Origin: Candidatus Curtissbacteria bacterium
GTDB lineage: Bacteria > Patescibacteriota > Microgenomatia > Curtissbacterales > GWA2-41-24
DNA length: 45,641 bases
Reading direction: 5' to 3'
Assembly: GCA_024654445.1 (NCBI GenBank)
Contig: JANLHP010000015.1
Coordinates: forward strand, 1-45,641
Position numbers and translations under genes: made by a program. Shown here piece by piece: positions 1 through 45,641 of this stretch. The stretch's first letter is position 1, and each line of letters opens with the position of its first letter. The notes under the pieces are model-generated. The model ran no database searches. It was not told where the DNA came from and saw only the letters and a program-made list of their open reading frames with translations.

Positions 1-99
1 CAGCCAAATTTTGAACATATTGTTAACCTCAAAAATCATCAAAAATCGGCAATTTTTGCAATAAGGCGGATGGGATTCGAACTTCCAGCTTCAAAGTGA

Positions 100-105
100 T
101 ATAAA
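100..105 (+). promoter_or_regulatory. -10 box (TATAAA) of the hydrolase operon
   Basis: TATAAA lies 12 nt before the ATG at 118, matching the short box-to-start spacing seen at many first genes in this window. No Shine-Dalgarno sequence is visible, so the transcript is probably leaderless or nearly so. Confidence 0.45.
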
Positions 106-117
106 TATGTCAATTCC

Positions 118-873
118 ATGAAGGTGCGGAAAATACAAACTAACAACAATTTAGGAGATACACTTGTTGGTCTAGAAACCCAACCTGATGAAGGTAGAAA
201 TAAGTATCCCTCAGTTGTATTGGTTCACGGATTTGGAGCAACAAAAGAGGAGGGTGGCATGTTTGATGACATTACAGATAGTTTGGCAAAAAGTGGAATC
301 TTAGTATCTAGGTTTGATTTTTCCGGACGTGGAGAGAGTGAAGGTAATTACTCTGATACGTCACTTAGCAAACAACGTGATGATTTGGAATCAATCCTCG
401 ATTTTGTTAAATCACAGCCATTGGTTGATACGGCCCGAATTGGAGTACTCGGACAATCTTTTGGTACACCTACCACTATAACCTTACATCCTGATATAAA
501 ATCACTTGTTTTAATGGGGTCGTTTGGTCACGTTAAAGAGATAATGAAAAACCTTTTCGGTGATGGTTACAACCCATCAGGAATATCAACTAGAGTGAAA
601 ACGGACGGCGAAACTGTAAAGTTAAACCCTGTGTTTTGGAGCGATTTTGAAAATCACGATATTTTAGCCTCAATGAAACTGATTAAGTATCCCGTCCTTT
701 TTATACACGGATCCGAAGATGATATTGTTCCAGTGTCTGAAATGGAAGCTCTTTTTAACGTTGCAAATGAGCCAAAAGAAAAAGTTGTTATCGAGGGTGG
801 AGACCACGGACTAGATCCACACAGAGATAAAATGATTAAAGCTGTCGTTGACTGGTTTAGGAAAACATTATGA
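118..873 (+). CDS. alpha/beta hydrolase (serine aminopeptidase S33-like)
   Basis: 251-aa cytosolic alpha/beta-hydrolase with an intact predicted triad: nucleophile Ser114 in GQSFG, Asp202 in GSEDDIVP and His230 in GGDHGL. The oxyanion-side HGFG motif is at 37-40, and the RFDFSGRGES segment after it is typical of the Hydrolase_4/S33 group. The substrate cannot be read from sequence; an ester or peptide bond is the family expectation. It is the first gene of a three-gene plus-strand operon, and its stop overlaps the next start (ATGA at 870-873). Fold is certain, substrate is unknown. Confidence 0.85.
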   Translation: MKVRKIQTNNNLGDTLVGLETQPDEGRNKYPSVVLVHGFGATKEEGGMFDDITDSLAKSGILVSRFDFSGRGESEGNYSDTSLSKQRDDLESILDFVKSQPLVDTARIGVLGQSFGTPTTITLHPDIKSLVLMGSFGHVKEIMKNLFGDGYNPSGISTRVKTDGETVKLNPVFWSDFENHDILASMKLIKYPVLFIHGSEDDIVPVSEMEALFNVANEPKEKVVIEGGDHGLDPHRDKMIKAVVDWFRKTL

Positions 874-1496
874 AGATTGTTGACATTCCTTATGTTAAAC
901 AACCTGAGCCAACTTCTTGTGCGCTGGCTTGCTACACAATGGTTGCCAAGCATTTCTTTCCGGAATCAACCTTTGAACAAATAGCAGAAATATCAAACTG
1001 GCAAAAAGGTTATGTCGTTTGGGCTTTCAAGTTTTGGCTTTGGATTATAGACAAAGATATCAAAATCACAGAATACGACACGCTTGATTACGATGCTTGG
1101 GCAAAAGAAGGTCTACATGGTTTAAAAAAGTCTGTTTCAGAAAAAGAGTTTAACTATTATTTAAACAACTCAAAGGATCTAGAATCGTACTCCGAAGATA
1201 TTGCTAAAGTTCTTCAGCATCCAAATTTTACATTAGTTCAAAAAAAGCCGACATTTGAGCAACTAGAAGAAGCTGTAAATAGCGAAAAAGTTTGTGAGGT
1301 AGTTCTGGATTCAAGGACACTTAGAGATCATGATGGCTTTTCACTTCACCGAGTCGTTGTGTTGGGAATAAACAAAGACGAGATAACTTTCCACGACCCG
1401 GCTTTCGCGCCAAACACTAAAGTTTCAAAAGAAAAATTTATTAAATCTTGGTTAGAGGCAGTTTCAGAGCCTGAGTTATGCGTTTATGAAAGGTGA
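870..1496 (+). CDS. C39-like cysteine peptidase family protein
   Basis: 208-aa protein resembling the stand-alone peptidase C39-like domain. The N-terminal Q11-x5-C17 pattern (KQPEPTSC) supplies the oxyanion Gln and nucleophilic Cys; His160 in SLHRVVV and Asp176 in FHDPA complete a papain-like triad. There is no transporter domain and no clear signal peptide, unlike bacteriocin-exporter C39 proteins. It starts inside the stop codon of the upstream hydrolase (ATGA), so the two are translationally coupled. The substrate is unknown. A role in processing a peptide or isopeptide is an inference. Confidence 0.75.
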   Translation: MKIVDIPYVKQPEPTSCALACYTMVAKHFFPESTFEQIAEISNWQKGYVVWAFKFWLWIIDKDIKITEYDTLDYDAWAKEGLHGLKKSVSEKEFNYYLNNSKDLESYSEDIAKVLQHPNFTLVQKKPTFEQLEEAVNSEKVCEVVLDSRTLRDHDGFSLHRVVVLGINKDEITFHDPAFAPNTKVSKEKFIKSWLEAVSEPELCVYER

Positions 1497-1515
1497 ACAT
1501 TAACAGCAAATTACT

Positions 1516-2202
1516 GTGACAAATTATCAACAAAAGCAGATTGAAGTAATCAATAAGATTGAGAAGCAAGTGAATGGTAATTCGCTACGCTTCAGTACCG
1601 TATCGCCAGTCGAAGACTACGAAAATGACAATAGACAATGTTTAACAAGTGTTCATATACCGAACAAAACTCTTAAAGAAAAGATACAAACTGTACTAAC
1701 TGAACCCCTGCAGGCTATTGAGCCGGATTATTACTACTACTTACCCGATTCGCTTCATTTGACTATCAAAAACGTGAGGGTAATCAACGAACCTGCACAC
1801 TTCGACGAGAACGATATATTAAAAGTCGAAAAAGTCTTTTCCGAAACGATTCCCAAATACAAAGAATTTAACGTGTATTTCTACCGTTTATTACTTTTTC
1901 CTAATAGTCTTGCACTTATTGGTACTACTGATGAGGAATTAGATGACCTTGTTTTAGATTTGGACAAAAAACTAAGCGAGGCCGGCGTCCCAGATGATAA
2001 AAAGTACTCGAACTTAAGATACTTTTTTTGTAACATGACCCTCGCTAGATTCTCCCAGGCATCAAAGAAATTCAAGCAAAAAGTAGAAGAGTTGTCAGAT
2101 TCCATAGATTTTGAACCCTACGCAATTAACTCTGTTACCTTGTTAACCTGTAACGCTGCTTTCAAAAAACGGCATGTAATCAACACTTGGAGCTTGAAAT
2201 GA
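1516..2202 (+). CDS. 2H phosphoesterase-like protein (LigT/ThpR-related), second His motif lost
   Basis: 228-aa protein with the two-repeat layout of the 2H phosphoesterase superfamily (2',3'-cyclic phosphodiesterases and relatives). The first motif HLT is present in DSLHLTIKNV. The second should read HxTLARF but reads NMTLARF, so its histidine is Asn. That makes normal catalysis doubtful, and a binding or altered-activity role is possible. The GTG start at 1516 is taken from reading frame; a Shine-Dalgarno-like AAGGTGAA lies about 20 nt upstream. It is third gene of the plus-strand operon. A clearer ThpR paralogue is at 5993-6544. Confidence 0.65.
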   Translation: MTNYQQKQIEVINKIEKQVNGNSLRFSTVSPVEDYENDNRQCLTSVHIPNKTLKEKIQTVLTEPLQAIEPDYYYYLPDSLHLTIKNVRVINEPAHFDENDILKVEKVFSETIPKYKEFNVYFYRLLLFPNSLALIGTTDEELDDLVLDLDKKLSEAGVPDDKKYSNLRYFFCNMTLARFSQASKKFKQKVEELSDSIDFEPYAINSVTLLTCNAAFKKRHVINTWSLK

Positions 2203-2255
2203 AACTTATTGTAGGAATTGTACTGATTTTTGGTAAACTAATTCGGGATATTTGA
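2199..2255 (+). CDS. 18-codon ORF, possible gene remnant
   Basis: An ATG overlaps the stop of the upstream 2H gene (ATGA at 2199-2202) and opens 18 codons encoding a hydrophobic peptide (MKLIVGIVLIFG..., then KLIRDI) before TGA. The ATGA coupling looks like the start of a real fourth operon gene, but the frame closes at once and a structured element follows. It may be a truncated gene; it is too short to assign. Confidence 0.25.
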   Translation: MKLIVGIVLIFGKLIRDI

Positions 2256-2285
2256 TAATTTCTACCCAGTTTGCGGTTCGGAAGT

Positions 2286-2402
2286 CATCAACTACTCCCA
2301 GCAAAAGGTTTTGGCACAGGGCCAAAGACTTTTGCTGGGATGCAGATTGAACCTTTCAGGTTCGGGCAGCTCTTGCTTTAGCAAAAGAACCCCTGGTTGA
2401 TG
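2286..2402. other. cloverleaf-like structured element
   Basis: The spacer between the 2H gene and the Imm-5 gene folds on paper into a closed multibranch structure. P1 is a perfect 7-bp closing stem (CATCAAC 2286-2292 with GTTGATG 2396-2402). P2 is a 20-bp stem with two mismatched positions (2296-2315 with 2321-2340, 5-nt loop). P3 is GAACCT/AGGTTC (2349-2354/2358-2363, 3-nt loop). P4 is centred on TTGCT/AGCAA (2373-2377/2380-2384). A competing pair GGATGC/GCATCC (2338-2343/2403-2408) also exists. It could be a structured RNA on either strand, a bidirectional terminator, or a mobile DNA hairpin. Confidence 0.5.
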
Positions 2403-2419
2403 GCATCCTAGTCCCGCAG

Positions 2420-2899
2420 CTAACTTTTTGTCTTACGCGTTTCCCCCAATTGGAGTAAGAGGTCATATTGCCAATTTCGTTCTTTGACTACGGCAGCATT
2501 GGCATCAGAAGAGCCTGTGGCTCTATAGATAGCCTGCTGAGCATAAATCGCAGAACCATAAGAGTGTCGGGGAACATGCGCGGTTGCTACAGCTTGCCTT
2601 GCGGCACGGGCGGCAGAGCGGGCGGGGCTATCTTCTCCTACATCACGAGCAGCAGCATGAGATTCAAGAGAAGCCTTGCGAATAACTGCCATCTTGAATA
2701 CCCCTGTATTAATCCATGCCTCAAGGATTTCGATAGCTTGTCTAGGGCGATGGTCTTCTGGATAATCTTCCTCAAAGTATGGCAGGACACGCTCGGCGCA
2801 ATTAATTGCCCAGATTGCCAATGTCTTATGGTCAGTTTTACTCACAAGTTCCAACATTGCCTCATCTTTGTGCGTAATTGAGAATTTTTTTTGCTCCAC
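2420..2899 (-). CDS. Imm-5-type putative immunity protein
   Basis: 159-aa alpha-helical protein matching the Imm-5 family of polymorphic-toxin immunity proteins. Typical features are the N-terminal ITHKDEAMLELVSKTDHKTLAIWA segment (given in part: ITHKDEAML), CAERVLPYFEEDYPEDHRPR and the Ala-rich helices ending AIYAQQAIYRA. The GTG start at 2899 follows a TACAAT box (2913-2918). No toxin gene lies next to it, so it is an orphan immunity gene, perhaps protecting against toxins of neighbouring cells. That role is inferred from family membership only. Confidence 0.75.
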   Translation of the reverse strand: MEQKKFSITHKDEAMLELVSKTDHKTLAIWAINCAERVLPYFEEDYPEDHRPRQAIEILEAWINTGVFKMAVIRKASLESHAAARDVGEDSPARSAARAARQAVATAHVPRHSYGSAIYAQQAIYRATGSSDANAAVVKERNWQYDLLLQLGETRKTKS

Positions 2900-2912
2900 A
2901 TTAGTCTTTAGA

Positions 2913-2918
2913 TTGTAA
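2913..2918 (-). promoter_or_regulatory. -10 box (TACAAT) of the Imm-5 gene
   Basis: TACAAT on the minus strand, 13 nt before the GTG start at 2899. It gives the gene its own promoter, separate from the long minus-strand operon that ends at 2941. Confidence 0.45.
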
Positions 2919-2940
2919 CAAAGTTGCTTTTAAAATCGTT

Positions 2941-3381
2941 TTAGTCACAAGTTTTAAATTTGAACACAGGTGAAACATCCCGAAGAAAAATGCTGACTGT
3001 TTTTGGACCAACTCCCTTAAATTCGAAAAGTTTTTCTTCGAGATCTTTTTTACTTTTGGCTAATTCAAATAGATTAGTGAGAGTTTTGTAATCTCGTTTT
3101 AATTTTTTAGAGACCTCCAACAATTTTGTTGCAGATGAAAAATCATAGCGTACATAATGTCCACGATCTAAAACCTTGACCAATTTATCCCAACCCGCAT
3201 CAATAATCGAATCAGGAGTTATTAACCCTTCCTTCAAAAGTTCAAGATAAGTATTTCGAGCTACTTTCTGTTGAATAGGCTTGCCAAAAAGTAAACATGC
3301 TAAAAACCATTTGAAAAGCTCTGTCTCTTTTTTGCTTTCTATGTCTATACCTAGATCTTTTGAATAAATATTTTTTTTCAT
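2941..3381 (-). CDS. HhH-GPD-like DNA glycosylase family protein, C-terminally short
   Basis: 146-aa helical protein whose C-terminal part carries a helix-hairpin-helix (FEFKGVGPKTVSIFLRDV), the DNA-binding motif of endonuclease III-type base-excision glycosylases. In the family the catalytic Asp follows the HhH by roughly 18-20 residues. Here the chain ends SPVFKFKTCD, so the usual catalytic and Fe-S parts are short or absent. It is last gene of the long minus-strand run, 23 nt after the MBL gene, with a good Shine-Dalgarno AAGGAAG. It may be a DNA-binding or minimal glycosylase protein; full enzyme activity is doubtful. Confidence 0.6.
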   Translation of the reverse strand: MKKNIYSKDLGIDIESKKETELFKWFLACLLFGKPIQQKVARNTYLELLKEGLITPDSIIDAGWDKLVKVLDRGHYVRYDFSSATKLLEVSKKLKRDYKTLTNLFELAKSKKDLEEKLFEFKGVGPKTVSIFLRDVSPVFKFKTCD

Positions 3382-3404
3382 TAAAAAGTACTTCCTTTTT
3401 ACCT

Positions 3405-4130
3405 TTAAATATAAAGTTTAAGTCCATCATAAGCAGGGAATGCTCTTGGACAAATTTTTGTAAGTTCTTTCTGGAATTTTTCATGGGGAGGTACTGATTT
3501 ACCAATTTGGGTCAAGAAAATTTGGCTAACTTTCCACTGACAAATTTTAGGTAAATCTTTGTCCACTCTTAAATGAGAATAGATTTTCCTTTCCCAGGTT
3601 GAACCATCTACTATAAGCAGATCTGCCCCTTGGCAAATGTTTTGAAACTTTTTTGTCAACTTAGCTGTATCAGAAGCATAAATAATTGTTTTTAAACCTT
3701 TTAATTTCCAAGCAAAGGTAGGGAACTTTTTATCTTTAGAATGAGGTACCTCATAGGGAGTGATCTTCCAGGAGTCTAGCCTGATATCTTGACCGTCTTT
3801 AACTGGGATTAGTTTGAAGCCGGATATTTTAAATTTAGTTTGAATCACTTTTAAAGTTTTAGGGTGGGCAAAAACAGTTATCCCAGATTTCTTATGTTTA
3901 TTTAGCCACTTTTGAATCTTTCTCATACCACCGCATGCGTCCATGTGGCCATGGGTTAAAAGGATAACGTCTACCCCTTCTATATCCTTAGCTTGTTTAA
4001 GGAAGTCGCGAGTAACATCTATCAAAATATTTAAGTTATTTTTTATCAACACAGAGCTTTCTAGTCTTTTTGATTTTTTAACTCCCCGAGTTCCACCGCT
4101 TGCGCCCGTGCCAAGAAATTTTATTTGCAT
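3405..4130 (-). CDS. MBL-fold metallo-hydrolase (RNase Z/PhnP-like)
   Basis: 241-aa metallo-beta-lactamase-fold protein. The N-terminus (MQIKFLGTGASGGT) and THGHMDACGG give the HxHxD metal site, with the usual following His replaced by Ala. PHSKD supplies a further His and YASDTA the bridging Asp. The overall pattern is closest to RNase Z/PhnP-like phosphodiesterases. It starts 1 nt after the rtcB stop and has a Shine-Dalgarno AAGGATG inside the rtcB end, so it is co-translated with the RNA ligase. A role in RNA or cyclic-phosphate processing beside RtcB is plausible but inferred. Confidence 0.75.
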   Translation of the reverse strand: MQIKFLGTGASGGTRGVKKSKRLESSVLIKNNLNILIDVTRDFLKQAKDIEGVDVILLTHGHMDACGGMRKIQKWLNKHKKSGITVFAHPKTLKVIQTKFKISGFKLIPVKDGQDIRLDSWKITPYEVPHSKDKKFPTFAWKLKGLKTIIYASDTAKLTKKFQNICQGADLLIVDGSTWERKIYSHLRVDKDLPKICQWKVSQIFLTQIGKSVPPHEKFQKELTKICPRAFPAYDGLKLYI

Positions 4131-4131
4131 A

Positions 4132-5577
4132 TCATCCTTTTACGACTACAACAGGTCTAAGTTTTGCAACTTTTTTGGCGATGCCTGCTTGATGTACAAC
4201 GTCAATAACATCGTTAATATCCTTATAAGCAACGGGCGCTTCTTCTGCCAGGCCCCTTATCGACCCTGCTTGGATAAAAATTCCCTCTTTCTCCAGTTCA
4301 GCCTTGAGCTTTTTGCCTTGAATCTCTTTTTTGGCAGCATGCCTTGACATTCTTCTACCGGCTCCGTGGCAAGTTGAACCAAATGAAATATTCATTGCTT
4401 CATCTGTTCCAACAAGAACATAAGAGGCCGTCCCCATGCTGCCAGGGATGATTACCGGTTGGCCGGTTTTTTTATATTCTTCGACTAAATCAGGATGGTT
4501 TGGGCCGAAAGCTCGCGTTGCACCTTTTCTATGAACGATAACCTTTTTAATCTTACCGTCGATTTCGTGTTCTTCAACTTTGGCGATATTATGGGCAACG
4601 TCGTAAAGAATAGAAAGTTTAGTTTTTGTGCCGAACATTTGCTCAAAAGATTTTCTAACTTCAAATGTAATAAGCTGCCGGTTTGCCCATGCAAAATTGG
4701 CCGCCGCCGCCATCGCATTAAAGTAGTCTTGACCCTCCTTTGAAGAGAATGGGCTGCATGCCAGTTCTCTATCAGGCAAACTGATTTTGTAAGCAGAAAG
4801 TTTTGAGAGCATAAGCCTGATGTAATCGGTTGCAACCTGATGTCCCAAGCCGCGGGAACCTGTATGGATTAAAATAACAACCTGATTTTCAGAAAGGCCA
4901 AAAACCTTGGCAATTTCCACATCATAAAGTTCATCTACTACATCGACCTCTACAAAGTGATTACCGGCACCGAGAGTTCCAAGCTGGTCCCGCCCGCGAT
5001 CTTTAGCTTGTTGGGAAACTTTTGTGGGATCAGCGTTTTTTAATACCCCGCCGGATTCCAAAAATCTGGTGTCCTTCTTTTCGCCGAAATCTTCCTCGAT
5101 AATTCTGGAAGCACCATTTGACAAAATTTCATTAAGTTTTTTATCGTCAAGCTTAAGCCGTCCGCCCCGTCCAACTCCCGATGGGATATTTTCAAAAAGA
5201 GTTTTGGAAAGCAAACCCTGATGATGTTCGAGGTCCCTTACCACCAATTCTGATTTGAGGAGCCTAACACCACAGTTGATATCGTAGCCGATGCCTCCAG
5301 GGGAGATAACTCCGTCCGGATATTCTGTTGCAGCAACGCCCCCTATTGGAAAACCATAACCTTCATGCACATCAGGCATAGCTAATGCTTGGCCTTGAAT
5401 GCCCGGTAGGGTTGCAACGTTTATGAGTTGCTCGAGCGATTTATCGCGAAAGATTTTGCCAAGCATTTTTTGGCTCGCAAAAATTCTCGCAGGCACAAGC
5501 ATGTCGGTACGATAAGTCTTAGGAATTTCCCAAATGTAGTCTGTGATTTTGACAAGATTTGATAAAGTTACTGTCAC
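4132..5577 (-). CDS. rtcB: RNA-splicing ligase RtcB
   Basis: 481-aa RtcB, the GTP/Mn2+-dependent ligase that joins 2',3'-cyclic-phosphate (or 3'-phosphate) and 5'-OH RNA ends. Its length and residue spacing match the well-studied archaeal enzyme. Metal ligands include Asp99 and Cys102 in GYDINCG and His207 in GAGNHFVEVD; the guanylylated His404 is in STCHGAGRR; HTGSRGLGHQ and HRKGATRAFGP are family signatures. It begins 2 nt after the archease stop and is followed by an MBL-fold gene. Everything needed for activity appears intact. Cellular targets may be cleaved tRNAs or mRNAs. Confidence 0.97.
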   Translation of the reverse strand: MTVTLSNLVKITDYIWEIPKTYRTDMLVPARIFASQKMLGKIFRDKSLEQLINVATLPGIQGQALAMPDVHEGYGFPIGGVAATEYPDGVISPGGIGYDINCGVRLLKSELVVRDLEHHQGLLSKTLFENIPSGVGRGGRLKLDDKKLNEILSNGASRIIEEDFGEKKDTRFLESGGVLKNADPTKVSQQAKDRGRDQLGTLGAGNHFVEVDVVDELYDVEIAKVFGLSENQVVILIHTGSRGLGHQVATDYIRLMLSKLSAYKISLPDRELACSPFSSKEGQDYFNAMAAAANFAWANRQLITFEVRKSFEQMFGTKTKLSILYDVAHNIAKVEEHEIDGKIKKVIVHRKGATRAFGPNHPDLVEEYKKTGQPVIIPGSMGTASYVLVGTDEAMNISFGSTCHGAGRRMSRHAAKKEIQGKKLKAELEKEGIFIQAGSIRGLAEEAPVAYKDINDVIDVVHQAGIAKKVAKLRPVVVVKG

Positions 5578-5579
5578 TT

Positions 5580-5996
5580 TTAGATATCAAAAATTATTGT
5601 AGTTTGATACTCTCCCTTTTTGTTTTTGCTAATTTCGGCTTCATGATAAGAGACCGCCTTGATGTCTTCGTCGAAACTTTCTATTTTAAAACCCTGAATC
5701 TCCGCTTCGAGGTCGTGTTCTCCTAATTTTTTAAAATCCACGTAAGAAAAAATTGCTTTGTTAATTTGTGAAAGCGTTAAAATTTGAGACAGAAAGTCTA
5801 CAAGTAAACTCGTTTGGTCATTTGATTCAATCTTAATATGCTCTATTAACAAATTTTGATTATCTTTGATTTTTGAGTCCTTTTTGAAGATTTGGTTCAT
5901 CCCCAAAAGTGCAGCTTCAAAAAGCTCTGGGAGAGTATCTGCTTTTACTCGAAGTCTAACATCCGCAACATGCGGTTTAACTTTAAAACTTTTCAT
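5580..5996 (-). CDS. archease (RtcB activator)
   Basis: 138-aa archease. The family hallmark PHVADVRLRV near the N-terminus includes His9 and Asp12; ELFEAALLGMNQIF and the C-terminal YHEAEISKNKKGEYQTTIIFDI region (core: KAVSYHEAEI) also fit. Archease helps RtcB undergo guanylylation and multiple turnover. It overlaps the upstream ThpR gene by 4 nt (ATGA, 5993-5996) and ends 2 nt before rtcB, so the cofactor and ligase are made together. No missing catalytic feature is seen. Confidence 0.93.
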   Translation of the reverse strand: MKSFKVKPHVADVRLRVKADTLPELFEAALLGMNQIFKKDSKIKDNQNLLIEHIKIESNDQTSLLVDFLSQILTLSQINKAIFSYVDFKKLGEHDLEAEIQGFKIESFDEDIKAVSYHEAEISKNKKGEYQTTIIFDI

Positions 5997-6544
5997 TTTT
6001 TATCTTTCAATTTGAAAGTTTCAATGAGATTGTATGCCGGACCGTCTCGTCCAAGAATTGATTCAAAGAGCTTGATTTCATGAACATGAACTACATTATC
6101 TGCTAGTTGAAAATTAGGCAGTTCCACGTTTTTTAGACTTGTTGATTTTTTAAATCTTGCAAGCATGATATGGGCAATATAATCCCTATTTTTTTGTTTG
6201 TTGCTTGGAAATTCAGTTTCGAGGCTTATTACGAGGTTCTTATAAGGTGTACTTTTTTTAAAGGTAACCCAGATCGTTTTAATCCTATTTTCGATTTGTT
6301 CTACCCCTTTTGGATTTAGAGTAAATGGCGTTATTTCCGTGCATAGAAATTTGATTATAGTTGCAATGTTTACCAGATGTTCTACTCTCACATCCCCTAA
6401 AAAATGTGCCGTAATATGCAAATTTTCCGGGCGGGTGATTCTAAGATTGTACTTGTTGAGACTTTTTAGATATCTGGCAAGTTTAGTTTTTAGATGGGTT
6501 GGAATGGTTATTGCTAAAAAAACTCTTTTTGTATCTTGTGTCAT
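5993..6544 (-). CDS. thpR: RNA 2',3'-cyclic phosphodiesterase (ThpR/LigT family)
   Basis: 183-aa 2H phosphoesterase. The first motif is HIT at 43-45 (ENLHITAHFLGD). The second is HIM at 125-127 (YIAHIMLARF), with Met in the place of Thr. Known relatives open 2',3'-cyclic phosphates to 2'-phosphates or, in older assays, join tRNA halves by 2'-5' linkage. It stands directly before archease and rtcB, 2 nt after the SDH-protease stop. Its product (2'-phosphate end) would not be an RtcB substrate, so it could oppose or tune ligation; this is inference. Confidence 0.88.
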   Translation of the reverse strand: MTQDTKRVFLAITIPTHLKTKLARYLKSLNKYNLRITRPENLHITAHFLGDVRVEHLVNIATIIKFLCTEITPFTLNPKGVEQIENRIKTIWVTFKKSTPYKNLVISLETEFPSNKQKNRDYIAHIMLARFKKSTSLKNVELPNFQLADNVVHVHEIKLFESILGRDGPAYNLIETFKLKDKK

Positions 6545-6546
6545 TT

Positions 6547-7401
6547 TTATTCATTTTTCTTTGGCTTCTCTGGCTCTGGACGATATGGGGCGGGAATAAA
6601 TTCGACACCACGGCTTGCATATTTTTCTTTGGGGTAAAGTTTCATGAGACTGTATATTTCCTCGGGAATTTTGTCTGACACTGGAAGACCAATGACTTTT
6701 AACTCTTCAACGAAGATTGGATAATCATGGGTTCGTCTGCCGCTTGTTAATATTTGGGCAATTTTTACAGCTTTGTTTTTGGAAAAGTGTTTTAACAGGA
6801 GATTTTGGGTTGCCTCGTAAATTTGATTTTGTGCTTTTTGGGCAATATCGCCGTAGATTAGGGTTTTGTCATCTCGATTAGGGTTGGCTGTTTTTAACGC
6901 TTTGAGTATTGAAACTGCAGGAAATGCACCTGTTTGCGGATCACCAAGCTGAGGATCGATTGCTCCAAGCACTGCGTTTTGGCTCATAACTATGTTGTCT
7001 GCAGCAAGAGCAATAAATGTGCCGCCGCTCATTGCATAGTGAGGGATAAAAACTGTAACTTTTCCTTTATGCCTTTTGAGCGCGAAAGCAATCTGCTCTG
7101 AAGCAAGAACTAAGCCTCCTGGTGTGTGCATAATGATGTCAACAGGCATATTGTTTGGAGTCAGGTGAATTGCCGAAAGAATTTGTTCTGCATCTTCTAT
7201 CCCTATATATCTGGATATAGGGATTCCAAGAAAACTCAAGGTTTCCTGCCGATGAATCAGGGTAATGACTCTGGATTTTCTTTTCTTCTCAATAGATTTT
7301 ATAAGCAGAATTCTTCTCGCCTCAAGAAGCCGCTTCTGTCCCATTGGCAAGAATATTGAAAGTATTATGAAAAACCAAATTAAATTAAAAATGTTGTCCA
7401 T
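6547..7401 (-). CDS. SDH-type Clp-fold serine protease
   Basis: 284-aa membrane-anchored protein of the serine dehydrogenase proteinase (SDH) family, a ClpP/crotonase-fold peptidase group. A single N-terminal hydrophobic segment spans residues 4-20. Core motifs are PVDIIMHTPGG (oxyanion region), the nucleophile Ser125 in YAMSGGTF, and GAIDPQLGD. The C-terminal tail is Pro/Lys/Glu rich. It starts 8 nt after the CapA gene. It probably degrades or processes membrane or envelope proteins; the substrate is unknown. Confidence 0.88.
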   Translation of the reverse strand: MDNIFNLIWFFIILSIFLPMGQKRLLEARRILLIKSIEKKRKSRVITLIHRQETLSFLGIPISRYIGIEDAEQILSAIHLTPNNMPVDIIMHTPGGLVLASEQIAFALKRHKGKVTVFIPHYAMSGGTFIALAADNIVMSQNAVLGAIDPQLGDPQTGAFPAVSILKALKTANPNRDDKTLIYGDIAQKAQNQIYEATQNLLLKHFSKNKAVKIAQILTSGRRTHDYPIFVEELKVIGLPVSDKIPEEIYSLMKLYPKEKYASRGVEFIPAPYRPEPEKPKKNE

Positions 7402-7409
7402 AGATGTTT

Positions 7410-8387
7410 TTATAAAATTAAGGTTAATTTAAAATCTTTTTGGTTTATCTTGAAAACTGTTCCAAGTTTTTTGGAAAGGTTTTGCATTTTCTGCGCGATG
7501 ATTTCGGCCCTGTCTTTGGATGCGAGCAAAGCCTGACAGTTGTCGATAATTGTGGGAGTTAGTGTAAGTTTTTTGATGCGGCTTCTTTTTACATCTAAGT
7601 CCAAGATGAAAATAAATGATTCATCATTTCTTTCAACATCATTGACTGCATAATCATCAACAAAATTGCCAGCACAGTAAATAATCAGTTTGCCTTTGTA
7701 GATTTCGACTCCTCTAAAAACATGTCCTGAGTGACCGAAGATGATATCTGCACCTGCATCTATAAGAGCATGAGCGAAGGGTGTGTGATTTTTAGGTACA
7801 TCATAGCCCCAGTTTGAGCCCCAATGAGCGGATACTATTAAAATTTTGACATCGTCTCTTGTTTTTTTGACTAATTCCAAGAGTCTTTTGGCACGTCTGT
7901 CTTTAAGGTCCACAGGAACATAGAAGATTCCCGGCTTATTTTTTGCTGCTTCCCATTGGGGCATGTTGTCGCAAAAAGAGATCATGCCAACGTAATTTCC
8001 TGCACCGTTTTCAAGCGCCGGCATGAAGGCCTCAGTGATGTCGATTCCTGCTCCGGCAAAATTGATTGATTCCTTCTTAAAGATATCGATCATTTGCATC
8101 AGAGCGTTTGGCCCAAAATCCATTGCGTGGTTGTTGGATATGGATATCGGCGAGAAGTTAGCAATATTCAAACTTTGAACGTTTTTTGGGTCAGTTCTAA
8201 AGTGAAAGGTTTTGTTAGGCCAAGGTTTTCCGACGTTTGCTATAACACATTCAAGGTTACATATTTTAATGTTAGCTGACTTGATCGTTGGCAATATATC
8301 TCCCCAGATATAAGCCGGAGGATTGTGTCTTAATACTCCGTTGACAAGTCTTCCCAGCATAACATCGCCGACAAAGAGAATTTTCAT
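7410..8387 (-). CDS. CapA family metallophosphatase-like protein
   Basis: 325-aa CapA/PgsA-type protein with a calcineurin-like metallophosphoesterase fold. Motifs include FVGDVMLGR, NLECVI, SNNHAMDFG and SAHWGSNW then IIFGHSGHVFRG. There is no signal peptide or lipobox, whereas many CapA proteins of poly-gamma-glutamate synthesis are membrane bound, and no capBC genes are present. So polyglutamate synthesis is unlikely; a cytosolic phosphoesterase is the better guess. It overlaps the upstream hydrolase by 4 nt (ATGA at 8384-8387). Confidence 0.85.
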   Translation of the reverse strand: MKILFVGDVMLGRLVNGVLRHNPPAYIWGDILPTIKSANIKICNLECVIANVGKPWPNKTFHFRTDPKNVQSLNIANFSPISISNNHAMDFGPNALMQMIDIFKKESINFAGAGIDITEAFMPALENGAGNYVGMISFCDNMPQWEAAKNKPGIFYVPVDLKDRRAKRLLELVKKTRDDVKILIVSAHWGSNWGYDVPKNHTPFAHALIDAGADIIFGHSGHVFRGVEIYKGKLIIYCAGNFVDDYAVNDVERNDESFIFILDLDVKRSRIKKLTLTPTIIDNCQALLASKDRAEIIAQKMQNLSKKLGTVFKINQKDFKLTLIL

Positions 8388-9028
8388 TTTCTTGCCCCTT
8401 TTTTGAAATATTTTAAAAACCAGTCACAGGCCAAATCTGCTACCTTTTTGAGTGTCCCTTCCTCTTCAAATAAATGTGTTGCACCCTCAACAATCTCGAG
8501 TTTTTTGGTGCATGTTAATGCGTCATACGCTTGTTGGTTTAACTCGATGACCTCAAAATCACGCCCGCCGACAATTAAAAGGGTCGGCGAAACAACATTC
8601 TCTAACATGGCCATTGCCAAATCAGGGCGCCCTCCCCGAGAAACAACTGCTGTGATTTCATTTTTAAGCTGTGCTGATGCAATTAGCGCAGATGCCGCGC
8701 CGGTGCTTGCCCCAAAATAACCAATTTTAAGACCTTTTGTTCCTGGCTGTTTTTTTACCCAATTGGTAACGGCAACCAACCTTTTATTTAAAAGATCAAT
8801 ATTGAAGCGATTTTCATAAATCTGATCTTCTTCTTCGGTCAACAGATCGAAAAGAAGGGTTGCGATTTTTGATTTATTCAACACTTTTGCCACAAAAGTA
8901 TTTCGGGGAGAAAGTCGGCTGCTTCCGCTTCCATGGGCAAAAAGCACGAGGCCGTTGGCTCCTTTTGGGATATCAAGCGTTCCCTCCAGGGTTACATTAT
9001 CAATTTTTACGTTTACTAACTTAGCCAT
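8384..9028 (-). CDS. alpha/beta hydrolase (dienelactone-hydrolase-like), intact triad
   Basis: 214-aa alpha/beta hydrolase of the type often fused or linked to phosphoribosyltransferases. Triad residues are Ser108 (GYFGASTG), Asp157 (VGGRDFEV) and His185 (EGATHLFEE); the HGSGSSR motif at 32-38 is the oxyanion region. A strong Shine-Dalgarno (AAAGGAGTGAT) precedes the ATG, which lies within the 3' end of prs. A close paralogue at 10551-11243 has lost both Ser and His. The substrate is unknown. Confidence 0.85.
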   Translation of the reverse strand: MAKLVNVKIDNVTLEGTLDIPKGANGLVLFAHGSGSSRLSPRNTFVAKVLNKSKIATLLFDLLTEEEDQIYENRFNIDLLNKRLVAVTNWVKKQPGTKGLKIGYFGASTGAASALIASAQLKNEITAVVSRGGRPDLAMAMLENVVSPTLLIVGGRDFEVIELNQQAYDALTCTKKLEIVEGATHLFEEEGTLKKVADLACDWFLKYFKKGARK

Positions 9029-9927
9029 GATATCACTCCTTTTTCTTTGTTTAAAAGAGCATCGGTAAGTATTGGCATAATTGAGAGAACCTTAATATTT
9101 TTCGTGGCAACTTGTTTTGGCAAAGGGATCGTATCCGTACAATAGACACGTTTAGCACCAAGTTTCCATAAATGTTTCCATTCGTCTCCAGTAAATAACC
9201 CGTGTGTGACCATAATGTAAATTTCAACAACACCAGCTTCCCGCAATTTATAGCATGCTGAAACCAGGGTGCTTCCGGTGTCTAACATGTCATCCACAAT
9301 TATGGCTTGGTTCGTTACCTTCCCATACAGTTTTGAATGGACTACGCCACTTGCCGTTCTATGTTTTTTAAAATATGCAATGCGGGAGATATTTGCCTCT
9401 TTTGCGACAAGCCGGCATCTTTTAATTGCTCCCTCATCCGGAGCAACGATAGTGGCATTTGAAAGTTTAAGAGCCTTGATTTCACTGGCGAAAATAGGTG
9501 AACTGGCAACAGAGATTACTGGCACTCCAAAAAGACCTTTAGATTCCTGGCTGTGAATATCAATCGTAATAACCTTGTTTATTCCTGAGGATTTGAAAAC
9601 CTTGCCTAACCAAGAAAAAGCCTGGCTTTTGGCAACCTCATCTTTATCATGACGGGAGTAAGCCATGTAAGGCAAAATTGCTGCGACTTTTTGGGCGCCT
9701 TCTTTTTTAAGGGTATGAGCCAAAAGAAGCAAAGCGAGTAAATTTTCATCGGGCGGGTTGATTGAGACAACAATCACACATGGTTTTTTGTTTACTTTAG
9801 TATTTAAAGAGATGTGGATCTCCCCATTTGCAAAACGACGTGTTTCATAGCTACCAAAGTCTTTTGCGGGGATGTTTACAAAAGCTTTTTTTAGATACTC
9901 ATATCTGGGCTGCAAAAAGATGACCAT
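9016..9927 (-). CDS. prs: ribose-phosphate pyrophosphokinase (PRPP synthetase)
   Basis: 303-aa PRPP synthetase, which transfers pyrophosphate from ATP to ribose 5-phosphate. Family features are RRFANGEIHI, the ATP-site LPYMAYSRHDK, DIHSQES, and the PRPP loop VDDMLDTGSTL. It is near the usual family length. The ATG follows a strong Shine-Dalgarno (GGAGAGGTG) and overlaps the phosphoribosyltransferase gene by 29 nt; the 3' end overlaps the next hydrolase by 13 nt. Its place beside a phosphoribosyltransferase suggests PRPP supply for salvage, within the stress operon. Confidence 0.93.
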   Translation of the reverse strand: MVIFLQPRYEYLKKAFVNIPAKDFGSYETRRFANGEIHISLNTKVNKKPCVIVVSINPPDENLLALLLLAHTLKKEGAQKVAAILPYMAYSRHDKDEVAKSQAFSWLGKVFKSSGINKVITIDIHSQESKGLFGVPVISVASSPIFASEIKALKLSNATIVAPDEGAIKRCRLVAKEANISRIAYFKKHRTASGVVHSKLYGKVTNQAIIVDDMLDTGSTLVSACYKLREAGVVEIYIMVTHGLFTGDEWKHLWKLGAKRVYCTDTIPLPKQVATKNIKVLSIMPILTDALLNKEKGVISWLS

Positions 9928-10585
9928 TTTGTTTCACCTCTCCTTTCATAATTTTGATAACCTCGTTGTCCTCCACAGGTAAAAATTCATCGTAGTATGC
10001 CCCGATTCCGCCAAGAAACTCGTACATACTTGGAATATCAAGCGCGACGAATTCGTCAACCTCGGCGCCGATTTGGGATGCGGTGTCTTTTGGGGCAATG
10101 GGTACTGCGACAATAATTTTTTTAGGATGTCTATGTTTAAGTTCCAAAATTGCAACTCTCATTGTGAGTCCTGTTGCGATACCGTCGTCGACAAGAATAG
10201 CAATTTTACCTTCAGGTGAGATCGATGCTTTTGTGCCAAGATACAATTCTCTGCGCCTTTTTGCCTCTTGCCGCTGATTTTTGGTTTCTTGTCTAAACCA
10301 GACTTGGTCAACGGCTTTTACTTCCTCCTCATTTTTGACTATATGGCCGTTTTCGGCAACGGCGGCAATTGCATATTCGGAAATATAAGGATGGCCGATT
10401 TTACGGGTAATAATTAAGTCAAGAGGTGCATTTAGGCACTTTGCGATTTCGTTTGCTGTTACAACCCCACCGCGAGGTAGCGCGTAAACTACGATATCTC
10501 TCCCTTTGTATTTTTTAAGTTTTTGCGCAAGTTTTTGTCCTGCATCGGCTCTATTTTTGAAATACATGTTTTTTTGGCTTATCAC
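9899..10585 (-). CDS. phosphoribosyltransferase (COG1926-like)
   Basis: 228-aa type I phosphoribosyltransferase-fold protein. It begins with the recognisable FKNRADAGQKLAQKL segment followed by YALPRGGV; the PRPP-binding loop is ILVDDGIATGLTM. In many bacteria this domain is fused to, or sits beside, a dienelactone-hydrolase-like domain. Here two such hydrolases flank it together with prs. The base or substrate used is unknown. It overlaps both neighbours (35 nt upstream, 29 nt downstream), so translation is tightly linked. Confidence 0.87.
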   Translation of the reverse strand: MISQKNMYFKNRADAGQKLAQKLKKYKGRDIVVYALPRGGVVTANEIAKCLNAPLDLIITRKIGHPYISEYAIAAVAENGHIVKNEEEVKAVDQVWFRQETKNQRQEAKRRRELYLGTKASISPEGKIAILVDDGIATGLTMRVAILELKHRHPKKIIVAVPIAPKDTASQIGAEVDEFVALDIPSMYEFLGGIGAYYDEFLPVEDNEVIKIMKGEVKQNGHLFAAQI

Positions 10586-11243
10586 GATAATCCTTCCATT
10601 TGATTAAATATTTTTCAAACCACTGCGCAGCCAGGGTAGCAACCTTATCAAGAATCTGGTCTTTTTCAAAAAGGTCTTTGGATTGGAAGATTTTTTCTAA
10701 ATTTTTGGCGGCGGTAAGACGGGTATATGCAGATTCGTTCGATGCTATTATCTTTTCATCTTCTTCCGCAACTAATAGCAACACAGGGCTCTTTACCAAG
10801 TCCAATGCACTTCCGGCTATTTCCGGATGCCCTGCTTGAGAAACGATTGCTTTTATAACTTTTGGGCCAAGTTCGGCTGCCGCGCAAATCGCAGCTGCCG
10901 CTCCAGTATCTGTTGAAAAATAACCGATTGGCAGACCTTTTAAATCTGGGTGTTTTTGAATCATTCTCGTGGCTGAAATGAGACGACTTGATAAAAGTGG
11001 AATATCTGCTTTTAGCTCAAGATTTTCTTCTTCGGACTCATTAAGCAAATCAAAATGGACAGTCGCAACATTTGCGCTCCGTAGAATTCCCGCAATAAAA
11101 TTGGCAGTCTGGCTATGCCTGGAACGTCCAGATGCATGTGCAAAAAGAACAACGCCTAAAGCATTTTTTGGAATTCTTATGTCTTCCTCCACGAGGGTAG
11201 CATCCAGTTTGATATCATCTACAGTTCTTGTTGCTTTTGCCAT
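10551..11243 (-). CDS. alpha/beta-hydrolase paralogue without catalytic triad (likely pseudoenzyme)
   Basis: 230-aa paralogue of the hydrolase at 8384-9028, aligning along its length (HASGRSR vs HGSGSSR; GYFSTDTGAA vs GYFGASTGAA). The nucleophile Ser is replaced by Asp112 and the catalytic His by Asp190 (FQSKDLFE vs EGATHLFE), while the acid Asp162 remains. The DNA reads cleanly, with no frameshift. With His lost it is unlikely to hydrolyse in the usual way, so a binding or regulatory partner role for the adjacent phosphoribosyltransferase or hydrolase is inferred. Shine-Dalgarno TAGGAG precedes the ATG. Confidence 0.8.
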   Translation of the reverse strand: MAKATRTVDDIKLDATLVEEDIRIPKNALGVVLFAHASGRSRHSQTANFIAGILRSANVATVHFDLLNESEEENLELKADIPLLSSRLISATRMIQKHPDLKGLPIGYFSTDTGAAAAICAAAELGPKVIKAIVSQAGHPEIAGSALDLVKSPVLLLVAEEDEKIIASNESAYTRLTAAKNLEKIFQSKDLFEKDQILDKVATLAAQWFEKYLIKWKDYRDKPKKHVFQK

Positions 11244-11257
11244 AATTTTTCTTACTC

Positions 11258-11908
11258 CTATGTAAGTAATACACCTCCATCCACAATAATTTGACTACCA
11301 GTTATATAAGAGGACATGTCAGATGCTAAAGAATAATGCGACTTTACCAATGTCATCTGGTTCTCCCATTCGCTGCATTGGATTTTTTATAAAGTTTTCC
11401 AAGTTTTGAAGCATCATAATGAGCAAGACCGACAGATGACGGGTGAAGAACATCAATTGAAGTGACGTTAATAATCCTTCCGTCACGTCCTCGCTTAATC
11501 ATTTGCTCTGCAACATATTTTGTGTAGAGAAACACGCTCTTGAGGTTTACAGCAAGAACTTTTTCAAAATCTGCAAGAGCCATACTCATAACAGGCATGG
11601 AAGGATATATACCGGCATTATTGATTAAAGTATCAATGGAGCCGTAAGTTTGAATTGTTTTCTTAACCATCTGCATAATATCTTTTTCTTTAGGTACATC
11701 AGCTTGAATTGATAATGCATTACAGCCGGTTTTTGGTAGTTCCCTCGCAGTCTTATCGGCCTTGTCTTTGCCGAGGCTAGTGACGATTACGTTAGCTCCG
11801 GCTTGAGCCAGTCGGCAGGAGATACCATATCCTATTTCAACTGCTCTCTGTTACGATCGCAGTTTTCCCGGTTAAATCTAGTAATTTATTGACTTGTATT
11901 AATTCCAT
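11258..11908 (-). pseudogene. decayed SDR-family oxidoreductase
   Basis: A short-chain dehydrogenase/reductase gene broken at three or more points. The first frame starts MELIQVNKLLDLTGKTAIVT and meets a stop. A +1 shift (about 11850) restores AVEIGYGIS and runs through INNAG, INVTS and the active-site YDASK. About 45-50 codons after YDASK are deleted with another shift, leading into RMGEPDDIGKVALFF; a third frame holds ASDMSSYITGS and IIVDGG to TAG. Only the middle part (11353-11676) is a long ORF. It is the one clearly dead gene in an otherwise intact operon. Confidence 0.85.
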
Positions 11909-11929
11909 CTCATCATGTTAACCACCCCT

Positions 11930-12787
11930 TTAAGGTTGTAAGATGTCCTCCGTTTTTCCATCAATAGAAATTATTACGTTCTTAACTGTAGGAAATTGTT
12001 TCAGCGTCTCGGTAATTTGCGCGCGAATTGCAGCTACCCGACACGATCCTCCTACTTGCTCTTCAAGCTTTTTGTCAAAATCAACTTGCGCTACTCCATC
12101 CGTAATAGTTAATTTTTGTATCTTCACGTCTGTATTAATACTAGTAAAGTAACCGTGCAATTTTTCCGATTCTGTAGGACCTTTAAGCAGTTCTTCTACG
12201 GCAATTCTTGCTGGTGTTTGTGTTTTTCCGGTGCTTCGAAGTACCGGAAAAACATTCGCGCATTGCAATCCTCCTGGTTGCTGATTGCTTCCAAAATAGA
12301 TTCGTATCGTCGTATTCTTCTCCTTGTCAAACTGAACAGGGATGGTGACCTTATCTATCTCGGAAGCATCTTTTGCTGAATAGTCAAATACTTCAATAGT
12401 TCCCATTGTTCCGGAGGGTTCTGCCAGTGTGTTTGTAGAGATTGTAAAAGCTCCAAACTGACCAATATCAGGACTATTTGCGTATGCGCTGCCTTCGGCG
12501 AGAATTGTGCCATCTGCATCACGAACTCGCCAGTTAAATTGGTTTTCAAAAACACGCGCCTCTCCTCTTATGACAATTGGTAAGGACACTGTTTGATTTG
12601 GTGCCGGTGAAGTAACCTTAATATTTCCCTGTTCGCTGACAATTGGCGAGGATAAAGCTGATGGACTTGGACTTGACAAGGACAAGGGTTGAGGAACATT
12701 AAATCTTGCGCGCAACAAATAAACTGCTCCCGCGACAATTAACGTCAGCGCGATTCCTACTAATATTCCTATCGATGTCTTGTTCAT
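11930..12787 (-). CDS. membrane-anchored Gmad2 + GerMN domain protein
   Basis: 285-aa exported or membrane-anchored protein. An N-terminal hydrophobic helix (about 7-25) is followed by a Ser/Pro linker (33-52). Residues about 55-150 match the Gmad2 immunoglobulin-like domain (IKVTSPAPNQTVSLPIVIRG, FEVFDYSAKDAS-type strand). Residues about 160-280 match GerMN (IRIYFGSNQ, ARIAVEELLKGPTESEKLHGY in part, VAQVDFDKKLEEQVGG). These domains occur in envelope proteins well beyond spore formers. A Shine-Dalgarno AAAAGGAGC precedes the ATG. Its role in the stress operon is unknown; an envelope function is likely. Confidence 0.85.
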   Translation of the reverse strand: MNKTSIGILVGIALTLIVAGAVYLLRARFNVPQPLSLSSPSPSALSSPIVSEQGNIKVTSPAPNQTVSLPIVIRGEARVFENQFNWRVRDADGTILAEGSAYANSPDIGQFGAFTISTNTLAEPSGTMGTIEVFDYSAKDASEIDKVTIPVQFDKEKNTTIRIYFGSNQQPGGLQCANVFPVLRSTGKTQTPARIAVEELLKGPTESEKLHGYFTSINTDVKIQKLTITDGVAQVDFDKKLEEQVGGSCRVAAIRAQITETLKQFPTVKNVIISIDGKTEDILQP

Positions 12788-13270
12788 TTAGCTCCTTTTA
12801 GTGGTTTTTACCAACTTAAGGTAGCCAAGAATGAGCGCGATTACAAACCCTATTGCAACGATAATGAATCGAAACTTATCGTCTCCGCTGGCTATTCCTC
12901 TTATGATGCTGTAAAAAAGCGTAAGAACACCTCCAAGCAACAATCCGTCCGCGATAAGTAAAATTTTCTTGAAAAAAGTAAGGCTGATTACGAGCGTTAC
13001 TATTGAGGCGACAATCGCGATAAGCGCGACATTGCGGTTATAAACTTTCATCCTCTCCTGAAAATCTTTGAACTCTAGGTCGTATTGTTCTTGTTTATTT
13101 TTCAACTCTACAAAAACAGATTCGCTAACCCTTTCTTCGGGCCGTGTAACCTTAAGCGCCGATGGCATTTCGGGCTCCTTTGGAGTTTCATAAAATGCAG
13201 CAATGCCGAAACCTACAAGCGCGGCAAATAAAACTCCAATAAATATCGTGTAAACAAACCTAAGAATCAT
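12788..13270 (-). CDS. membrane protein with coiled segment (three predicted TM helices)
   Basis: 160-aa membrane protein if started at the ATG at 13270, which overlaps the universal-stress-protein stop by 11 nt and begins MILRFVYTIFIGVLF. There is a TM helix at 3-22, a charged, probably coiled stretch at about 40-75 (ELKNKQEQYDLEFKDFQERM), and further hydrophobic helices to the end, finishing in KTTKRS. I do not recognise a family. A longer in-frame start at 13315 exists but would add a non-membrane N-terminus and deeper overlap. Confidence 0.65.
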   Translation of the reverse strand: MILRFVYTIFIGVLFAALVGFGIAAFYETPKEPEMPSALKVTRPEERVSESVFVELKNKQEQYDLEFKDFQERMKVYNRNVALIAIVASIVTLVISLTFFKKILLIADGLLLGGVLTLFYSIIRGIASGDDKFRFIIVAIGFVIALILGYLKLVKTTKRS

Positions 13271-13772
13271 ACTTTTCCCCTTCCGGACGAACAACCAATA
13301 TCGGGCATGAAGCATGGCGAATCACATAATCGGCAACAGAACCCAAAAGTACACGTCTAAGGCCTGAACGACCGTGTGTCGATATTACAATTAGGTCGCA
13401 GTGCTGTTTTTTTGCAGTTGAGACAATTTTTGAAGTATCAATGCCTTGCTGCACAATTATGGAGACTTTCCCGGTATGATTTTCTTCCAGTTGTGCCTTT
13501 ATTTCTTCCAGTCCTGCTTTTGCTCTTTTAACTTTGTCTTTGATAATTTCTTTTGCTAACGCTTCGTCTGCGGGAATAGGAGAATATACTGTTGGAGGAA
13601 TTCCAACAGGAACAAGACCAGCTATTTCCTGCTCTACGGTTGGAACCACCTGAAGTAATATAACTTCAGCGCCCAAAAGGTTTGCCAAGGTGTTAACGTG
13701 TGGTATGGCAGCGGACGCGAGCTTCGAGCCATCGTGCGTTACAAGGATTTTTCTGTATACTACTTTCCTCAT
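13260..13772 (-). CDS. universal stress protein (UspA family)
   Basis: 170-aa UspA-fold protein. The start is set at 13772 (MRKVVYRKILVTHDGS) because its ATG overlaps the stop of the upstream 97-aa gene as ATGA. Strand 1 and the nucleotide loop begin ILVTHDGSKLASAA. The ATP-binding signature G-x2-G-x9-G-S is present in STHGRSGLRRVLLGSVAD, which ends the classic STHGRSG pattern. ATP-binding Usp proteins act in starvation and oxygen/redox stress, which fits the operon. An in-frame longer start at 13832 is less likely. Confidence 0.9.
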   Translation of the reverse strand: MRKVVYRKILVTHDGSKLASAAIPHVNTLANLLGAEVILLQVVPTVEQEIAGLVPVGIPPTVYSPIPADEALAKEIIKDKVKRAKAGLEEIKAQLEENHTGKVSIIVQQGIDTSKIVSTAKKQHCDLIVISTHGRSGLRRVLLGSVADYVIRHASCPILVVRPEGEKYDS

Positions 13773-14062
13773 TCTCTGACCTTTCCTTGTCCACCCGGTT
13801 TTCCCAAAATTGCCATTGGTCGTTCCCGCCATATCCGGTTTACCTTGTATTTAAGCGTATAGATATAAAGAAGAACCCAGCCATTTTGGAGTAATGAATT
13901 TACGATTTTTCTTCCTTCGGATTCTATGTTGTGTCCGGCAAGCTGTGTAATATTTAAGGACCATAATGGTTTGCACGAAAGGTCAATTATCTTTCGTGGA
14001 ATTTTTATAATTTCGGAGAAATTACGTGAATTTGTGAACTCAATTTTTGTATCGTCTTTCAT
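13769..14062 (-). CDS. 97-aa protein of unknown function
   Basis: 97 residues, basic (KIPRKIIDLS, YKVNRIWRER), with a short hydrophobic stretch VLLYIYTL and no motif I can name. It overlaps the yjbQ stop by ATGA (14059-14062), and its own stop overlaps the Usp start by ATGA (13769-13772). That tight double coupling argues it is a real, translated gene rather than a chance ORF. Confidence 0.6.
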   Translation of the reverse strand: MKDDTKIEFTNSRNFSEIIKIPRKIIDLSCKPLWSLNITQLAGHNIESEGRKIVNSLLQNGWVLLYIYTLKYKVNRIWRERPMAILGKPGGQGKVRE

Positions 14063-14460
14063 AAAGAAATAATTATTTGTCTTTTTTTAGGCCCATTTAA
14101 CTCGATCAAAATGATTCTTTGATACTCCCCCAAAAGTAGTTTTCCATTTTTATATGGAACGGAAAGTGAAGGACCGAAATAAGCGGCAGTGACATGACTA
14201 GGTAGATGAGCAACATGGTGGTTATGGGCGTATTGGTCTCTAATTGTTGTGAATCTTGGAATTTCAACTTCAAACGCGTCTACCAGTTCCAGTTCCAACT
14301 TCGGGTCTAAATAGGAGGTTGTAAGCGCGGCTGTAGTATGCGCTACAAATAGTTGGCAAAAACCCTCTTTTTGCTTTTGTGCTTTAACAAGCGCAGCGAT
14401 TTTATCTGTTATATCAACAATCCCCTTCTGTTTTTTAGTTTTGATAATAAGTTTTTCCAT
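14059..14460 (-). CDS. YjbQ family protein (UPF0047)
   Basis: 133-aa YjbQ-type protein. The conserved core is complete: AHTTAALTTSY, then HNHHVAHLPSHVTAAYFG, then GKLLLGEYQRIILIELNGP. The His cluster is the presumed metal/active site; some members have weak thiamin-phosphate-synthase-like activity in other bacteria, but the physiological role is uncertain. A strong Shine-Dalgarno (GAGGTGAT) precedes the ATG. It is within the stress operon, coupled to the 97-aa gene downstream. Confidence 0.92.
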   Translation of the reverse strand: MEKLIIKTKKQKGIVDITDKIAALVKAQKQKEGFCQLFVAHTTAALTTSYLDPKLELELVDAFEVEIPRFTTIRDQYAHNHHVAHLPSHVTAAYFGPSLSVPYKNGKLLLGEYQRIILIELNGPKKRQIIISL

Positions 14461-14474
14461 CTATCACCTCTTTT

Positions 14475-14687
14475 TCATTTTATTTTCCATACTAGATACA
14501 AGAAGAAGACGAGAAGCAGTGCGTCTACAATCATAGCTATAGTGTTGATTTCCCGGGTAAGAGTAAAGTTAAAAAAAGTTTTACTTGTAAATGGCATCAT
14601 GTCATCAAGAATAAACCAGGCGTGAACTAATAATTCGTGTACGAGTGCGCCTACTGCGAATATGGAGATAATCTTTAATTTATTCAT
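14475..14687 (-). CDS. small membrane protein (two TM helices)
   Basis: 70-aa protein with hydrophobic helices at about 5-25 and 47-68 and a charged end (VWKIK). The ATG overlaps the stop of the upstream aeRF1-like gene (ATGA at about 14684-14687 within GAAAATGAATAA), indicating translational coupling. Residues HELLVHAWF between the helices carry two His, but no family is recognised. Confidence 0.6.
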   Translation of the reverse strand: MNKLKIISIFAVGALVHELLVHAWFILDDMMPFTSKTFFNFTLTREINTIAMIVDALLLVFFLYLVWKIK

Positions 14688-15477
14688 TTTCTACTCCTTT
14701 TCCGGTGTTTATCCCCTGTGCGATTTCCTTGCTATGTAAAAAAACTTCGTTCAGGGGAATATTAAGTTCCGTGACAAATTCTCCAAGGACAAGTTTGTTA
14801 AGCGGGTAAGTTAAATGTTTTTTAACTTTCGGGATAATGTCTTTATGGCCACCGATGATGACAAAACTGACGGGGTAATCTTTGGCAAACTTACGTGTTT
14901 CCCGAGCTATTAATTTAAGGTGCCTGTGCAAATGATCTTCTATATGTCTCATAATTTTCCCCTGTTGATCCCACGTGTCGTCTCCATGCTTTACCCTTTG
15001 CGGCACTTGTCCATCGAGGACATTCTTATGCTCCTGCATCTCCCCCAAATAAACAGTGAACAGTCGTGCTTTTTCCCTGTCGGCGAGTAGGACTAAATAC
15101 GGCTTATATTCGTCCAAAGCTTCTATTATGGGTTGAATGTAAGGTGAGTATGAGATAGTGCAAAGTGGAGGAAGATAAAACTCGAATTCTAAAATTTCCC
15201 ATAATTTCTTGTCTGCTGTAAAGAAGGCGATGCTTCTGTTGCCGCGAGAATCGTATGCAGTTTTAAGGTATTCATCTACACGTCTAATGTCCTTTCTGAA
15301 CTTTTTCCATTCTTCTTCTCCCAGGGTTTGATTAATTAGAGAGTGAAATATAGAAGATATATTAGATGAAATAGGTGTTTTCGTTCCCGTCGTGCCCAGG
15401 TAGACAGATAATATTGGAAAGGGAGAATTAGAAAATTCTCGAAGTTTTTTTATGGTTTTCTCAACTTTGTTGTCCAT
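14680..15477 (-). CDS. bacterial aeRF1/VLRF1-like (baeRF family) protein
   Basis: 265-aa protein from the ATG at 15477 (MDNKVEKTIKKL). Its central part YLVLLADREKARLFTVYLGE, then HRHLKLIARETRKFAKD and FVIIGGHKDIIPKVKKHL, fits the bacterial archaeo-eukaryotic release-factor-like family, relatives of eRF1 and the Vms1/ANKZF1 peptidyl-tRNA-cleaving domain. No GGQ is evident. A ribosome-rescue or peptidyl-tRNA function is an inference from the family. The start overlaps the pcm stop; a longer start at 15531 is possible but would intrude further into pcm. Confidence 0.7.
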   Translation of the reverse strand: MDNKVEKTIKKLREFSNSPFPILSVYLGTTGTKTPISSNISSIFHSLINQTLGEEEWKKFRKDIRRVDEYLKTAYDSRGNRSIAFFTADKKLWEILEFEFYLPPLCTISYSPYIQPIIEALDEYKPYLVLLADREKARLFTVYLGEMQEHKNVLDGQVPQRVKHGDDTWDQQGKIMRHIEDHLHRHLKLIARETRKFAKDYPVSFVIIGGHKDIIPKVKKHLTYPLNKLVLGEFVTELNIPLNEVFLHSKEIAQGINTGKGVENE

Positions 15478-16180
15478 ATATTTTATGATTATTTTTTTGC
15501 TTCTGATAAAAATTGCCAAAGTTATCGCCAAAGCCTAATTTTCCTCGAAGCGGGACAAAAGCAACGGGTTCGATGTCGATAAATTTGATCGTACTTCCCG
15601 TTTTTTTACCTACTTTTAATTGTTGTCCATAAAGATTATCTCCGATCGGAATGACGATTCTGCCGCCTGCTTTAAGTTGGTCAATCAATGGTTGAGGAAT
15701 TCGATTACCGGCAGCTGTCACAACAATAGCATCATACGGAGCGTATTTAGGAAGACCGACAGAACCATCGCCTATTTCAACTTGAACATTATTAAGTTGT
15801 AATTCTTCGAGAACTTTTGCCGCCCTGTCTGCTAATTTCCCAATTACTTCTATCGTATAGACCTTTTTGGCGAGCTGCGAAAGAATTGCCGCTTGGAAAC
15901 CGGAGCCTGTACCCACTTCCAGTACCTTTTCGCGGCCCTCGAGTTCCAGCGCCTGAGTCATTACGGCGACCAGCGACGGTTGACTGATCGTTTGACCTTC
16001 ACCAATCGGCAGCGGGATATCCAAATAAGCATCCTGTCGATATTTTGCAGGGACAAACTTATGTCTCGGGACCTTCAGGAAAGCACTTATGACACGCCGG
16101 TCTGTCACCCCTGCCGGTTTTATGTAACCTTCCACAAGTTCTTTTTGCGATTTTCGAACCTCTCTAAGTTTAAAATCCAT
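15461..16180 (-). CDS. pcm: protein-L-isoaspartate O-methyltransferase
   Basis: 239-aa class I SAM methyltransferase that repairs isoaspartyl residues of damaged proteins. Features include the PCMT N-terminal QTISQPSLVAVMTQAL (substrate loop), SAM motif I VLEVGTGSGFQAAIL, YTIEVIGKLADRA and the PLRGKLGF C-terminal region. A near-perfect Shine-Dalgarno AAGGAGGAATT precedes the ATG, which overlaps the HPF/RaiA-like gene by 11 nt. It appears complete and functional. Confidence 0.95.
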   Translation of the reverse strand: MDFKLREVRKSQKELVEGYIKPAGVTDRRVISAFLKVPRHKFVPAKYRQDAYLDIPLPIGEGQTISQPSLVAVMTQALELEGREKVLEVGTGSGFQAAILSQLAKKVYTIEVIGKLADRAAKVLEELQLNNVQVEIGDGSVGLPKYAPYDAIVVTAAGNRIPQPLIDQLKAGGRIVIPIGDNLYGQQLKVGKKTGSTIKFIDIEPVAFVPLRGKLGFGDNFGNFYQKQKNNHKIYGQQS

Positions 16181-16523
16181 AATTCCTCCTTACCGATTCA
16201 TGACGATAGTACTGGCTGTCATTCGTAAAGTGCTTCCCCTTATATCTGCTTAATTCTTTAAACAAATGCTCAAAAGCCTGATTAATTGCTTCGTCCGCGT
16301 TAGCACCTTGGAAGTAAGTGTATAAATGTTTTTTAGGAAGAGAGAGATAAATAGAACCATCAAAAAAATTTCTTCTCCTGTTTCTTTTAATGACCACTTT
16401 GATTAAACCCAGACCTCGATCGATATGCGGCAACCATTGTTCAAGTTTTTGTACATGCCTATCAATTGAATCCCAAAGATGGCTGCTTAACCGATACTGT
16501 CTTGCTGTAATACATAGATTCAT
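16170..16523 (-). CDS. HPF/RaiA-like ribosome-associated protein
   Basis: 117-aa protein resembling the short hibernation-promoting factor / sigma-54 modulation family: an N-terminal strand-helix (WDSIDRHVQKLEQWLPH), then FFDGSIYLSLPKKHLYTYFQG and the helix ADEAINQAFEHLFKELSRYKGKH (given in part: EAINQAFEHLFKELSRYK). Such proteins bind 30S subunits and stop or protect idle ribosomes. A good Shine-Dalgarno (AAGGGAGAA) precedes the ATG. It is the second stress gene after Hsp20, with a 98-nt spacer. Confidence 0.8.
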   Translation of the reverse strand: MNLCITARQYRLSSHLWDSIDRHVQKLEQWLPHIDRGLGLIKVVIKRNRRRNFFDGSIYLSLPKKHLYTYFQGANADEAINQAFEHLFKELSRYKGKHFTNDSQYYRHESVRRNYGF

Positions 16524-16560
16524 ATTTTATTCTCCCTTAAGATAAAAGGTTTTTGTTCCT

Positions 16561-16603
16561 TTGTTTCTACCATTTGTTGAAAAGCTCTGCTTATTTCTAC
16601 CAT
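16561..16603. repeat. tandem 13-mers in the Hsp20-HPF spacer
   Basis: Two near-identical 13-mers, TTGTTTCTACCAT (16561-16573) and TTATTTCTACCAT (16591-16603), 30 nt apart on centre. They are in the only sizeable spacer (98 nt) near the head of the long operon, so they could mark an operator, an RNA-binding site or chance. Confidence 0.35.
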
Positions 16604-16621
16604 GTGCCCTGTGCTGTCCTT

Positions 16622-17026
16622 TCAACCTGTCTTTACGACAATTTTTTTAGGTTGAGATTTTGGAGCTTTTGCAAAAGTTACCGTCATAACACCATTTTTT
16701 GCTTCAGCCTTCGGTTCTTTATTTGTGTCTACTTCTCCCGGAACCAAAACGCGGTAAGAAAAAGAACTCGATGCTTTGCGAAAATATTTTTTCTTCTTTT
16801 CTTCCTCTTCTTTTTCGCCCCTAATTGTTAATATTCCTTTTTCGAAAGTGACGTCGACATTTTTAGGGTCGATCCCCGGCACCGCCGCTTCTACATATAC
16901 GTTATTATTGTCTTCGGAAATCGAAAGCCCGCTGATTGTCGCAGTTGCAGGTAGTAGATCGTCTTCTAATTCTTCGAACAGAGTTGGGAATCCCCACATA
17001 GATCTTGGTACTAAATAGTCATTCAT
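16622..17026 (-). CDS. Hsp20 / alpha-crystallin small heat-shock protein
   Basis: 134-aa small heat-shock protein, an ATP-independent holdase. The alpha-crystallin domain covers about 34-128, with VYVEAAVPGIDPKNVDV, the GILTIRGEK strand and the late A-KNGVMTVTFAKAP motif. The N-terminal arm is short (MNDYLVPRSMWGFPTLFEEL start). The Shine-Dalgarno GGGGGTG lies in the 3' end of the 71-aa ORF, whose stop overlaps this start (ATGA at 17023-17026). It lies at the head of the stress operon, close to the Crp/Fnr-type palindrome. Confidence 0.93.
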   Translation of the reverse strand: MNDYLVPRSMWGFPTLFEELEDDLLPATATISGLSISEDNNNVYVEAAVPGIDPKNVDVTFEKGILTIRGEKEEEEKKKKYFRKASSSFSYRVLVPGEVDTNKEPKAEAKNGVMTVTFAKAPKSQPKKIVVKTG

Positions 17027-17238
17027 TTACATTCACCCCCTTTCGTCTCACTTGTTATAATTGTGTCCGGGTTGAATGCTAGAACTTGGAAGATCTGTCC
17101 GGGTAATGAATCTTGAACTAAGCTCTTCAGAGGCCTCAAGGATGTGCTTAATTTTGACGGAAGTAGAAGGCGTGCTCCCTCTAAACCGCGACTTGGGAGA
17201 AATAAATTATTTTTAGTGACCGTAAGTGTTTCTATCAT
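17023..17238 (-). CDS. 71-aa ORF coupled to Hsp20
   Basis: 71 residues, mixed hydrophobic/polar (TVTKNNLFLPSRGLEGARLL near the start), no recognised domain. Its stop overlaps the Hsp20 start by ATGA. It is either a small first protein of the operon or a leader whose translation controls access to the Hsp20 Shine-Dalgarno. Confidence 0.45.
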   Translation of the reverse strand: MIETLTVTKNNLFLPSRGLEGARLLLPSKLSTSLRPLKSLVQDSLPGQIFQVLAFNPDTIITSETKGGECK

Positions 17239-17298
17239 GTTGAATGTAGAATAACCGATTCTTCAAGAGACTGCAGTGATGTTCATTACATGCTGTGG

Positions 17299-17304
17299 AT
17301 GATA
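17299..17304 (-). promoter_or_regulatory. candidate -10 box (TATCAT) of the stress operon
   Basis: Minus-strand TATCAT. Start of transcription would fall near 17292, which puts the centre of the 17319-17338 palindrome near -37 to -41, the position used by Crp/Fnr-type activators. A second candidate, TGTAAT at 17285-17290, would place it near -50. Confidence 0.4.
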
Positions 17305-17318
17305 TGTAGTACCTTTAA

Positions 17319-17338
17319 TTTGTGACGTTTGTCACAAA
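17319..17338. promoter_or_regulatory. Crp/Fnr-type operator palindrome
   Basis: A perfect inverted repeat: TTTGTGAC, four bases, GTCACAAA, containing exactly TGTGA-N6-TCACA, the Crp-type consensus. It lies between the divergent Crp/Fnr-family gene (17373, plus) and the Hsp20-led operon (17238, minus), so the neighbouring regulator is the obvious ligand. Confidence 0.85.
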
Positions 17339-17345
17339 AACCTGC

Positions 17346-17351
17346 TAGAAT
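17346..17351 (+). promoter_or_regulatory. -10 box (TAGAAT) of the Crp/Fnr-family gene
   Basis: TAGAAT 21 nt before the GTG at 17373. Transcription would start near 17358, placing the palindrome centre near -29, overlapping the -35 region, which suggests self-repression. Confidence 0.5.
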
Positions 17352-17372
17352 TCGCGGGCCGCCGATTTTATT

Positions 17373-18032
17373 GTGGTAATTGATACTGTTTCTCAAAAAT
17401 TAGACCGGTTTTTCTCTCAATCAAAACCTTTCTACTATAAAAAAGGTGATATTTTAGTCCGTGCGGATGACCCAATATTTGGAGTTTTTTTGTTAAAAAA
17501 AGGTCTCGTCAGGCAGTATGTTGTTTCCGAAAAGGGCGATGAGTTGACAATCCATATATATAAACCGGTTTGTTTTTTCCCAGTCATGTTAGTTTTTTAT
17601 AGCGTTGCCAATCCTTATTACTTTGAAGCAATGGATGACATAGAGGTTTGGCGAATGCCTCCGGAGAAGGTAACAGAATTTTTGAAAAGTGAACCCGATG
17701 TTCTTTTGGATTTAACAAGAAGGTTTGCAGCAGGACTTGTTGGCCTTTCGACCAGGATAGAAAATTTAATGTTTAAAGACACATACGGAAGGATTGCTTC
17801 TCTTTTAACCTATTTTGCGAAAAGATTTGGACGGCGAGAAGAAGGTGTAACCGTGATAAAAATACCATTGACTCACAAAGATTTAGCTTCCTGGGTTGGC
17901 GCATCAAGAGAAAATGTTACCAGGCAAATTGAAAAGTTAAGGAGAAAGGGTTTAATTACTTTCGACAATCACATGATCGGAGTGAAGGACATTCGAAAGT
18001 TAGAGAAAGAATCTACTGGTGGCCGTGATTAA
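17373..18032 (+). CDS. Crp/Fnr family transcriptional regulator
   Basis: 219-aa regulator. Residues about 12-120 form a cyclic-nucleotide-binding-type beta barrel (YYKKGDILVRADDPIFGVFLLKKG, in part KGDILVRADD). The C-terminal winged HTH contains LTHKDLASWVGASRENVTRQ and EKLRRKGLIT. No N-terminal Cys cluster for an Fnr-type Fe-S centre is seen, and the usual cAMP-site phosphate motif is not clear, so the signal is unknown. A perfect Crp-type palindrome lies 35 bp upstream, shared with the divergent stress operon. The GTG start is used. Confidence 0.9.
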   Translation: MVIDTVSQKLDRFFSQSKPFYYKKGDILVRADDPIFGVFLLKKGLVRQYVVSEKGDELTIHIYKPVCFFPVMLVFYSVANPYYFEAMDDIEVWRMPPEKVTEFLKSEPDVLLDLTRRFAAGLVGLSTRIENLMFKDTYGRIASLLTYFAKRFGRREEGVTVIKIPLTHKDLASWVGASRENVTRQIEKLRRKGLITFDNHMIGVKDIRKLEKESTGGRD

Positions 18033-18136
18033 AGACTCATAGGTAATTGGGAACATAAAGGAGATAAAAAATGTATTATCTCTATATTCTTTGATGTTCA
18101 GACAATTTTCAGGCTGGTTTGGTACGAGTTTGCGTG

Positions 18137-18142
18137 TATAAT
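18137..18142 (+). promoter_or_regulatory. -10 box (TATAAT), leaderless type
   Basis: Consensus TATAAT ending 8 nt before the ATG at 18151; transcription should begin at or next to the start codon. No Shine-Dalgarno sequence. Confidence 0.65.
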
Positions 18143-18150
18143 ACAAATTT

Positions 18151-18774
18151 ATGGTCGAATCTTTGGTCGAAGGAGGCAGTGTTGAATCCGAAAATGGATA
18201 CGTGTTGCTGGAACTGGGATGCGGAAGCAGGCCTCTTCCCTTCCGGGCAAGCGGAAATTTTCGAGGAGACAATTACTACATCGGCGTTGATTTACCACGC
18301 CATCTGCAAGAAGAAGTTTATTCACAGAGTAAGTGGGGACTTCCAAACGACGGTTTAAAAAAGTGCGTGGAGCGAATAGAGAGTTTAGATCCCGAAGAGC
18401 AAAAACGAATCGGTCTTCTGGAGGCCGATATGTTCCTCGGACTTCCAATTGGTGACCACGCTGTCGATGAGGTATACCTCTCGAATGTTCTTTCGGATCC
18501 ACGCATATTTTACGACGATAACAGCTCGGCAAATTTTGTGACCTTGTTTTGCGAAATACGAAGAGTTCTAAAAGTTGAGGGTCGTCTGACCGTATTTACC
18601 TCTTATGATCCATTGTACGAGAAACAGGTTAAGCAGTTATTGGACGAAAATGGTTTTAGAATAGAACAACAATATAGTGCGAGAAACCCAAAAGATTTGG
18701 AATTTATGCGCAGATATAACCGTGATGTGTATTACGGTGAAGGAGCGTATCTTTTGTCGGCTGTTCCTGTTTAA
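18151..18774 (+). CDS. class I SAM-dependent methyltransferase-like protein
   Basis: 207-aa protein with SAM motif I LLELGCGSRPLPF near residue 20, an acidic motif II-like YIGVDLPRHL, VDEVYLSNVLSD and the late EIRRVLKVEGRLTVFT strand. This is a Rossmann methyltransferase core with no recognition domain; the substrate is unknown. Its own consensus promoter lies 8 nt before the start. Upstream is the Crp/Fnr gene, 118 nt away; downstream is a convergent unknown gene overlapping by 4 nt. Confidence 0.75.
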   Translation: MVESLVEGGSVESENGYVLLELGCGSRPLPFRASGNFRGDNYYIGVDLPRHLQEEVYSQSKWGLPNDGLKKCVERIESLDPEEQKRIGLLEADMFLGLPIGDHAVDEVYLSNVLSDPRIFYDDNSSANFVTLFCEIRRVLKVEGRLTVFTSYDPLYEKQVKQLLDENGFRIEQQYSARNPKDLEFMRRYNRDVYYGEGAYLLSAVPV

Positions 18775-19322
18775 TTTTCTACACCAGGGGTATTTGGCCA
18801 GGGTCGGACACGGTTTCTCTCTAATATTTCTCGTTGCCCGCGGATTTTATCGCCCCTAAGGGTTTGGTTGTTATGTGTCAGGACGAGTTGTGCGCCAGGC
18901 ATGGTTTGGTCAACATCGTGGAGAAGGTAACAAGCTGTTGCAAGAGTTCTGTCTTGGGCGTCGACAAAACGTTGCTTAACCACTCCTCTTATGTCTATAT
19001 CTGGCAGTACGGCTGTGCGTCCAGTTCTACTATCAGGGTGAGAAGCTCGCATCACGTCGCAGAGATGCCAGTAAGAAATTCTTCTTCCGTTGATGCCTGT
19101 TGCCCTTAGTTTTAAGGCGTACTGAAACCTTCCGATGTTCTCCTCCTTCAATTCTCGTCTCTCCTCTGGAGTTCTTGGATTTAGGTATTTGGAGTTTGTG
19201 ACTGCGGATACTTTGTTGGGTGGGTTGGAAGAAAGAAAGTCGAGAAATTCTTCGTATGAATCTGCGCGAAGTTCGCGTTTCACCATTTCTGGAATGTTTC
19301 GTATCGTTTCCTGAATTCCCAT
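18771..19322 (-). CDS. hypothetical protein, 183 aa
   Basis: Soluble, Arg-rich protein with no motif I recognise. It starts MGIQETIRNIPEMVKREL; segments such as YWHLCDVMRASHPDSR and RTLATACYLLHDVDQT suggest a helical fold. A consensus TATAAT ends 8 nt before its ATG, supporting a real leaderless gene. It converges on the methyltransferase gene with a 4-nt overlap. Confidence 0.6.
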   Translation of the reverse strand: MGIQETIRNIPEMVKRELRADSYEEFLDFLSSNPPNKVSAVTNSKYLNPRTPEERRELKEENIGRFQYALKLRATGINGRRISYWHLCDVMRASHPDSRTGRTAVLPDIDIRGVVKQRFVDAQDRTLATACYLLHDVDQTMPGAQLVLTHNNQTLRGDKIRGQREILERNRVRPWPNTPGVEN

Positions 19323-19330
19323 GGTTGGAG

Positions 19331-19336
19331 ATTATA
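19331..19336 (-). promoter_or_regulatory. -10 box (TATAAT), leaderless type
   Basis: Minus-strand TATAAT, 8 nt before the ATG at 19322 of the 183-aa hypothetical gene. Confidence 0.6.
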
Positions 19337-19389
19337 TAGGAGTGGAGGCTTAGAGTAAACTCAAGGTGATTTTTATCGTCCTATAGTGT

Positions 19390-19395
19390 TATAAT
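19390..19395 (+). promoter_or_regulatory. -10 box (TATAAT), leaderless type
   Basis: Consensus TATAAT, 6 nt before the GTG at 19402. It fixes this GTG as the likely first base(s) of the mRNA. Confidence 0.65.
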
Positions 19396-19401
19396 AAACA
19401 G

Positions 19402-19671
19402 GTGAAAGAAAATTTAAGTTTCAATAAAGTCCTTGCCGTAGGATCTGTTTGCGGTTTAGGCGCGACCGTAGTTACTGCGGGTATTGTAGAGCGCATGAGC
19501 GACGGTGAAGGTATGAATATTCTGCCGACCGTACTTGTAGCGTGGGGTTCGCTCGCTGTTACTTGGGTTTTTGCTTCTGCTGCGGAAAAAAGGGAAAATG
19601 ACGACATATTTAGAAGAGTAGATAAACACCTTGAAGAAGCTCGTCGTGAACAACTACTTCGAAATCTTTAG
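19402..19671 (+). CDS. small membrane protein, 89 aa
   Basis: Two predicted TM helices (about 9-28 and 40-58) followed by a charged cytoplasmic tail (EKRENDDIFRRVDKHLEEA). GTG start with a TATAAT box 6 nt upstream. The 3' end overlaps the convergent metalloprotease gene by 18 nt. No family recognised. Confidence 0.6.
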   Translation: MKENLSFNKVLAVGSVCGLGATVVTAGIVERMSDGEGMNILPTVLVAWGSLAVTWVFASAAEKRENDDIFRRVDKHLEEARREQLLRNL

Positions 19672-20328
19672 TGGCGAGTTTAGAATTCTGGCTAATATAA
19701 TTATTCCAATATCAACGGTGATTATTTTTACAAGCGAGTTGGTAGCCATTTTGAAAAATGGGTCTAGGTGTTTTAGCTGGGAAAGAGCGTTTATAAAGGG
19801 TTGTGTTCCCCAAACAAAATATACTACGCCAAGAATCAAGCCAACCGCTATTCCAAGTTCGATCGCGCCTTCCATATCGCGGCTACTGGAGAACATCGTG
19901 TTGCCAATTTGAAACAAAATGTAGAAAAGCACCGCTGCGGGCAAAAACCCCGTCAGCCCGAGCCTTGAATAGATAGTGATGTTAAGAATAATTAAAAATA
20001 GACCTACAATAAGAGGCGCAACGCCGATTAAAAAATGCCTAAAAGGGTCGCTTTCTGCTATCTGTACACTTCCCAACTGAATATCTTTTTCGCCTATTTT
20101 CGGAGTTAAGTTCATTTCCCCAACGTAAACGCCGAGTATTTGGGCCGTGGCTGCATGCGAAAATTCGTGGATTACCGTTCCCGGCAAAAATAAAAAGGAA
20201 AAGATGCCAATCGCGAGCCGTTTACTTCTGGTAAGTCTGAAAAGAAGCATCAGAAGGCTGCTGGTGAGCACTCTTGAAAGAAGAAAGAGTGATATTAAAA
20301 GCAGAATAAATGTTAAGGCAGGATTCAC
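19654..20328 (-). CDS. membrane zinc metalloprotease-like protein (M50-type HExxH)
   Basis: 224-aa polytopic membrane protein with TM helices at about 4-30, 38-60, 100-122 and further along. VIHEFSHAATA provides HExxH in a membrane helix, as in site-2-type (M50) proteases. A second metal-ligand motif such as NxxPxxxxDG is not obvious, so proteolytic activity is uncertain. The GTG start at 20328 follows a TAAGAT box by 6 nt (leaderless type). It converges with the 89-aa membrane protein. Confidence 0.65.
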   Translation of the reverse strand: MNPALTFILLLISLFLLSRVLTSSLLMLLFRLTRSKRLAIGIFSFLFLPGTVIHEFSHAATAQILGVYVGEMNLTPKIGEKDIQLGSVQIAESDPFRHFLIGVAPLIVGLFLIILNITIYSRLGLTGFLPAAVLFYILFQIGNTMFSSSRDMEGAIELGIAVGLILGVVYFVWGTQPFINALSQLKHLDPFFKMATNSLVKIITVDIGIIILARILNSPLKISK

Positions 20329-20334
20329 CTTTCA

Positions 20335-20340
20335 ATCTTA
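20335..20340 (-). promoter_or_regulatory. -10 box (TAAGAT), leaderless type
   Basis: Minus-strand TAAGAT, 6 nt before the GTG at 20328. Confidence 0.45.
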
Positions 20341-20401
20341 TCAAAAACTCTTATTTTTCGAGCGGAAGCGAGGAAAATAGACTCTTATTGTCCATCAGTC
20401 C

Positions 20402-20444
20402 ATCAGGGTGCCACCTTGTCGTAGAGACAAGGTGGCACCCTGAT
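20402..20444. repeat. perfect 19-bp palindrome with 5-nt loop
   Basis: Arms 20402-20420 and 20426-20444 are perfectly complementary. It contains GGTGCCACCTTG, a 12-mer also found at 28894-28905. It sits between divergent genes, upstream of both promoters, where a terminator for either is not expected; a T-rich but broken tail (TTTATTAT) follows on the plus strand. A dispersed palindromic repeat is the best description. Confidence 0.7.
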
Positions 20445-20472
20445 TTATTATCGTCTTCTTACCTTTTTCTGG

Positions 20473-20478
20473 TAAGAT
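20473..20478 (+). promoter_or_regulatory. -10 box (TAAGAT)
   Basis: TAAGAT, 11 nt before the ATG at 20490; spacing consistent with a leaderless or very short leader. Confidence 0.4.
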
Positions 20479-20489
20479 TTAATTAGGCA

Positions 20490-20765
20490 ATGGATTTGCA
20501 GACAGTTTTTTACGTACTTGGAATTATCTTTTTTAGCATCTTGCTCGCCTTTATGCTGGCGGTTGTTATTTTCCTTTTCTACGTTAAAAACAAGATAAAC
20601 AATATCCAAAGACAGATCGACAGAAAGATTGGGGCAGTGACAACAATTGCCCGGGCTGGCAGTAGTATTGCTTCGGGTATGGGAAATACCGTTGCCGGTG
20701 CTGCGCTTGAGGGTGTCTCCAAAATTTTAGCCAAAACAAAGAGTAAAAGGAAAAGAAAAAGTTAG
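20490..20765 (+). CDS. small single-TM protein, 91 aa
   Basis: One strong TM helix (about 8-31, FYVLGIIFFSILLAFMLAVV), then an amphipathic segment and a very basic tail (KTKSKRKRKS). The layout resembles small bitopic proteins of many Patescibacteria, but no family or function is assigned. Its end overlaps the convergent topoisomerase gene by 4 nt. Confidence 0.6.
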   Translation: MDLQTVFYVLGIIFFSILLAFMLAVVIFLFYVKNKINNIQRQIDRKIGAVTTIARAGSSIASGMGNTVAGAALEGVSKILAKTKSKRKRKS

Positions 20766-21811
20766 GCTTCTTCTGTAAACATGCTTAGCATGCAGACTAG
20801 CTGGTTTTCAAAATCATCGAGTTCGCGAATCGATTTTATCTTTTTGAATTTGGCGCTCTTTTGGAGATTTGAAAGCGTGTAACCTTTTTCGTAGGCGTTG
20901 GTGATAATCGGACTGATGTAGTATTTCTTGCACGTGTCCGGCTTATTGCGAAGGTGGGCAGCCACTTTTTTTACAGCATCGATGACATTTTTGTTTGATT
21001 CCGTTCGTTTGCGAACAATACCAATTTGGTCAAGTAGTTCTGCTGCAAGCAACGTTCCTCCCCAAGTTCGGAAATCTTTGGCTGTGATGTCCCTGCCTGT
21101 CACCTCTTTTAAGTAATTATTGACGTCGTGCGAGTGGATCATCTGGTAGTTTCCGTTTTCGTCCAAATATTCAAATAGCTCTTGACCAGGAATTTCCTTG
21201 CAGCGTCTTATGATGTCTGCTACCTTTTTGCTGTGAATTCGTAGTTTGTGATAGACGCCCGATTTGCCTTTGAATTCGAATTTAACCATGTCGCCCTCGA
21301 CGTCGACTTGCTGCCTTGTGAGTGTTGTTAGGCCATAGGATTTATTTTGAAGAACGTAAGCTTCGTTGCCGACGCGGATCAGAGTGTTTTGGAGTAGCCA
21401 AACGGCTGTTGCTATTACTTTTTCTCTCGGCAGCCCTGGAAGATTCAAGTCTTTTCTTATTCGCCTTCTTATCCTTGGAAGGCTTCTTGCAAAATCTAAA
21501 AGATGAAGAAATTTGTGTTCCTGGCTAAGTTCGGTCCAAAGGTCATGATACCTGTATTGTTTTCTGCCTTTGCTGTCGTAACCAGTCGCTTGGAGATGGC
21601 CGTTGATGTGGGGGGAAATCCAGACTTTTTCCCAAGCAGGAGGAAGGACGAGTTTTTTGATACGATCAAGTGTATCCTTATCCTCGATCGGTTTTTTGTC
21701 AGGGCCAAGATATGTAAATGATTTAGGGCCAGTTCTTACCCTTTTTATCCCAGGTTGTTTGTCCGAAACATATCTTAGGTGAGCTTCTGCTAATAAATCG
21801 TCTGTTGGCAT
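20762..21811 (-). CDS. DNA topoisomerase IB (poxvirus type)
   Basis: 349 aa from the ATG at 21811; a TTG at 21820 would add three residues. It relaxes DNA through a 3'-phosphotyrosine. The N-terminal beta domain has LPPAWEKVWISPHINGHLQA (in part WISP-NGHLQATG). Catalytic residues are in TLIRVGNEAY (Arg), KGKSGV (Lys), KDFRTWGGT (Arg) and TCKKYYISP (nucleophile Tyr), numbered about 149, 186, 251 and 300-301 in the longer form. All appear intact. It stands alone with no operon partners. Confidence 0.93.
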   Translation of the reverse strand: MPTDDLLAEAHLRYVSDKQPGIKRVRTGPKSFTYLGPDKKPIEDKDTLDRIKKLVLPPAWEKVWISPHINGHLQATGYDSKGRKQYRYHDLWTELSQEHKFLHLLDFARSLPRIRRRIRKDLNLPGLPREKVIATAVWLLQNTLIRVGNEAYVLQNKSYGLTTLTRQQVDVEGDMVKFEFKGKSGVYHKLRIHSKKVADIIRRCKEIPGQELFEYLDENGNYQMIHSHDVNNYLKEVTGRDITAKDFRTWGGTLLAAELLDQIGIVRKRTESNKNVIDAVKKVAAHLRNKPDTCKKYYISPIITNAYEKGYTLSNLQKSAKFKKIKSIRELDDFENQLVCMLSMFTEEA

Positions 21812-21881
21812 AACTGGCAATTACTATTCTGCGGCAATATTTGGTCTTTTGCCAGCTTTTTGCTATTTTGCCCTAAGCAGT

Positions 21882-22172
21882 ATGGGCGGAAATGATTTTA
21901 ATTCACGTTTTCAGAAAATTAAGATGGACAAGGTTTTTGCCCCGCTGGCGGAAATGGTTGCTGAAAATCCGGATATGAATATCGGGGGTTTTGCCTACAT
22001 TATGGTCACAACGCCAGAGATAATTCGCGCAAGTAACCCACACGTGGATAAGTTTGTAGACAATGGGGGTGTTTTGGTGATGCTGCCGATTACTTGGTGG
22101 AATTTGACAAAAAGAGCAGAAATTGCAAAAGATATTTTTGTGTTAAGTGGAGGCGTGAGCGGTCAAGGTTAG
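21882..22172 (+). CDS. hypothetical protein, 96 aa
   Basis: Starts MGGNDFNSRFQKIKMDK; a start at 21849 is also open but a -10-like TATTTT (21864-21869) lies inside it, favouring 21882. Contains VVTTPEIIRASN-like and GGVLVMLPITWWNLTKR segments. No family recognised. It converges with the OmdA-like gene, 2 nt apart. Confidence 0.5.
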   Translation: MGGNDFNSRFQKIKMDKVFAPLAEMVAENPDMNIGGFAYIMVTTPEIIRASNPHVDKFVDNGGVLVMLPITWWNLTKRAEIAKDIFVLSGGVSGQG

Positions 22173-22174
22173 TT

Positions 22175-22411
22175 TTAACTTTTTATTCTTTTTGGTTTCC
22201 AGGCCATGTTCATGTACACTCCACCCTTTTCTAGTTCGTCTAGCACTTGATTAAGTCTTTTTTCTTGGGTTTGTTTTTGTTTGGCGCGTGTAATGCAGCC
22301 GATGTAGTCGTTTTGTTGATAAGGCAGACGTTCTTTGTATTTTTCCATCATTCCCCCACTGACCAATGCTTTTCTCATAAATTCGGGCATTGGGTAGCGT
22401 TGTCGCTTCAT
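22175..22411 (-). CDS. OmdA/YdeI-like small protein
   Basis: 78 aa matching the C-terminal module of the YdeI/OmpD-associated (bacteriocin-protection) family: YPMPEFMRKAL, then PYQQNDYIGCITRAKQ, TQEKRLNQVLDELEKGG and the final MAW. The N-terminal DUF1905-like half is missing, but the module is known to stand alone. Function is poorly known. TATAAT ends 6 nt before the ATG. Confidence 0.8.
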   Translation of the reverse strand: MKRQRYPMPEFMRKALVSGGMMEKYKERLPYQQNDYIGCITRAKQKQTQEKRLNQVLDELEKGGVYMNMAWKPKRIKS

Positions 22412-22417
22412 GTGATT

Positions 22418-22423
22418 ATTATA
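22418..22423 (-). promoter_or_regulatory. -10 box (TATAAT), leaderless type
   Basis: Minus-strand TATAAT, 6 nt before the ATG at 22411 of the OmdA-like gene. Confidence 0.65.
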
Positions 22424-22434
22424 TCCAGATCTGC

Positions 22435-22440
22435 TTTAAT
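22435..22440 (+). promoter_or_regulatory. -10 box (TTTAAT), leaderless type
   Basis: TTTAAT, 6 nt before the GTG at 22447, used to choose that start over the upstream ATG at 22390. Confidence 0.45.
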
Positions 22441-22446
22441 TATTCT

Positions 22447-23349
22447 GTGCCGGCCAAAAAATCTCATTACGAACAACTGCGCAAGAAGTGGCTAAAGCGC
22501 CACGACGAAGCCAGAAAGAATCTTCACGAAAAACACAAAGAAGCGCTGGACTATGTTATCGATAAATTTCCAGCTAAGGACAAGCTCGCCTCTTCTGCCG
22601 TTGGTCTCTTAATGCTTTCCTCGGTTGTTCCAGCATCGACCGCGTTATTGCCCGTAACGGATGCAGAAAATACTCACGTGGTTGCAGCTCAAGGCTACAA
22701 CAAAAGTAAGCTTTTAGGTGAGCTTTCCCTGACAGTGCCAGAGGAGATGCGGGCTCTTACCCCAGAAGAAGAGGCAAAAATTGGTGAGGTGCTCTCACGT
22801 AACTTTAACGCAAAAGTTAGCGCTGATATAAATGGCTTAAGGTTGAACAGATCCTATGGATATATTGGCGCGGAGCAGCATTTAATGAGGTACCCTGGCG
22901 ACACAATGGCTACCCACCTGACTCCATCGGAAGCTAGCAATCATATGATTTATTCTTCCGGGATGGCTCCGGGTCGAGGGGCGTGGGGGTATTTCGCAAA
23001 GTCTAAAGCGGAAATGAATCAGACAGTAGTTGAGCGTGAACGGTGGTATATCGCGACACAAACTTTTCTGGCGCCGAATTATAAAGGGAGGCTTTCGGAG
23101 TATCGCGACTTTTTCAAATACAGGAAAATGCTTCTTGTGAACACAAAAACGGGTCAAACGGTCGTTTGTGATATTGGCGACGCGGGTCCTGCCGAGTGGA
23201 CGGGAAAGCACTTGGGTGGGTCGCCTGAAGTGATGTATCATTTAGGTTATGGCGGTGGTTCAAGGAAGGGGTCTGTCCTGTACTTTTTCATTGACGATCC
23301 GGAAGACCGGATTCCGCTTGGGCCTGTGGAGGAGTCACAGAAGATATGA
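22447..23349 (+). CDS. membrane-anchored protein with RlpA-like (double-psi barrel) C-terminus
   Basis: 300 aa from GTG 22447. The first 50 residues are highly charged (KKWLKRHDEARKNLHEKHKE), followed by a TM or signal-anchor helix (SAVGLLMLSSVVPASTALL). The C-terminal 60 residues read KTGQTVVCDIGDAGPAEWTG, then LGGSPEVMYHLG, resembling RlpA-type double-psi beta barrels with their D-x-GP motif. A cell-wall (glycan-binding or lytic) role is an inference. A start at 22390 is open but would lie before the promoter. Confidence 0.55.
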   Translation: MPAKKSHYEQLRKKWLKRHDEARKNLHEKHKEALDYVIDKFPAKDKLASSAVGLLMLSSVVPASTALLPVTDAENTHVVAAQGYNKSKLLGELSLTVPEEMRALTPEEEAKIGEVLSRNFNAKVSADINGLRLNRSYGYIGAEQHLMRYPGDTMATHLTPSEASNHMIYSSGMAPGRGAWGYFAKSKAEMNQTVVERERWYIATQTFLAPNYKGRLSEYRDFFKYRKMLLVNTKTGQTVVCDIGDAGPAEWTGKHLGGSPEVMYHLGYGGGSRKGSVLYFFIDDPEDRIPLGPVEESQKI

Positions 23350-23409
23350 AAATTTCAAATTTCTAATCAATTTATTAATTACTGAATTTTAAATTAAGAA
23401 TTAAAAGGT

Positions 23410-23736
23410 ATGAGAAAAAAATATTTTTACAGCCATCTTATTAATCTCGATACGTTAATTTCGGACCTTGATTCTCTTGATTTAAAAAGCGAGGAGAAAA
23501 AGGAGCTGCTGGATATTGCCCATATGCATGTTCACCAGACGATCATGGATAGTATTCTTTCGGAGCTTACCGATGTCGACAAGAAAAGATTCTTGGAGCT
23601 CGTTCTTCACGGAGAAGACGAAAAGGTTTGGGGACACTTAAACGAAAAGGTTGAGAAAATTGAAGAAAAAATAATTAGCGCAAGTGAACAGATAAAAGGT
23701 GAGCTTAAAGAGGACATTAAAAAGGTGAAGAGCTAG
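23410..23736 (+). CDS. helical protein, 108 aa (DUF5663-like)
   Basis: All-helical, acidic protein: SDLDSLDLKSEEKKELLDIA then HMHVHQTIMDSILSEL and VDKKRFLELVLHGEDEKVW; the last third is a likely coiled coil (EKVEKIEEKIISASEQIKGE). It resembles a small domain family common in candidate-phyla genomes, but I cannot confirm the name. No clear promoter box; it is 60 nt after the RlpA-like gene. Confidence 0.6.
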   Translation: MRKKYFYSHLINLDTLISDLDSLDLKSEEKKELLDIAHMHVHQTIMDSILSELTDVDKKRFLELVLHGEDEKVWGHLNEKVEKIEEKIISASEQIKGELKEDIKKVKS

Positions 23737-23817
23737 TAAAACTATTTTCCATTTAAAAATTTGCCATTTACCATTGATTTTTCAATTCAATATCTATAAA
23801 AATGATAAATCATTAAG

Positions 23818-24873
23818 ATGTCTCAAGAGCGACTAATTTACCTTGACATTCTTAAGGCGATCGCGATAATCGGCGTTATTTGGATCCACGTAATTAGCGG
23901 TGCTTTTAATTTCATTGACCCAAAATCGATAAGTTTTAAATTTTACCTGGTTTTAGATCAAATCTTTAGGTTTTCTGTTCCTCTTTTTGTCGCGCTTTCG
24001 GGTTACACGCTCGCCTTAAAGTACGAAGATTTTAAGGTAAACTTGAGGGAATTTTTTACGAGGCGGGTTATCAGGATTCTGCCTTGGTATTTATTTTGGG
24101 CGACCTTTTTTCTGCTTTACGTAAAATTAACCGAACCTGCTTATTCTTCACAGTACACGCTTTTTGAAAAGTATTTTTTGGGACGCGCGGATTACCATTT
24201 GTACTTTGTGCCAATGATTTTTCAACTTTATTTGCTTTTTCCGCTTCTATTGTTTTTGTTGCGCAGGGCGAAACTGGGGTTGCTTGTTGGCATGTTTCTG
24301 TTTGAGCTGGGGTTTTATTATTTTTTGACACAGGTTACCGAGGGCAGCGTTACTTCTGATCTGTTTAAGACGGACCAAAAGCAATATGTATTTTTCGGAA
24401 CGTGGGTTTTTTATTTTCTTTTGGGGATTTATCTGCGAATTAAGGGCAATACGCTTAGAGCTTTAAAATATATATCTGCAGTTTTTTTGGTCGCTTCATT
24501 TTCTTGGGTGCTTTTTGACAGTTTTAAAATTGTGAGTGAATCGGGCAATTTGCTGGCCGCGACAAGGTTTACAAGAATTCCGGTTCTTTTTTACGCCAGT
24601 TCGTTTATTGCCTTCTGCTTATTTTTTTCTCAATACTTGCTGCGCTTGCCTCAAAAAATTGTAGATATGCTTGTCGTTGCGGGTAAAAGGTCTTACGTAA
24701 TTTACCTTCTACATACTTTTGTTATCCGGTTGGCCTTTGAACATATTCCCTTTTCCGGAAACTTGAAAGTACTGGCAGTTGCGACTTTTACAATTGTCGT
24801 TTCTAACTTTTTGGCGCAAATTGCGATTTTTACTGCTTTGTATTTGACGAGGAAGGTAAAGCTTACTGGCTAA
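23818..24873 (+). CDS. acyltransferase family 3 membrane protein
   Basis: 351-aa polytopic protein of the acyltransferase_3 (OafA/WecH-type) family. The start RLIYLDILKAIAIIGVIWIH carries the conserved catalytic-type His in the first TM helix; about ten TM helices follow, with RVIRILPWYLFW and YVIYLLHTFVIR as further landmarks. It presumably O-acetylates a surface glycan or lipid. Its end overlaps the convergent 1050-aa gene by 11 nt. Confidence 0.9.
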   Translation: MSQERLIYLDILKAIAIIGVIWIHVISGAFNFIDPKSISFKFYLVLDQIFRFSVPLFVALSGYTLALKYEDFKVNLREFFTRRVIRILPWYLFWATFFLLYVKLTEPAYSSQYTLFEKYFLGRADYHLYFVPMIFQLYLLFPLLLFLLRRAKLGLLVGMFLFELGFYYFLTQVTEGSVTSDLFKTDQKQYVFFGTWVFYFLLGIYLRIKGNTLRALKYISAVFLVASFSWVLFDSFKIVSESGNLLAATRFTRIPVLFYASSFIAFCLFFSQYLLRLPQKIVDMLVVAGKRSYVIYLLHTFVIRLAFEHIPFSGNLKVLAVATFTIVVSNFLAQIAIFTALYLTRKVKLTG

Positions 24874-27800
24874 AGAGTCGAGATTGGGGAATTATTTGTT
24901 TTGCTTGAGATGGCGAACTCCAACGTAGTTGAGCAGTTGCCGCACCACCATTTTCGTAGAAATCCATTCTGATAGAATATCTTTGACCAGCAGTTAGGGT
25001 AATTGTCCCTGAAACTTCTGTTGCCGCTTGATCGACCCACCTGTTGATTATTTGTTGATTATTGACCCAGAGTCTTGTTCCGTCATCGGTTCTTGTATAG
25101 AACCTGTAAGTTTGCGTGAATTGAGGGACTATAAAACCGGTCCATCTGGTTGAGAAGGTCTGGTTGGCTATTGATGAATGAGGAGAACCGCTTCCCCAAG
25201 TAAAGTTAATAGTCGGATCAATTCTTGAAAAAGTGGTTCCCGTAAAATCCATGTTGTTGTAATAAATAGCGGAAAGTCCGTTGCCGGTGGTTGGTGGTGG
25301 GGGTGTCGTGTCGTTAAAAGTAGCGGTATAAGCCGCGTTTGTGGATGCAGTTATATTGTGACTCGCGGCGCCGCTGTCTGACCAGGAAGCAAAGGTATAA
25401 GTTCTGCCACCCATTGTTTGAGGAGAAGGGGCGCTAATGGAGTTATTCGATCCTTCTATTACTGTACGAGTAAATGGTGCTGCGGTCGTGCCGCTGTTGA
25501 ACCCAAGAGTCAAACCAGTAAGAGCAGTCTGCAGAGTAAGCGCTACTGTTTTTGGTTGGAGAGCAACGGATGCCGAACTTTCAAGTCCTTGGGAATCTTT
25601 TGCAGTCAGTTGTAGTTCAAGGTGTGATGGGTATTCGTGGTCCGGGGCGCTGAATGAACCACTGCTTGCGCCGCTAAAAGTTTGAATTGTATGGGTGTGA
25701 CAGTTAGAAGGACAGTGCTGCATAAGGAGGGTCCAGGTTAAGGCCGATGCCGGTAGATCTCCGTCCTCGGGATCTGTTGCCGATCCTGAAAAGCTAATGA
25801 CGTCTCCCACTTTCCAGGTATTTAAGGATGTCGGATTGTCGATTGTTGCAGTTGGTTGTTCGTTGGGCGGAGGAGGAGGTGTAGGTGTGGGTGTAGGAGT
25901 TGGCGCGGCGGTTCCATCATTCATCGTGTTTACTATTTCCGCGTCGGTCAATTTTCTGTTGTAGATTCTAACCTCGTCGATTAGACCATTGAAATATTGA
26001 TGGCCGCACCAGGTGTCAGGACATGTATCTCCGATTGTGAATCTTGGAAAAGGATTTGGAACTGCGTGATTTGTGGATGGCTGGGTTTTAACAAGATTAC
26101 CGTCGAGATAGATATACCTGTTTGTTCCATCGTAAGATGCTGCAACGTGATGCCAAGAGCCGTTTGTGAGGCTTGGGGCGCACAATTTTGCTTCGTTGGA
26201 CCATGTCCACCAGTAATTAGAAATTATGTGGACCGTACTTGGACATGTGGAATCATTTCCAATTTTAAGCGCGGTTACCTGATTGGTTGTGTAATTACCC
26301 CAGCCGATAATGCCGTTGACTCCAATGGCGTTTGGGTTTACCCAGGCACTAATAGTGTAATTGGAGTTGCCTGTTGGTATGTTTGCCGCGCTGGAAACGG
26401 TGACGTTATTGCTGGTTCCATTAAAGCTAAGTCCTCCTCCTACTTTTCCCGTAGTCCAGGTCGCGCCGTTTACAGTGCCGAGGTTACCGCTGCCGGCTGT
26501 GTTTACGGTTGTGGTGCCCGAACCTTCAGAAAACGGCCAGTAAGCAACAAGACCATCGGTTGGTGCAGTACCGCCTGAGGGTGGTGGTGGAGGCGGAGGA
26601 GTATTGCCAACATATTTTACTCTTCTAATCTGCCCGTCAAAATTAACATAGAAAAGCTCCCCTTGGGGAGATATTTGCAGATCAACCGGCCTGGCTGCTT
26701 GTTCGACAAAGGGTTCAATGTTTTGAGGGCTTGGTAAACCGTTTGTTCCTTTCAACATAGCCCAAATGCAGTTTCGGGAAAAGTCGGCAAAAAACAGCGA
26801 GCCGTCATATTTGTCGGGGTACGCGCTACCTTCGTAAAATTCGAAGGCGACTCCCGCTAAAGAGGAGCTTCCTATGGTACATGTTTCTGTGGGTACGACT
26901 TTGTTGTTGTGGTTGTAAGTGAATACAGGTGGTGTGACAGCATTTGCTGAATATAAATTCTCACAAATATTTAAATTCAATGCATCGTAACCGGGCTGAC
27001 GACCGTTGCCTTCATAACATGGCCAACCGAAGTTTTCGACGGTTGCGTCTGTCGGATTTGCTACCCTGTTTATCTCCTCCCATGTTTCCCAACCTACATC
27101 TCCCAACCATATTTCGTTCGTACCGGGACGCATGACTATTCTAAAAGGGTTCCTTAAACCATAAGAGATTATTCTTTTGGCTTTTGGATCAGGGTTATTG
27201 AAGAGAGGATTATCGGGTAATGCTTCGCCTGTGTCCGGATTAATACGGATGATTGATCCATCGAGACTTGTAGGATCGCCGTTGGTCCTTAAGTCTTGAC
27301 TTCTTAGAGCTCCACCTTCTGCGGTAGGCGGTGTGAGTGCTGTACCTGCTACGCCTGGTGGGTCACCACAAGGATTAACAGGGTTTCCGTCCTGACCATA
27401 ATCAGCAAAAGTAAAACTCGCGCCATCGCCTCCACTTGCGTAAAGCGCGCCGTCGGCTCCGAATGCTAAGGAACCAAGGGAATGACTTGGATACTGCTGG
27501 CACCAGTCTTCAACGAGAACTTGCTCTGTGCCTGTCATAGTGTTGCCGTTTGCTTGGAGTCTCGAAAGACGGCCGCTGACGACACAGCCATCTGTGGTGG
27601 CGCCCGGAGGTGTGGGACAGGCATCGCCCCATGTGGGTGGGGTTCCGCCAATAGGGGCGTCGTATGCGTAAAGTACGTAAATATATGGTTTGGTGGGGAA
27701 ATTTGGATCCAGCACCATTGACATTAGGCCTCTGTCCCAAAAATTGTGAACATTAGCGCTGAGATCCGCGAAAACTGCGGGGGTTGTGTCGGTTAAGTTG

Positions 27801-28015
27801 TCGAAGACTTTAATTATGCCGCTTTTTTCCGCGACAAATATTCGACCGTCCGGGGAAAAGCGGAGTGTCATAGGGTTTGTGAGACCGCTAAAGACTACCT
27901 CATCTTCAAAGTTTACCTGTGTTGCTGCTTGGACGTTTTTGTCAGACTGCTTATAAAAGATGAAAGTAAAAAGGATCAGGAGGAGGATTGGTAAAATGAA
28001 TTTGAGTTTTGCCAC
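24863..28015 (-). CDS. secreted sugar-dehydrogenase (GSDH) / LamG / PA14 multidomain protein
   Basis: 1050-aa secreted protein, the largest here. A signal peptide covers about 1-31. A glucose/sorbosone-dehydrogenase-type six-blade propeller spans about 38-465 (LRFSPDGRIFVAEKSG, then GSLAFGADGALYASGGDG and ISYGLRNPFRIV). A Pro-rich linker is followed by a LamG-type lectin fold at about 485-700 (LVAYWPFSEGSG, then NGLIDEVRIYNRKLTDAEI). A PTP-repeat linker, an Ig/PKD-like domain, an InlB-type repeat and a PA14 domain (about 905-1045, LSAIYYNNMDFTG) complete it. It may bind or oxidise extracellular glycans; PQQ use is uncertain. GTG start. Confidence 0.88.
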   Translation of the reverse strand: MAKLKFILPILLLILFTFIFYKQSDKNVQAATQVNFEDEVVFSGLTNPMTLRFSPDGRIFVAEKSGIIKVFDNLTDTTPAVFADLSANVHNFWDRGLMSMVLDPNFPTKPYIYVLYAYDAPIGGTPPTWGDACPTPPGATTDGCVVSGRLSRLQANGNTMTGTEQVLVEDWCQQYPSHSLGSLAFGADGALYASGGDGASFTFADYGQDGNPVNPCGDPPGVAGTALTPPTAEGGALRSQDLRTNGDPTSLDGSIIRINPDTGEALPDNPLFNNPDPKAKRIISYGLRNPFRIVMRPGTNEIWLGDVGWETWEEINRVANPTDATVENFGWPCYEGNGRQPGYDALNLNICENLYSANAVTPPVFTYNHNNKVVPTETCTIGSSSLAGVAFEFYEGSAYPDKYDGSLFFADFSRNCIWAMLKGTNGLPSPQNIEPFVEQAARPVDLQISPQGELFYVNFDGQIRRVKYVGNTPPPPPPPSGGTAPTDGLVAYWPFSEGSGTTTVNTAGSGNLGTVNGATWTTGKVGGGLSFNGTSNNVTVSSAANIPTGNSNYTISAWVNPNAIGVNGIIGWGNYTTNQVTALKIGNDSTCPSTVHIISNYWWTWSNEAKLCAPSLTNGSWHHVAASYDGTNRYIYLDGNLVKTQPSTNHAVPNPFPRFTIGDTCPDTWCGHQYFNGLIDEVRIYNRKLTDAEIVNTMNDGTAAPTPTPTPTPPPPPNEQPTATIDNPTSLNTWKVGDVISFSGSATDPEDGDLPASALTWTLLMQHCPSNCHTHTIQTFSGASSGSFSAPDHEYPSHLELQLTAKDSQGLESSASVALQPKTVALTLQTALTGLTLGFNSGTTAAPFTRTVIEGSNNSISAPSPQTMGGRTYTFASWSDSGAASHNITASTNAAYTATFNDTTPPPPTTGNGLSAIYYNNMDFTGTTFSRIDPTINFTWGSGSPHSSIANQTFSTRWTGFIVPQFTQTYRFYTRTDDGTRLWVNNQQIINRWVDQAATEVSGTITLTAGQRYSIRMDFYENGGAATAQLRWSSPSQAKQIIPQSRLFSQ

Positions 28016-28118
28016 CTATTTAAAAACTGACTCCAAAAGATGAAGTTAGATATACTATAGCGGATTATAGATTACTTTTATTGTTTGTCAACGAACAAGT
28101 ACGTTTTTACTGTCGTGC

Positions 28119-28124
28119 TAAACT
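28119..28124 (+). promoter_or_regulatory. -10 box (TAAACT), leaderless type
   Basis: TAAACT, 6 nt before the ATG at 28131. Confidence 0.45.
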
Positions 28125-28130
28125 AAGTTT

Positions 28131-28703
28131 ATGACTGGAAGAACGCATGATTTAGCGGCGTTTACCGCTTTGTCTCTCGTCATTTTAAATACTCCCCTAC
28201 CTCCAATTTCTCTGGCAACCGGATTATGTGCGCTAGGGGCTAATTTTATAGGTGGGCTTGCGCCGGACCTGGATCAGCCGACCGCTGATTTATGGAGAAG
28301 ACTGCCAGCCGGGTCTGTTATTGGCAGATTAGTTTCGCCAATTATGGGAAGCCACAGATTTATTTCACATTCAATATTAGGAGTTGTCCTGTTTGGATTT
28401 GTCTTGAATGCTCTTCTGAAATGGATGGGAACTTTTGTGCTCGTTGATATGGGGCTAGTTTGGAGCGCTTTTATGATAGGTTTTGTGTCGCATTTAATTA
28501 TGGACACGCTGACGAGGGATGGTGTGCCTTGGTTCTTTCCCATTCCTGTAAGACTAGGATTCCCGCCGATTAGCGCGCTTCGAATGAAGACGGGTGGCTA
28601 TTTGGAAAAATACGTCGTGTTTCCGGGGCTTCTAATATTTAATGGCTACTGGTTTTCGCACCACTACCACTTTTATGTGGAGTTCTTGAGGAGATTCTTC
28701 TAG
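28131..28703 (+). CDS. YdjM-like membrane-bound metal-dependent hydrolase
   Basis: 190-aa membrane protein of the YdjM/DUF457 family. His- and Asp-rich metal-type motifs include TGRTHDLAA at the start, GLAPDLDQP, GSHRFISHS and HLIMDTLTRDGVPWFFPIP (His, Asp). Three to four TM helices. Relatives are LexA-regulated in some bacteria, but no such box is seen here. The substrate is unknown. Confidence 0.85.
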   Translation: MTGRTHDLAAFTALSLVILNTPLPPISLATGLCALGANFIGGLAPDLDQPTADLWRRLPAGSVIGRLVSPIMGSHRFISHSILGVVLFGFVLNALLKWMGTFVLVDMGLVWSAFMIGFVSHLIMDTLTRDGVPWFFPIPVRLGFPPISALRMKTGGYLEKYVVFPGLLIFNGYWFSHHYHFYVEFLRRFF

Positions 28704-28973
28704 TTTACAAATAACTTTACAATTAAGTTGACAAAGGTCTCGTAGGCGCGTGAGATCTTGTGATTTAAGGTGGCATCCTTGAGTCCCCGAAAGGTGCCCT
28801 ACCTTAAATTCTAGGATGTTCAAGGATTGGGACCTTAAAGAAGGATCTCACCTTGAACTTTACCTATACAAATTAACTTTGTCGTTGCGGCAAGGTGCCA
28901 CCTTGATTCCGTAGTCCGCAAGGTATTTGAGGTTTACAATTAACTTTACAATTATATTGACAATTGGCCTCTA
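28703..28973. repeat. 42-bp imperfect direct repeats flanking a structured insert
   Basis: Copies at 28703-28744 and 28932-28973 share about four-fifths of positions (both begin GTTTACAA-TAACTTTACAAT and contain TTGACA). A third partial copy (TACAAATTAACTTT) is near 28866-28879. The second copy supplies the -35 element of the fic promoter; the first has TTGACA but only a poor -10. This suggests duplication or an insertion that copied the promoter. Confidence 0.6.
28750..28921. other. switch-like structured region upstream of fic
   Basis: Three nested helices pair GTGAGATC (28750-28757) with GATCTCAC (28844-28851), TTTAAGGT (28764-28771) with ACCTTAAA (28832-28839), and ATCCTTGA (28775-28782) with TCAAGGAT (28820-28827). 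TTTAAGGT can instead pair with ACCTTAAA at 28801-28808, and ATCCT with AGGAT at 28813-28817, so two exclusive folds exist. A second hairpin (TTGCGG/CCGCAA, 28885-28890/28916-28921) encloses the palindrome CAAGGTG-C-CACCTTG. No standard riboswitch was recognised. Confidence 0.5.
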
Positions 28974-28985
28974 TGTTAGTATAAT
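28959..28985 (+). promoter_or_regulatory. consensus sigma-70-type promoter of fic
   Basis: TTGACA (28959-28964), a 17-bp spacer and TATAAT (28980-28985): both hexamers are perfect. The ATG at 28993 follows the -10 box by 7 nt, so the mRNA is probably leaderless and excludes the structured region upstream. Confidence 0.8.
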
Positions 28986-28992
28986 ATTAGTT

Positions 28993-30057
28993 ATGTTTCA
29001 ACCTAAATTTAGCTACACTCCAAAAATGATAAATACTCTCGCTTCTATCGAGAGGCTTTACGGTCGGCTTCTTGGAGAAAAGCTCGTGCCCTCTTTGGCG
29101 TTGAAGCTTTCTCAGGAAAATCAGATTCTTGCGACTCACCATTCAACGAGTATTGAGGGTAATCCCCTAACGCCTCGTGATGTGACGAACATCATCCTTG
29201 GTGATCAGATTCCGACTACAAAATCGGAAACGGAAGTTAAAAATTACTTTGCGACTTTAAATAAATCGTTCGTGCTTGCCAAGAAGCGGGTTCCCATAAC
29301 AATTGATTTAACAGAAGATCTGCACGCGGAACTAATGCGGGGCTTAATAAGAGACGGAGCGGGAAAGTTTCGAGACGGCCCTGTTTTTGTCGGTCATAAA
29401 ACCAAAGTTGAAATTGTTGTTAAACACAATCCGCCTTTTCACTCGGCCGCGGAGATTAAAGGCGCATTAGACGAAGTTTACGACTGGACAAATGAAGAAG
29501 ACGATTTACATCCTCTTATCAAGGCCGGCGTTATGCATCATGAATTTGCCTATATCCACCCGTTTTTTGACGGTAACGGGAGGCTGGCGAGGATTTTGAC
29601 TGCTTACTTTCTGCTTTTGAAGCAATATGAGGTCGTACGGTTTTTTATTCTGGACGATTATTACGACATTGACAGGCAGCAATATTCGGACACGTTGCAT
29701 ACGGCAGACAGTGGAGACAAAACAAAGTGGCTGGAATATTTTCTGGAAGGAATTGGCTATTCTTTGCAGGCTGCTTTAGCGCGAATTGAAGGCTTTAGAC
29801 GAGATTCGGTCGATGAAGTTGCGGGAGAAAAGAGGGTTTTGGTTAGCGCGCGGGAAGAAGACGTTTTGCAAATTATTATCGACAAGAAAGCAGTTAGAAC
29901 TTCCGACATTCAAGAGGTGCTGGATGTAACAAGACAGCAGGCTCACGCGCTTCTGGCATCTTTGGTCAAAAAGGGTTTGCTTAAAAAGTTTGGAAAGACC
30001 AAAACGAGTTACTACAAACTAATTTCTCCCAAAAAGCAGGAGGAGACCAGTCTTTGA
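28993..30057 (+). CDS. Fic family protein with N-terminal autoinhibitory motif
   Basis: 354 aa from the ATG 7 nt after a consensus -10 box; an upstream start at 28927 would precede the promoter. The core motif HPFFDGNGRLAR is a complete AMP-transferase (Fic) active site. STSIEGNP near residue 50 fits the inhibitory helix (S/T)xxxE(G/N) placed N-terminal, as in class II Fic proteins. The C-terminal ~80 residues form a winged helix (TSDIQEVLDVTRQQAHALLA). It may AMPylate a target protein and act as its own or a local regulator; targets are unknown. Confidence 0.92.
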   Translation: MFQPKFSYTPKMINTLASIERLYGRLLGEKLVPSLALKLSQENQILATHHSTSIEGNPLTPRDVTNIILGDQIPTTKSETEVKNYFATLNKSFVLAKKRVPITIDLTEDLHAELMRGLIRDGAGKFRDGPVFVGHKTKVEIVVKHNPPFHSAAEIKGALDEVYDWTNEEDDLHPLIKAGVMHHEFAYIHPFFDGNGRLARILTAYFLLLKQYEVVRFFILDDYYDIDRQQYSDTLHTADSGDKTKWLEYFLEGIGYSLQAALARIEGFRRDSVDEVAGEKRVLVSAREEDVLQIIIDKKAVRTSDIQEVLDVTRQQAHALLASLVKKGLLKKFGKTKTSYYKLISPKKQEETSL

Positions 30058-30063
30058 TATACT
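30058..30063 (+). promoter_or_regulatory. -10 box (TATACT), leaderless type
   Basis: TATACT overlapping the end of fic, 7 nt before the ATG at 30071; it favours that ATG over the GTG at 30068. Confidence 0.5.
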
Positions 30064-30070
30064 TTTCGTG

Positions 30071-30979
30071 ATGCTTAAACGTTTTTCTGTGGCACTTTTG
30101 GGAGTCTTGCTCTTTGTGATTTTTTCGCAATCAGCTTTAGCGCAAGCTCCAAGACGCGGAGTCGTCTCACCTACTCCCTCACCGACACCTAGTCCGCCTG
30201 TGACAATGGCTGCAACACCCTCCGCAACCGTTAAAGAAGACATAACTCAACCAGAGGAAGAGGTCGCAAGAGAAGAATTCATCAGGCTTTTTTCAAGGCG
30301 CGAAATAACCAACCTTAATTTTTTTAATGCCGGAGGCTATATCGTTCAGAGCGCAGTTCGATCGGGAGTTCCCGCGAACACGATTATTTTGATTTTGCTT
30401 TTGCCATTTTTGGCAACATTATTCGCGTTTGTCAGGCACGTCGTAGGTTTGCCCAGTTTGGAGATGTTTGTGCCAATCGCGCTTTCAGTGACCCTAGTTT
30501 CGACCGGGTTTACGGCAGGTGCAGTGTTGCTACTTGCGATTTTGTTTGGTTCGACTATTGCCAGGGTGATTCTAAAAAGGGTAAGAATCATGCAGTTTCC
30601 CAAAATGGCGCTTTCGATTCTGGTCGTTGCCGTTTCTGTTTTTGCAGCTTTGACGATCAGCGCCGAGTTGGGAATGCTTTCTGTTAAGCAAATTTCGATT
30701 TTCCCGATTCTTATTCTAATTCTTATTGGCGAAAAAGTTGTTTCGCTGCAGTTAACAAGGAGCTTCAGAGAAACATTTTTGGTTACAACCGTGACGTTAT
30801 TTTTAGGACTTGTTGGATTCGCGCTTCTCTCGTGGCATGTTGCGAGGCAAGCTGTAATTTTGTATCCGGAAGTAGTTCTGTTGTTGATTCCACTCAACGT
30901 GATGATTGGAAGATACTTTGGACTGAGGCTGACTGAATTTTTACGCTTCTATACTCTTTATCGACATGCCCGTAAGTAA
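30071..30979 (+). CDS. 7TM membrane protein (7TM_transglut type, without transglutaminase domain)
   Basis: 302 aa. A signal peptide (to about 26, SALAQA) is followed by a Thr/Pro linker (SPTPSPTPSPP) and about seven TM helices from residue 95. The membrane part, with VGLPSLEMFVPIALSVTLVS, resembles the 7TM domain usually fused to an inactive transglutaminase. Here only a short soluble region of about 70 residues precedes it, so that domain is absent. It is coupled to the ATP-grasp/protease gene (14-nt overlap), the partnership known for this family. Confidence 0.75.
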   Translation: MLKRFSVALLGVLLFVIFSQSALAQAPRRGVVSPTPSPTPSPPVTMAATPSATVKEDITQPEEEVAREEFIRLFSRREITNLNFFNAGGYIVQSAVRSGVPANTIILILLLPFLATLFAFVRHVVGLPSLEMFVPIALSVTLVSTGFTAGAVLLLAILFGSTIARVILKRVRIMQFPKMALSILVVAVSVFAALTISAELGMLSVKQISIFPILILILIGEKVVSLQLTRSFRETFLVTTVTLFLGLVGFALLSWHVARQAVILYPEVVLLLIPLNVMIGRYFGLRLTEFLRFYTLYRHARK

Positions 30980-32264
30980 AAGCGTTCTGGGCATGAATGC
31001 CCGTAACTTTTTGTATATCAGAAAGTACAATCTGCGCGATTCCAAAAAAACCGCGGATAACAAGCTTGCGACCAAACGTATCTTAATTCGCGAAGGAATT
31101 CCGACCACTCGTCTGATCAAGGCTTTTTCTAGCAGGAAATCTATTACGAAATTTGATTGGGACTTGCCCAAAGGCGGATTTGTTGTCAAACCTGCAAGAG
31201 GTTACGGCGGTGAAGGCGTTTTAGTTTTTAAAAACTGGAAGGGTGAATTCGGAGAAACGCTTTTTGGCGAGGATTACGATACGGGTAGGCTAGCATCGCA
31301 CATACTCGATATCATAGAAGGTGTTTATTCTCTACAATTTCTGCCGGATCGCGCTTTTATAGAAGAAAGAGTCAGACCTCATCCGTTCTTCAAAAAAATC
31401 GCGCCCGGGCTTGCGGATATTCGGGTTATTGTTTTTAACAAGGTGCCAATAATGGCGATGTTGAGACTTCCGACCGCGGAATCAAAAGGCAGAGCAAACC
31501 TTCATTTTGGGGCAATTGGTGTTGGGATTGATCTGCGGACTGGGATTACAAAGCACGCGATTTATAAGAATCGTTCAATAAGAAGGGTGCCTGGGACGAA
31601 AATTAAGACGAGGGGTATCAAGATTCCAAATTGGGATGAGATTTTGGAGATGGCTGTTCAGGCTCAAGCGGCTATTGAAGGTTTGGGTTTTGCTGGTGTC
31701 GATATGGTTGTTGATATTAAACGCGGGCCGTTGGTGCTTGAAATTAATTCAAGGCCAGGGCTATCGATCCAAAACGCGAATCAGGCTTCTTTAAGGTCGA
31801 GACTTGAACGTGTCGAAAATGTCGAAATTCCAAGTATTGAGCGCGGAATTGAACTTGCAAAATCACTTTATGCCGAAGATTCGCTCGAGAAAGTAAAGGT
31901 TAAGCCGGTCGTGCTTTCGGTAATAGAAGAGGTAATGATAACGACGCAAGAAGGTGTTACAAAGTCATATCACGGTAAGATGGATTCTGGAGCTTATCGA
32001 ACGTCGATCGATTATACCGTAGTAGCTGAGCTGAAGTTGCCGATTCTGACAAGGAAAATACTAATAAAATCGGCAAGCGGACAGCAGCTGCGAGATGCTG
32101 TCCGGATTAGGTTTAACCTCGGTGGTAAAATAATTTCGACGGTTGCTACAATTGCGCAACGGGCGCATTTGGAATATCCTATTATCGTAGGCCGAAAAGA
32201 TCTGAAGGGCTTTTTGATTGACCCCAAACTTATGAAGGAAGACGAGGAAGAAAAAGTCTCGTAG
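30966..32264 (+). CDS. RimK-like ATP-grasp ligase fused to retropepsin-like protease
   Basis: 432-aa fusion. Residues 1-305 form an alpha-L-glutamate-ligase-like ATP-grasp enzyme (FVVKPARGYGGEGVLVF ATP loop, FIEERVRP, DIRVIVFNK, LVLEINSRPGL metal site at 259-265). Residues 310-425 match the ATP-dependent zinc protease/RimB family with a retropepsin fold, with D340-S-G-A in YHGKMDSGAYRTS and IVGRKDLKGF. Usually these are two genes beside the 7TM protein; here they are fused. The system likely makes and trims a peptide modification near the membrane; the target is unknown. Confidence 0.88.
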   Translation: MPVSKSVLGMNARNFLYIRKYNLRDSKKTADNKLATKRILIREGIPTTRLIKAFSSRKSITKFDWDLPKGGFVVKPARGYGGEGVLVFKNWKGEFGETLFGEDYDTGRLASHILDIIEGVYSLQFLPDRAFIEERVRPHPFFKKIAPGLADIRVIVFNKVPIMAMLRLPTAESKGRANLHFGAIGVGIDLRTGITKHAIYKNRSIRRVPGTKIKTRGIKIPNWDEILEMAVQAQAAIEGLGFAGVDMVVDIKRGPLVLEINSRPGLSIQNANQASLRSRLERVENVEIPSIERGIELAKSLYAEDSLEKVKVKPVVLSVIEEVMITTQEGVTKSYHGKMDSGAYRTSIDYTVVAELKLPILTRKILIKSASGQQLRDAVRIRFNLGGKIISTVATIAQRAHLEYPIIVGRKDLKGFLIDPKLMKEDEEEKVS

Positions 32265-32290
32265 AGGCGGAATTTAGACCTATAATATGG

Positions 32291-32296
32291 TATAAT
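32291..32296 (+). promoter_or_regulatory. -10 box (TATAAT), leaderless type
   Basis: TATAAT, 9 nt before the ATG at 32306; a second TATAAT-like stretch lies just upstream. Confidence 0.6.
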
Positions 32297-32305
32297 ACAC
32301 GTTTC

Positions 32306-33007
32306 ATGGTCAGAAACGAGTGCGGTCCGGACTATTATTCTGTGGCTGAGAGAAGTCCTATCTCCATTGGGAGTCAGAGGATTGCTTATAACAGATCTTG
32401 GTCAAACATTCATGGACGACACAACGACGTACGGGTAGGTGTGCAAGAAAATCAGCCGGTTTTTGTTTTGGGAGGATTTAATCATAATTCAGATACACCT
32501 GCTGAGTTTGCGCGATTTTCAGATGCGATTGCAGGAGACATTCGTAGCAAGCGGCCTAAACTTGTATATTTGGATATGAACAGGGAGCCACTAACTGTTG
32601 GGTTAGAGGGAGACCCTGTAGAGGCAAGACTCGAGAGTCTTCCTTTTAAAGATGGCTCTGTGGATTTCATGGTTCTTGACAGAACGGTAAACTTTATGGA
32701 TCCCAAACAAGTTGAAGGTTTTTCTAGGTCAGCTGCGAAGGTACTCTCGCGGAATGGCTTGATATTTGCTACTTTTAGTCAGCCTACGTTATTTCACATC
32801 GGGGAGTTTCTAGATTCATTACATCACAAAGCTGATGTATACAAGTATAATTACGATGAGCTCTGTAAGTTGACCGGAACTTACCTCAAACCTGTCTTAT
32901 TCGCAGAGGTAGACGCAGATTATATTAAAGATTACTTCACCGTTGTCTTTTCAAGGAGGGACAGTGAGTACTCGCGCCATCAAGGACAGCCATATCTGTT
33001 TTACTAA
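32306..33007 (+). CDS. SAM-dependent methyltransferase-like protein
   Basis: 233 aa. The second half has the class I layout: an acidic strand LVYLDMNREPL, ARLESLPFKDGSVDFMVLD (in part SLPFKDGSVDFMVL) and AAKVLSRNGLIFATF. A canonical Gly-rich motif I is not clear, and the first 80 residues are unusual (RSPISIGSQRIAYNRSW), so cofactor use is uncertain. It is preceded by a consensus -10 box and followed by greA, 21 nt away. Confidence 0.6.
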   Translation: MVRNECGPDYYSVAERSPISIGSQRIAYNRSWSNIHGRHNDVRVGVQENQPVFVLGGFNHNSDTPAEFARFSDAIAGDIRSKRPKLVYLDMNREPLTVGLEGDPVEARLESLPFKDGSVDFMVLDRTVNFMDPKQVEGFSRSAAKVLSRNGLIFATFSQPTLFHIGEFLDSLHHKADVYKYNYDELCKLTGTYLKPVLFAEVDADYIKDYFTVVFSRRDSEYSRHQGQPYLFY

Positions 33008-33028
33008 AATCGCAAAACATATCAATAA

Positions 33029-33496
33029 GTGAAAAAGCCAATAGATATTAAATTGACTCATGCGGGAGTCAAAAAACTTAAGCGCGAACAAGAAGAGCTA
33101 ATTGCTAAACGCCCTGGAGTGGTAGTTCGCCTGACAGCCGCTAGAGAACAAGGAGATCTTTCGGAAAATGCTGGCTATCACGCGAGCAAGGAAGAACTTG
33201 GGAAGATAGACAGTAGACTGCGAGAGATCCATGTATATTTAAAGTTTGGTGAAGTTATGAGTTCCGCGAGCATTGACACTGTTGGAATTGGTAGTACCGT
33301 TACAGTTTCAGGAGACGGCGAGAAGAGGGATTTTTCGATTGTGGGTGAACTCGAGGCGAGCCCGATTGAGGGAAAAGTTTCTAATATCTCCCCTATTGGT
33401 AAGGCGCTTCTTGGCGCTAAGGTTGGAGACAGTGTTAAGGTTGAGATTCCTGACGGAGAGCTTACGTTTAAAATACTTTCCGTCAAGCCTAGTTAA
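33029..33496 (+). CDS. greA: transcription elongation factor GreA
   Basis: 155-aa GreA, which rescues backtracked RNA polymerase by stimulating transcript cleavage. The N-terminal coiled coil has LTHAGVKKLKREQEEL and the acidic tip REQGDLSENAGYH; the C-terminal FKBP-like domain ends in ISPIGKALLGAKVGDSVKVE (in part SPIGKALLGAKVGD). GTG start at 33029. A TAAAAT box (33005-33010) overlaps the stop of the methyltransferase gene, with an 18-nt gap to the start. Confidence 0.95.
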   Translation: MKKPIDIKLTHAGVKKLKREQEELIAKRPGVVVRLTAAREQGDLSENAGYHASKEELGKIDSRLREIHVYLKFGEVMSSASIDTVGIGSTVTVSGDGEKRDFSIVGELEASPIEGKVSNISPIGKALLGAKVGDSVKVEIPDGELTFKILSVKPS

Positions 33497-34149
33497 ACGA
33501 GGGGCTTTTGGCCGCTATTTTGAAAATCTTCAAGAAAAGTTTTTAACCCCGTATCTGTTAGTGGGTGTTTGACGAGCTTTTTTAAAACGTCTGCCGGGCA
33601 CGTTGCGATGTCACAACCCAAAAGCGCCGCCTGTTTTACGTGCAGGGGCGATCTTACGGATGAGAAAAGTATTTTTGTTTCAAAATTGTAATTGTCGTAA
33701 ATCGTTCTGATTTCCCGAACCAAATCGATTCCGTTTTGCCCGATGTCGTCTAGCCTGCCAGCAAAGGGGCTAACGATGTAGGCACCTAATTTGGCTACTA
33801 ACAGTGCCTGGTTGGGGCTAAAGACGAGTGTCATGTTGACGCGGATTCCCTGAGCGTTCAAAGTTTTAAGTGCTTTCAAGCCGGCTTCGGTCGTAGGGAG
33901 TTTGACTACTACGTTGTTTCCTAGCGCTGCCAATTTTGTTCCTTCCTCGACCATGTTGTGAGCATCCATTGCTAAAACCTCGAGGCTTACGTCTCCATCT
34001 ACAACATTAAGAATTGCAGAGACAGCGTCGTGATAATCCATCCCTGCTTTGGTTGCCAGAGTGGGATTCGTGGTTACCCCGTCTATTATGCCGAGGTCAA
34101 CCATGCTTTTTACCTCTTCTGGATTTGCGCTATCTATGAATAGTTGCAT
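33493..34149 (-). CDS. transaldolase / fructose-6-phosphate aldolase family protein
   Basis: 218-aa TIM-barrel enzyme of the short transaldolase (TalB-like/FSA) family. Family marks are MQLFIDSANPEEV, GVTTNPTLATK, the Schiff-base Lys in VVVKLPTTEAGLKAL, and ATCPADVLKKLVKHPLTD. It interconverts C3 and C6/C7 sugar phosphates; whether it acts as transaldolase or aldolase cannot be told. TATACT lies 11 nt before the ATG. It ends overlapping greA (convergent, 4 nt). Confidence 0.92.
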   Translation of the reverse strand: MQLFIDSANPEEVKSMVDLGIIDGVTTNPTLATKAGMDYHDAVSAILNVVDGDVSLEVLAMDAHNMVEEGTKLAALGNNVVVKLPTTEAGLKALKTLNAQGIRVNMTLVFSPNQALLVAKLGAYIVSPFAGRLDDIGQNGIDLVREIRTIYDNYNFETKILFSSVRSPLHVKQAALLGCDIATCPADVLKKLVKHPLTDTGLKTFLEDFQNSGQKPLV

Positions 34150-34160
34150 TTGTTTTTTTG

Positions 34161-34166
34161 AGTATA
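34161..34166 (-). promoter_or_regulatory. -10 box (TATACT) of the transaldolase-family gene
   Basis: Minus-strand TATACT, 11 nt before the ATG at 34149. Confidence 0.5.
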
Positions 34167-34204
34167 CAACTGTTTACTTGTCAATAAAAGTAAGAAATCG
34201 CCTA

Positions 34205-34223
34205 GAAAGCTTTAAGCTTTCTG
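34205..34223. repeat. palindrome in the transaldolase-dacA spacer
   Basis: AGAAAGCT, three bases, AGCTTTCT: a perfect 8-bp inverted repeat, next to a second palindrome CGAATCGATTCG (about 34231-34242). The spacer is 212 nt between divergent genes, so a terminator is not expected; a regulator site is possible. Confidence 0.4.
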
Positions 34224-34349
34224 TTGCAGCGAATCGATTCGTTAAGACAGAAGGTATTAAATATGTCAAACTATATCAAACGTTTAGGAAAACTTCACAT
34301 GAGTATCATATGTCCAATCGTTTTGTTTAAAAAAGCCTTAAGTTTTGTG

Positions 34350-34355
34350 TAAAAT
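34350..34355 (+). promoter_or_regulatory. -10 box (TAAAAT), leaderless type
   Basis: TAAAAT, 6 nt before the GTG at 34362. Confidence 0.55.
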
Positions 34356-34361
34356 TAAAGG

Positions 34362-35300
34362 GTGGTTAGGTTTTTTGCTGTAATTTTTTTGGTGTTTTCG
34401 TGCTTCGGACTTTTTTTGTTCAAGCGTGACAGTTTCGGTACCACCTCCCCTATTCCTGCTGAGGTTAAAAATAAACCTACTAAAAGTGTAAATTCTTGGT
34501 ATCCGAATGTACTGGGCCAAAGGAGCGAAAATCTTATTCTCTCGTCCTCTTCTGCTATTTTGGTTGATTATGACAGTGCTGAGGTCGTATATGGGAAAAA
34601 CGTGAATGACAGATTGCCTGCAGCTTCCACAATAAAAATAATGACAGCCTTGGTTGCTTTGGAAAACGCAAATGCCAAAGATGTGTTTGCCGTTTCCGAA
34701 AAAGCCGCAAGCGTTGGCGAAAATAGCATGGGTCTTTCTGCCGGTGAAAAGGCGACGCTGGAGGAACTTCTATACGGCATGATGCTTGTTTCCGGCAATG
34801 ATGCGGCGGTTGTGGTTGCGGAAGGCGTTTCGGGAGGCGAAGAAGAGTTTGTGAGTCTTATGAATAATAAGGCTGCCGAGCTTGGACTTAAAGACACTAA
34901 GTTTGTGAACGCCTCCGGGCTCGATGTGGATGGTGAAGTCCAGTATTCGAGTGCCTATGATATGGCAGTAATTGCTCGGTATGTCTGGGAAAACTATCCG
35001 ACATTCCGAAATATCACTTCGACTTTTCATAAATACATCGAGACTACTTCAACGCATAAGGATTTTGATCTTTACAACGACACGAACCTTTTGACAACTT
35101 ATCCGGGTGTGCGTGGAATTAAACCTGGGTTTACGTGGGAGGCTGGTTTGTGCTTGGTTACTTACGCCGAAAATGATGACCGCAAACTAATTGGCGTTGT
35201 TTTGGGCAGCGGGGATCGGCGCGGCGAAATGAAAGAGCTTTTGGACTACGGTTTTGGTTCATTTGGTATTGTTGTTATTCATCCAGATCTGGACTTGTAA
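34362..35300 (+). CDS. D-alanyl-D-alanine carboxypeptidase (peptidase S11)
   Basis: 312-aa exported penicillin-binding protein of the DacA/PBP5 class that trims the D-Ala from peptidoglycan stem peptides. An N-terminal TM or signal segment (4-20) precedes the catalytic domain. Active-site motifs are S89-T-I-K92 (AASTIKIMTAL), SGN at 144-146 and KPG at 254-256 (RGIKPGFTWEAG) where KTG is usual. The chain ends soon after the domain, so the C-terminal membrane helix of PBP5 is lacking; the N-terminal helix may anchor it. Confidence 0.93.
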   Translation: MVRFFAVIFLVFSCFGLFLFKRDSFGTTSPIPAEVKNKPTKSVNSWYPNVLGQRSENLILSSSSAILVDYDSAEVVYGKNVNDRLPAASTIKIMTALVALENANAKDVFAVSEKAASVGENSMGLSAGEKATLEELLYGMMLVSGNDAAVVVAEGVSGGEEEFVSLMNNKAAELGLKDTKFVNASGLDVDGEVQYSSAYDMAVIARYVWENYPTFRNITSTFHKYIETTSTHKDFDLYNDTNLLTTYPGVRGIKPGFTWEAGLCLVTYAENDDRKLIGVVLGSGDRRGEMKELLDYGFGSFGIVVIHPDLDL

Positions 35301-35313
35301 TTTCATAAACTTT

Positions 35314-35344
35314 CGAGGACTGAAAGCCCTCGGTATTGTCTTTT
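35314..35344 (+). terminator. possible intrinsic terminator after the carboxypeptidase gene
   Basis: A short stem CGAGG...CCTCG (35314-35318/35328-35332) followed by a T-rich tail (GTATTGTCTTTT). Weak, but it is placed just after the stop at 35300. Confidence 0.35.
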
Positions 35345-35406
35345 AAGTTCACATCGGGTGGCAGAAAACCTAAATCTTTTTTCTTATGCTGGAGAAGTAT
35401 GTAGCC

Positions 35407-35454
35407 GTTTGGCATCAAAACTGCGATCTGAAAATCGCAGTTTTGATGCCAAAC
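35407..35454. repeat. perfect 21-bp palindrome with 6-nt loop
   Basis: Arms 35407-35427 and 35434-35454 are perfectly complementary; the loop is CTGAAA. It lies 88 nt before the histidine-kinase gene and lacks a following T-run, so it is not a typical terminator. It has no sequence in common with the 20402-20444 palindrome. Confidence 0.7.
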
Positions 35455-35525
35455 CGTTATAAATTTGAGGCTGATTTGACATTGTTCTTGCGATCTGTTG
35501 TACTGCCGTACCTGATTATTTGAGA

Positions 35526-35531
35526 TAAAAT
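35526..35531 (+). promoter_or_regulatory. -10 box (TAAAAT)
   Basis: TAAAAT, 11 nt before the ATG at 35543. Confidence 0.5.
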
Positions 35532-35542
35532 TTGGTGCCGGT

Positions 35543-36712
35543 ATGAAGAAGGCTCAAAAAAACGATTCTTTGGTAAGGCTCTACGAGTCAGGTATCAAGT
35601 TTTTGGTTCCTCTTTCCGTAGTAGATACTTACAAAACGATAATGAAAGAAGCCATAAAGTTGGTAAATGCCAGCTACGGCTCGATTTTTATTAAAAAAAA
35701 TGGTGTTTTAATTCGAGTCTACGCCTCCACATCTTCTCTCTACAAGACAAAAATTAGGCCAAAAGGCTTCACTTATCGAGCAGCTTCGCTTGCAAAACCT
35801 ACGATTCTGGACATTTCTAAAGTAGAAAAATTTCACCCTAGGGTCAAAGATATGGGTGTTAAATCTACAATATTTATTCCACTTGCTTACAAAAAAGAAT
35901 CTATCGGTGTACTTTCTGTTGATTCTTTTAAATACAGAACTTTTTCGAAACACGAGCTTGATCTCCTTAAACACTTCGGCTCGCTGGCTAGTCTTGCAAT
36001 CAGAAAGGCCCAGCTTTACCAGGAGGCAAGGGATGCTATTGGGTTTCGGGATTTGTTTATTTCGCTTGCAAACCATGAATTAAGAACGCCAATGACAACT
36101 ATTTACGCTTACTCGCAACTCCTGGAGAAAAAGCTTGCGAAGAAATCTCCGAAAGAAGCTAAATACGCAAAACTCATGAAGGACGAGTCTAAAAGACTTG
36201 AGCTTTTGCTAAATGATTTTCTTAGACTTGACCAGATACGAAAGGGAGAAATGGAGTACAGATTCAAAAAGATCGATATTCGTGACGTACTTTCGCGGGC
36301 TACGGATTTATTCGAATCGGGACACAAGGACCATAGACTGATTTACAGAAACGAAATGGTTAATGGACAAAGTACTATTACTGCTGATTTTGACAAGATA
36401 CTACAGCTTGTCGTTAATCTCCTTAACAATGCGGCTAAGTTTTCTGGTCGTGGGACAGAAGTGGAGCTCTTAGCGAAAAGGTCTGGGGAGTTTGTTTGTA
36501 TAATGGTTAAAGACCATGGAGTGGGTATTCACAAGCGGGATCTTGGTCATATATTTGAGGAGTTTTATAAGGGCAACAGAAAAAGACTTCCAGGAATGGG
36601 GCTTGGGTTATTTTTGGCAAGATCGATCGTTGATAAGCATGGAGGGAAGATTAGTGTAAAATCTAAGCTGAATAAAGGTACAATTATGGAAGTTTTGCTG
36701 CCAGTTAATTAA
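35543..36712 (+). CDS. GAF-domain sensor histidine kinase
   Basis: 389-aa cytosolic kinase without TM helices. A GAF domain at about 20-160 (SYGSIFIKKNGVLIRVYAST, in part; GVLSVDSFKYRTF) precedes the dimerisation helix with phospho-acceptor His178 in ANHELRTPMTTIYAY. The ATP domain has an N-box LLNNAAKFSG, a G1-like VKDHGVGIHKRD and GMGLGLFLARSIVDKHGG. A cognate response regulator is not adjacent; the next gene is an unknown P-loop protein only 5 nt away. The signal bound by the GAF domain is unknown. Confidence 0.92.
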   Translation: MKKAQKNDSLVRLYESGIKFLVPLSVVDTYKTIMKEAIKLVNASYGSIFIKKNGVLIRVYASTSSLYKTKIRPKGFTYRAASLAKPTILDISKVEKFHPRVKDMGVKSTIFIPLAYKKESIGVLSVDSFKYRTFSKHELDLLKHFGSLASLAIRKAQLYQEARDAIGFRDLFISLANHELRTPMTTIYAYSQLLEKKLAKKSPKEAKYAKLMKDESKRLELLLNDFLRLDQIRKGEMEYRFKKIDIRDVLSRATDLFESGHKDHRLIYRNEMVNGQSTITADFDKILQLVVNLLNNAAKFSGRGTEVELLAKRSGEFVCIMVKDHGVGIHKRDLGHIFEEFYKGNRKRLPGMGLGLFLARSIVDKHGGKISVKSKLNKGTIMEVLLPVN

Positions 36713-36717
36713 AGTCG

Positions 36718-37710
36718 ATGAATGAATACGCGCCAAGAGAAAGTCTTGAAGGGGTAGTCAGACAGGAAGTTCAACATGCTGAAGCACTGAATGCTTTGGT
36801 GGACAGAGGCGGTACTAAACTTGCAGTGCCTATGATGGTCGATCTTCTCGGTCATCCAACAATCAGAAAATTAGTCGTTCTTGGGCAGCCAACGGCTGGT
36901 AAAAGTACGTTGATCGGGCAAATGATAGAGGTTTGCAGACGTGTCAGTGAACAAACTCAAGAAAATATAAATGTAAATATTACGATGTATGAGACGCATC
37001 TCAAAAGACTGCAAACCGATACAGGAATATCTTCTGAGGACCCAAAATATCCTTGGGCAAGGCTGAATTGGGATATTGCCAGGGAAGTAAGCGTGAGGCT
37101 AGACGATCATGGGGGCAGGAGCGTAAGGTTCGTGGAGATTCCAGGTGTTGGAAGAAAAGGTCAGGGCGTAAGAGACAGGGCAGTTTCTGCCTTCAATAGG
37201 TTAGCCTGGATATCCCAGTCTTCAGATAGTCATGACACTATGTTTCTATACCTAATCGCAGACCCGCGAGCTCAGAGGAAAGCGATACATCTGAGGACTG
37301 CCATTCCAGACCTGCCTGATCACCAGGTTGTCCCATACTTGTCGGAAAATTTAGATATAGTTGTTGCCGGAATGGACGACAGCCCTAACCCGGGGTCGGA
37401 AATAAAGGAAATTATAAGCCGGGCTGCCCGCGAAGAACACATCAATGATATTAGGCGTGAAGTAAAAGAGATAACAATAGGTTGGACAGTTGCAACATCC
37501 CAAGAAGCTAAGGAAATGCCCAAGCCAATCGCGAGCGATTCCGAACTTTCTTTTACGATGCGGAGCGACATGAGAGATGAATTTGGATACATGGAGCAAG
37601 TATTTTACAGAGAAATGGGGCTTAGCGAGCAATTTGCGAGAGTCGGGTACAATTATATTCGAAGAGGAACCATCACTTGGTACCCAAGGCTTGTCCCGAC
37701 TCCTGTTTAG
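36718..37710 (+). CDS. P-loop NTPase of unknown family
   Basis: 330 aa. Walker A is VVLGQPTAGKSTLIG (near residue 60). A second motif, RFVEIPGVGRKGQG (near 140), resembles the DxPG G3 motif of GTPases but with Glu. No G4 (NKxD) motif is clear. The N-terminus is helical (ESLEGVVRQEVQHAEAL). It begins 5 nt after the kinase stop, so the two are probably co-transcribed, suggesting a signalling output; this is inference. No family recognised. Confidence 0.6.
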   Translation: MNEYAPRESLEGVVRQEVQHAEALNALVDRGGTKLAVPMMVDLLGHPTIRKLVVLGQPTAGKSTLIGQMIEVCRRVSEQTQENINVNITMYETHLKRLQTDTGISSEDPKYPWARLNWDIAREVSVRLDDHGGRSVRFVEIPGVGRKGQGVRDRAVSAFNRLAWISQSSDSHDTMFLYLIADPRAQRKAIHLRTAIPDLPDHQVVPYLSENLDIVVAGMDDSPNPGSEIKEIISRAAREEHINDIRREVKEITIGWTVATSQEAKEMPKPIASDSELSFTMRSDMRDEFGYMEQVFYREMGLSEQFARVGYNYIRRGTITWYPRLVPTPV

Positions 37711-37733
37711 GACTTCCCTCTGGTTGGGACACA

Positions 37734-37806
37734 GGGATGTGTGATTTGCTCGGTAGCACCCAGGAGAGGATTCGCGATTTGCTTGCTAGAAGGGATGTGT
37801 GATTTG
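37734..37806. repeat. 15-bp direct repeats
   Basis: GGGATGTGTGATTTG occurs at 37734-37748 and again at 37792-37806, with a related GCGATTTGCTTGCT between them. The rest of the 230-nt spacer up to the tRNA holds short inverted repeats: ACTATTGAA/TTCAATAGT (about 37833-37859), AGCGAACCCT/AGGGTCGCT (about 37870-37892) and ACAAAATATATTTTGT (37905-37920). No ORF is supported. Confidence 0.5.
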
Positions 37807-37940
37807 TTTCACAAATCCACATATGATTTCGTAACTATTGAAATAGTTTTTTCAATAGTACTCCATCATAGCGAACCCTAAGAGGGTCGCTCCGTCGTAC
37901 TTACACAAAATATATTTTGTACAGTAACAAAAATATTTTG

Positions 37941-38012
37941 TGGGAGCACAGGGATTCGAACCCTGAACCGACTGCTTAAGAGGCAGTTGCTCTACCATTG
38001 AGCTATACTCCC
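37941..38012 (-). tRNA. tRNA-Lys (anticodon CTT)
   Basis: Complete cloverleaf on the minus strand. Acceptor GGGAGTA/TGCTCCC; D arm GCTC-AATGGTA-GAGC; anticodon stem ACTGC/GCAGT with loop CTCTTAA (anticodon CTT); T arm CAGGG-TTCGAAT-CCCTG; discriminator A. CCA is not encoded. A 7-bp hairpin ATTCCAC-GAA-GTGGAAT overlaps its 5' flank. Confidence 0.95.
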
Positions 38013-38013
38013 A

Positions 38014-38480
38014 TTCCACGAAGTGGAATCTCGCCAATCAGTGCCATTCCGTCATTTCTCCTCTTCAAATTCAGAGGATTTTGACAAATATCCCAAAATT
38101 CTTCGAATTTTGGAAAGGAAGAACAGACTAAAGGTTGAGCGGAGTTATTTATAACTTCATGAAACCAAAAAGTCTAGTTCTGACGAGTGCTCGCAGAGGG
38201 ATTTACTTCGACTCCGTTCTGCAATGCAGAACTGCGCTCAGTATAAACTTCTCATCCCTCCCTATCACCCTGTGTGCGCCAAGTCTCTTTACAATGGAAC
38301 ACGTTTGAGGCTTATTTTAGCAGAGTGTATCAGACATTTCAGCAGTACCAAATTCAAGTTCCTATGTACACCTAAACTAGATTGAATTTAATAGATAATT
38401 TTCCAACTAAAACTGCATAACTGTACCCAAAAACCATAAACAGCACCCCATTTAACTCTTGATATTGTAACGCATTGTGT
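38014..38480. other. 480-nt gene-poor spacer rich in inverted repeats
   Basis: No supported gene between tRNA-Lys and the toxin gene. It holds ATTCCAC/GTGGAAT next to the tRNA, TCCTCT/AGAGGA (about 38056-38075), CCAAAATTC-TTC-GAATTTTGG (about 38092-38112), GTTCTGCA/TGCAGAAC (about 38216-38232), and GAGGGAT/ATCCCTC enclosing the last (about 38197-38262). The segment around 38205-38250 may form a long hairpin. It could be a structured RNA transcribed toward the tRNA, or repeat debris. A 49-codon ORF at 38159 is not convincing. Confidence 0.4.
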
Positions 38481-38486
38481 TACAAT
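38481..38486 (+). promoter_or_regulatory. -10 box (TACAAT), leaderless type
   Basis: TACAAT, 6 nt before the GTG at 38493; it lies inside the longer ORF opening at 38475, so the later start is preferred. Confidence 0.55.
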
Positions 38487-38492
38487 AATAAT

Positions 38493-38780
38493 GTGATTGG
38501 CATTCGTAAACTTCTCTGGGATGCGTGGAACACAGCGCATATTGCAAGACATAATGTTACACCTGATGAAGTAGAACAAATTTGCCATGCTGATCCGGTA
38601 GTACAAATTGGAAAGAAGGGAAGATTGCTTGTCTTTGGTCCTACAGATAGCGGGAAAATACTTGCGGTAATTCTTGATAAGGAAGAAGAGAAAAATGTGT
38701 ATTATCCAGTAACTGCATATAAAGCAAGCAAAAAACTGATAAGGATATACCTAAATCAAAAAGGAGGTGAGCAAAAATGA
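38493..38780 (+). CDS. BrnT-like toxin (DUF497 family)
   Basis: 95 aa from GTG 38493. The pattern LLWDAWNTAHIARHNVTPDE, then VEQICHADPVV, then GRLLVFGPTDSGKILAVI and PVTAYKASKKLIRIY follows the BrnT RelE-like ribonuclease toxin layout (W-D, N-x3-H-x4, final A-x3-RxxY-like). It is followed by a CopG/BrnA-type antitoxin with ATGA overlap (38777-38780) and a perfect Shine-Dalgarno AAAGGAGGTGA. Toxin-first order is usual for brnTA. It probably cleaves mRNA when released. Confidence 0.8.
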   Translation: MIGIRKLLWDAWNTAHIARHNVTPDEVEQICHADPVVQIGKKGRLLVFGPTDSGKILAVILDKEEEKNVYYPVTAYKASKKLIRIYLNQKGGEQK

Positions 38781-39040
38781 CACAAGTAAAAAAAACAATA
38801 CCTGAGTTTAAAAACCGAGAAGAAGAAGCAAAATTCTTTGATACACATGATATGGCAGATTACCAGCATGAATTTAAAACAGTAAAGGCAAAATTTGCTA
38901 AAAACCTTTCAGAGGGTATTACTGTCAGATTTGATAAGACAACCATAGAAAAACTTCGGGAAATAGCTCATGAAAAAGGAGTGGGTCCTACAACTCTTGC
39001 CAGGATGTGGATTTTGGATCAGTTGAGACAACAGGCATAA
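38777..39040 (+). CDS. CopG/BrnA-type antitoxin
   Basis: 87 aa. The N-terminal IPEFKNREEEAKFFDTHDMADY segment (in part: PEFKNREEEAKFFDTHD) is the CopG_antitoxin signature; the C-terminal SEGITVRFDKTTIEKLREIAHEKG region is a ribbon-helix-helix DNA-binding domain (in part: TVRFDKTTIEKLREIA). It would neutralise the upstream BrnT-like toxin and repress the pair. The start overlaps the toxin stop. Confidence 0.85.
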   Translation: MTQVKKTIPEFKNREEEAKFFDTHDMADYQHEFKTVKAKFAKNLSEGITVRFDKTTIEKLREIAHEKGVGPTTLARMWILDQLRQQA

Positions 39041-39192
39041 AAACTGGCGGACATAGACGCTACCAGAACCTATTTTGCGATCCCAATTGACTGCTTTTTA
39101 TATTTCAAATTATCTCAACTAACGACAGTAGCACCTGTAGGTTTCTCAAGGTCAGTGCAATCCGAAGAAAATCGTAGAAATCCGTAGATTTG

Positions 39193-39265
39193 TGCCCCTG
39201 GAGGGAATCGAACCCCCAACCGTCCCGTCCGAAGCGGGATGCTCTATCCGTTAAGCTACAGGGGC
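39193..39265 (-). tRNA. tRNA-Arg (anticodon TCG)
   Basis: Minus-strand tRNA: acceptor GCCCCTG/CAGGGGC, D arm with TTAACGGATAGAGC, anticodon stem TCCCG/CGGGA with loop CTTCGGA (TCG), T arm GGGGG-TTCGATT-CCCTC, discriminator A. CCA is not encoded. The last 15 nt of the upstream HNH gene overlap its 5' end. Confidence 0.95.
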
Positions 39266-39691
39266 TTCTATTTGTTTATGCCATCCGTATTGTATAGCTG
39301 TTTTCCGTCTGTGGCAATTCGCACACCTTATATCGCATTTGGAAATTTCTGTAATTATTTTGTTAATAGAACCATATGATACTAATCTCGAGACGTCCAT
39401 TAATTTGTCTTTTGAATGGTCGAATTCTAGTACAATTGGATCTTTTTCTCCACAATCGACACATGCATGTTCTAAAAGATAATTCCAAATATATTTTCGA
39501 ATTACTAACTTTGTTATTTTATTTCTCTTGCGGGCTTTTATTAAATAATATTGTCTGTTATTTATATAGTGCTTTCTAATATAAATCCTGCTACAGTTTT
39601 TGCAGTGAGATTGTAAAATGCCCTTTAGCTTAAATTTAAAGTTAAATTCACTATCTTCTTTTGATTGTTTACAGTTGGTACAAGTTTTCAC
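39251..39691 (-). CDS. HNH endonuclease with N-terminal zinc-finger
   Basis: 146 aa from GTG 39691, which follows a TACTAT box by 6 nt; a TTG start at 39727 is open but less likely. The N-terminal half has two CxxC pairs (KTCTNCKQSK, HCKNCSR), a zinc ribbon. The C-terminal half has ACVDCGEKD, LEFDHSKDK and DIRCANCHRRKTA, an HNH nuclease with its His in FDH and Cys-x2-Cys structural metal. The stop lies inside tRNA-Arg (the tRNA D-arm TAGCTTAA supplies it). Possibly a homing-type or defence nuclease. Confidence 0.8.
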   Translation of the reverse strand: MKTCTNCKQSKEDSEFNFKFKLKGILQSHCKNCSRIYIRKHYINNRQYYLIKARKRNKITKLVIRKYIWNYLLEHACVDCGEKDPIVLEFDHSKDKLMDVSRLVSYGSINKIITEISKCDIRCANCHRRKTAIQYGWHKQIEAPVA

Positions 39692-39697
39692 AAAGTG

Positions 39698-39703
39698 ATA
39701 GTA
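39698..39703 (-). promoter_or_regulatory. -10 box (TACTAT), leaderless type
   Basis: Minus-strand TACTAT, 6 nt before the GTG at 39691 of the HNH gene. Confidence 0.45.
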
Positions 39704-39822
39704 CTTGAAAGTGTATTTAATTTTCAAGTCCGGTGCGTGGCTATAAGATCTTGTCTAGCCTCAGACTTCTGTTGAGTAAGGATTGAAGCGCAGCTTATCT
39801 TGCGTAATTTTTTCTTCAGGAC

Positions 39823-39828
39823 TAAAAT
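39823..39828 (+). promoter_or_regulatory. -10 box (TAAAAT), leaderless type
   Basis: TAAAAT, 7 nt before the ATG at 39836 of the SGNH gene. Confidence 0.55.
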
Positions 39829-39835
39829 TTGAGCC

Positions 39836-40936
39836 ATGGTAGGTTCGGAGCGTGAAGGCCCGTCTGACCCGAGAAAGCGCGAAAGCATGCATAGGATTGC
39901 GAGATGGGCTGGTGCCGCTGCCCTCAGTTTGACCTATGCCACTTCCTGGCAAGCCCGACTGGTAGCTGAAGGTGTTGATAAAATAGCTCCCCCTTACACT
40001 TGGAAGGATCTTTTAGACATAAGTAACACTCTTGAACTGGGTTGGGAATACGGGCAAGAGCTAGTTGGAGCTGCACACGCAGACAGGGAAGGGGCGTGGG
40101 CTGCTTTCAGGCTTTTTAGTGAACCTTCCGGATCTTACAGAAAATCACCATTTTTAAGGACTACTTTAGAGCATAGTCAGACCGAAGGAAAGTTCTCAGT
40201 CGGCTTAGGAGATAGCTACATGTTGGGAGAATACGATAATACTTCGCCACTGACTCTTTACAAGGATTTGATGATAGAAAGACGGGGCGTTTCAGGTTGG
40301 GTAGATTATATAGTCGCGCAGCGTGGAAAAACAACCGAGGAGATTATTCGCGATCAGGTACTTTCTCCTAAGGTTAAAGGCGAGCTTGACAAATGGGATG
40401 TTTTTGATGCTTGGTCTAGCGTTGGGGCAAACGATTTTATAGAAGTAGCAACTACTATTGATGCGATTCAAGAACTTAAGTTGGTCGGGTAGGACCCCTT
40501 AGAGCATCCGGAGGTATTATTTAAATACTCTCGCCAAATGCTTGATATGCTTTCTGTTACCCGCTACCGATTCTCAAAGTTTCTCAACGCGCTTTATGAC
40601 GAATACGGTCAAAAGATTCGTCACATCGTCATAATTTTGCTTCCTGATTTGGGTCGCGCGGCAGCGATAACTTCACAAAAGTTCGGTTTGGAACCAGAAC
40701 GTATAGCCATAGTTGACCCCAGGGCTAAAAGAATAGTTAGCGAAATTGCCGAAAAGGTTAATGGTGCATGGTTGGAGGAGGCTCAGGAGTTTCATGAGCG
40801 GACCGGGATAAAAATAGTTGCTATAGACACGTTTAAGGACTCGCTCTTTAGAAAAGACGATCAGCATCTTAATAGAGCTGGGAGAGAAGCGATCGCAGAA
40901 GAAGCCTACGATAGAACAGTGTTTAGTGCCACCTAA
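39836..40936 (+). pseudogene. SGNH/GDSL hydrolase interrupted by one in-frame TAG
   Basis: Two ORFs in the same frame (39836-40492 and 40538-40936) are separated by a single TAG at 40490-40492 and 15 open codons. Joined, they give a full SGNH hydrolase: block I in VGLGDSYMLGEYD (catalytic Ser), block III VGANDF before the TAG, a core strand HIVIILLPDLGR after it, and block V DDQHLNRAG (catalytic Asp and His). The N-terminus has a signal-like helix (WAGAAALSLTY). It has a good promoter. Either a recent nonsense mutation, readthrough or a sequencing error. Confidence 0.8.
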
Positions 40937-40941
40937 TGAGC

Positions 40942-41244
40942 TTATAGTTCTTCGTCTTCGAGTTCTTTGTCGACACCTAGCGGTGTGGGGTTTTCATCGC
41001 TATCATCACCGTGAAGGCCGACGCTTTTTAACGCATCATCGATGTCTGGAGATTCGGAGTTTGTAGCGTCGCCAGAAAAAGGATCTTCTTCGCCTGTCAC
41101 TGAAGGAGCGGCAACCGGATCGGTAAACTGATCTTCGTCGGGCTTAGATTCATCTACAGTCGGTACAGATTTCGCATCACCGGAATCTGTGTTTTCTAAG
41201 TCTTCGTCGGTAGGTTCTGGTATATTGTTTGGATCGTCTTGCAT
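40942..41244 (-). CDS. acidic, disordered 100-aa protein
   Basis: Very acidic (about one third Asp/Glu) and Pro/Ser/Thr rich, with almost no hydrophobic core; starts MQDDPNNIPEPTDEDLEN and ends KELEDEEL. TAAAAT ends 9 nt before the ATG, so it is probably expressed. No family recognised. It may be a charge-rich partner or chaperone-like tail protein; that is a guess. Confidence 0.55.
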   Translation of the reverse strand: MQDDPNNIPEPTDEDLENTDSGDAKSVPTVDESKPDEDQFTDPVAAPSVTGEEDPFSGDATNSESPDIDDALKSVGLHGDDSDENPTPLGVDKELEDEEL

Positions 41245-41253
41245 GTTTGGGAT

Positions 41254-41259
41254 ATTTTA
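41254..41259 (-). promoter_or_regulatory. -10 box (TAAAAT), leaderless type
   Basis: Minus-strand TAAAAT, 9 nt before the ATG at 41244. Confidence 0.5.
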
Positions 41260-41315
41260 CCTTCGGTGCAGGGTTTAGGCAAGGCCTGAAACTGCTTAAT
41301 GTTTGCTTCTCTTGA

Positions 41316-41321
41316 TATAAT
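41316..41321 (+). promoter_or_regulatory. -10 box (TATAAT), leaderless type
   Basis: TATAAT, 10 nt before the ATG at 41332; it lies within the ORF opened by the ATG at 41299 and so rules against that longer start. Confidence 0.6.
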
Positions 41322-41331
41322 TTATGCCTGC

Positions 41332-42000
41332 ATGAGGGAACGTGAACCGAATCCACAGGAAAGAAAGATTTTTTTTCACTTTGTGAGACATGGAGAGCCA
41401 GAAGAATACGGTGAGACTGATTCGCCCCTTTCCCCAATCGGCAGAAGACAAATCGAAGGATATGCCCGAAACTTTTTGAATAGCCTAGAAGGTAAACCAG
41501 AGGTAAGGATTGCTTACAGCAGGAGGCGAAGAACGAGGGAATCTGCGGACATAATTGAAGCGGCCTTTAAAAGCTCTCCAGGCGTATACTTCGGCATGTG
41601 GCCTCAAAATTCAATTGAGCCACATGACACGTTGGAACCCCTCATTGAAGCTGGTATAGACAGCCGCGAAGCCTTCAGTGAATGGCGGAAAAACGCGGAA
41701 TTTGTTTATAAGGAAGTTGTTGACATAAGAGGACCAAAAGATATTTGGGACGACATCCACAGAGTAGTCAGACGGTTTTTGAACATCTCTTCAGTAATTC
41801 CTAAAAACAAACCTGACTGGCATCTTATTCTTGTAACTCACGAGACAACGATTGCGTCACTTGCTGCGGAAATTGGCGTTGATCTTGATAATTTACAAAT
41901 AGGTTATGCAGAATCGCTTAAAATAGAGATTTCTGACGAGAGAATGAAATACAGCTTTAGAGATCTTCTGGTTGAAAAACCTATCGAGAAGAGGGGTTAA
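41332..42000 (+). CDS. histidine phosphatase superfamily protein
   Basis: 222 aa from ATG 41332. The branch-1 histidine phosphatase motif FHFVRHGEPEEYGETD gives the phospho-accepting His; SPLSPIGRRQIEGY, a TRESADII segment and VTHETTIASLAAE (second catalytic His) follow. The substrate could be a sugar phosphate, a nucleotide or a protein. It stands alone with its own promoter. Confidence 0.88.
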   Translation: MREREPNPQERKIFFHFVRHGEPEEYGETDSPLSPIGRRQIEGYARNFLNSLEGKPEVRIAYSRRRRTRESADIIEAAFKSSPGVYFGMWPQNSIEPHDTLEPLIEAGIDSREAFSEWRKNAEFVYKEVVDIRGPKDIWDDIHRVVRRFLNISSVIPKNKPDWHLILVTHETTIASLAAEIGVDLDNLQIGYAESLKIEISDERMKYSFRDLLVEKPIEKRG

Positions 42001-42064
42001 ATTCGGTTACTTGCAGCAAAAGAGAATTTTTAGACTTATAGTTTACACACGCTTGGTGTTGTGC

Positions 42065-42070
42065 TAAAAT
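42065..42070 (+). promoter_or_regulatory. -10 box (TAAAAT), leaderless type
   Basis: TAAAAT, 8 nt before the ATG at 42079; it lies inside the longer ORF opened at 42061. Confidence 0.5.
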
Positions 42071-42078
42071 TTCTCCTC

Positions 42079-42525
42079 ATGACTAGAGAAAACGGAGGCT
42101 CCGGCGGGCAGGGGTCAGAAGCTGAAATAACAAGGCAACTCACGCAGCGTATTGCCGAATTAGCTTCGGGATTCTTTGGTGAAGAAGATCGGATTGTTCG
42201 AAGAGATCCGACAGGGCAAAAGCCGAATTTGATTATTTCCGGAGGCAAGATGTTGGAAGGGACAGACTGGGAGGGAGCGACATTGAATATATCCAGGCAT
42301 AATTTTAGTGGGGTTTATCAGGATGTGGATGATCAGGAGATTTGGACTTTTTACCCTAATCGTGTTCAGAAAGTAATTAGAAGGAGTGTGGGATATCTAG
42401 CTTTTCCTGGATACACCAGTCCCGATCGTGTTGTCCCAGTTACTACTGTGGATTTGCAAGTTCTTCTTAATGATCTAGAACATAGTGAACCAGGTCCGCC
42501 ATGGCTGCCGGCACCAAATATATAA
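42079..42525 (+). CDS. hypothetical protein, 148 aa
   Basis: Starts MTRENGGSGGQGSEAEITRQ. A soluble mixed alpha/beta protein: NLIISGGKMLEGTDWEGATL and IWTFYPNRVQKVIRRSVG (both partly quoted) are its most regular segments. No recognised domain or catalytic motif. The leaderless-type promoter supports expression. tRNA-Leu follows 39 nt downstream. Confidence 0.5.
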   Translation: MTRENGGSGGQGSEAEITRQLTQRIAELASGFFGEEDRIVRRDPTGQKPNLIISGGKMLEGTDWEGATLNISRHNFSGVYQDVDDQEIWTFYPNRVQKVIRRSVGYLAFPGYTSPDRVVPVTTVDLQVLLNDLEHSEPGPPWLPAPNI

Positions 42526-42548
42526 GGTACCCTCACGTTAATTTATGC

Positions 42549-42554
42549 TAAAAT
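42549..42554 (+). promoter_or_regulatory. -10 box (TAAAAT) of tRNA-Leu
   Basis: TAAAAT, 10 nt before the first base of tRNA-Leu at 42565. Confidence 0.5.
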
Positions 42555-42564
42555 TAGCCATAAA

Positions 42565-42647
42565 GCCGGGGTGGTGGAATGGCAGACACGCAAGACTTAA
42601 AATCTTGTGACCGCGAGGTCGTGAGGGTTCGACCCCCTCTCCCGGCA
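42565..42647 (+). tRNA. tRNA-Leu (anticodon TAA)
   Basis: Class II tRNA of 83 nt. Acceptor GCCGGGG/TCCCGGC, anticodon stem CAAGA/TCTTG with loop CTTAAAA (TAA), long variable arm with GACCGCGAGGTC, T arm GAGGG-TTCGACC-CCCTC, discriminator A. CCA is not encoded. Confidence 0.95.
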
Positions 42648-42688
42648 CTCCTGCAGAGCAGGATTGCAACTTGCCCGATGACATTTTA

Positions 42689-42949
42689 ATGTATCAGGTA
42701 TACTTGCTAAGAAGTGAAAAGGATAAGTCGCGGTCATACGTTGGACTGAGGATAAAAGGGGTTAAAAATAGGCTTTGGGAGCATAACTCCGGGAAATCCA
42801 AGTACACTAAATCTTTTTTGCCTTGGAAGCTTGTTTATTTCGAGAATTTTTACTGTAGGACTTGCGCAGAACAGAGAGAAAAGTTTTTAAAATTAGGTTT
42901 TGGATTCAGGTTTAGAAAGATTGTTTTAAATAATTATCCGTGCGAGTAG
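42689..42949 (+). CDS. GIY-YIG domain nuclease-like protein
   Basis: 86 aa from ATG 42689. The layout is that of small stand-alone GIY-YIG (UPF0213/YhbQ-type) proteins: QVYLLRSEKD in place of GIY-type, SYVGLRIKGVKNRLWEHN with the conserved Arg and His region, KYTKSFLPWKLVYFE, and EQREKFLKLGFG. It lies between tRNA-Leu and tRNA-Pro. Such proteins are thought to be DNA-structure or repair nucleases; whether it is active is unclear. Confidence 0.8.
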   Translation: MYQVYLLRSEKDKSRSYVGLRIKGVKNRLWEHNSGKSKYTKSFLPWKLVYFENFYCRTCAEQREKFLKLGFGFRFRKIVLNNYPCE

Positions 42950-42970
42950 ACTACGGTCTGCTCTGCAGAC

Positions 42971-43045
42971 CGGGGAGTAGCTCAGTTTGGCTAGAGCGCT
43001 GCGTTTGGGACGCAGAGGCCGGAGGTTCGAGTCCTCTCTCCCCGA
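42971..43045 (+). tRNA. tRNA-Pro (anticodon TGG)
   Basis: 75 nt. Acceptor CGGGGAG/CTCCCCG, D arm GCTC-AGTTTGGCTA-GAGC, anticodon stem CTGCG/CGCAG with loop TTTGGGA (TGG), T arm GGAGG-TTCGAGT-CCTCT, discriminator A. CCA is not encoded. A T-run (CTTTTT) follows directly. Confidence 0.95.
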
Positions 43046-43052
43046 CTTTTTA
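43046..43052 (+). terminator. T-run after tRNA-Pro
   Basis: CTTTTTA immediately after the tRNA discriminator. The tRNA acceptor/T-arm itself may serve as the hairpin of an intrinsic terminator. Confidence 0.4.
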
Positions 43053-43283
43053 CTGCTTGCTTTCTGTAAAAGCTGATTTTCGGGGTTCATCCGGCATCTT
43101 CGAAAGAACAATATTGAGTCTCCAAGGGTCTAAATCTAGACCGGCAATAATTCTAAAAACTGACAAAGAGCTGGGCCAAGCTCGGAGTCCTGTTTCGAAC
43201 ATACTGATTGTTGCCTGTCCTACCAATGATCGTATTTCGAGATCGGCTTGGCTTAAGCCTTTTTCGGTTCTGAATTCGCGCAC
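43050..43283 (-). CDS. XRE-type helix-turn-helix protein
   Basis: 77 aa from a GTG start. The HTH reads FRTEKGLSQADLEIRSLVGQATISMFETG (in part: EKGLSQADLEIRSLVGQ), a Cro/C1-type DNA-binding domain, followed by a short C-terminal part. The frame is open about 30 codons further upstream (through ELVEKYERLTPGQLV) without an ATG or GTG, so the true start may be earlier at an unusual codon or the gene may be N-terminally damaged. Target unknown. Confidence 0.65.
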   Translation of the reverse strand: MREFRTEKGLSQADLEIRSLVGQATISMFETGLRAWPSSLSVFRIIAGLDLDPWRLNIVLSKMPDEPRKSAFTESKQ

Positions 43284-43458
43284 GAGTTGTCCAGGAGTTA
43301 GCCTTTCGTATTTCTCGACTAATTCTGCGGGTGGTAGTTCCGATTCAGCAGAAAAATGCGCTCCAATATCTCGTTCTTATACCATTTGGCAGGAATTGTA
43401 CATACGTGGGAAGACTCGAGTCAAATAATGTTCTTGAAAAATTTAAATTGTAAATGGT

Positions 43459-43464
43459 TACAAT
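43459..43464 (+). promoter_or_regulatory. -10 box (TACAAT), leaderless type
   Basis: TACAAT, 6 nt before the ATG at 43471. Confidence 0.6.
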
Positions 43465-43470
43465 AATTGT

Positions 43471-44241
43471 ATGACCTTGAAGTTTATCCAGGCAAATATT
43501 TTTATGGGGAAATATTTGGACTCGTTGATCGATTTTATCAAGGATGAAGACCCTGATATCGTGACTATGCAAGAGGTAACGGCTTGTGACTTTAATCTGT
43601 ATGAGGATAAAAGCGCCCATATTTTTGATGTTATTGGCGAGAAAACAGGACTGGAGGGTGTTTTTGACCCGGTTATGGAGCTTGCCGGCAAGCCGGACGC
43701 GGAGTTCGGTAACGCGGTGTTTTCCAAATACGAAGTTACAAAGCATAAGGTTCTAGTTCTAAAAGAATTTCGTCCTGTTACTTGGGAAGAACTTGAAGCA
43801 ACGGAAGGGCGACCAGGTATTAACCCCCAGGTAGAAAAGCACGCAGTGGACGCTATTGTCGACGTAGGAGGGACTAAAATCCACGTTGTTAGCTGGCACG
43901 GCGCTTGGGTATCGCATGCGGAGGACAGCCCAGAATCAATAAGACAAGCACAAATTGTGGCTGATTACCTTGAGACTCTCGAAGATCCGTTTATTGTGGC
44001 TGGGGATTTGAACGTTGGGCCACAGACAGAGACGATTGGGTTGATTAACAAGGTTGCGAATAATTTGATGATGAACTCAGGGGTAAGACAGACGACGCAT
44101 CCGACGGTACATAAAATAGCGCCCCGCGGTTATCTAATAGATTATATCTTTACCTCTTCTCATTTTAAGGTAAAATCGCTTAAAGTTCCGGAAATTATTG
44201 TTTCTGACCATCTTCCTGTCGTCGCCGAACTTCAAATTTAA
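43471..44241 (+). CDS. endonuclease/exonuclease/phosphatase (EEP) family protein
   Basis: 256 aa with the full EEP (DNase I/ExoIII-like) motif series: FIQANIF with an Asn, VTMQEV (metal-binding Glu), VVSWHG, VAGDLNVGPQ (Asp and Asn), LIDYIF and VSDHLPVVAEL (catalytic Asp-His). No signal peptide. It could be a nuclease or a phosphodiesterase; no neighbour suggests which. All catalytic residues appear intact. Confidence 0.92.
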   Translation: MTLKFIQANIFMGKYLDSLIDFIKDEDPDIVTMQEVTACDFNLYEDKSAHIFDVIGEKTGLEGVFDPVMELAGKPDAEFGNAVFSKYEVTKHKVLVLKEFRPVTWEELEATEGRPGINPQVEKHAVDAIVDVGGTKIHVVSWHGAWVSHAEDSPESIRQAQIVADYLETLEDPFIVAGDLNVGPQTETIGLINKVANNLMMNSGVRQTTHPTVHKIAPRGYLIDYIFTSSHFKVKSLKVPEIIVSDHLPVVAELQI

Positions 44242-44295
44242 GTCTGCTTCCAGACCCCAGGCTTAGTTTAGGAGCAGTAGACCTTAGGCGCGCAG

Positions 44296-44320
44296 TCACG
44301 TTCAGTTCACATGAACGTGA
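44296..44320. repeat. 9-bp palindrome downstream of the EEP gene
   Basis: TCACGTTCA (44296-44304), 7 nt, TGAACGTGA (44312-44320): perfect. It lacks a T-run and lies 76 nt before the next start, so an operator or weak hairpin is possible. Confidence 0.4.
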
Positions 44321-44378
44321 CGAGGACCGCAAGATACATGGAGTGCATCCTATAGTTGTTAAACTATGTTTAAGGTGA

Positions 44379-44384
44379 TATAAT
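44379..44384 (+). promoter_or_regulatory. -10 box (TATAAT)
   Basis: TATAAT, 11 nt before the ATG at 44396. Confidence 0.6.
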
Positions 44385-44395
44385 CCATAGTTTGT

Positions 44396-45433
44396 ATGGA
44401 ACGGAGACAAGATAGAGGTGTCGTAGATGAGCGCAAACGCGCTTTTTTAAAATTGACAGGACGCGCGGGTCTTGTTGTGGCTCTGAGTGGTACCGCTTTA
44501 AGCGGCGTAATTTTAGCTAGGAGCTTAAATGATGGATCCGAAAACGAAATTACGGATTTACTACTCTATCCGAGCATGGATTCCGCTCAAAAGCTTGCAA
44601 TAATCGAAAAACGAGGGTTAGCAGTGGATTCGTACGAAGGATTGGGTCCAGAAAACCCACAGGAAGAACTAAAAAGACTGGTTGTGGAGGATTTTTGCGC
44701 TAAGCTTGGAATCAATAAGCAAGCAGCAAGCGACTTAGATCGCTCTATCGTGTTTATTGATTCTTCCTCTGATCACCCAGACAGTGTTATAAACTTTACT
44801 CCCGGCCAAGCGCAGATTAATACCTCGGTTTCGAGAAGTCTTGCTCGTGACGCGAGGGATAATTCTTACACAGACGTGGCATTTATTAGGTCCTTGCTTT
44901 ACTTATCGTGTGCGATACGAAGGTTGCCAAAGGAAGTTGCGGAAATCGAGCATTTTCATGAAAGAATTCCTGGGGAAATTTTGCCCGTGGAAATTTATGC
45001 CCGCAAAGGGTTTTCTTTGCTCGGCAGAACACCTGATGGACAAAAAGAATACGTTCTTAGTGGTGCCGAGGTTCCGGTTGCTGCTATCGTGGCTGAGACT
45101 GTCGCGAGTGACAGGGGTAGATTCGTTCCTTTCCCTTTCCCTCCCGAAAGTGCGTATCCTCACTTAATTGATTTAGTAAAGGACATTAATAAAGGCGTAG
45201 AGATACCTCAAGGGGAATTCGCCGTTCTGGCGATGGCGGGAAGGGTTGACGAAATTTTAAAGAGGTGGGACCGCAGTTTTTCTCCCGCGGTTAAGACATT
45301 GGCCTCAATTGCTTTGGTCCAAGCAGGAGCACATTCTCCTGATGAGGCTAGAAGACAGGCTTCGGTTTATCTCAATAGGCCAGAACTGAATCTTCCCAAA
45401 ACAGCTTCTGCAAAAGAACCAACGTTTTATTAA
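44396..45433 (+). CDS. exported protein with Tat-like signal, 345 aa
   Basis: An N-terminal ERKRAFLKLTG followed by a hydrophobic stretch GLVVALSGTALSGVIL resembles a twin-arginine signal, with Lys-Arg in place of Arg-Arg. The mature part, starting about 45, is mostly helical (VVEDFCAKLGINKQAAS, then AFIRSLLYLSCAIRRLPKEV) with no recognised domain or catalytic motif. A consensus -10 box supports expression. Function unknown. Confidence 0.6.
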   Translation: MERRQDRGVVDERKRAFLKLTGRAGLVVALSGTALSGVILARSLNDGSENEITDLLLYPSMDSAQKLAIIEKRGLAVDSYEGLGPENPQEELKRLVVEDFCAKLGINKQAASDLDRSIVFIDSSSDHPDSVINFTPGQAQINTSVSRSLARDARDNSYTDVAFIRSLLYLSCAIRRLPKEVAEIEHFHERIPGEILPVEIYARKGFSLLGRTPDGQKEYVLSGAEVPVAAIVAETVASDRGRFVPFPFPPESAYPHLIDLVKDINKGVEIPQGEFAVLAMAGRVDEILKRWDRSFSPAVKTLASIALVQAGAHSPDEARRQASVYLNRPELNLPKTASAKEPTFY

Positions 45434-45440
45434 TTTCTGG

Positions 45441-45446
45441 TAAAAT
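45441..45446 (+). promoter_or_regulatory. -10 box (TAAAAT) of tRNA-Gly
   Basis: TAAAAT, 18 nt before the tRNA 5' end. The resulting short leader contains CCCGC, which can pair with the GCGGG of the tRNA acceptor. Confidence 0.5.
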
Positions 45447-45464
45447 ATATCAGCCCGCGAATTT

Positions 45465-45538
45465 GCGGGTGTAGTTCAATGGTAGAACACCAGTTTTCCA
45501 AACTGGATACGAGGGTTCGATTCCCTTCACCCGCTCCA
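45465..45538 (+). tRNA. tRNA-Gly (anticodon TCC), CCA encoded
   Basis: Acceptor GCGGGTG/CACCCGC, discriminator T, encoded CCA (45536-45538). Anticodon stem CCAGT/ACTGG with loop TTTCCAA (TCC); T arm GAGGG-TTCGATT-CCCTT. It is the only tRNA of the five with an encoded CCA. Confidence 0.95.
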
Positions 45539-45641
45539 TACAATTTTATCGAACCCTTGGATTTTAGCTTTAGAAAGTTGTTAAAATGTTGTACAATCCA
45601 AGCCCATAAGGTGTTATCCTAACGGGAATCGAACTAGCCTT

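Follow-up and report, generated by a model that had tools for sequence, protein, structure and literature searches.

The window analysed here, a stretch of 45.6 kb from a genome of 1.04 Mb (97% complete), holds the gene of a CRP/FNR-family regulator and, divergent from it, a group of stress genes headed by a short ORF and continuing with Hsp20, HPF, PCMT and a baeRF protein (Table 1). The first-pass annotation had taken Hsp20 as the first gene of this operon. That assignment has to be revised, as an overlooked ORF of 71 codons (17238-17023) precedes it. An ORF of identical length and overlap occupies the corresponding position in the sister genus G001, and the two align without gaps (38% identity, E 6e-10). 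The 71-codon ORF matched no known family and shows a weak codon-position signal (30/26/36 differences), so that we regard it as a probable rather than a certain gene. With this ORF in place, the gap between the two divergent start codons, GTG of the regulator at 17373 and ATG of the ORF at 17238, is 134 bp; it would be 346 bp to Hsp20 if the ORF were disregarded. We also considered the Hsp20 leader as an RNA thermometer and rejected it, because shuffled versions of this stretch fold just as well (z 0.12).

Table 1. Genes, operators and candidate promoter elements of the locus, in order of position.
Feature	Position	Strand	Remarks
Universal stress protein (Usp)	13260..13832	-	PF00582; operon membership uncertain
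UPF0047 (YjbQ-like)	14059..14460	-	PF01894; 220-bp gap, operon membership uncertain
baeRF family 10 protein, related to Balon/Rv2629 hibernation factors	14680..15477	-	PF18854
PCMT, protein-L-isoaspartate O-methyltransferase	15461..16180	-	PF01135; NCBIfam equivalogs over cut-off
Ribosome hibernation-promoting factor, HPF/RaiA type	16170..16523	-	PF02482
Hsp20 small heat-shock protein	16622..17026	-	PF00011
71-codon ORF, first operon gene	17023..17238	-	stop overlaps Hsp20 start (ATGA)
Candidate stress-operon -10, TATTCT	17248..17253	-	weak hexamer, 4/6
O3, second, weaker operator, GCAGTGATGTTCATTACATG	17273..17292	.	centre 17282.5; 46 bp from O1
O2, degenerate middle operator, TGGATGATATGTAGTACCTT	17296..17315	.	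inferred from phasing; 23 bp to O1 and O3
Alternative stress-operon -10, TATCAT	17299..17304	-	24.5 bp from O1 centre; absent in G001
O1, main operator, TTTGTGACGTTTGTCACAAA	17319..17338	.	perfect TGTGA-N6-TCACA palindrome, centre 17328.5
Extended -10 of regulator gene, TAGAAT	17346..17351	+	9/12, TG before (TGC at 17343-17345); predicted
CRP/FNR-family regulator, 219 aa	17373..18032	+	GTG start; PF00027 + PF13545

The assignments of the operon genes differ in strength. HPF passes PF02482 marginally (24.4 vs 23.7 bits) and stays below the cut-off of TIGR00741. The baeRF protein scores 96.3 bits with PF18854, over the cut-off, and reaches the NCBIfam hibernation-factor models, NF052289 among them, only below theirs. 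As for the two distal genes, UPF0047 also lies beside the regulator in two other genomes (G115 and G049), and a Usp gene follows baeRF in another (G278). Further along the same strand lies a short-chain dehydrogenase ORF of only 107 aa (11353-11676), whose family is represented intact in G001 (260 aa, after baeRF, L027 8450-9232); it is apparently the remnant, decayed or truncated, of a gene from the former tail of the operon.

The regulator is a two-domain protein, with a cNMP-binding domain (PF00027, 50.3 bits, cut-off 27.5) and a Crp-type HTH (PF13545, 65 bits, cut-off 27). Its AlphaFold model (pLDDT 93.5) has the CRP fold with a recognition helix; the best Foldseek match is 3d0s (TM 0.88), and the best PDB matches are Mtb CRP, GlxR and NtcA. 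The NCBIfam cut-offs are reached neither for CRP (NF008732, 56.6 vs 266) nor for FNR (NF008365, 48.9 vs 228) nor for NtcA (TIGR03697, 69.5 vs 244.95). The protein has one Cys, at residue 67, which bears out the earlier remark that an Fnr-type Cys cluster is lacking and argues against a 4Fe-4S cluster. The Glu and Arg of the cAMP pocket, sought in the alignment, are absent as well; across the family their place is taken by a conserved hydrophobic stretch, FFPMxWAxNxxPNxYYFEA. The pocket that takes up the signal would be neither an Fe-S cluster nor a cAMP site. In the recognition helix, R179, E180 and R184 align with R180, E181 and R185 of CRP, which are base-contacting residues (PMC12531629). 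The first two are near-invariant in the family, and residue 184 varies.

The palindrome reported at 17319-17338 is there exactly as described: the symmetrical 20-mer occupies those positions, and its core, TGTGACGTTTGTCACA (17321-17336), has no mismatch. It lies within the 134-bp gap. Scored with the matrix of the family motif described below, it reaches 18.7 and is the best CRP/FNR-type site of the window; 15 dinucleotide shuffles of the window gave no match at 18 or above. At a threshold of 11, the window contains three matches, two of which fall within the regulator/operon gap. The bare pattern is by itself uninformative: allowing one mismatch, TGTGA-N6-TCACA occurs at 13 places genome-wide against 14 for the reversed control, so that the evidence for O1 beyond chance comes from relatives. 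One other perfect match exists in the genome, at 37798-37813. It is probably not an operator, and we rejected it: it lies where the end of a gene faces a tRNA gene of opposite orientation, a convergent 3' region, and RNA folding around it was no better than in shuffles. The element GGGATGTGTGATTTG is present twice in 37737-37813, and its second copy creates this perfect match by the tRNA gene.

Of 374 genomes searched within one class, 159 carry a relative of the regulator. De novo palindromic expectation maximization (EM) was run on 95 upstream regions of related regulators. All four seeds led to TTTGTGA-N6-TCACAAA (in its general form TGTRA-N6-TYACA); the log-likelihood was 197, versus 22-34 in shuffles, and 51 of the 95 promoters had a site. 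With the matrix then fixed, 19 of 51 hold-out regulators, previously unused, had a site (shuffles 0.4, maximum 2). Conservation of the palindrome beside relatives had been set in advance as the test on which the claim could fail; as the motif recurs in both sets, the refutation did not occur.

The variable residue 184 tracks the fourth base of the half-site. Using a site finder that was blind to this base, we found TGTGA halves at 27:5 for regulators with Arg or Lys at 184 (G in 27 of 32 half-sites) and at 15:55 for those with Leu, Ile, Val or Met (15 of 70); with Leu, Ile or Val the halves are mostly TGTAA or TGTTA. The association is strong by Fisher's test (2e-9 per half-site, 2e-5 per site), with the qualification that relatives are not independent, and it reappears in the hold-out set (6:2 vs 5:31, p 0.0014). 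Residue 184 has changed independently only some 3-5 times on the tree, which leaves a tree-controlled covariation test without power. The regulator studied here, with Arg-184 and a TGTGA/TCACA site at O1, agrees with the rule. Given the CRP-like triad, the motif beside relatives and this covariation, it is very likely, as far as sequence comparison can tell, that the adjacent regulator reads O1. A paralogous regulator in the same genome (G000:C11:11747-12373, L020; 36% identity) has Ile-184 and TGTTA-type operators. Another genome, G090 (L170 5579-6832), carries tandem regulators, one with Ile-184 and a TGTTA operator and one with Arg-184, followed by a gene of the KWQGY family (see below), HPF and baeRF.

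O1 does not stand alone. Taking the best site in each promoter and then the distance to a second site, we found the second operator exactly at -23 bp in 12 of 43 training promoters, with at most one at any other distance (z 5.1). The same register governs the hold-out set, where 10 of 19 promoters have the second site at -23 and 3 at +23, with at most one elsewhere (z 5.6). The auxiliary operators of the family share the form [GT]CAGTRA-N6-TTACA. At our locus, O3 carries this [GT]CAGTRA...TTACA signature (matrix score 11.4), and a site of its grade would be expected by chance at about 0.008 anywhere in the 346-bp stretch to Hsp20 and at about 7e-5 in register. In G001 its counterpart, TCAGTATTTAAAATTACAAA, is likewise 46 bp away. 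The middle position is occupied by O2, whose score is -4.1 and which may be non-functional; its G001 counterpart, CCAGTGCGACGGATCACCTT, is clearer (2.6), and all three positions of the array are recognisable in that genome (TCAGTATTTAAAATTACAAA, CCAGTGCGACGGATCACCTT, ATTGTGATTAGAATCACGGA). The paralogue has two separate 23-bp operator pairs, one for each of its divergent promoters.

What such an array does depends on where it lies relative to the promoters. On the regulator side, the extended -10 TGC-TAGAAT puts the transcription start near 17358 and the centre of O1 at -29.5 (about -30) from that predicted start. The first-pass annotation had placed O1 near -29, a repressing position, and this reading is upheld. 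Because O1 overlaps the regulator promoter with its centre at about -30, the arrangement fits self-repression, and from this geometry we think it rather probable that the regulator represses its own gene through O1. Across the family, the distance from operator centre to the regulator's own -10 ranges from 13.5 to 40.5 bp, a variability which implies that repression and activation of the own gene both occur; a spread of this width is tolerated under repression. In clade f7 (L045, L049, L055, L056, L065, L070, L082 and others), where regulator and VKOR gene diverge and a DsbA-like thioredoxin often accompanies them, the operator lies 29.5-30.5 bp from the regulator's own -10. This clade is perhaps a redox branch with self-activation.

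On the operon side, we calibrated the geometry of activation on genes of the KWQGY family, another neighbour of the regulator. In the 12 cases beside a regulator, a site, in some of them weak, is centred -41 to -46 from the start codon, and in four genomes (G084, G090, G001 and G064) it lies 29.5 bp from a -10; the 7 KWQGY genes without a regulator have no site save one weak match. An hsp20 gene in G115 similarly has an operator 30.5 bp from TATAGT. The calibrated targets of the family thus show a centre-to--10 distance of 29.5-30.5 bp, which corresponds to the -41.5 at which class II sites in E. coli are usually centred (PMC2859248). The KWQGY genes (L175 7141-7506; L177-L196) encode proteins of about 117 aa with an all-beta model (pLDDT 91.9); they are usually convergent with the regulator and usually preceded by a class II-spaced operator, and the protein matches nothing in Pfam or NCBIfam and has no significant counterpart among PDB folds.

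By this yardstick, the earlier proposal that one palindrome serves both promoters, silencing the regulator and activating the Hsp20 operon as a class II site near -40, stands only in its first half. Three points speak for a model in which O1 alone represses the regulator and activates the operon from TATCAT: no plain -10 near O1 on the operon side is better than this hexamer (5/6), no other site comes close to O1 in strength, and at the divergent promoter of the paralogue an operator also lies 23.5 bp from a -10. With this nearest -10, however, the centre of O1 comes to -36.5, a distance of 24.5 bp to the hexamer, as against the usual -41.5 (PMC2859248) and the 29.5-30.5 bp of the family. Moreover, TATCAT is not conserved in G001, whereas the operon and the array are, and with a start near 17292 it would leave a 54-nt leader ahead of the 71-aa ORF. 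The model with O1 acting alone on both sides, and with it activation of the operon through O1 alone, is therefore improbable.

The second candidate, TATTCT, was picked because its spacing to O3 equals that at the calibrated targets. The centre of O3 is exactly 29.5 bp from this hexamer, a class II spacing of -41.5 that depends on a predicted start and a weak -10. That start would fall near 17241, about 3 nt ahead of the 71-codon ORF, making the transcript almost leaderless. As the hexamer is weak and a clear -10 at the matching distance from O3 was not found in G001, the class II step at O3 is a prediction. We regard activation of the operon through O3 as a reasonable conjecture, on sequence grounds, somewhat short of probable. 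A third hexamer, the conserved TGTAAT, was dropped as the operon -10, since it is a half-site of O3.

Alternatively, the regulator could be purely a repressor, with O1 covering the -35 regions of both divergent promoters and keeping both off until a stress signal arrives. O1 does overlap both -35 positions (GTCACA-16-TATCAT, with GTCACA inside the palindrome), and the spread of own-promoter spacings is tolerable for repression. The paralogue points the same way: its operators lie 22.5 and 23.5 bp from two divergent -10s, so that its operator pairs support control on both sides, yet at spacings that suggest repression rather than activation. Such a model, however, leaves unexplained both O3 at -41.5 and the fixed activating geometry at the KWQGY genes and the G115 hsp20. 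We consider it rather unlikely, though less so than O1 acting alone.

It is also conceivable that the operators serve autoregulation only, and that the stress operon is driven by a promoter of its own and adjoins them by chance or co-inheritance. The motif occurs beside the regulator in many genomes without a nearby stress operon, and the pattern shows no excess elsewhere in the genome, as this explanation would have it. The distribution of the hibernation genes argues against it. A good baeRF homologue (E < 1e-40) is present in 12 genomes, and in 8 of these the regulator lies within about 3 kb; with a chance of about 1% per gene, this linkage is not accidental. It spans families f1, f3, f16 and f29 with differing gene orders, so that linkage of the regulator to baeRF, HPF and Hsp20 is found in at least four families. 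Operators also stand at hibernation genes that have no regulator next to them, at HPF in G289 and, with a single small gene intervening, upstream of hsp20 in G299 (C24), and G115 has its separate hsp20 operator. Autoregulation alone is thus very unlikely. Of 30 Hsp20 orthologues, the 26 that lack an adjacent regulator have no site within 300 bp upstream, which ties the association to the regulator and not to Hsp20 as such. Genes for HPF, Balon and Hsp20 are known to stand together in the context of hibernation (PMC10901736), and the operon and its regulator are probably a ribosome-hibernation switch. The regulator by the syntenic hsp20 operon of G001 (L027 4823-5491) is only 34% identical and belongs to another branch of the tree; the regulator may therefore have been replaced while operon and operators were kept.

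Taken together, the explanation that we prefer is an array with two functions. The gap would hold a short set of CRP/FNR-type operators in a 23-bp register, O1 perfect, O2 decayed and O3 weaker, to which dimers of the adjacent regulator would bind. Sitting on O1, at about -30, the regulator would cover the spacer and the -35 region of its extended -10 promoter and repress its own gene. On O3, at -41.5 for TATTCT, it would activate the divergent genes from the 71-aa ORF through Hsp20, HPF and PCMT to baeRF in class II fashion. O1 would fill first, and occupation of O3 would need plenty of active regulator or assistance from O1. The products of the operon would stop and protect ribosomes and repair proteins under stress. 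What the sequences themselves show is the operators and their phasing, the motif across the family, its covariation with the recognition helix and the linkage to hibernation genes. We infer the start sites, the sign of regulation on each side, the cooperativity and the signal, and we hold the scheme as a whole, with self-repression at O1 and class II activation at O3, to have about an even chance of being right. More speculatively, a subfamily of CRP/FNR regulators within the Candidate Phyla Radiation might control ribosome hibernation through operator arrays in a strict 23-bp register, in which dimers pack side by side and cooperate, a strong promoter-near site silences the regulator and weaker in-register sites switch a divergent hibernation operon at a threshold. 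This wider reading is tentative, and we think it doubtful in its full form.

The placement of the organism bears on how these results are to be read. Ribosomal proteins uL30 and bL9 are missing, with L2 present, in all 16 relatives tested, a pattern characteristic of the Candidate Phyla Radiation (PMC9698310), to which the organism probably belongs. A 2025 survey reports two-domain CRP/FNR proteins to be notably absent from that radiation (PMC12531629); if the placement is right, our regulator disagrees with this claim. A literature search on CRP/FNR control in Patescibacteria returned nothing relevant in the library searched. Almost nothing is known about regulation in these ultra-small bacteria. 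For the 159 of 374 genomes of one class there is now a readable operator code, from recognition residue to base and in a 23-bp register, and a likely job for the regulator family, switching on ribosome hibernation. A regulon of uncultured bacteria thereby becomes directly testable with purified protein and DNA.

Several known systems resemble parts of this one. With E. coli CRP it shares the TGTGA-N6-TCACA site, the Arg-Glu-x3-Arg triad, the two-domain fold and the class II spacing at calibrated targets; unlike E. coli CRP, the regulator lacks the Glu and Arg of the cAMP pocket and a genome-wide regulon of the pattern, and its operators come in 23-bp pairs. The closest solved folds, mycobacterial CRP, corynebacterial GlxR and cyanobacterial NtcA (TM 0.81-0.89), are 21-25% identical to the regulator and have a different ligand-pocket motif. 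The oxygen and NO sensors FNR, FixK and DNR belong to the same superfamily, but the regulator has a single Cys, and its half-site is TGTGA rather than TTGAT. In combining Hsp20 with Usp, the stress-type regulon is reminiscent of hypoxia regulons, which we take as a lead only. The nearest parallel in gene content is with the stress operons of Balon (baeRF), RaiA (HPF) and Hsp20, in which a Balon-type gene adjoins HPF and Hsp20 (PMC10901736). What differs here is that a CRP/FNR-family regulator is linked to the operon, that a 71-aa ORF is added, and that the lineage, as inferred, is the Candidate Phyla Radiation.
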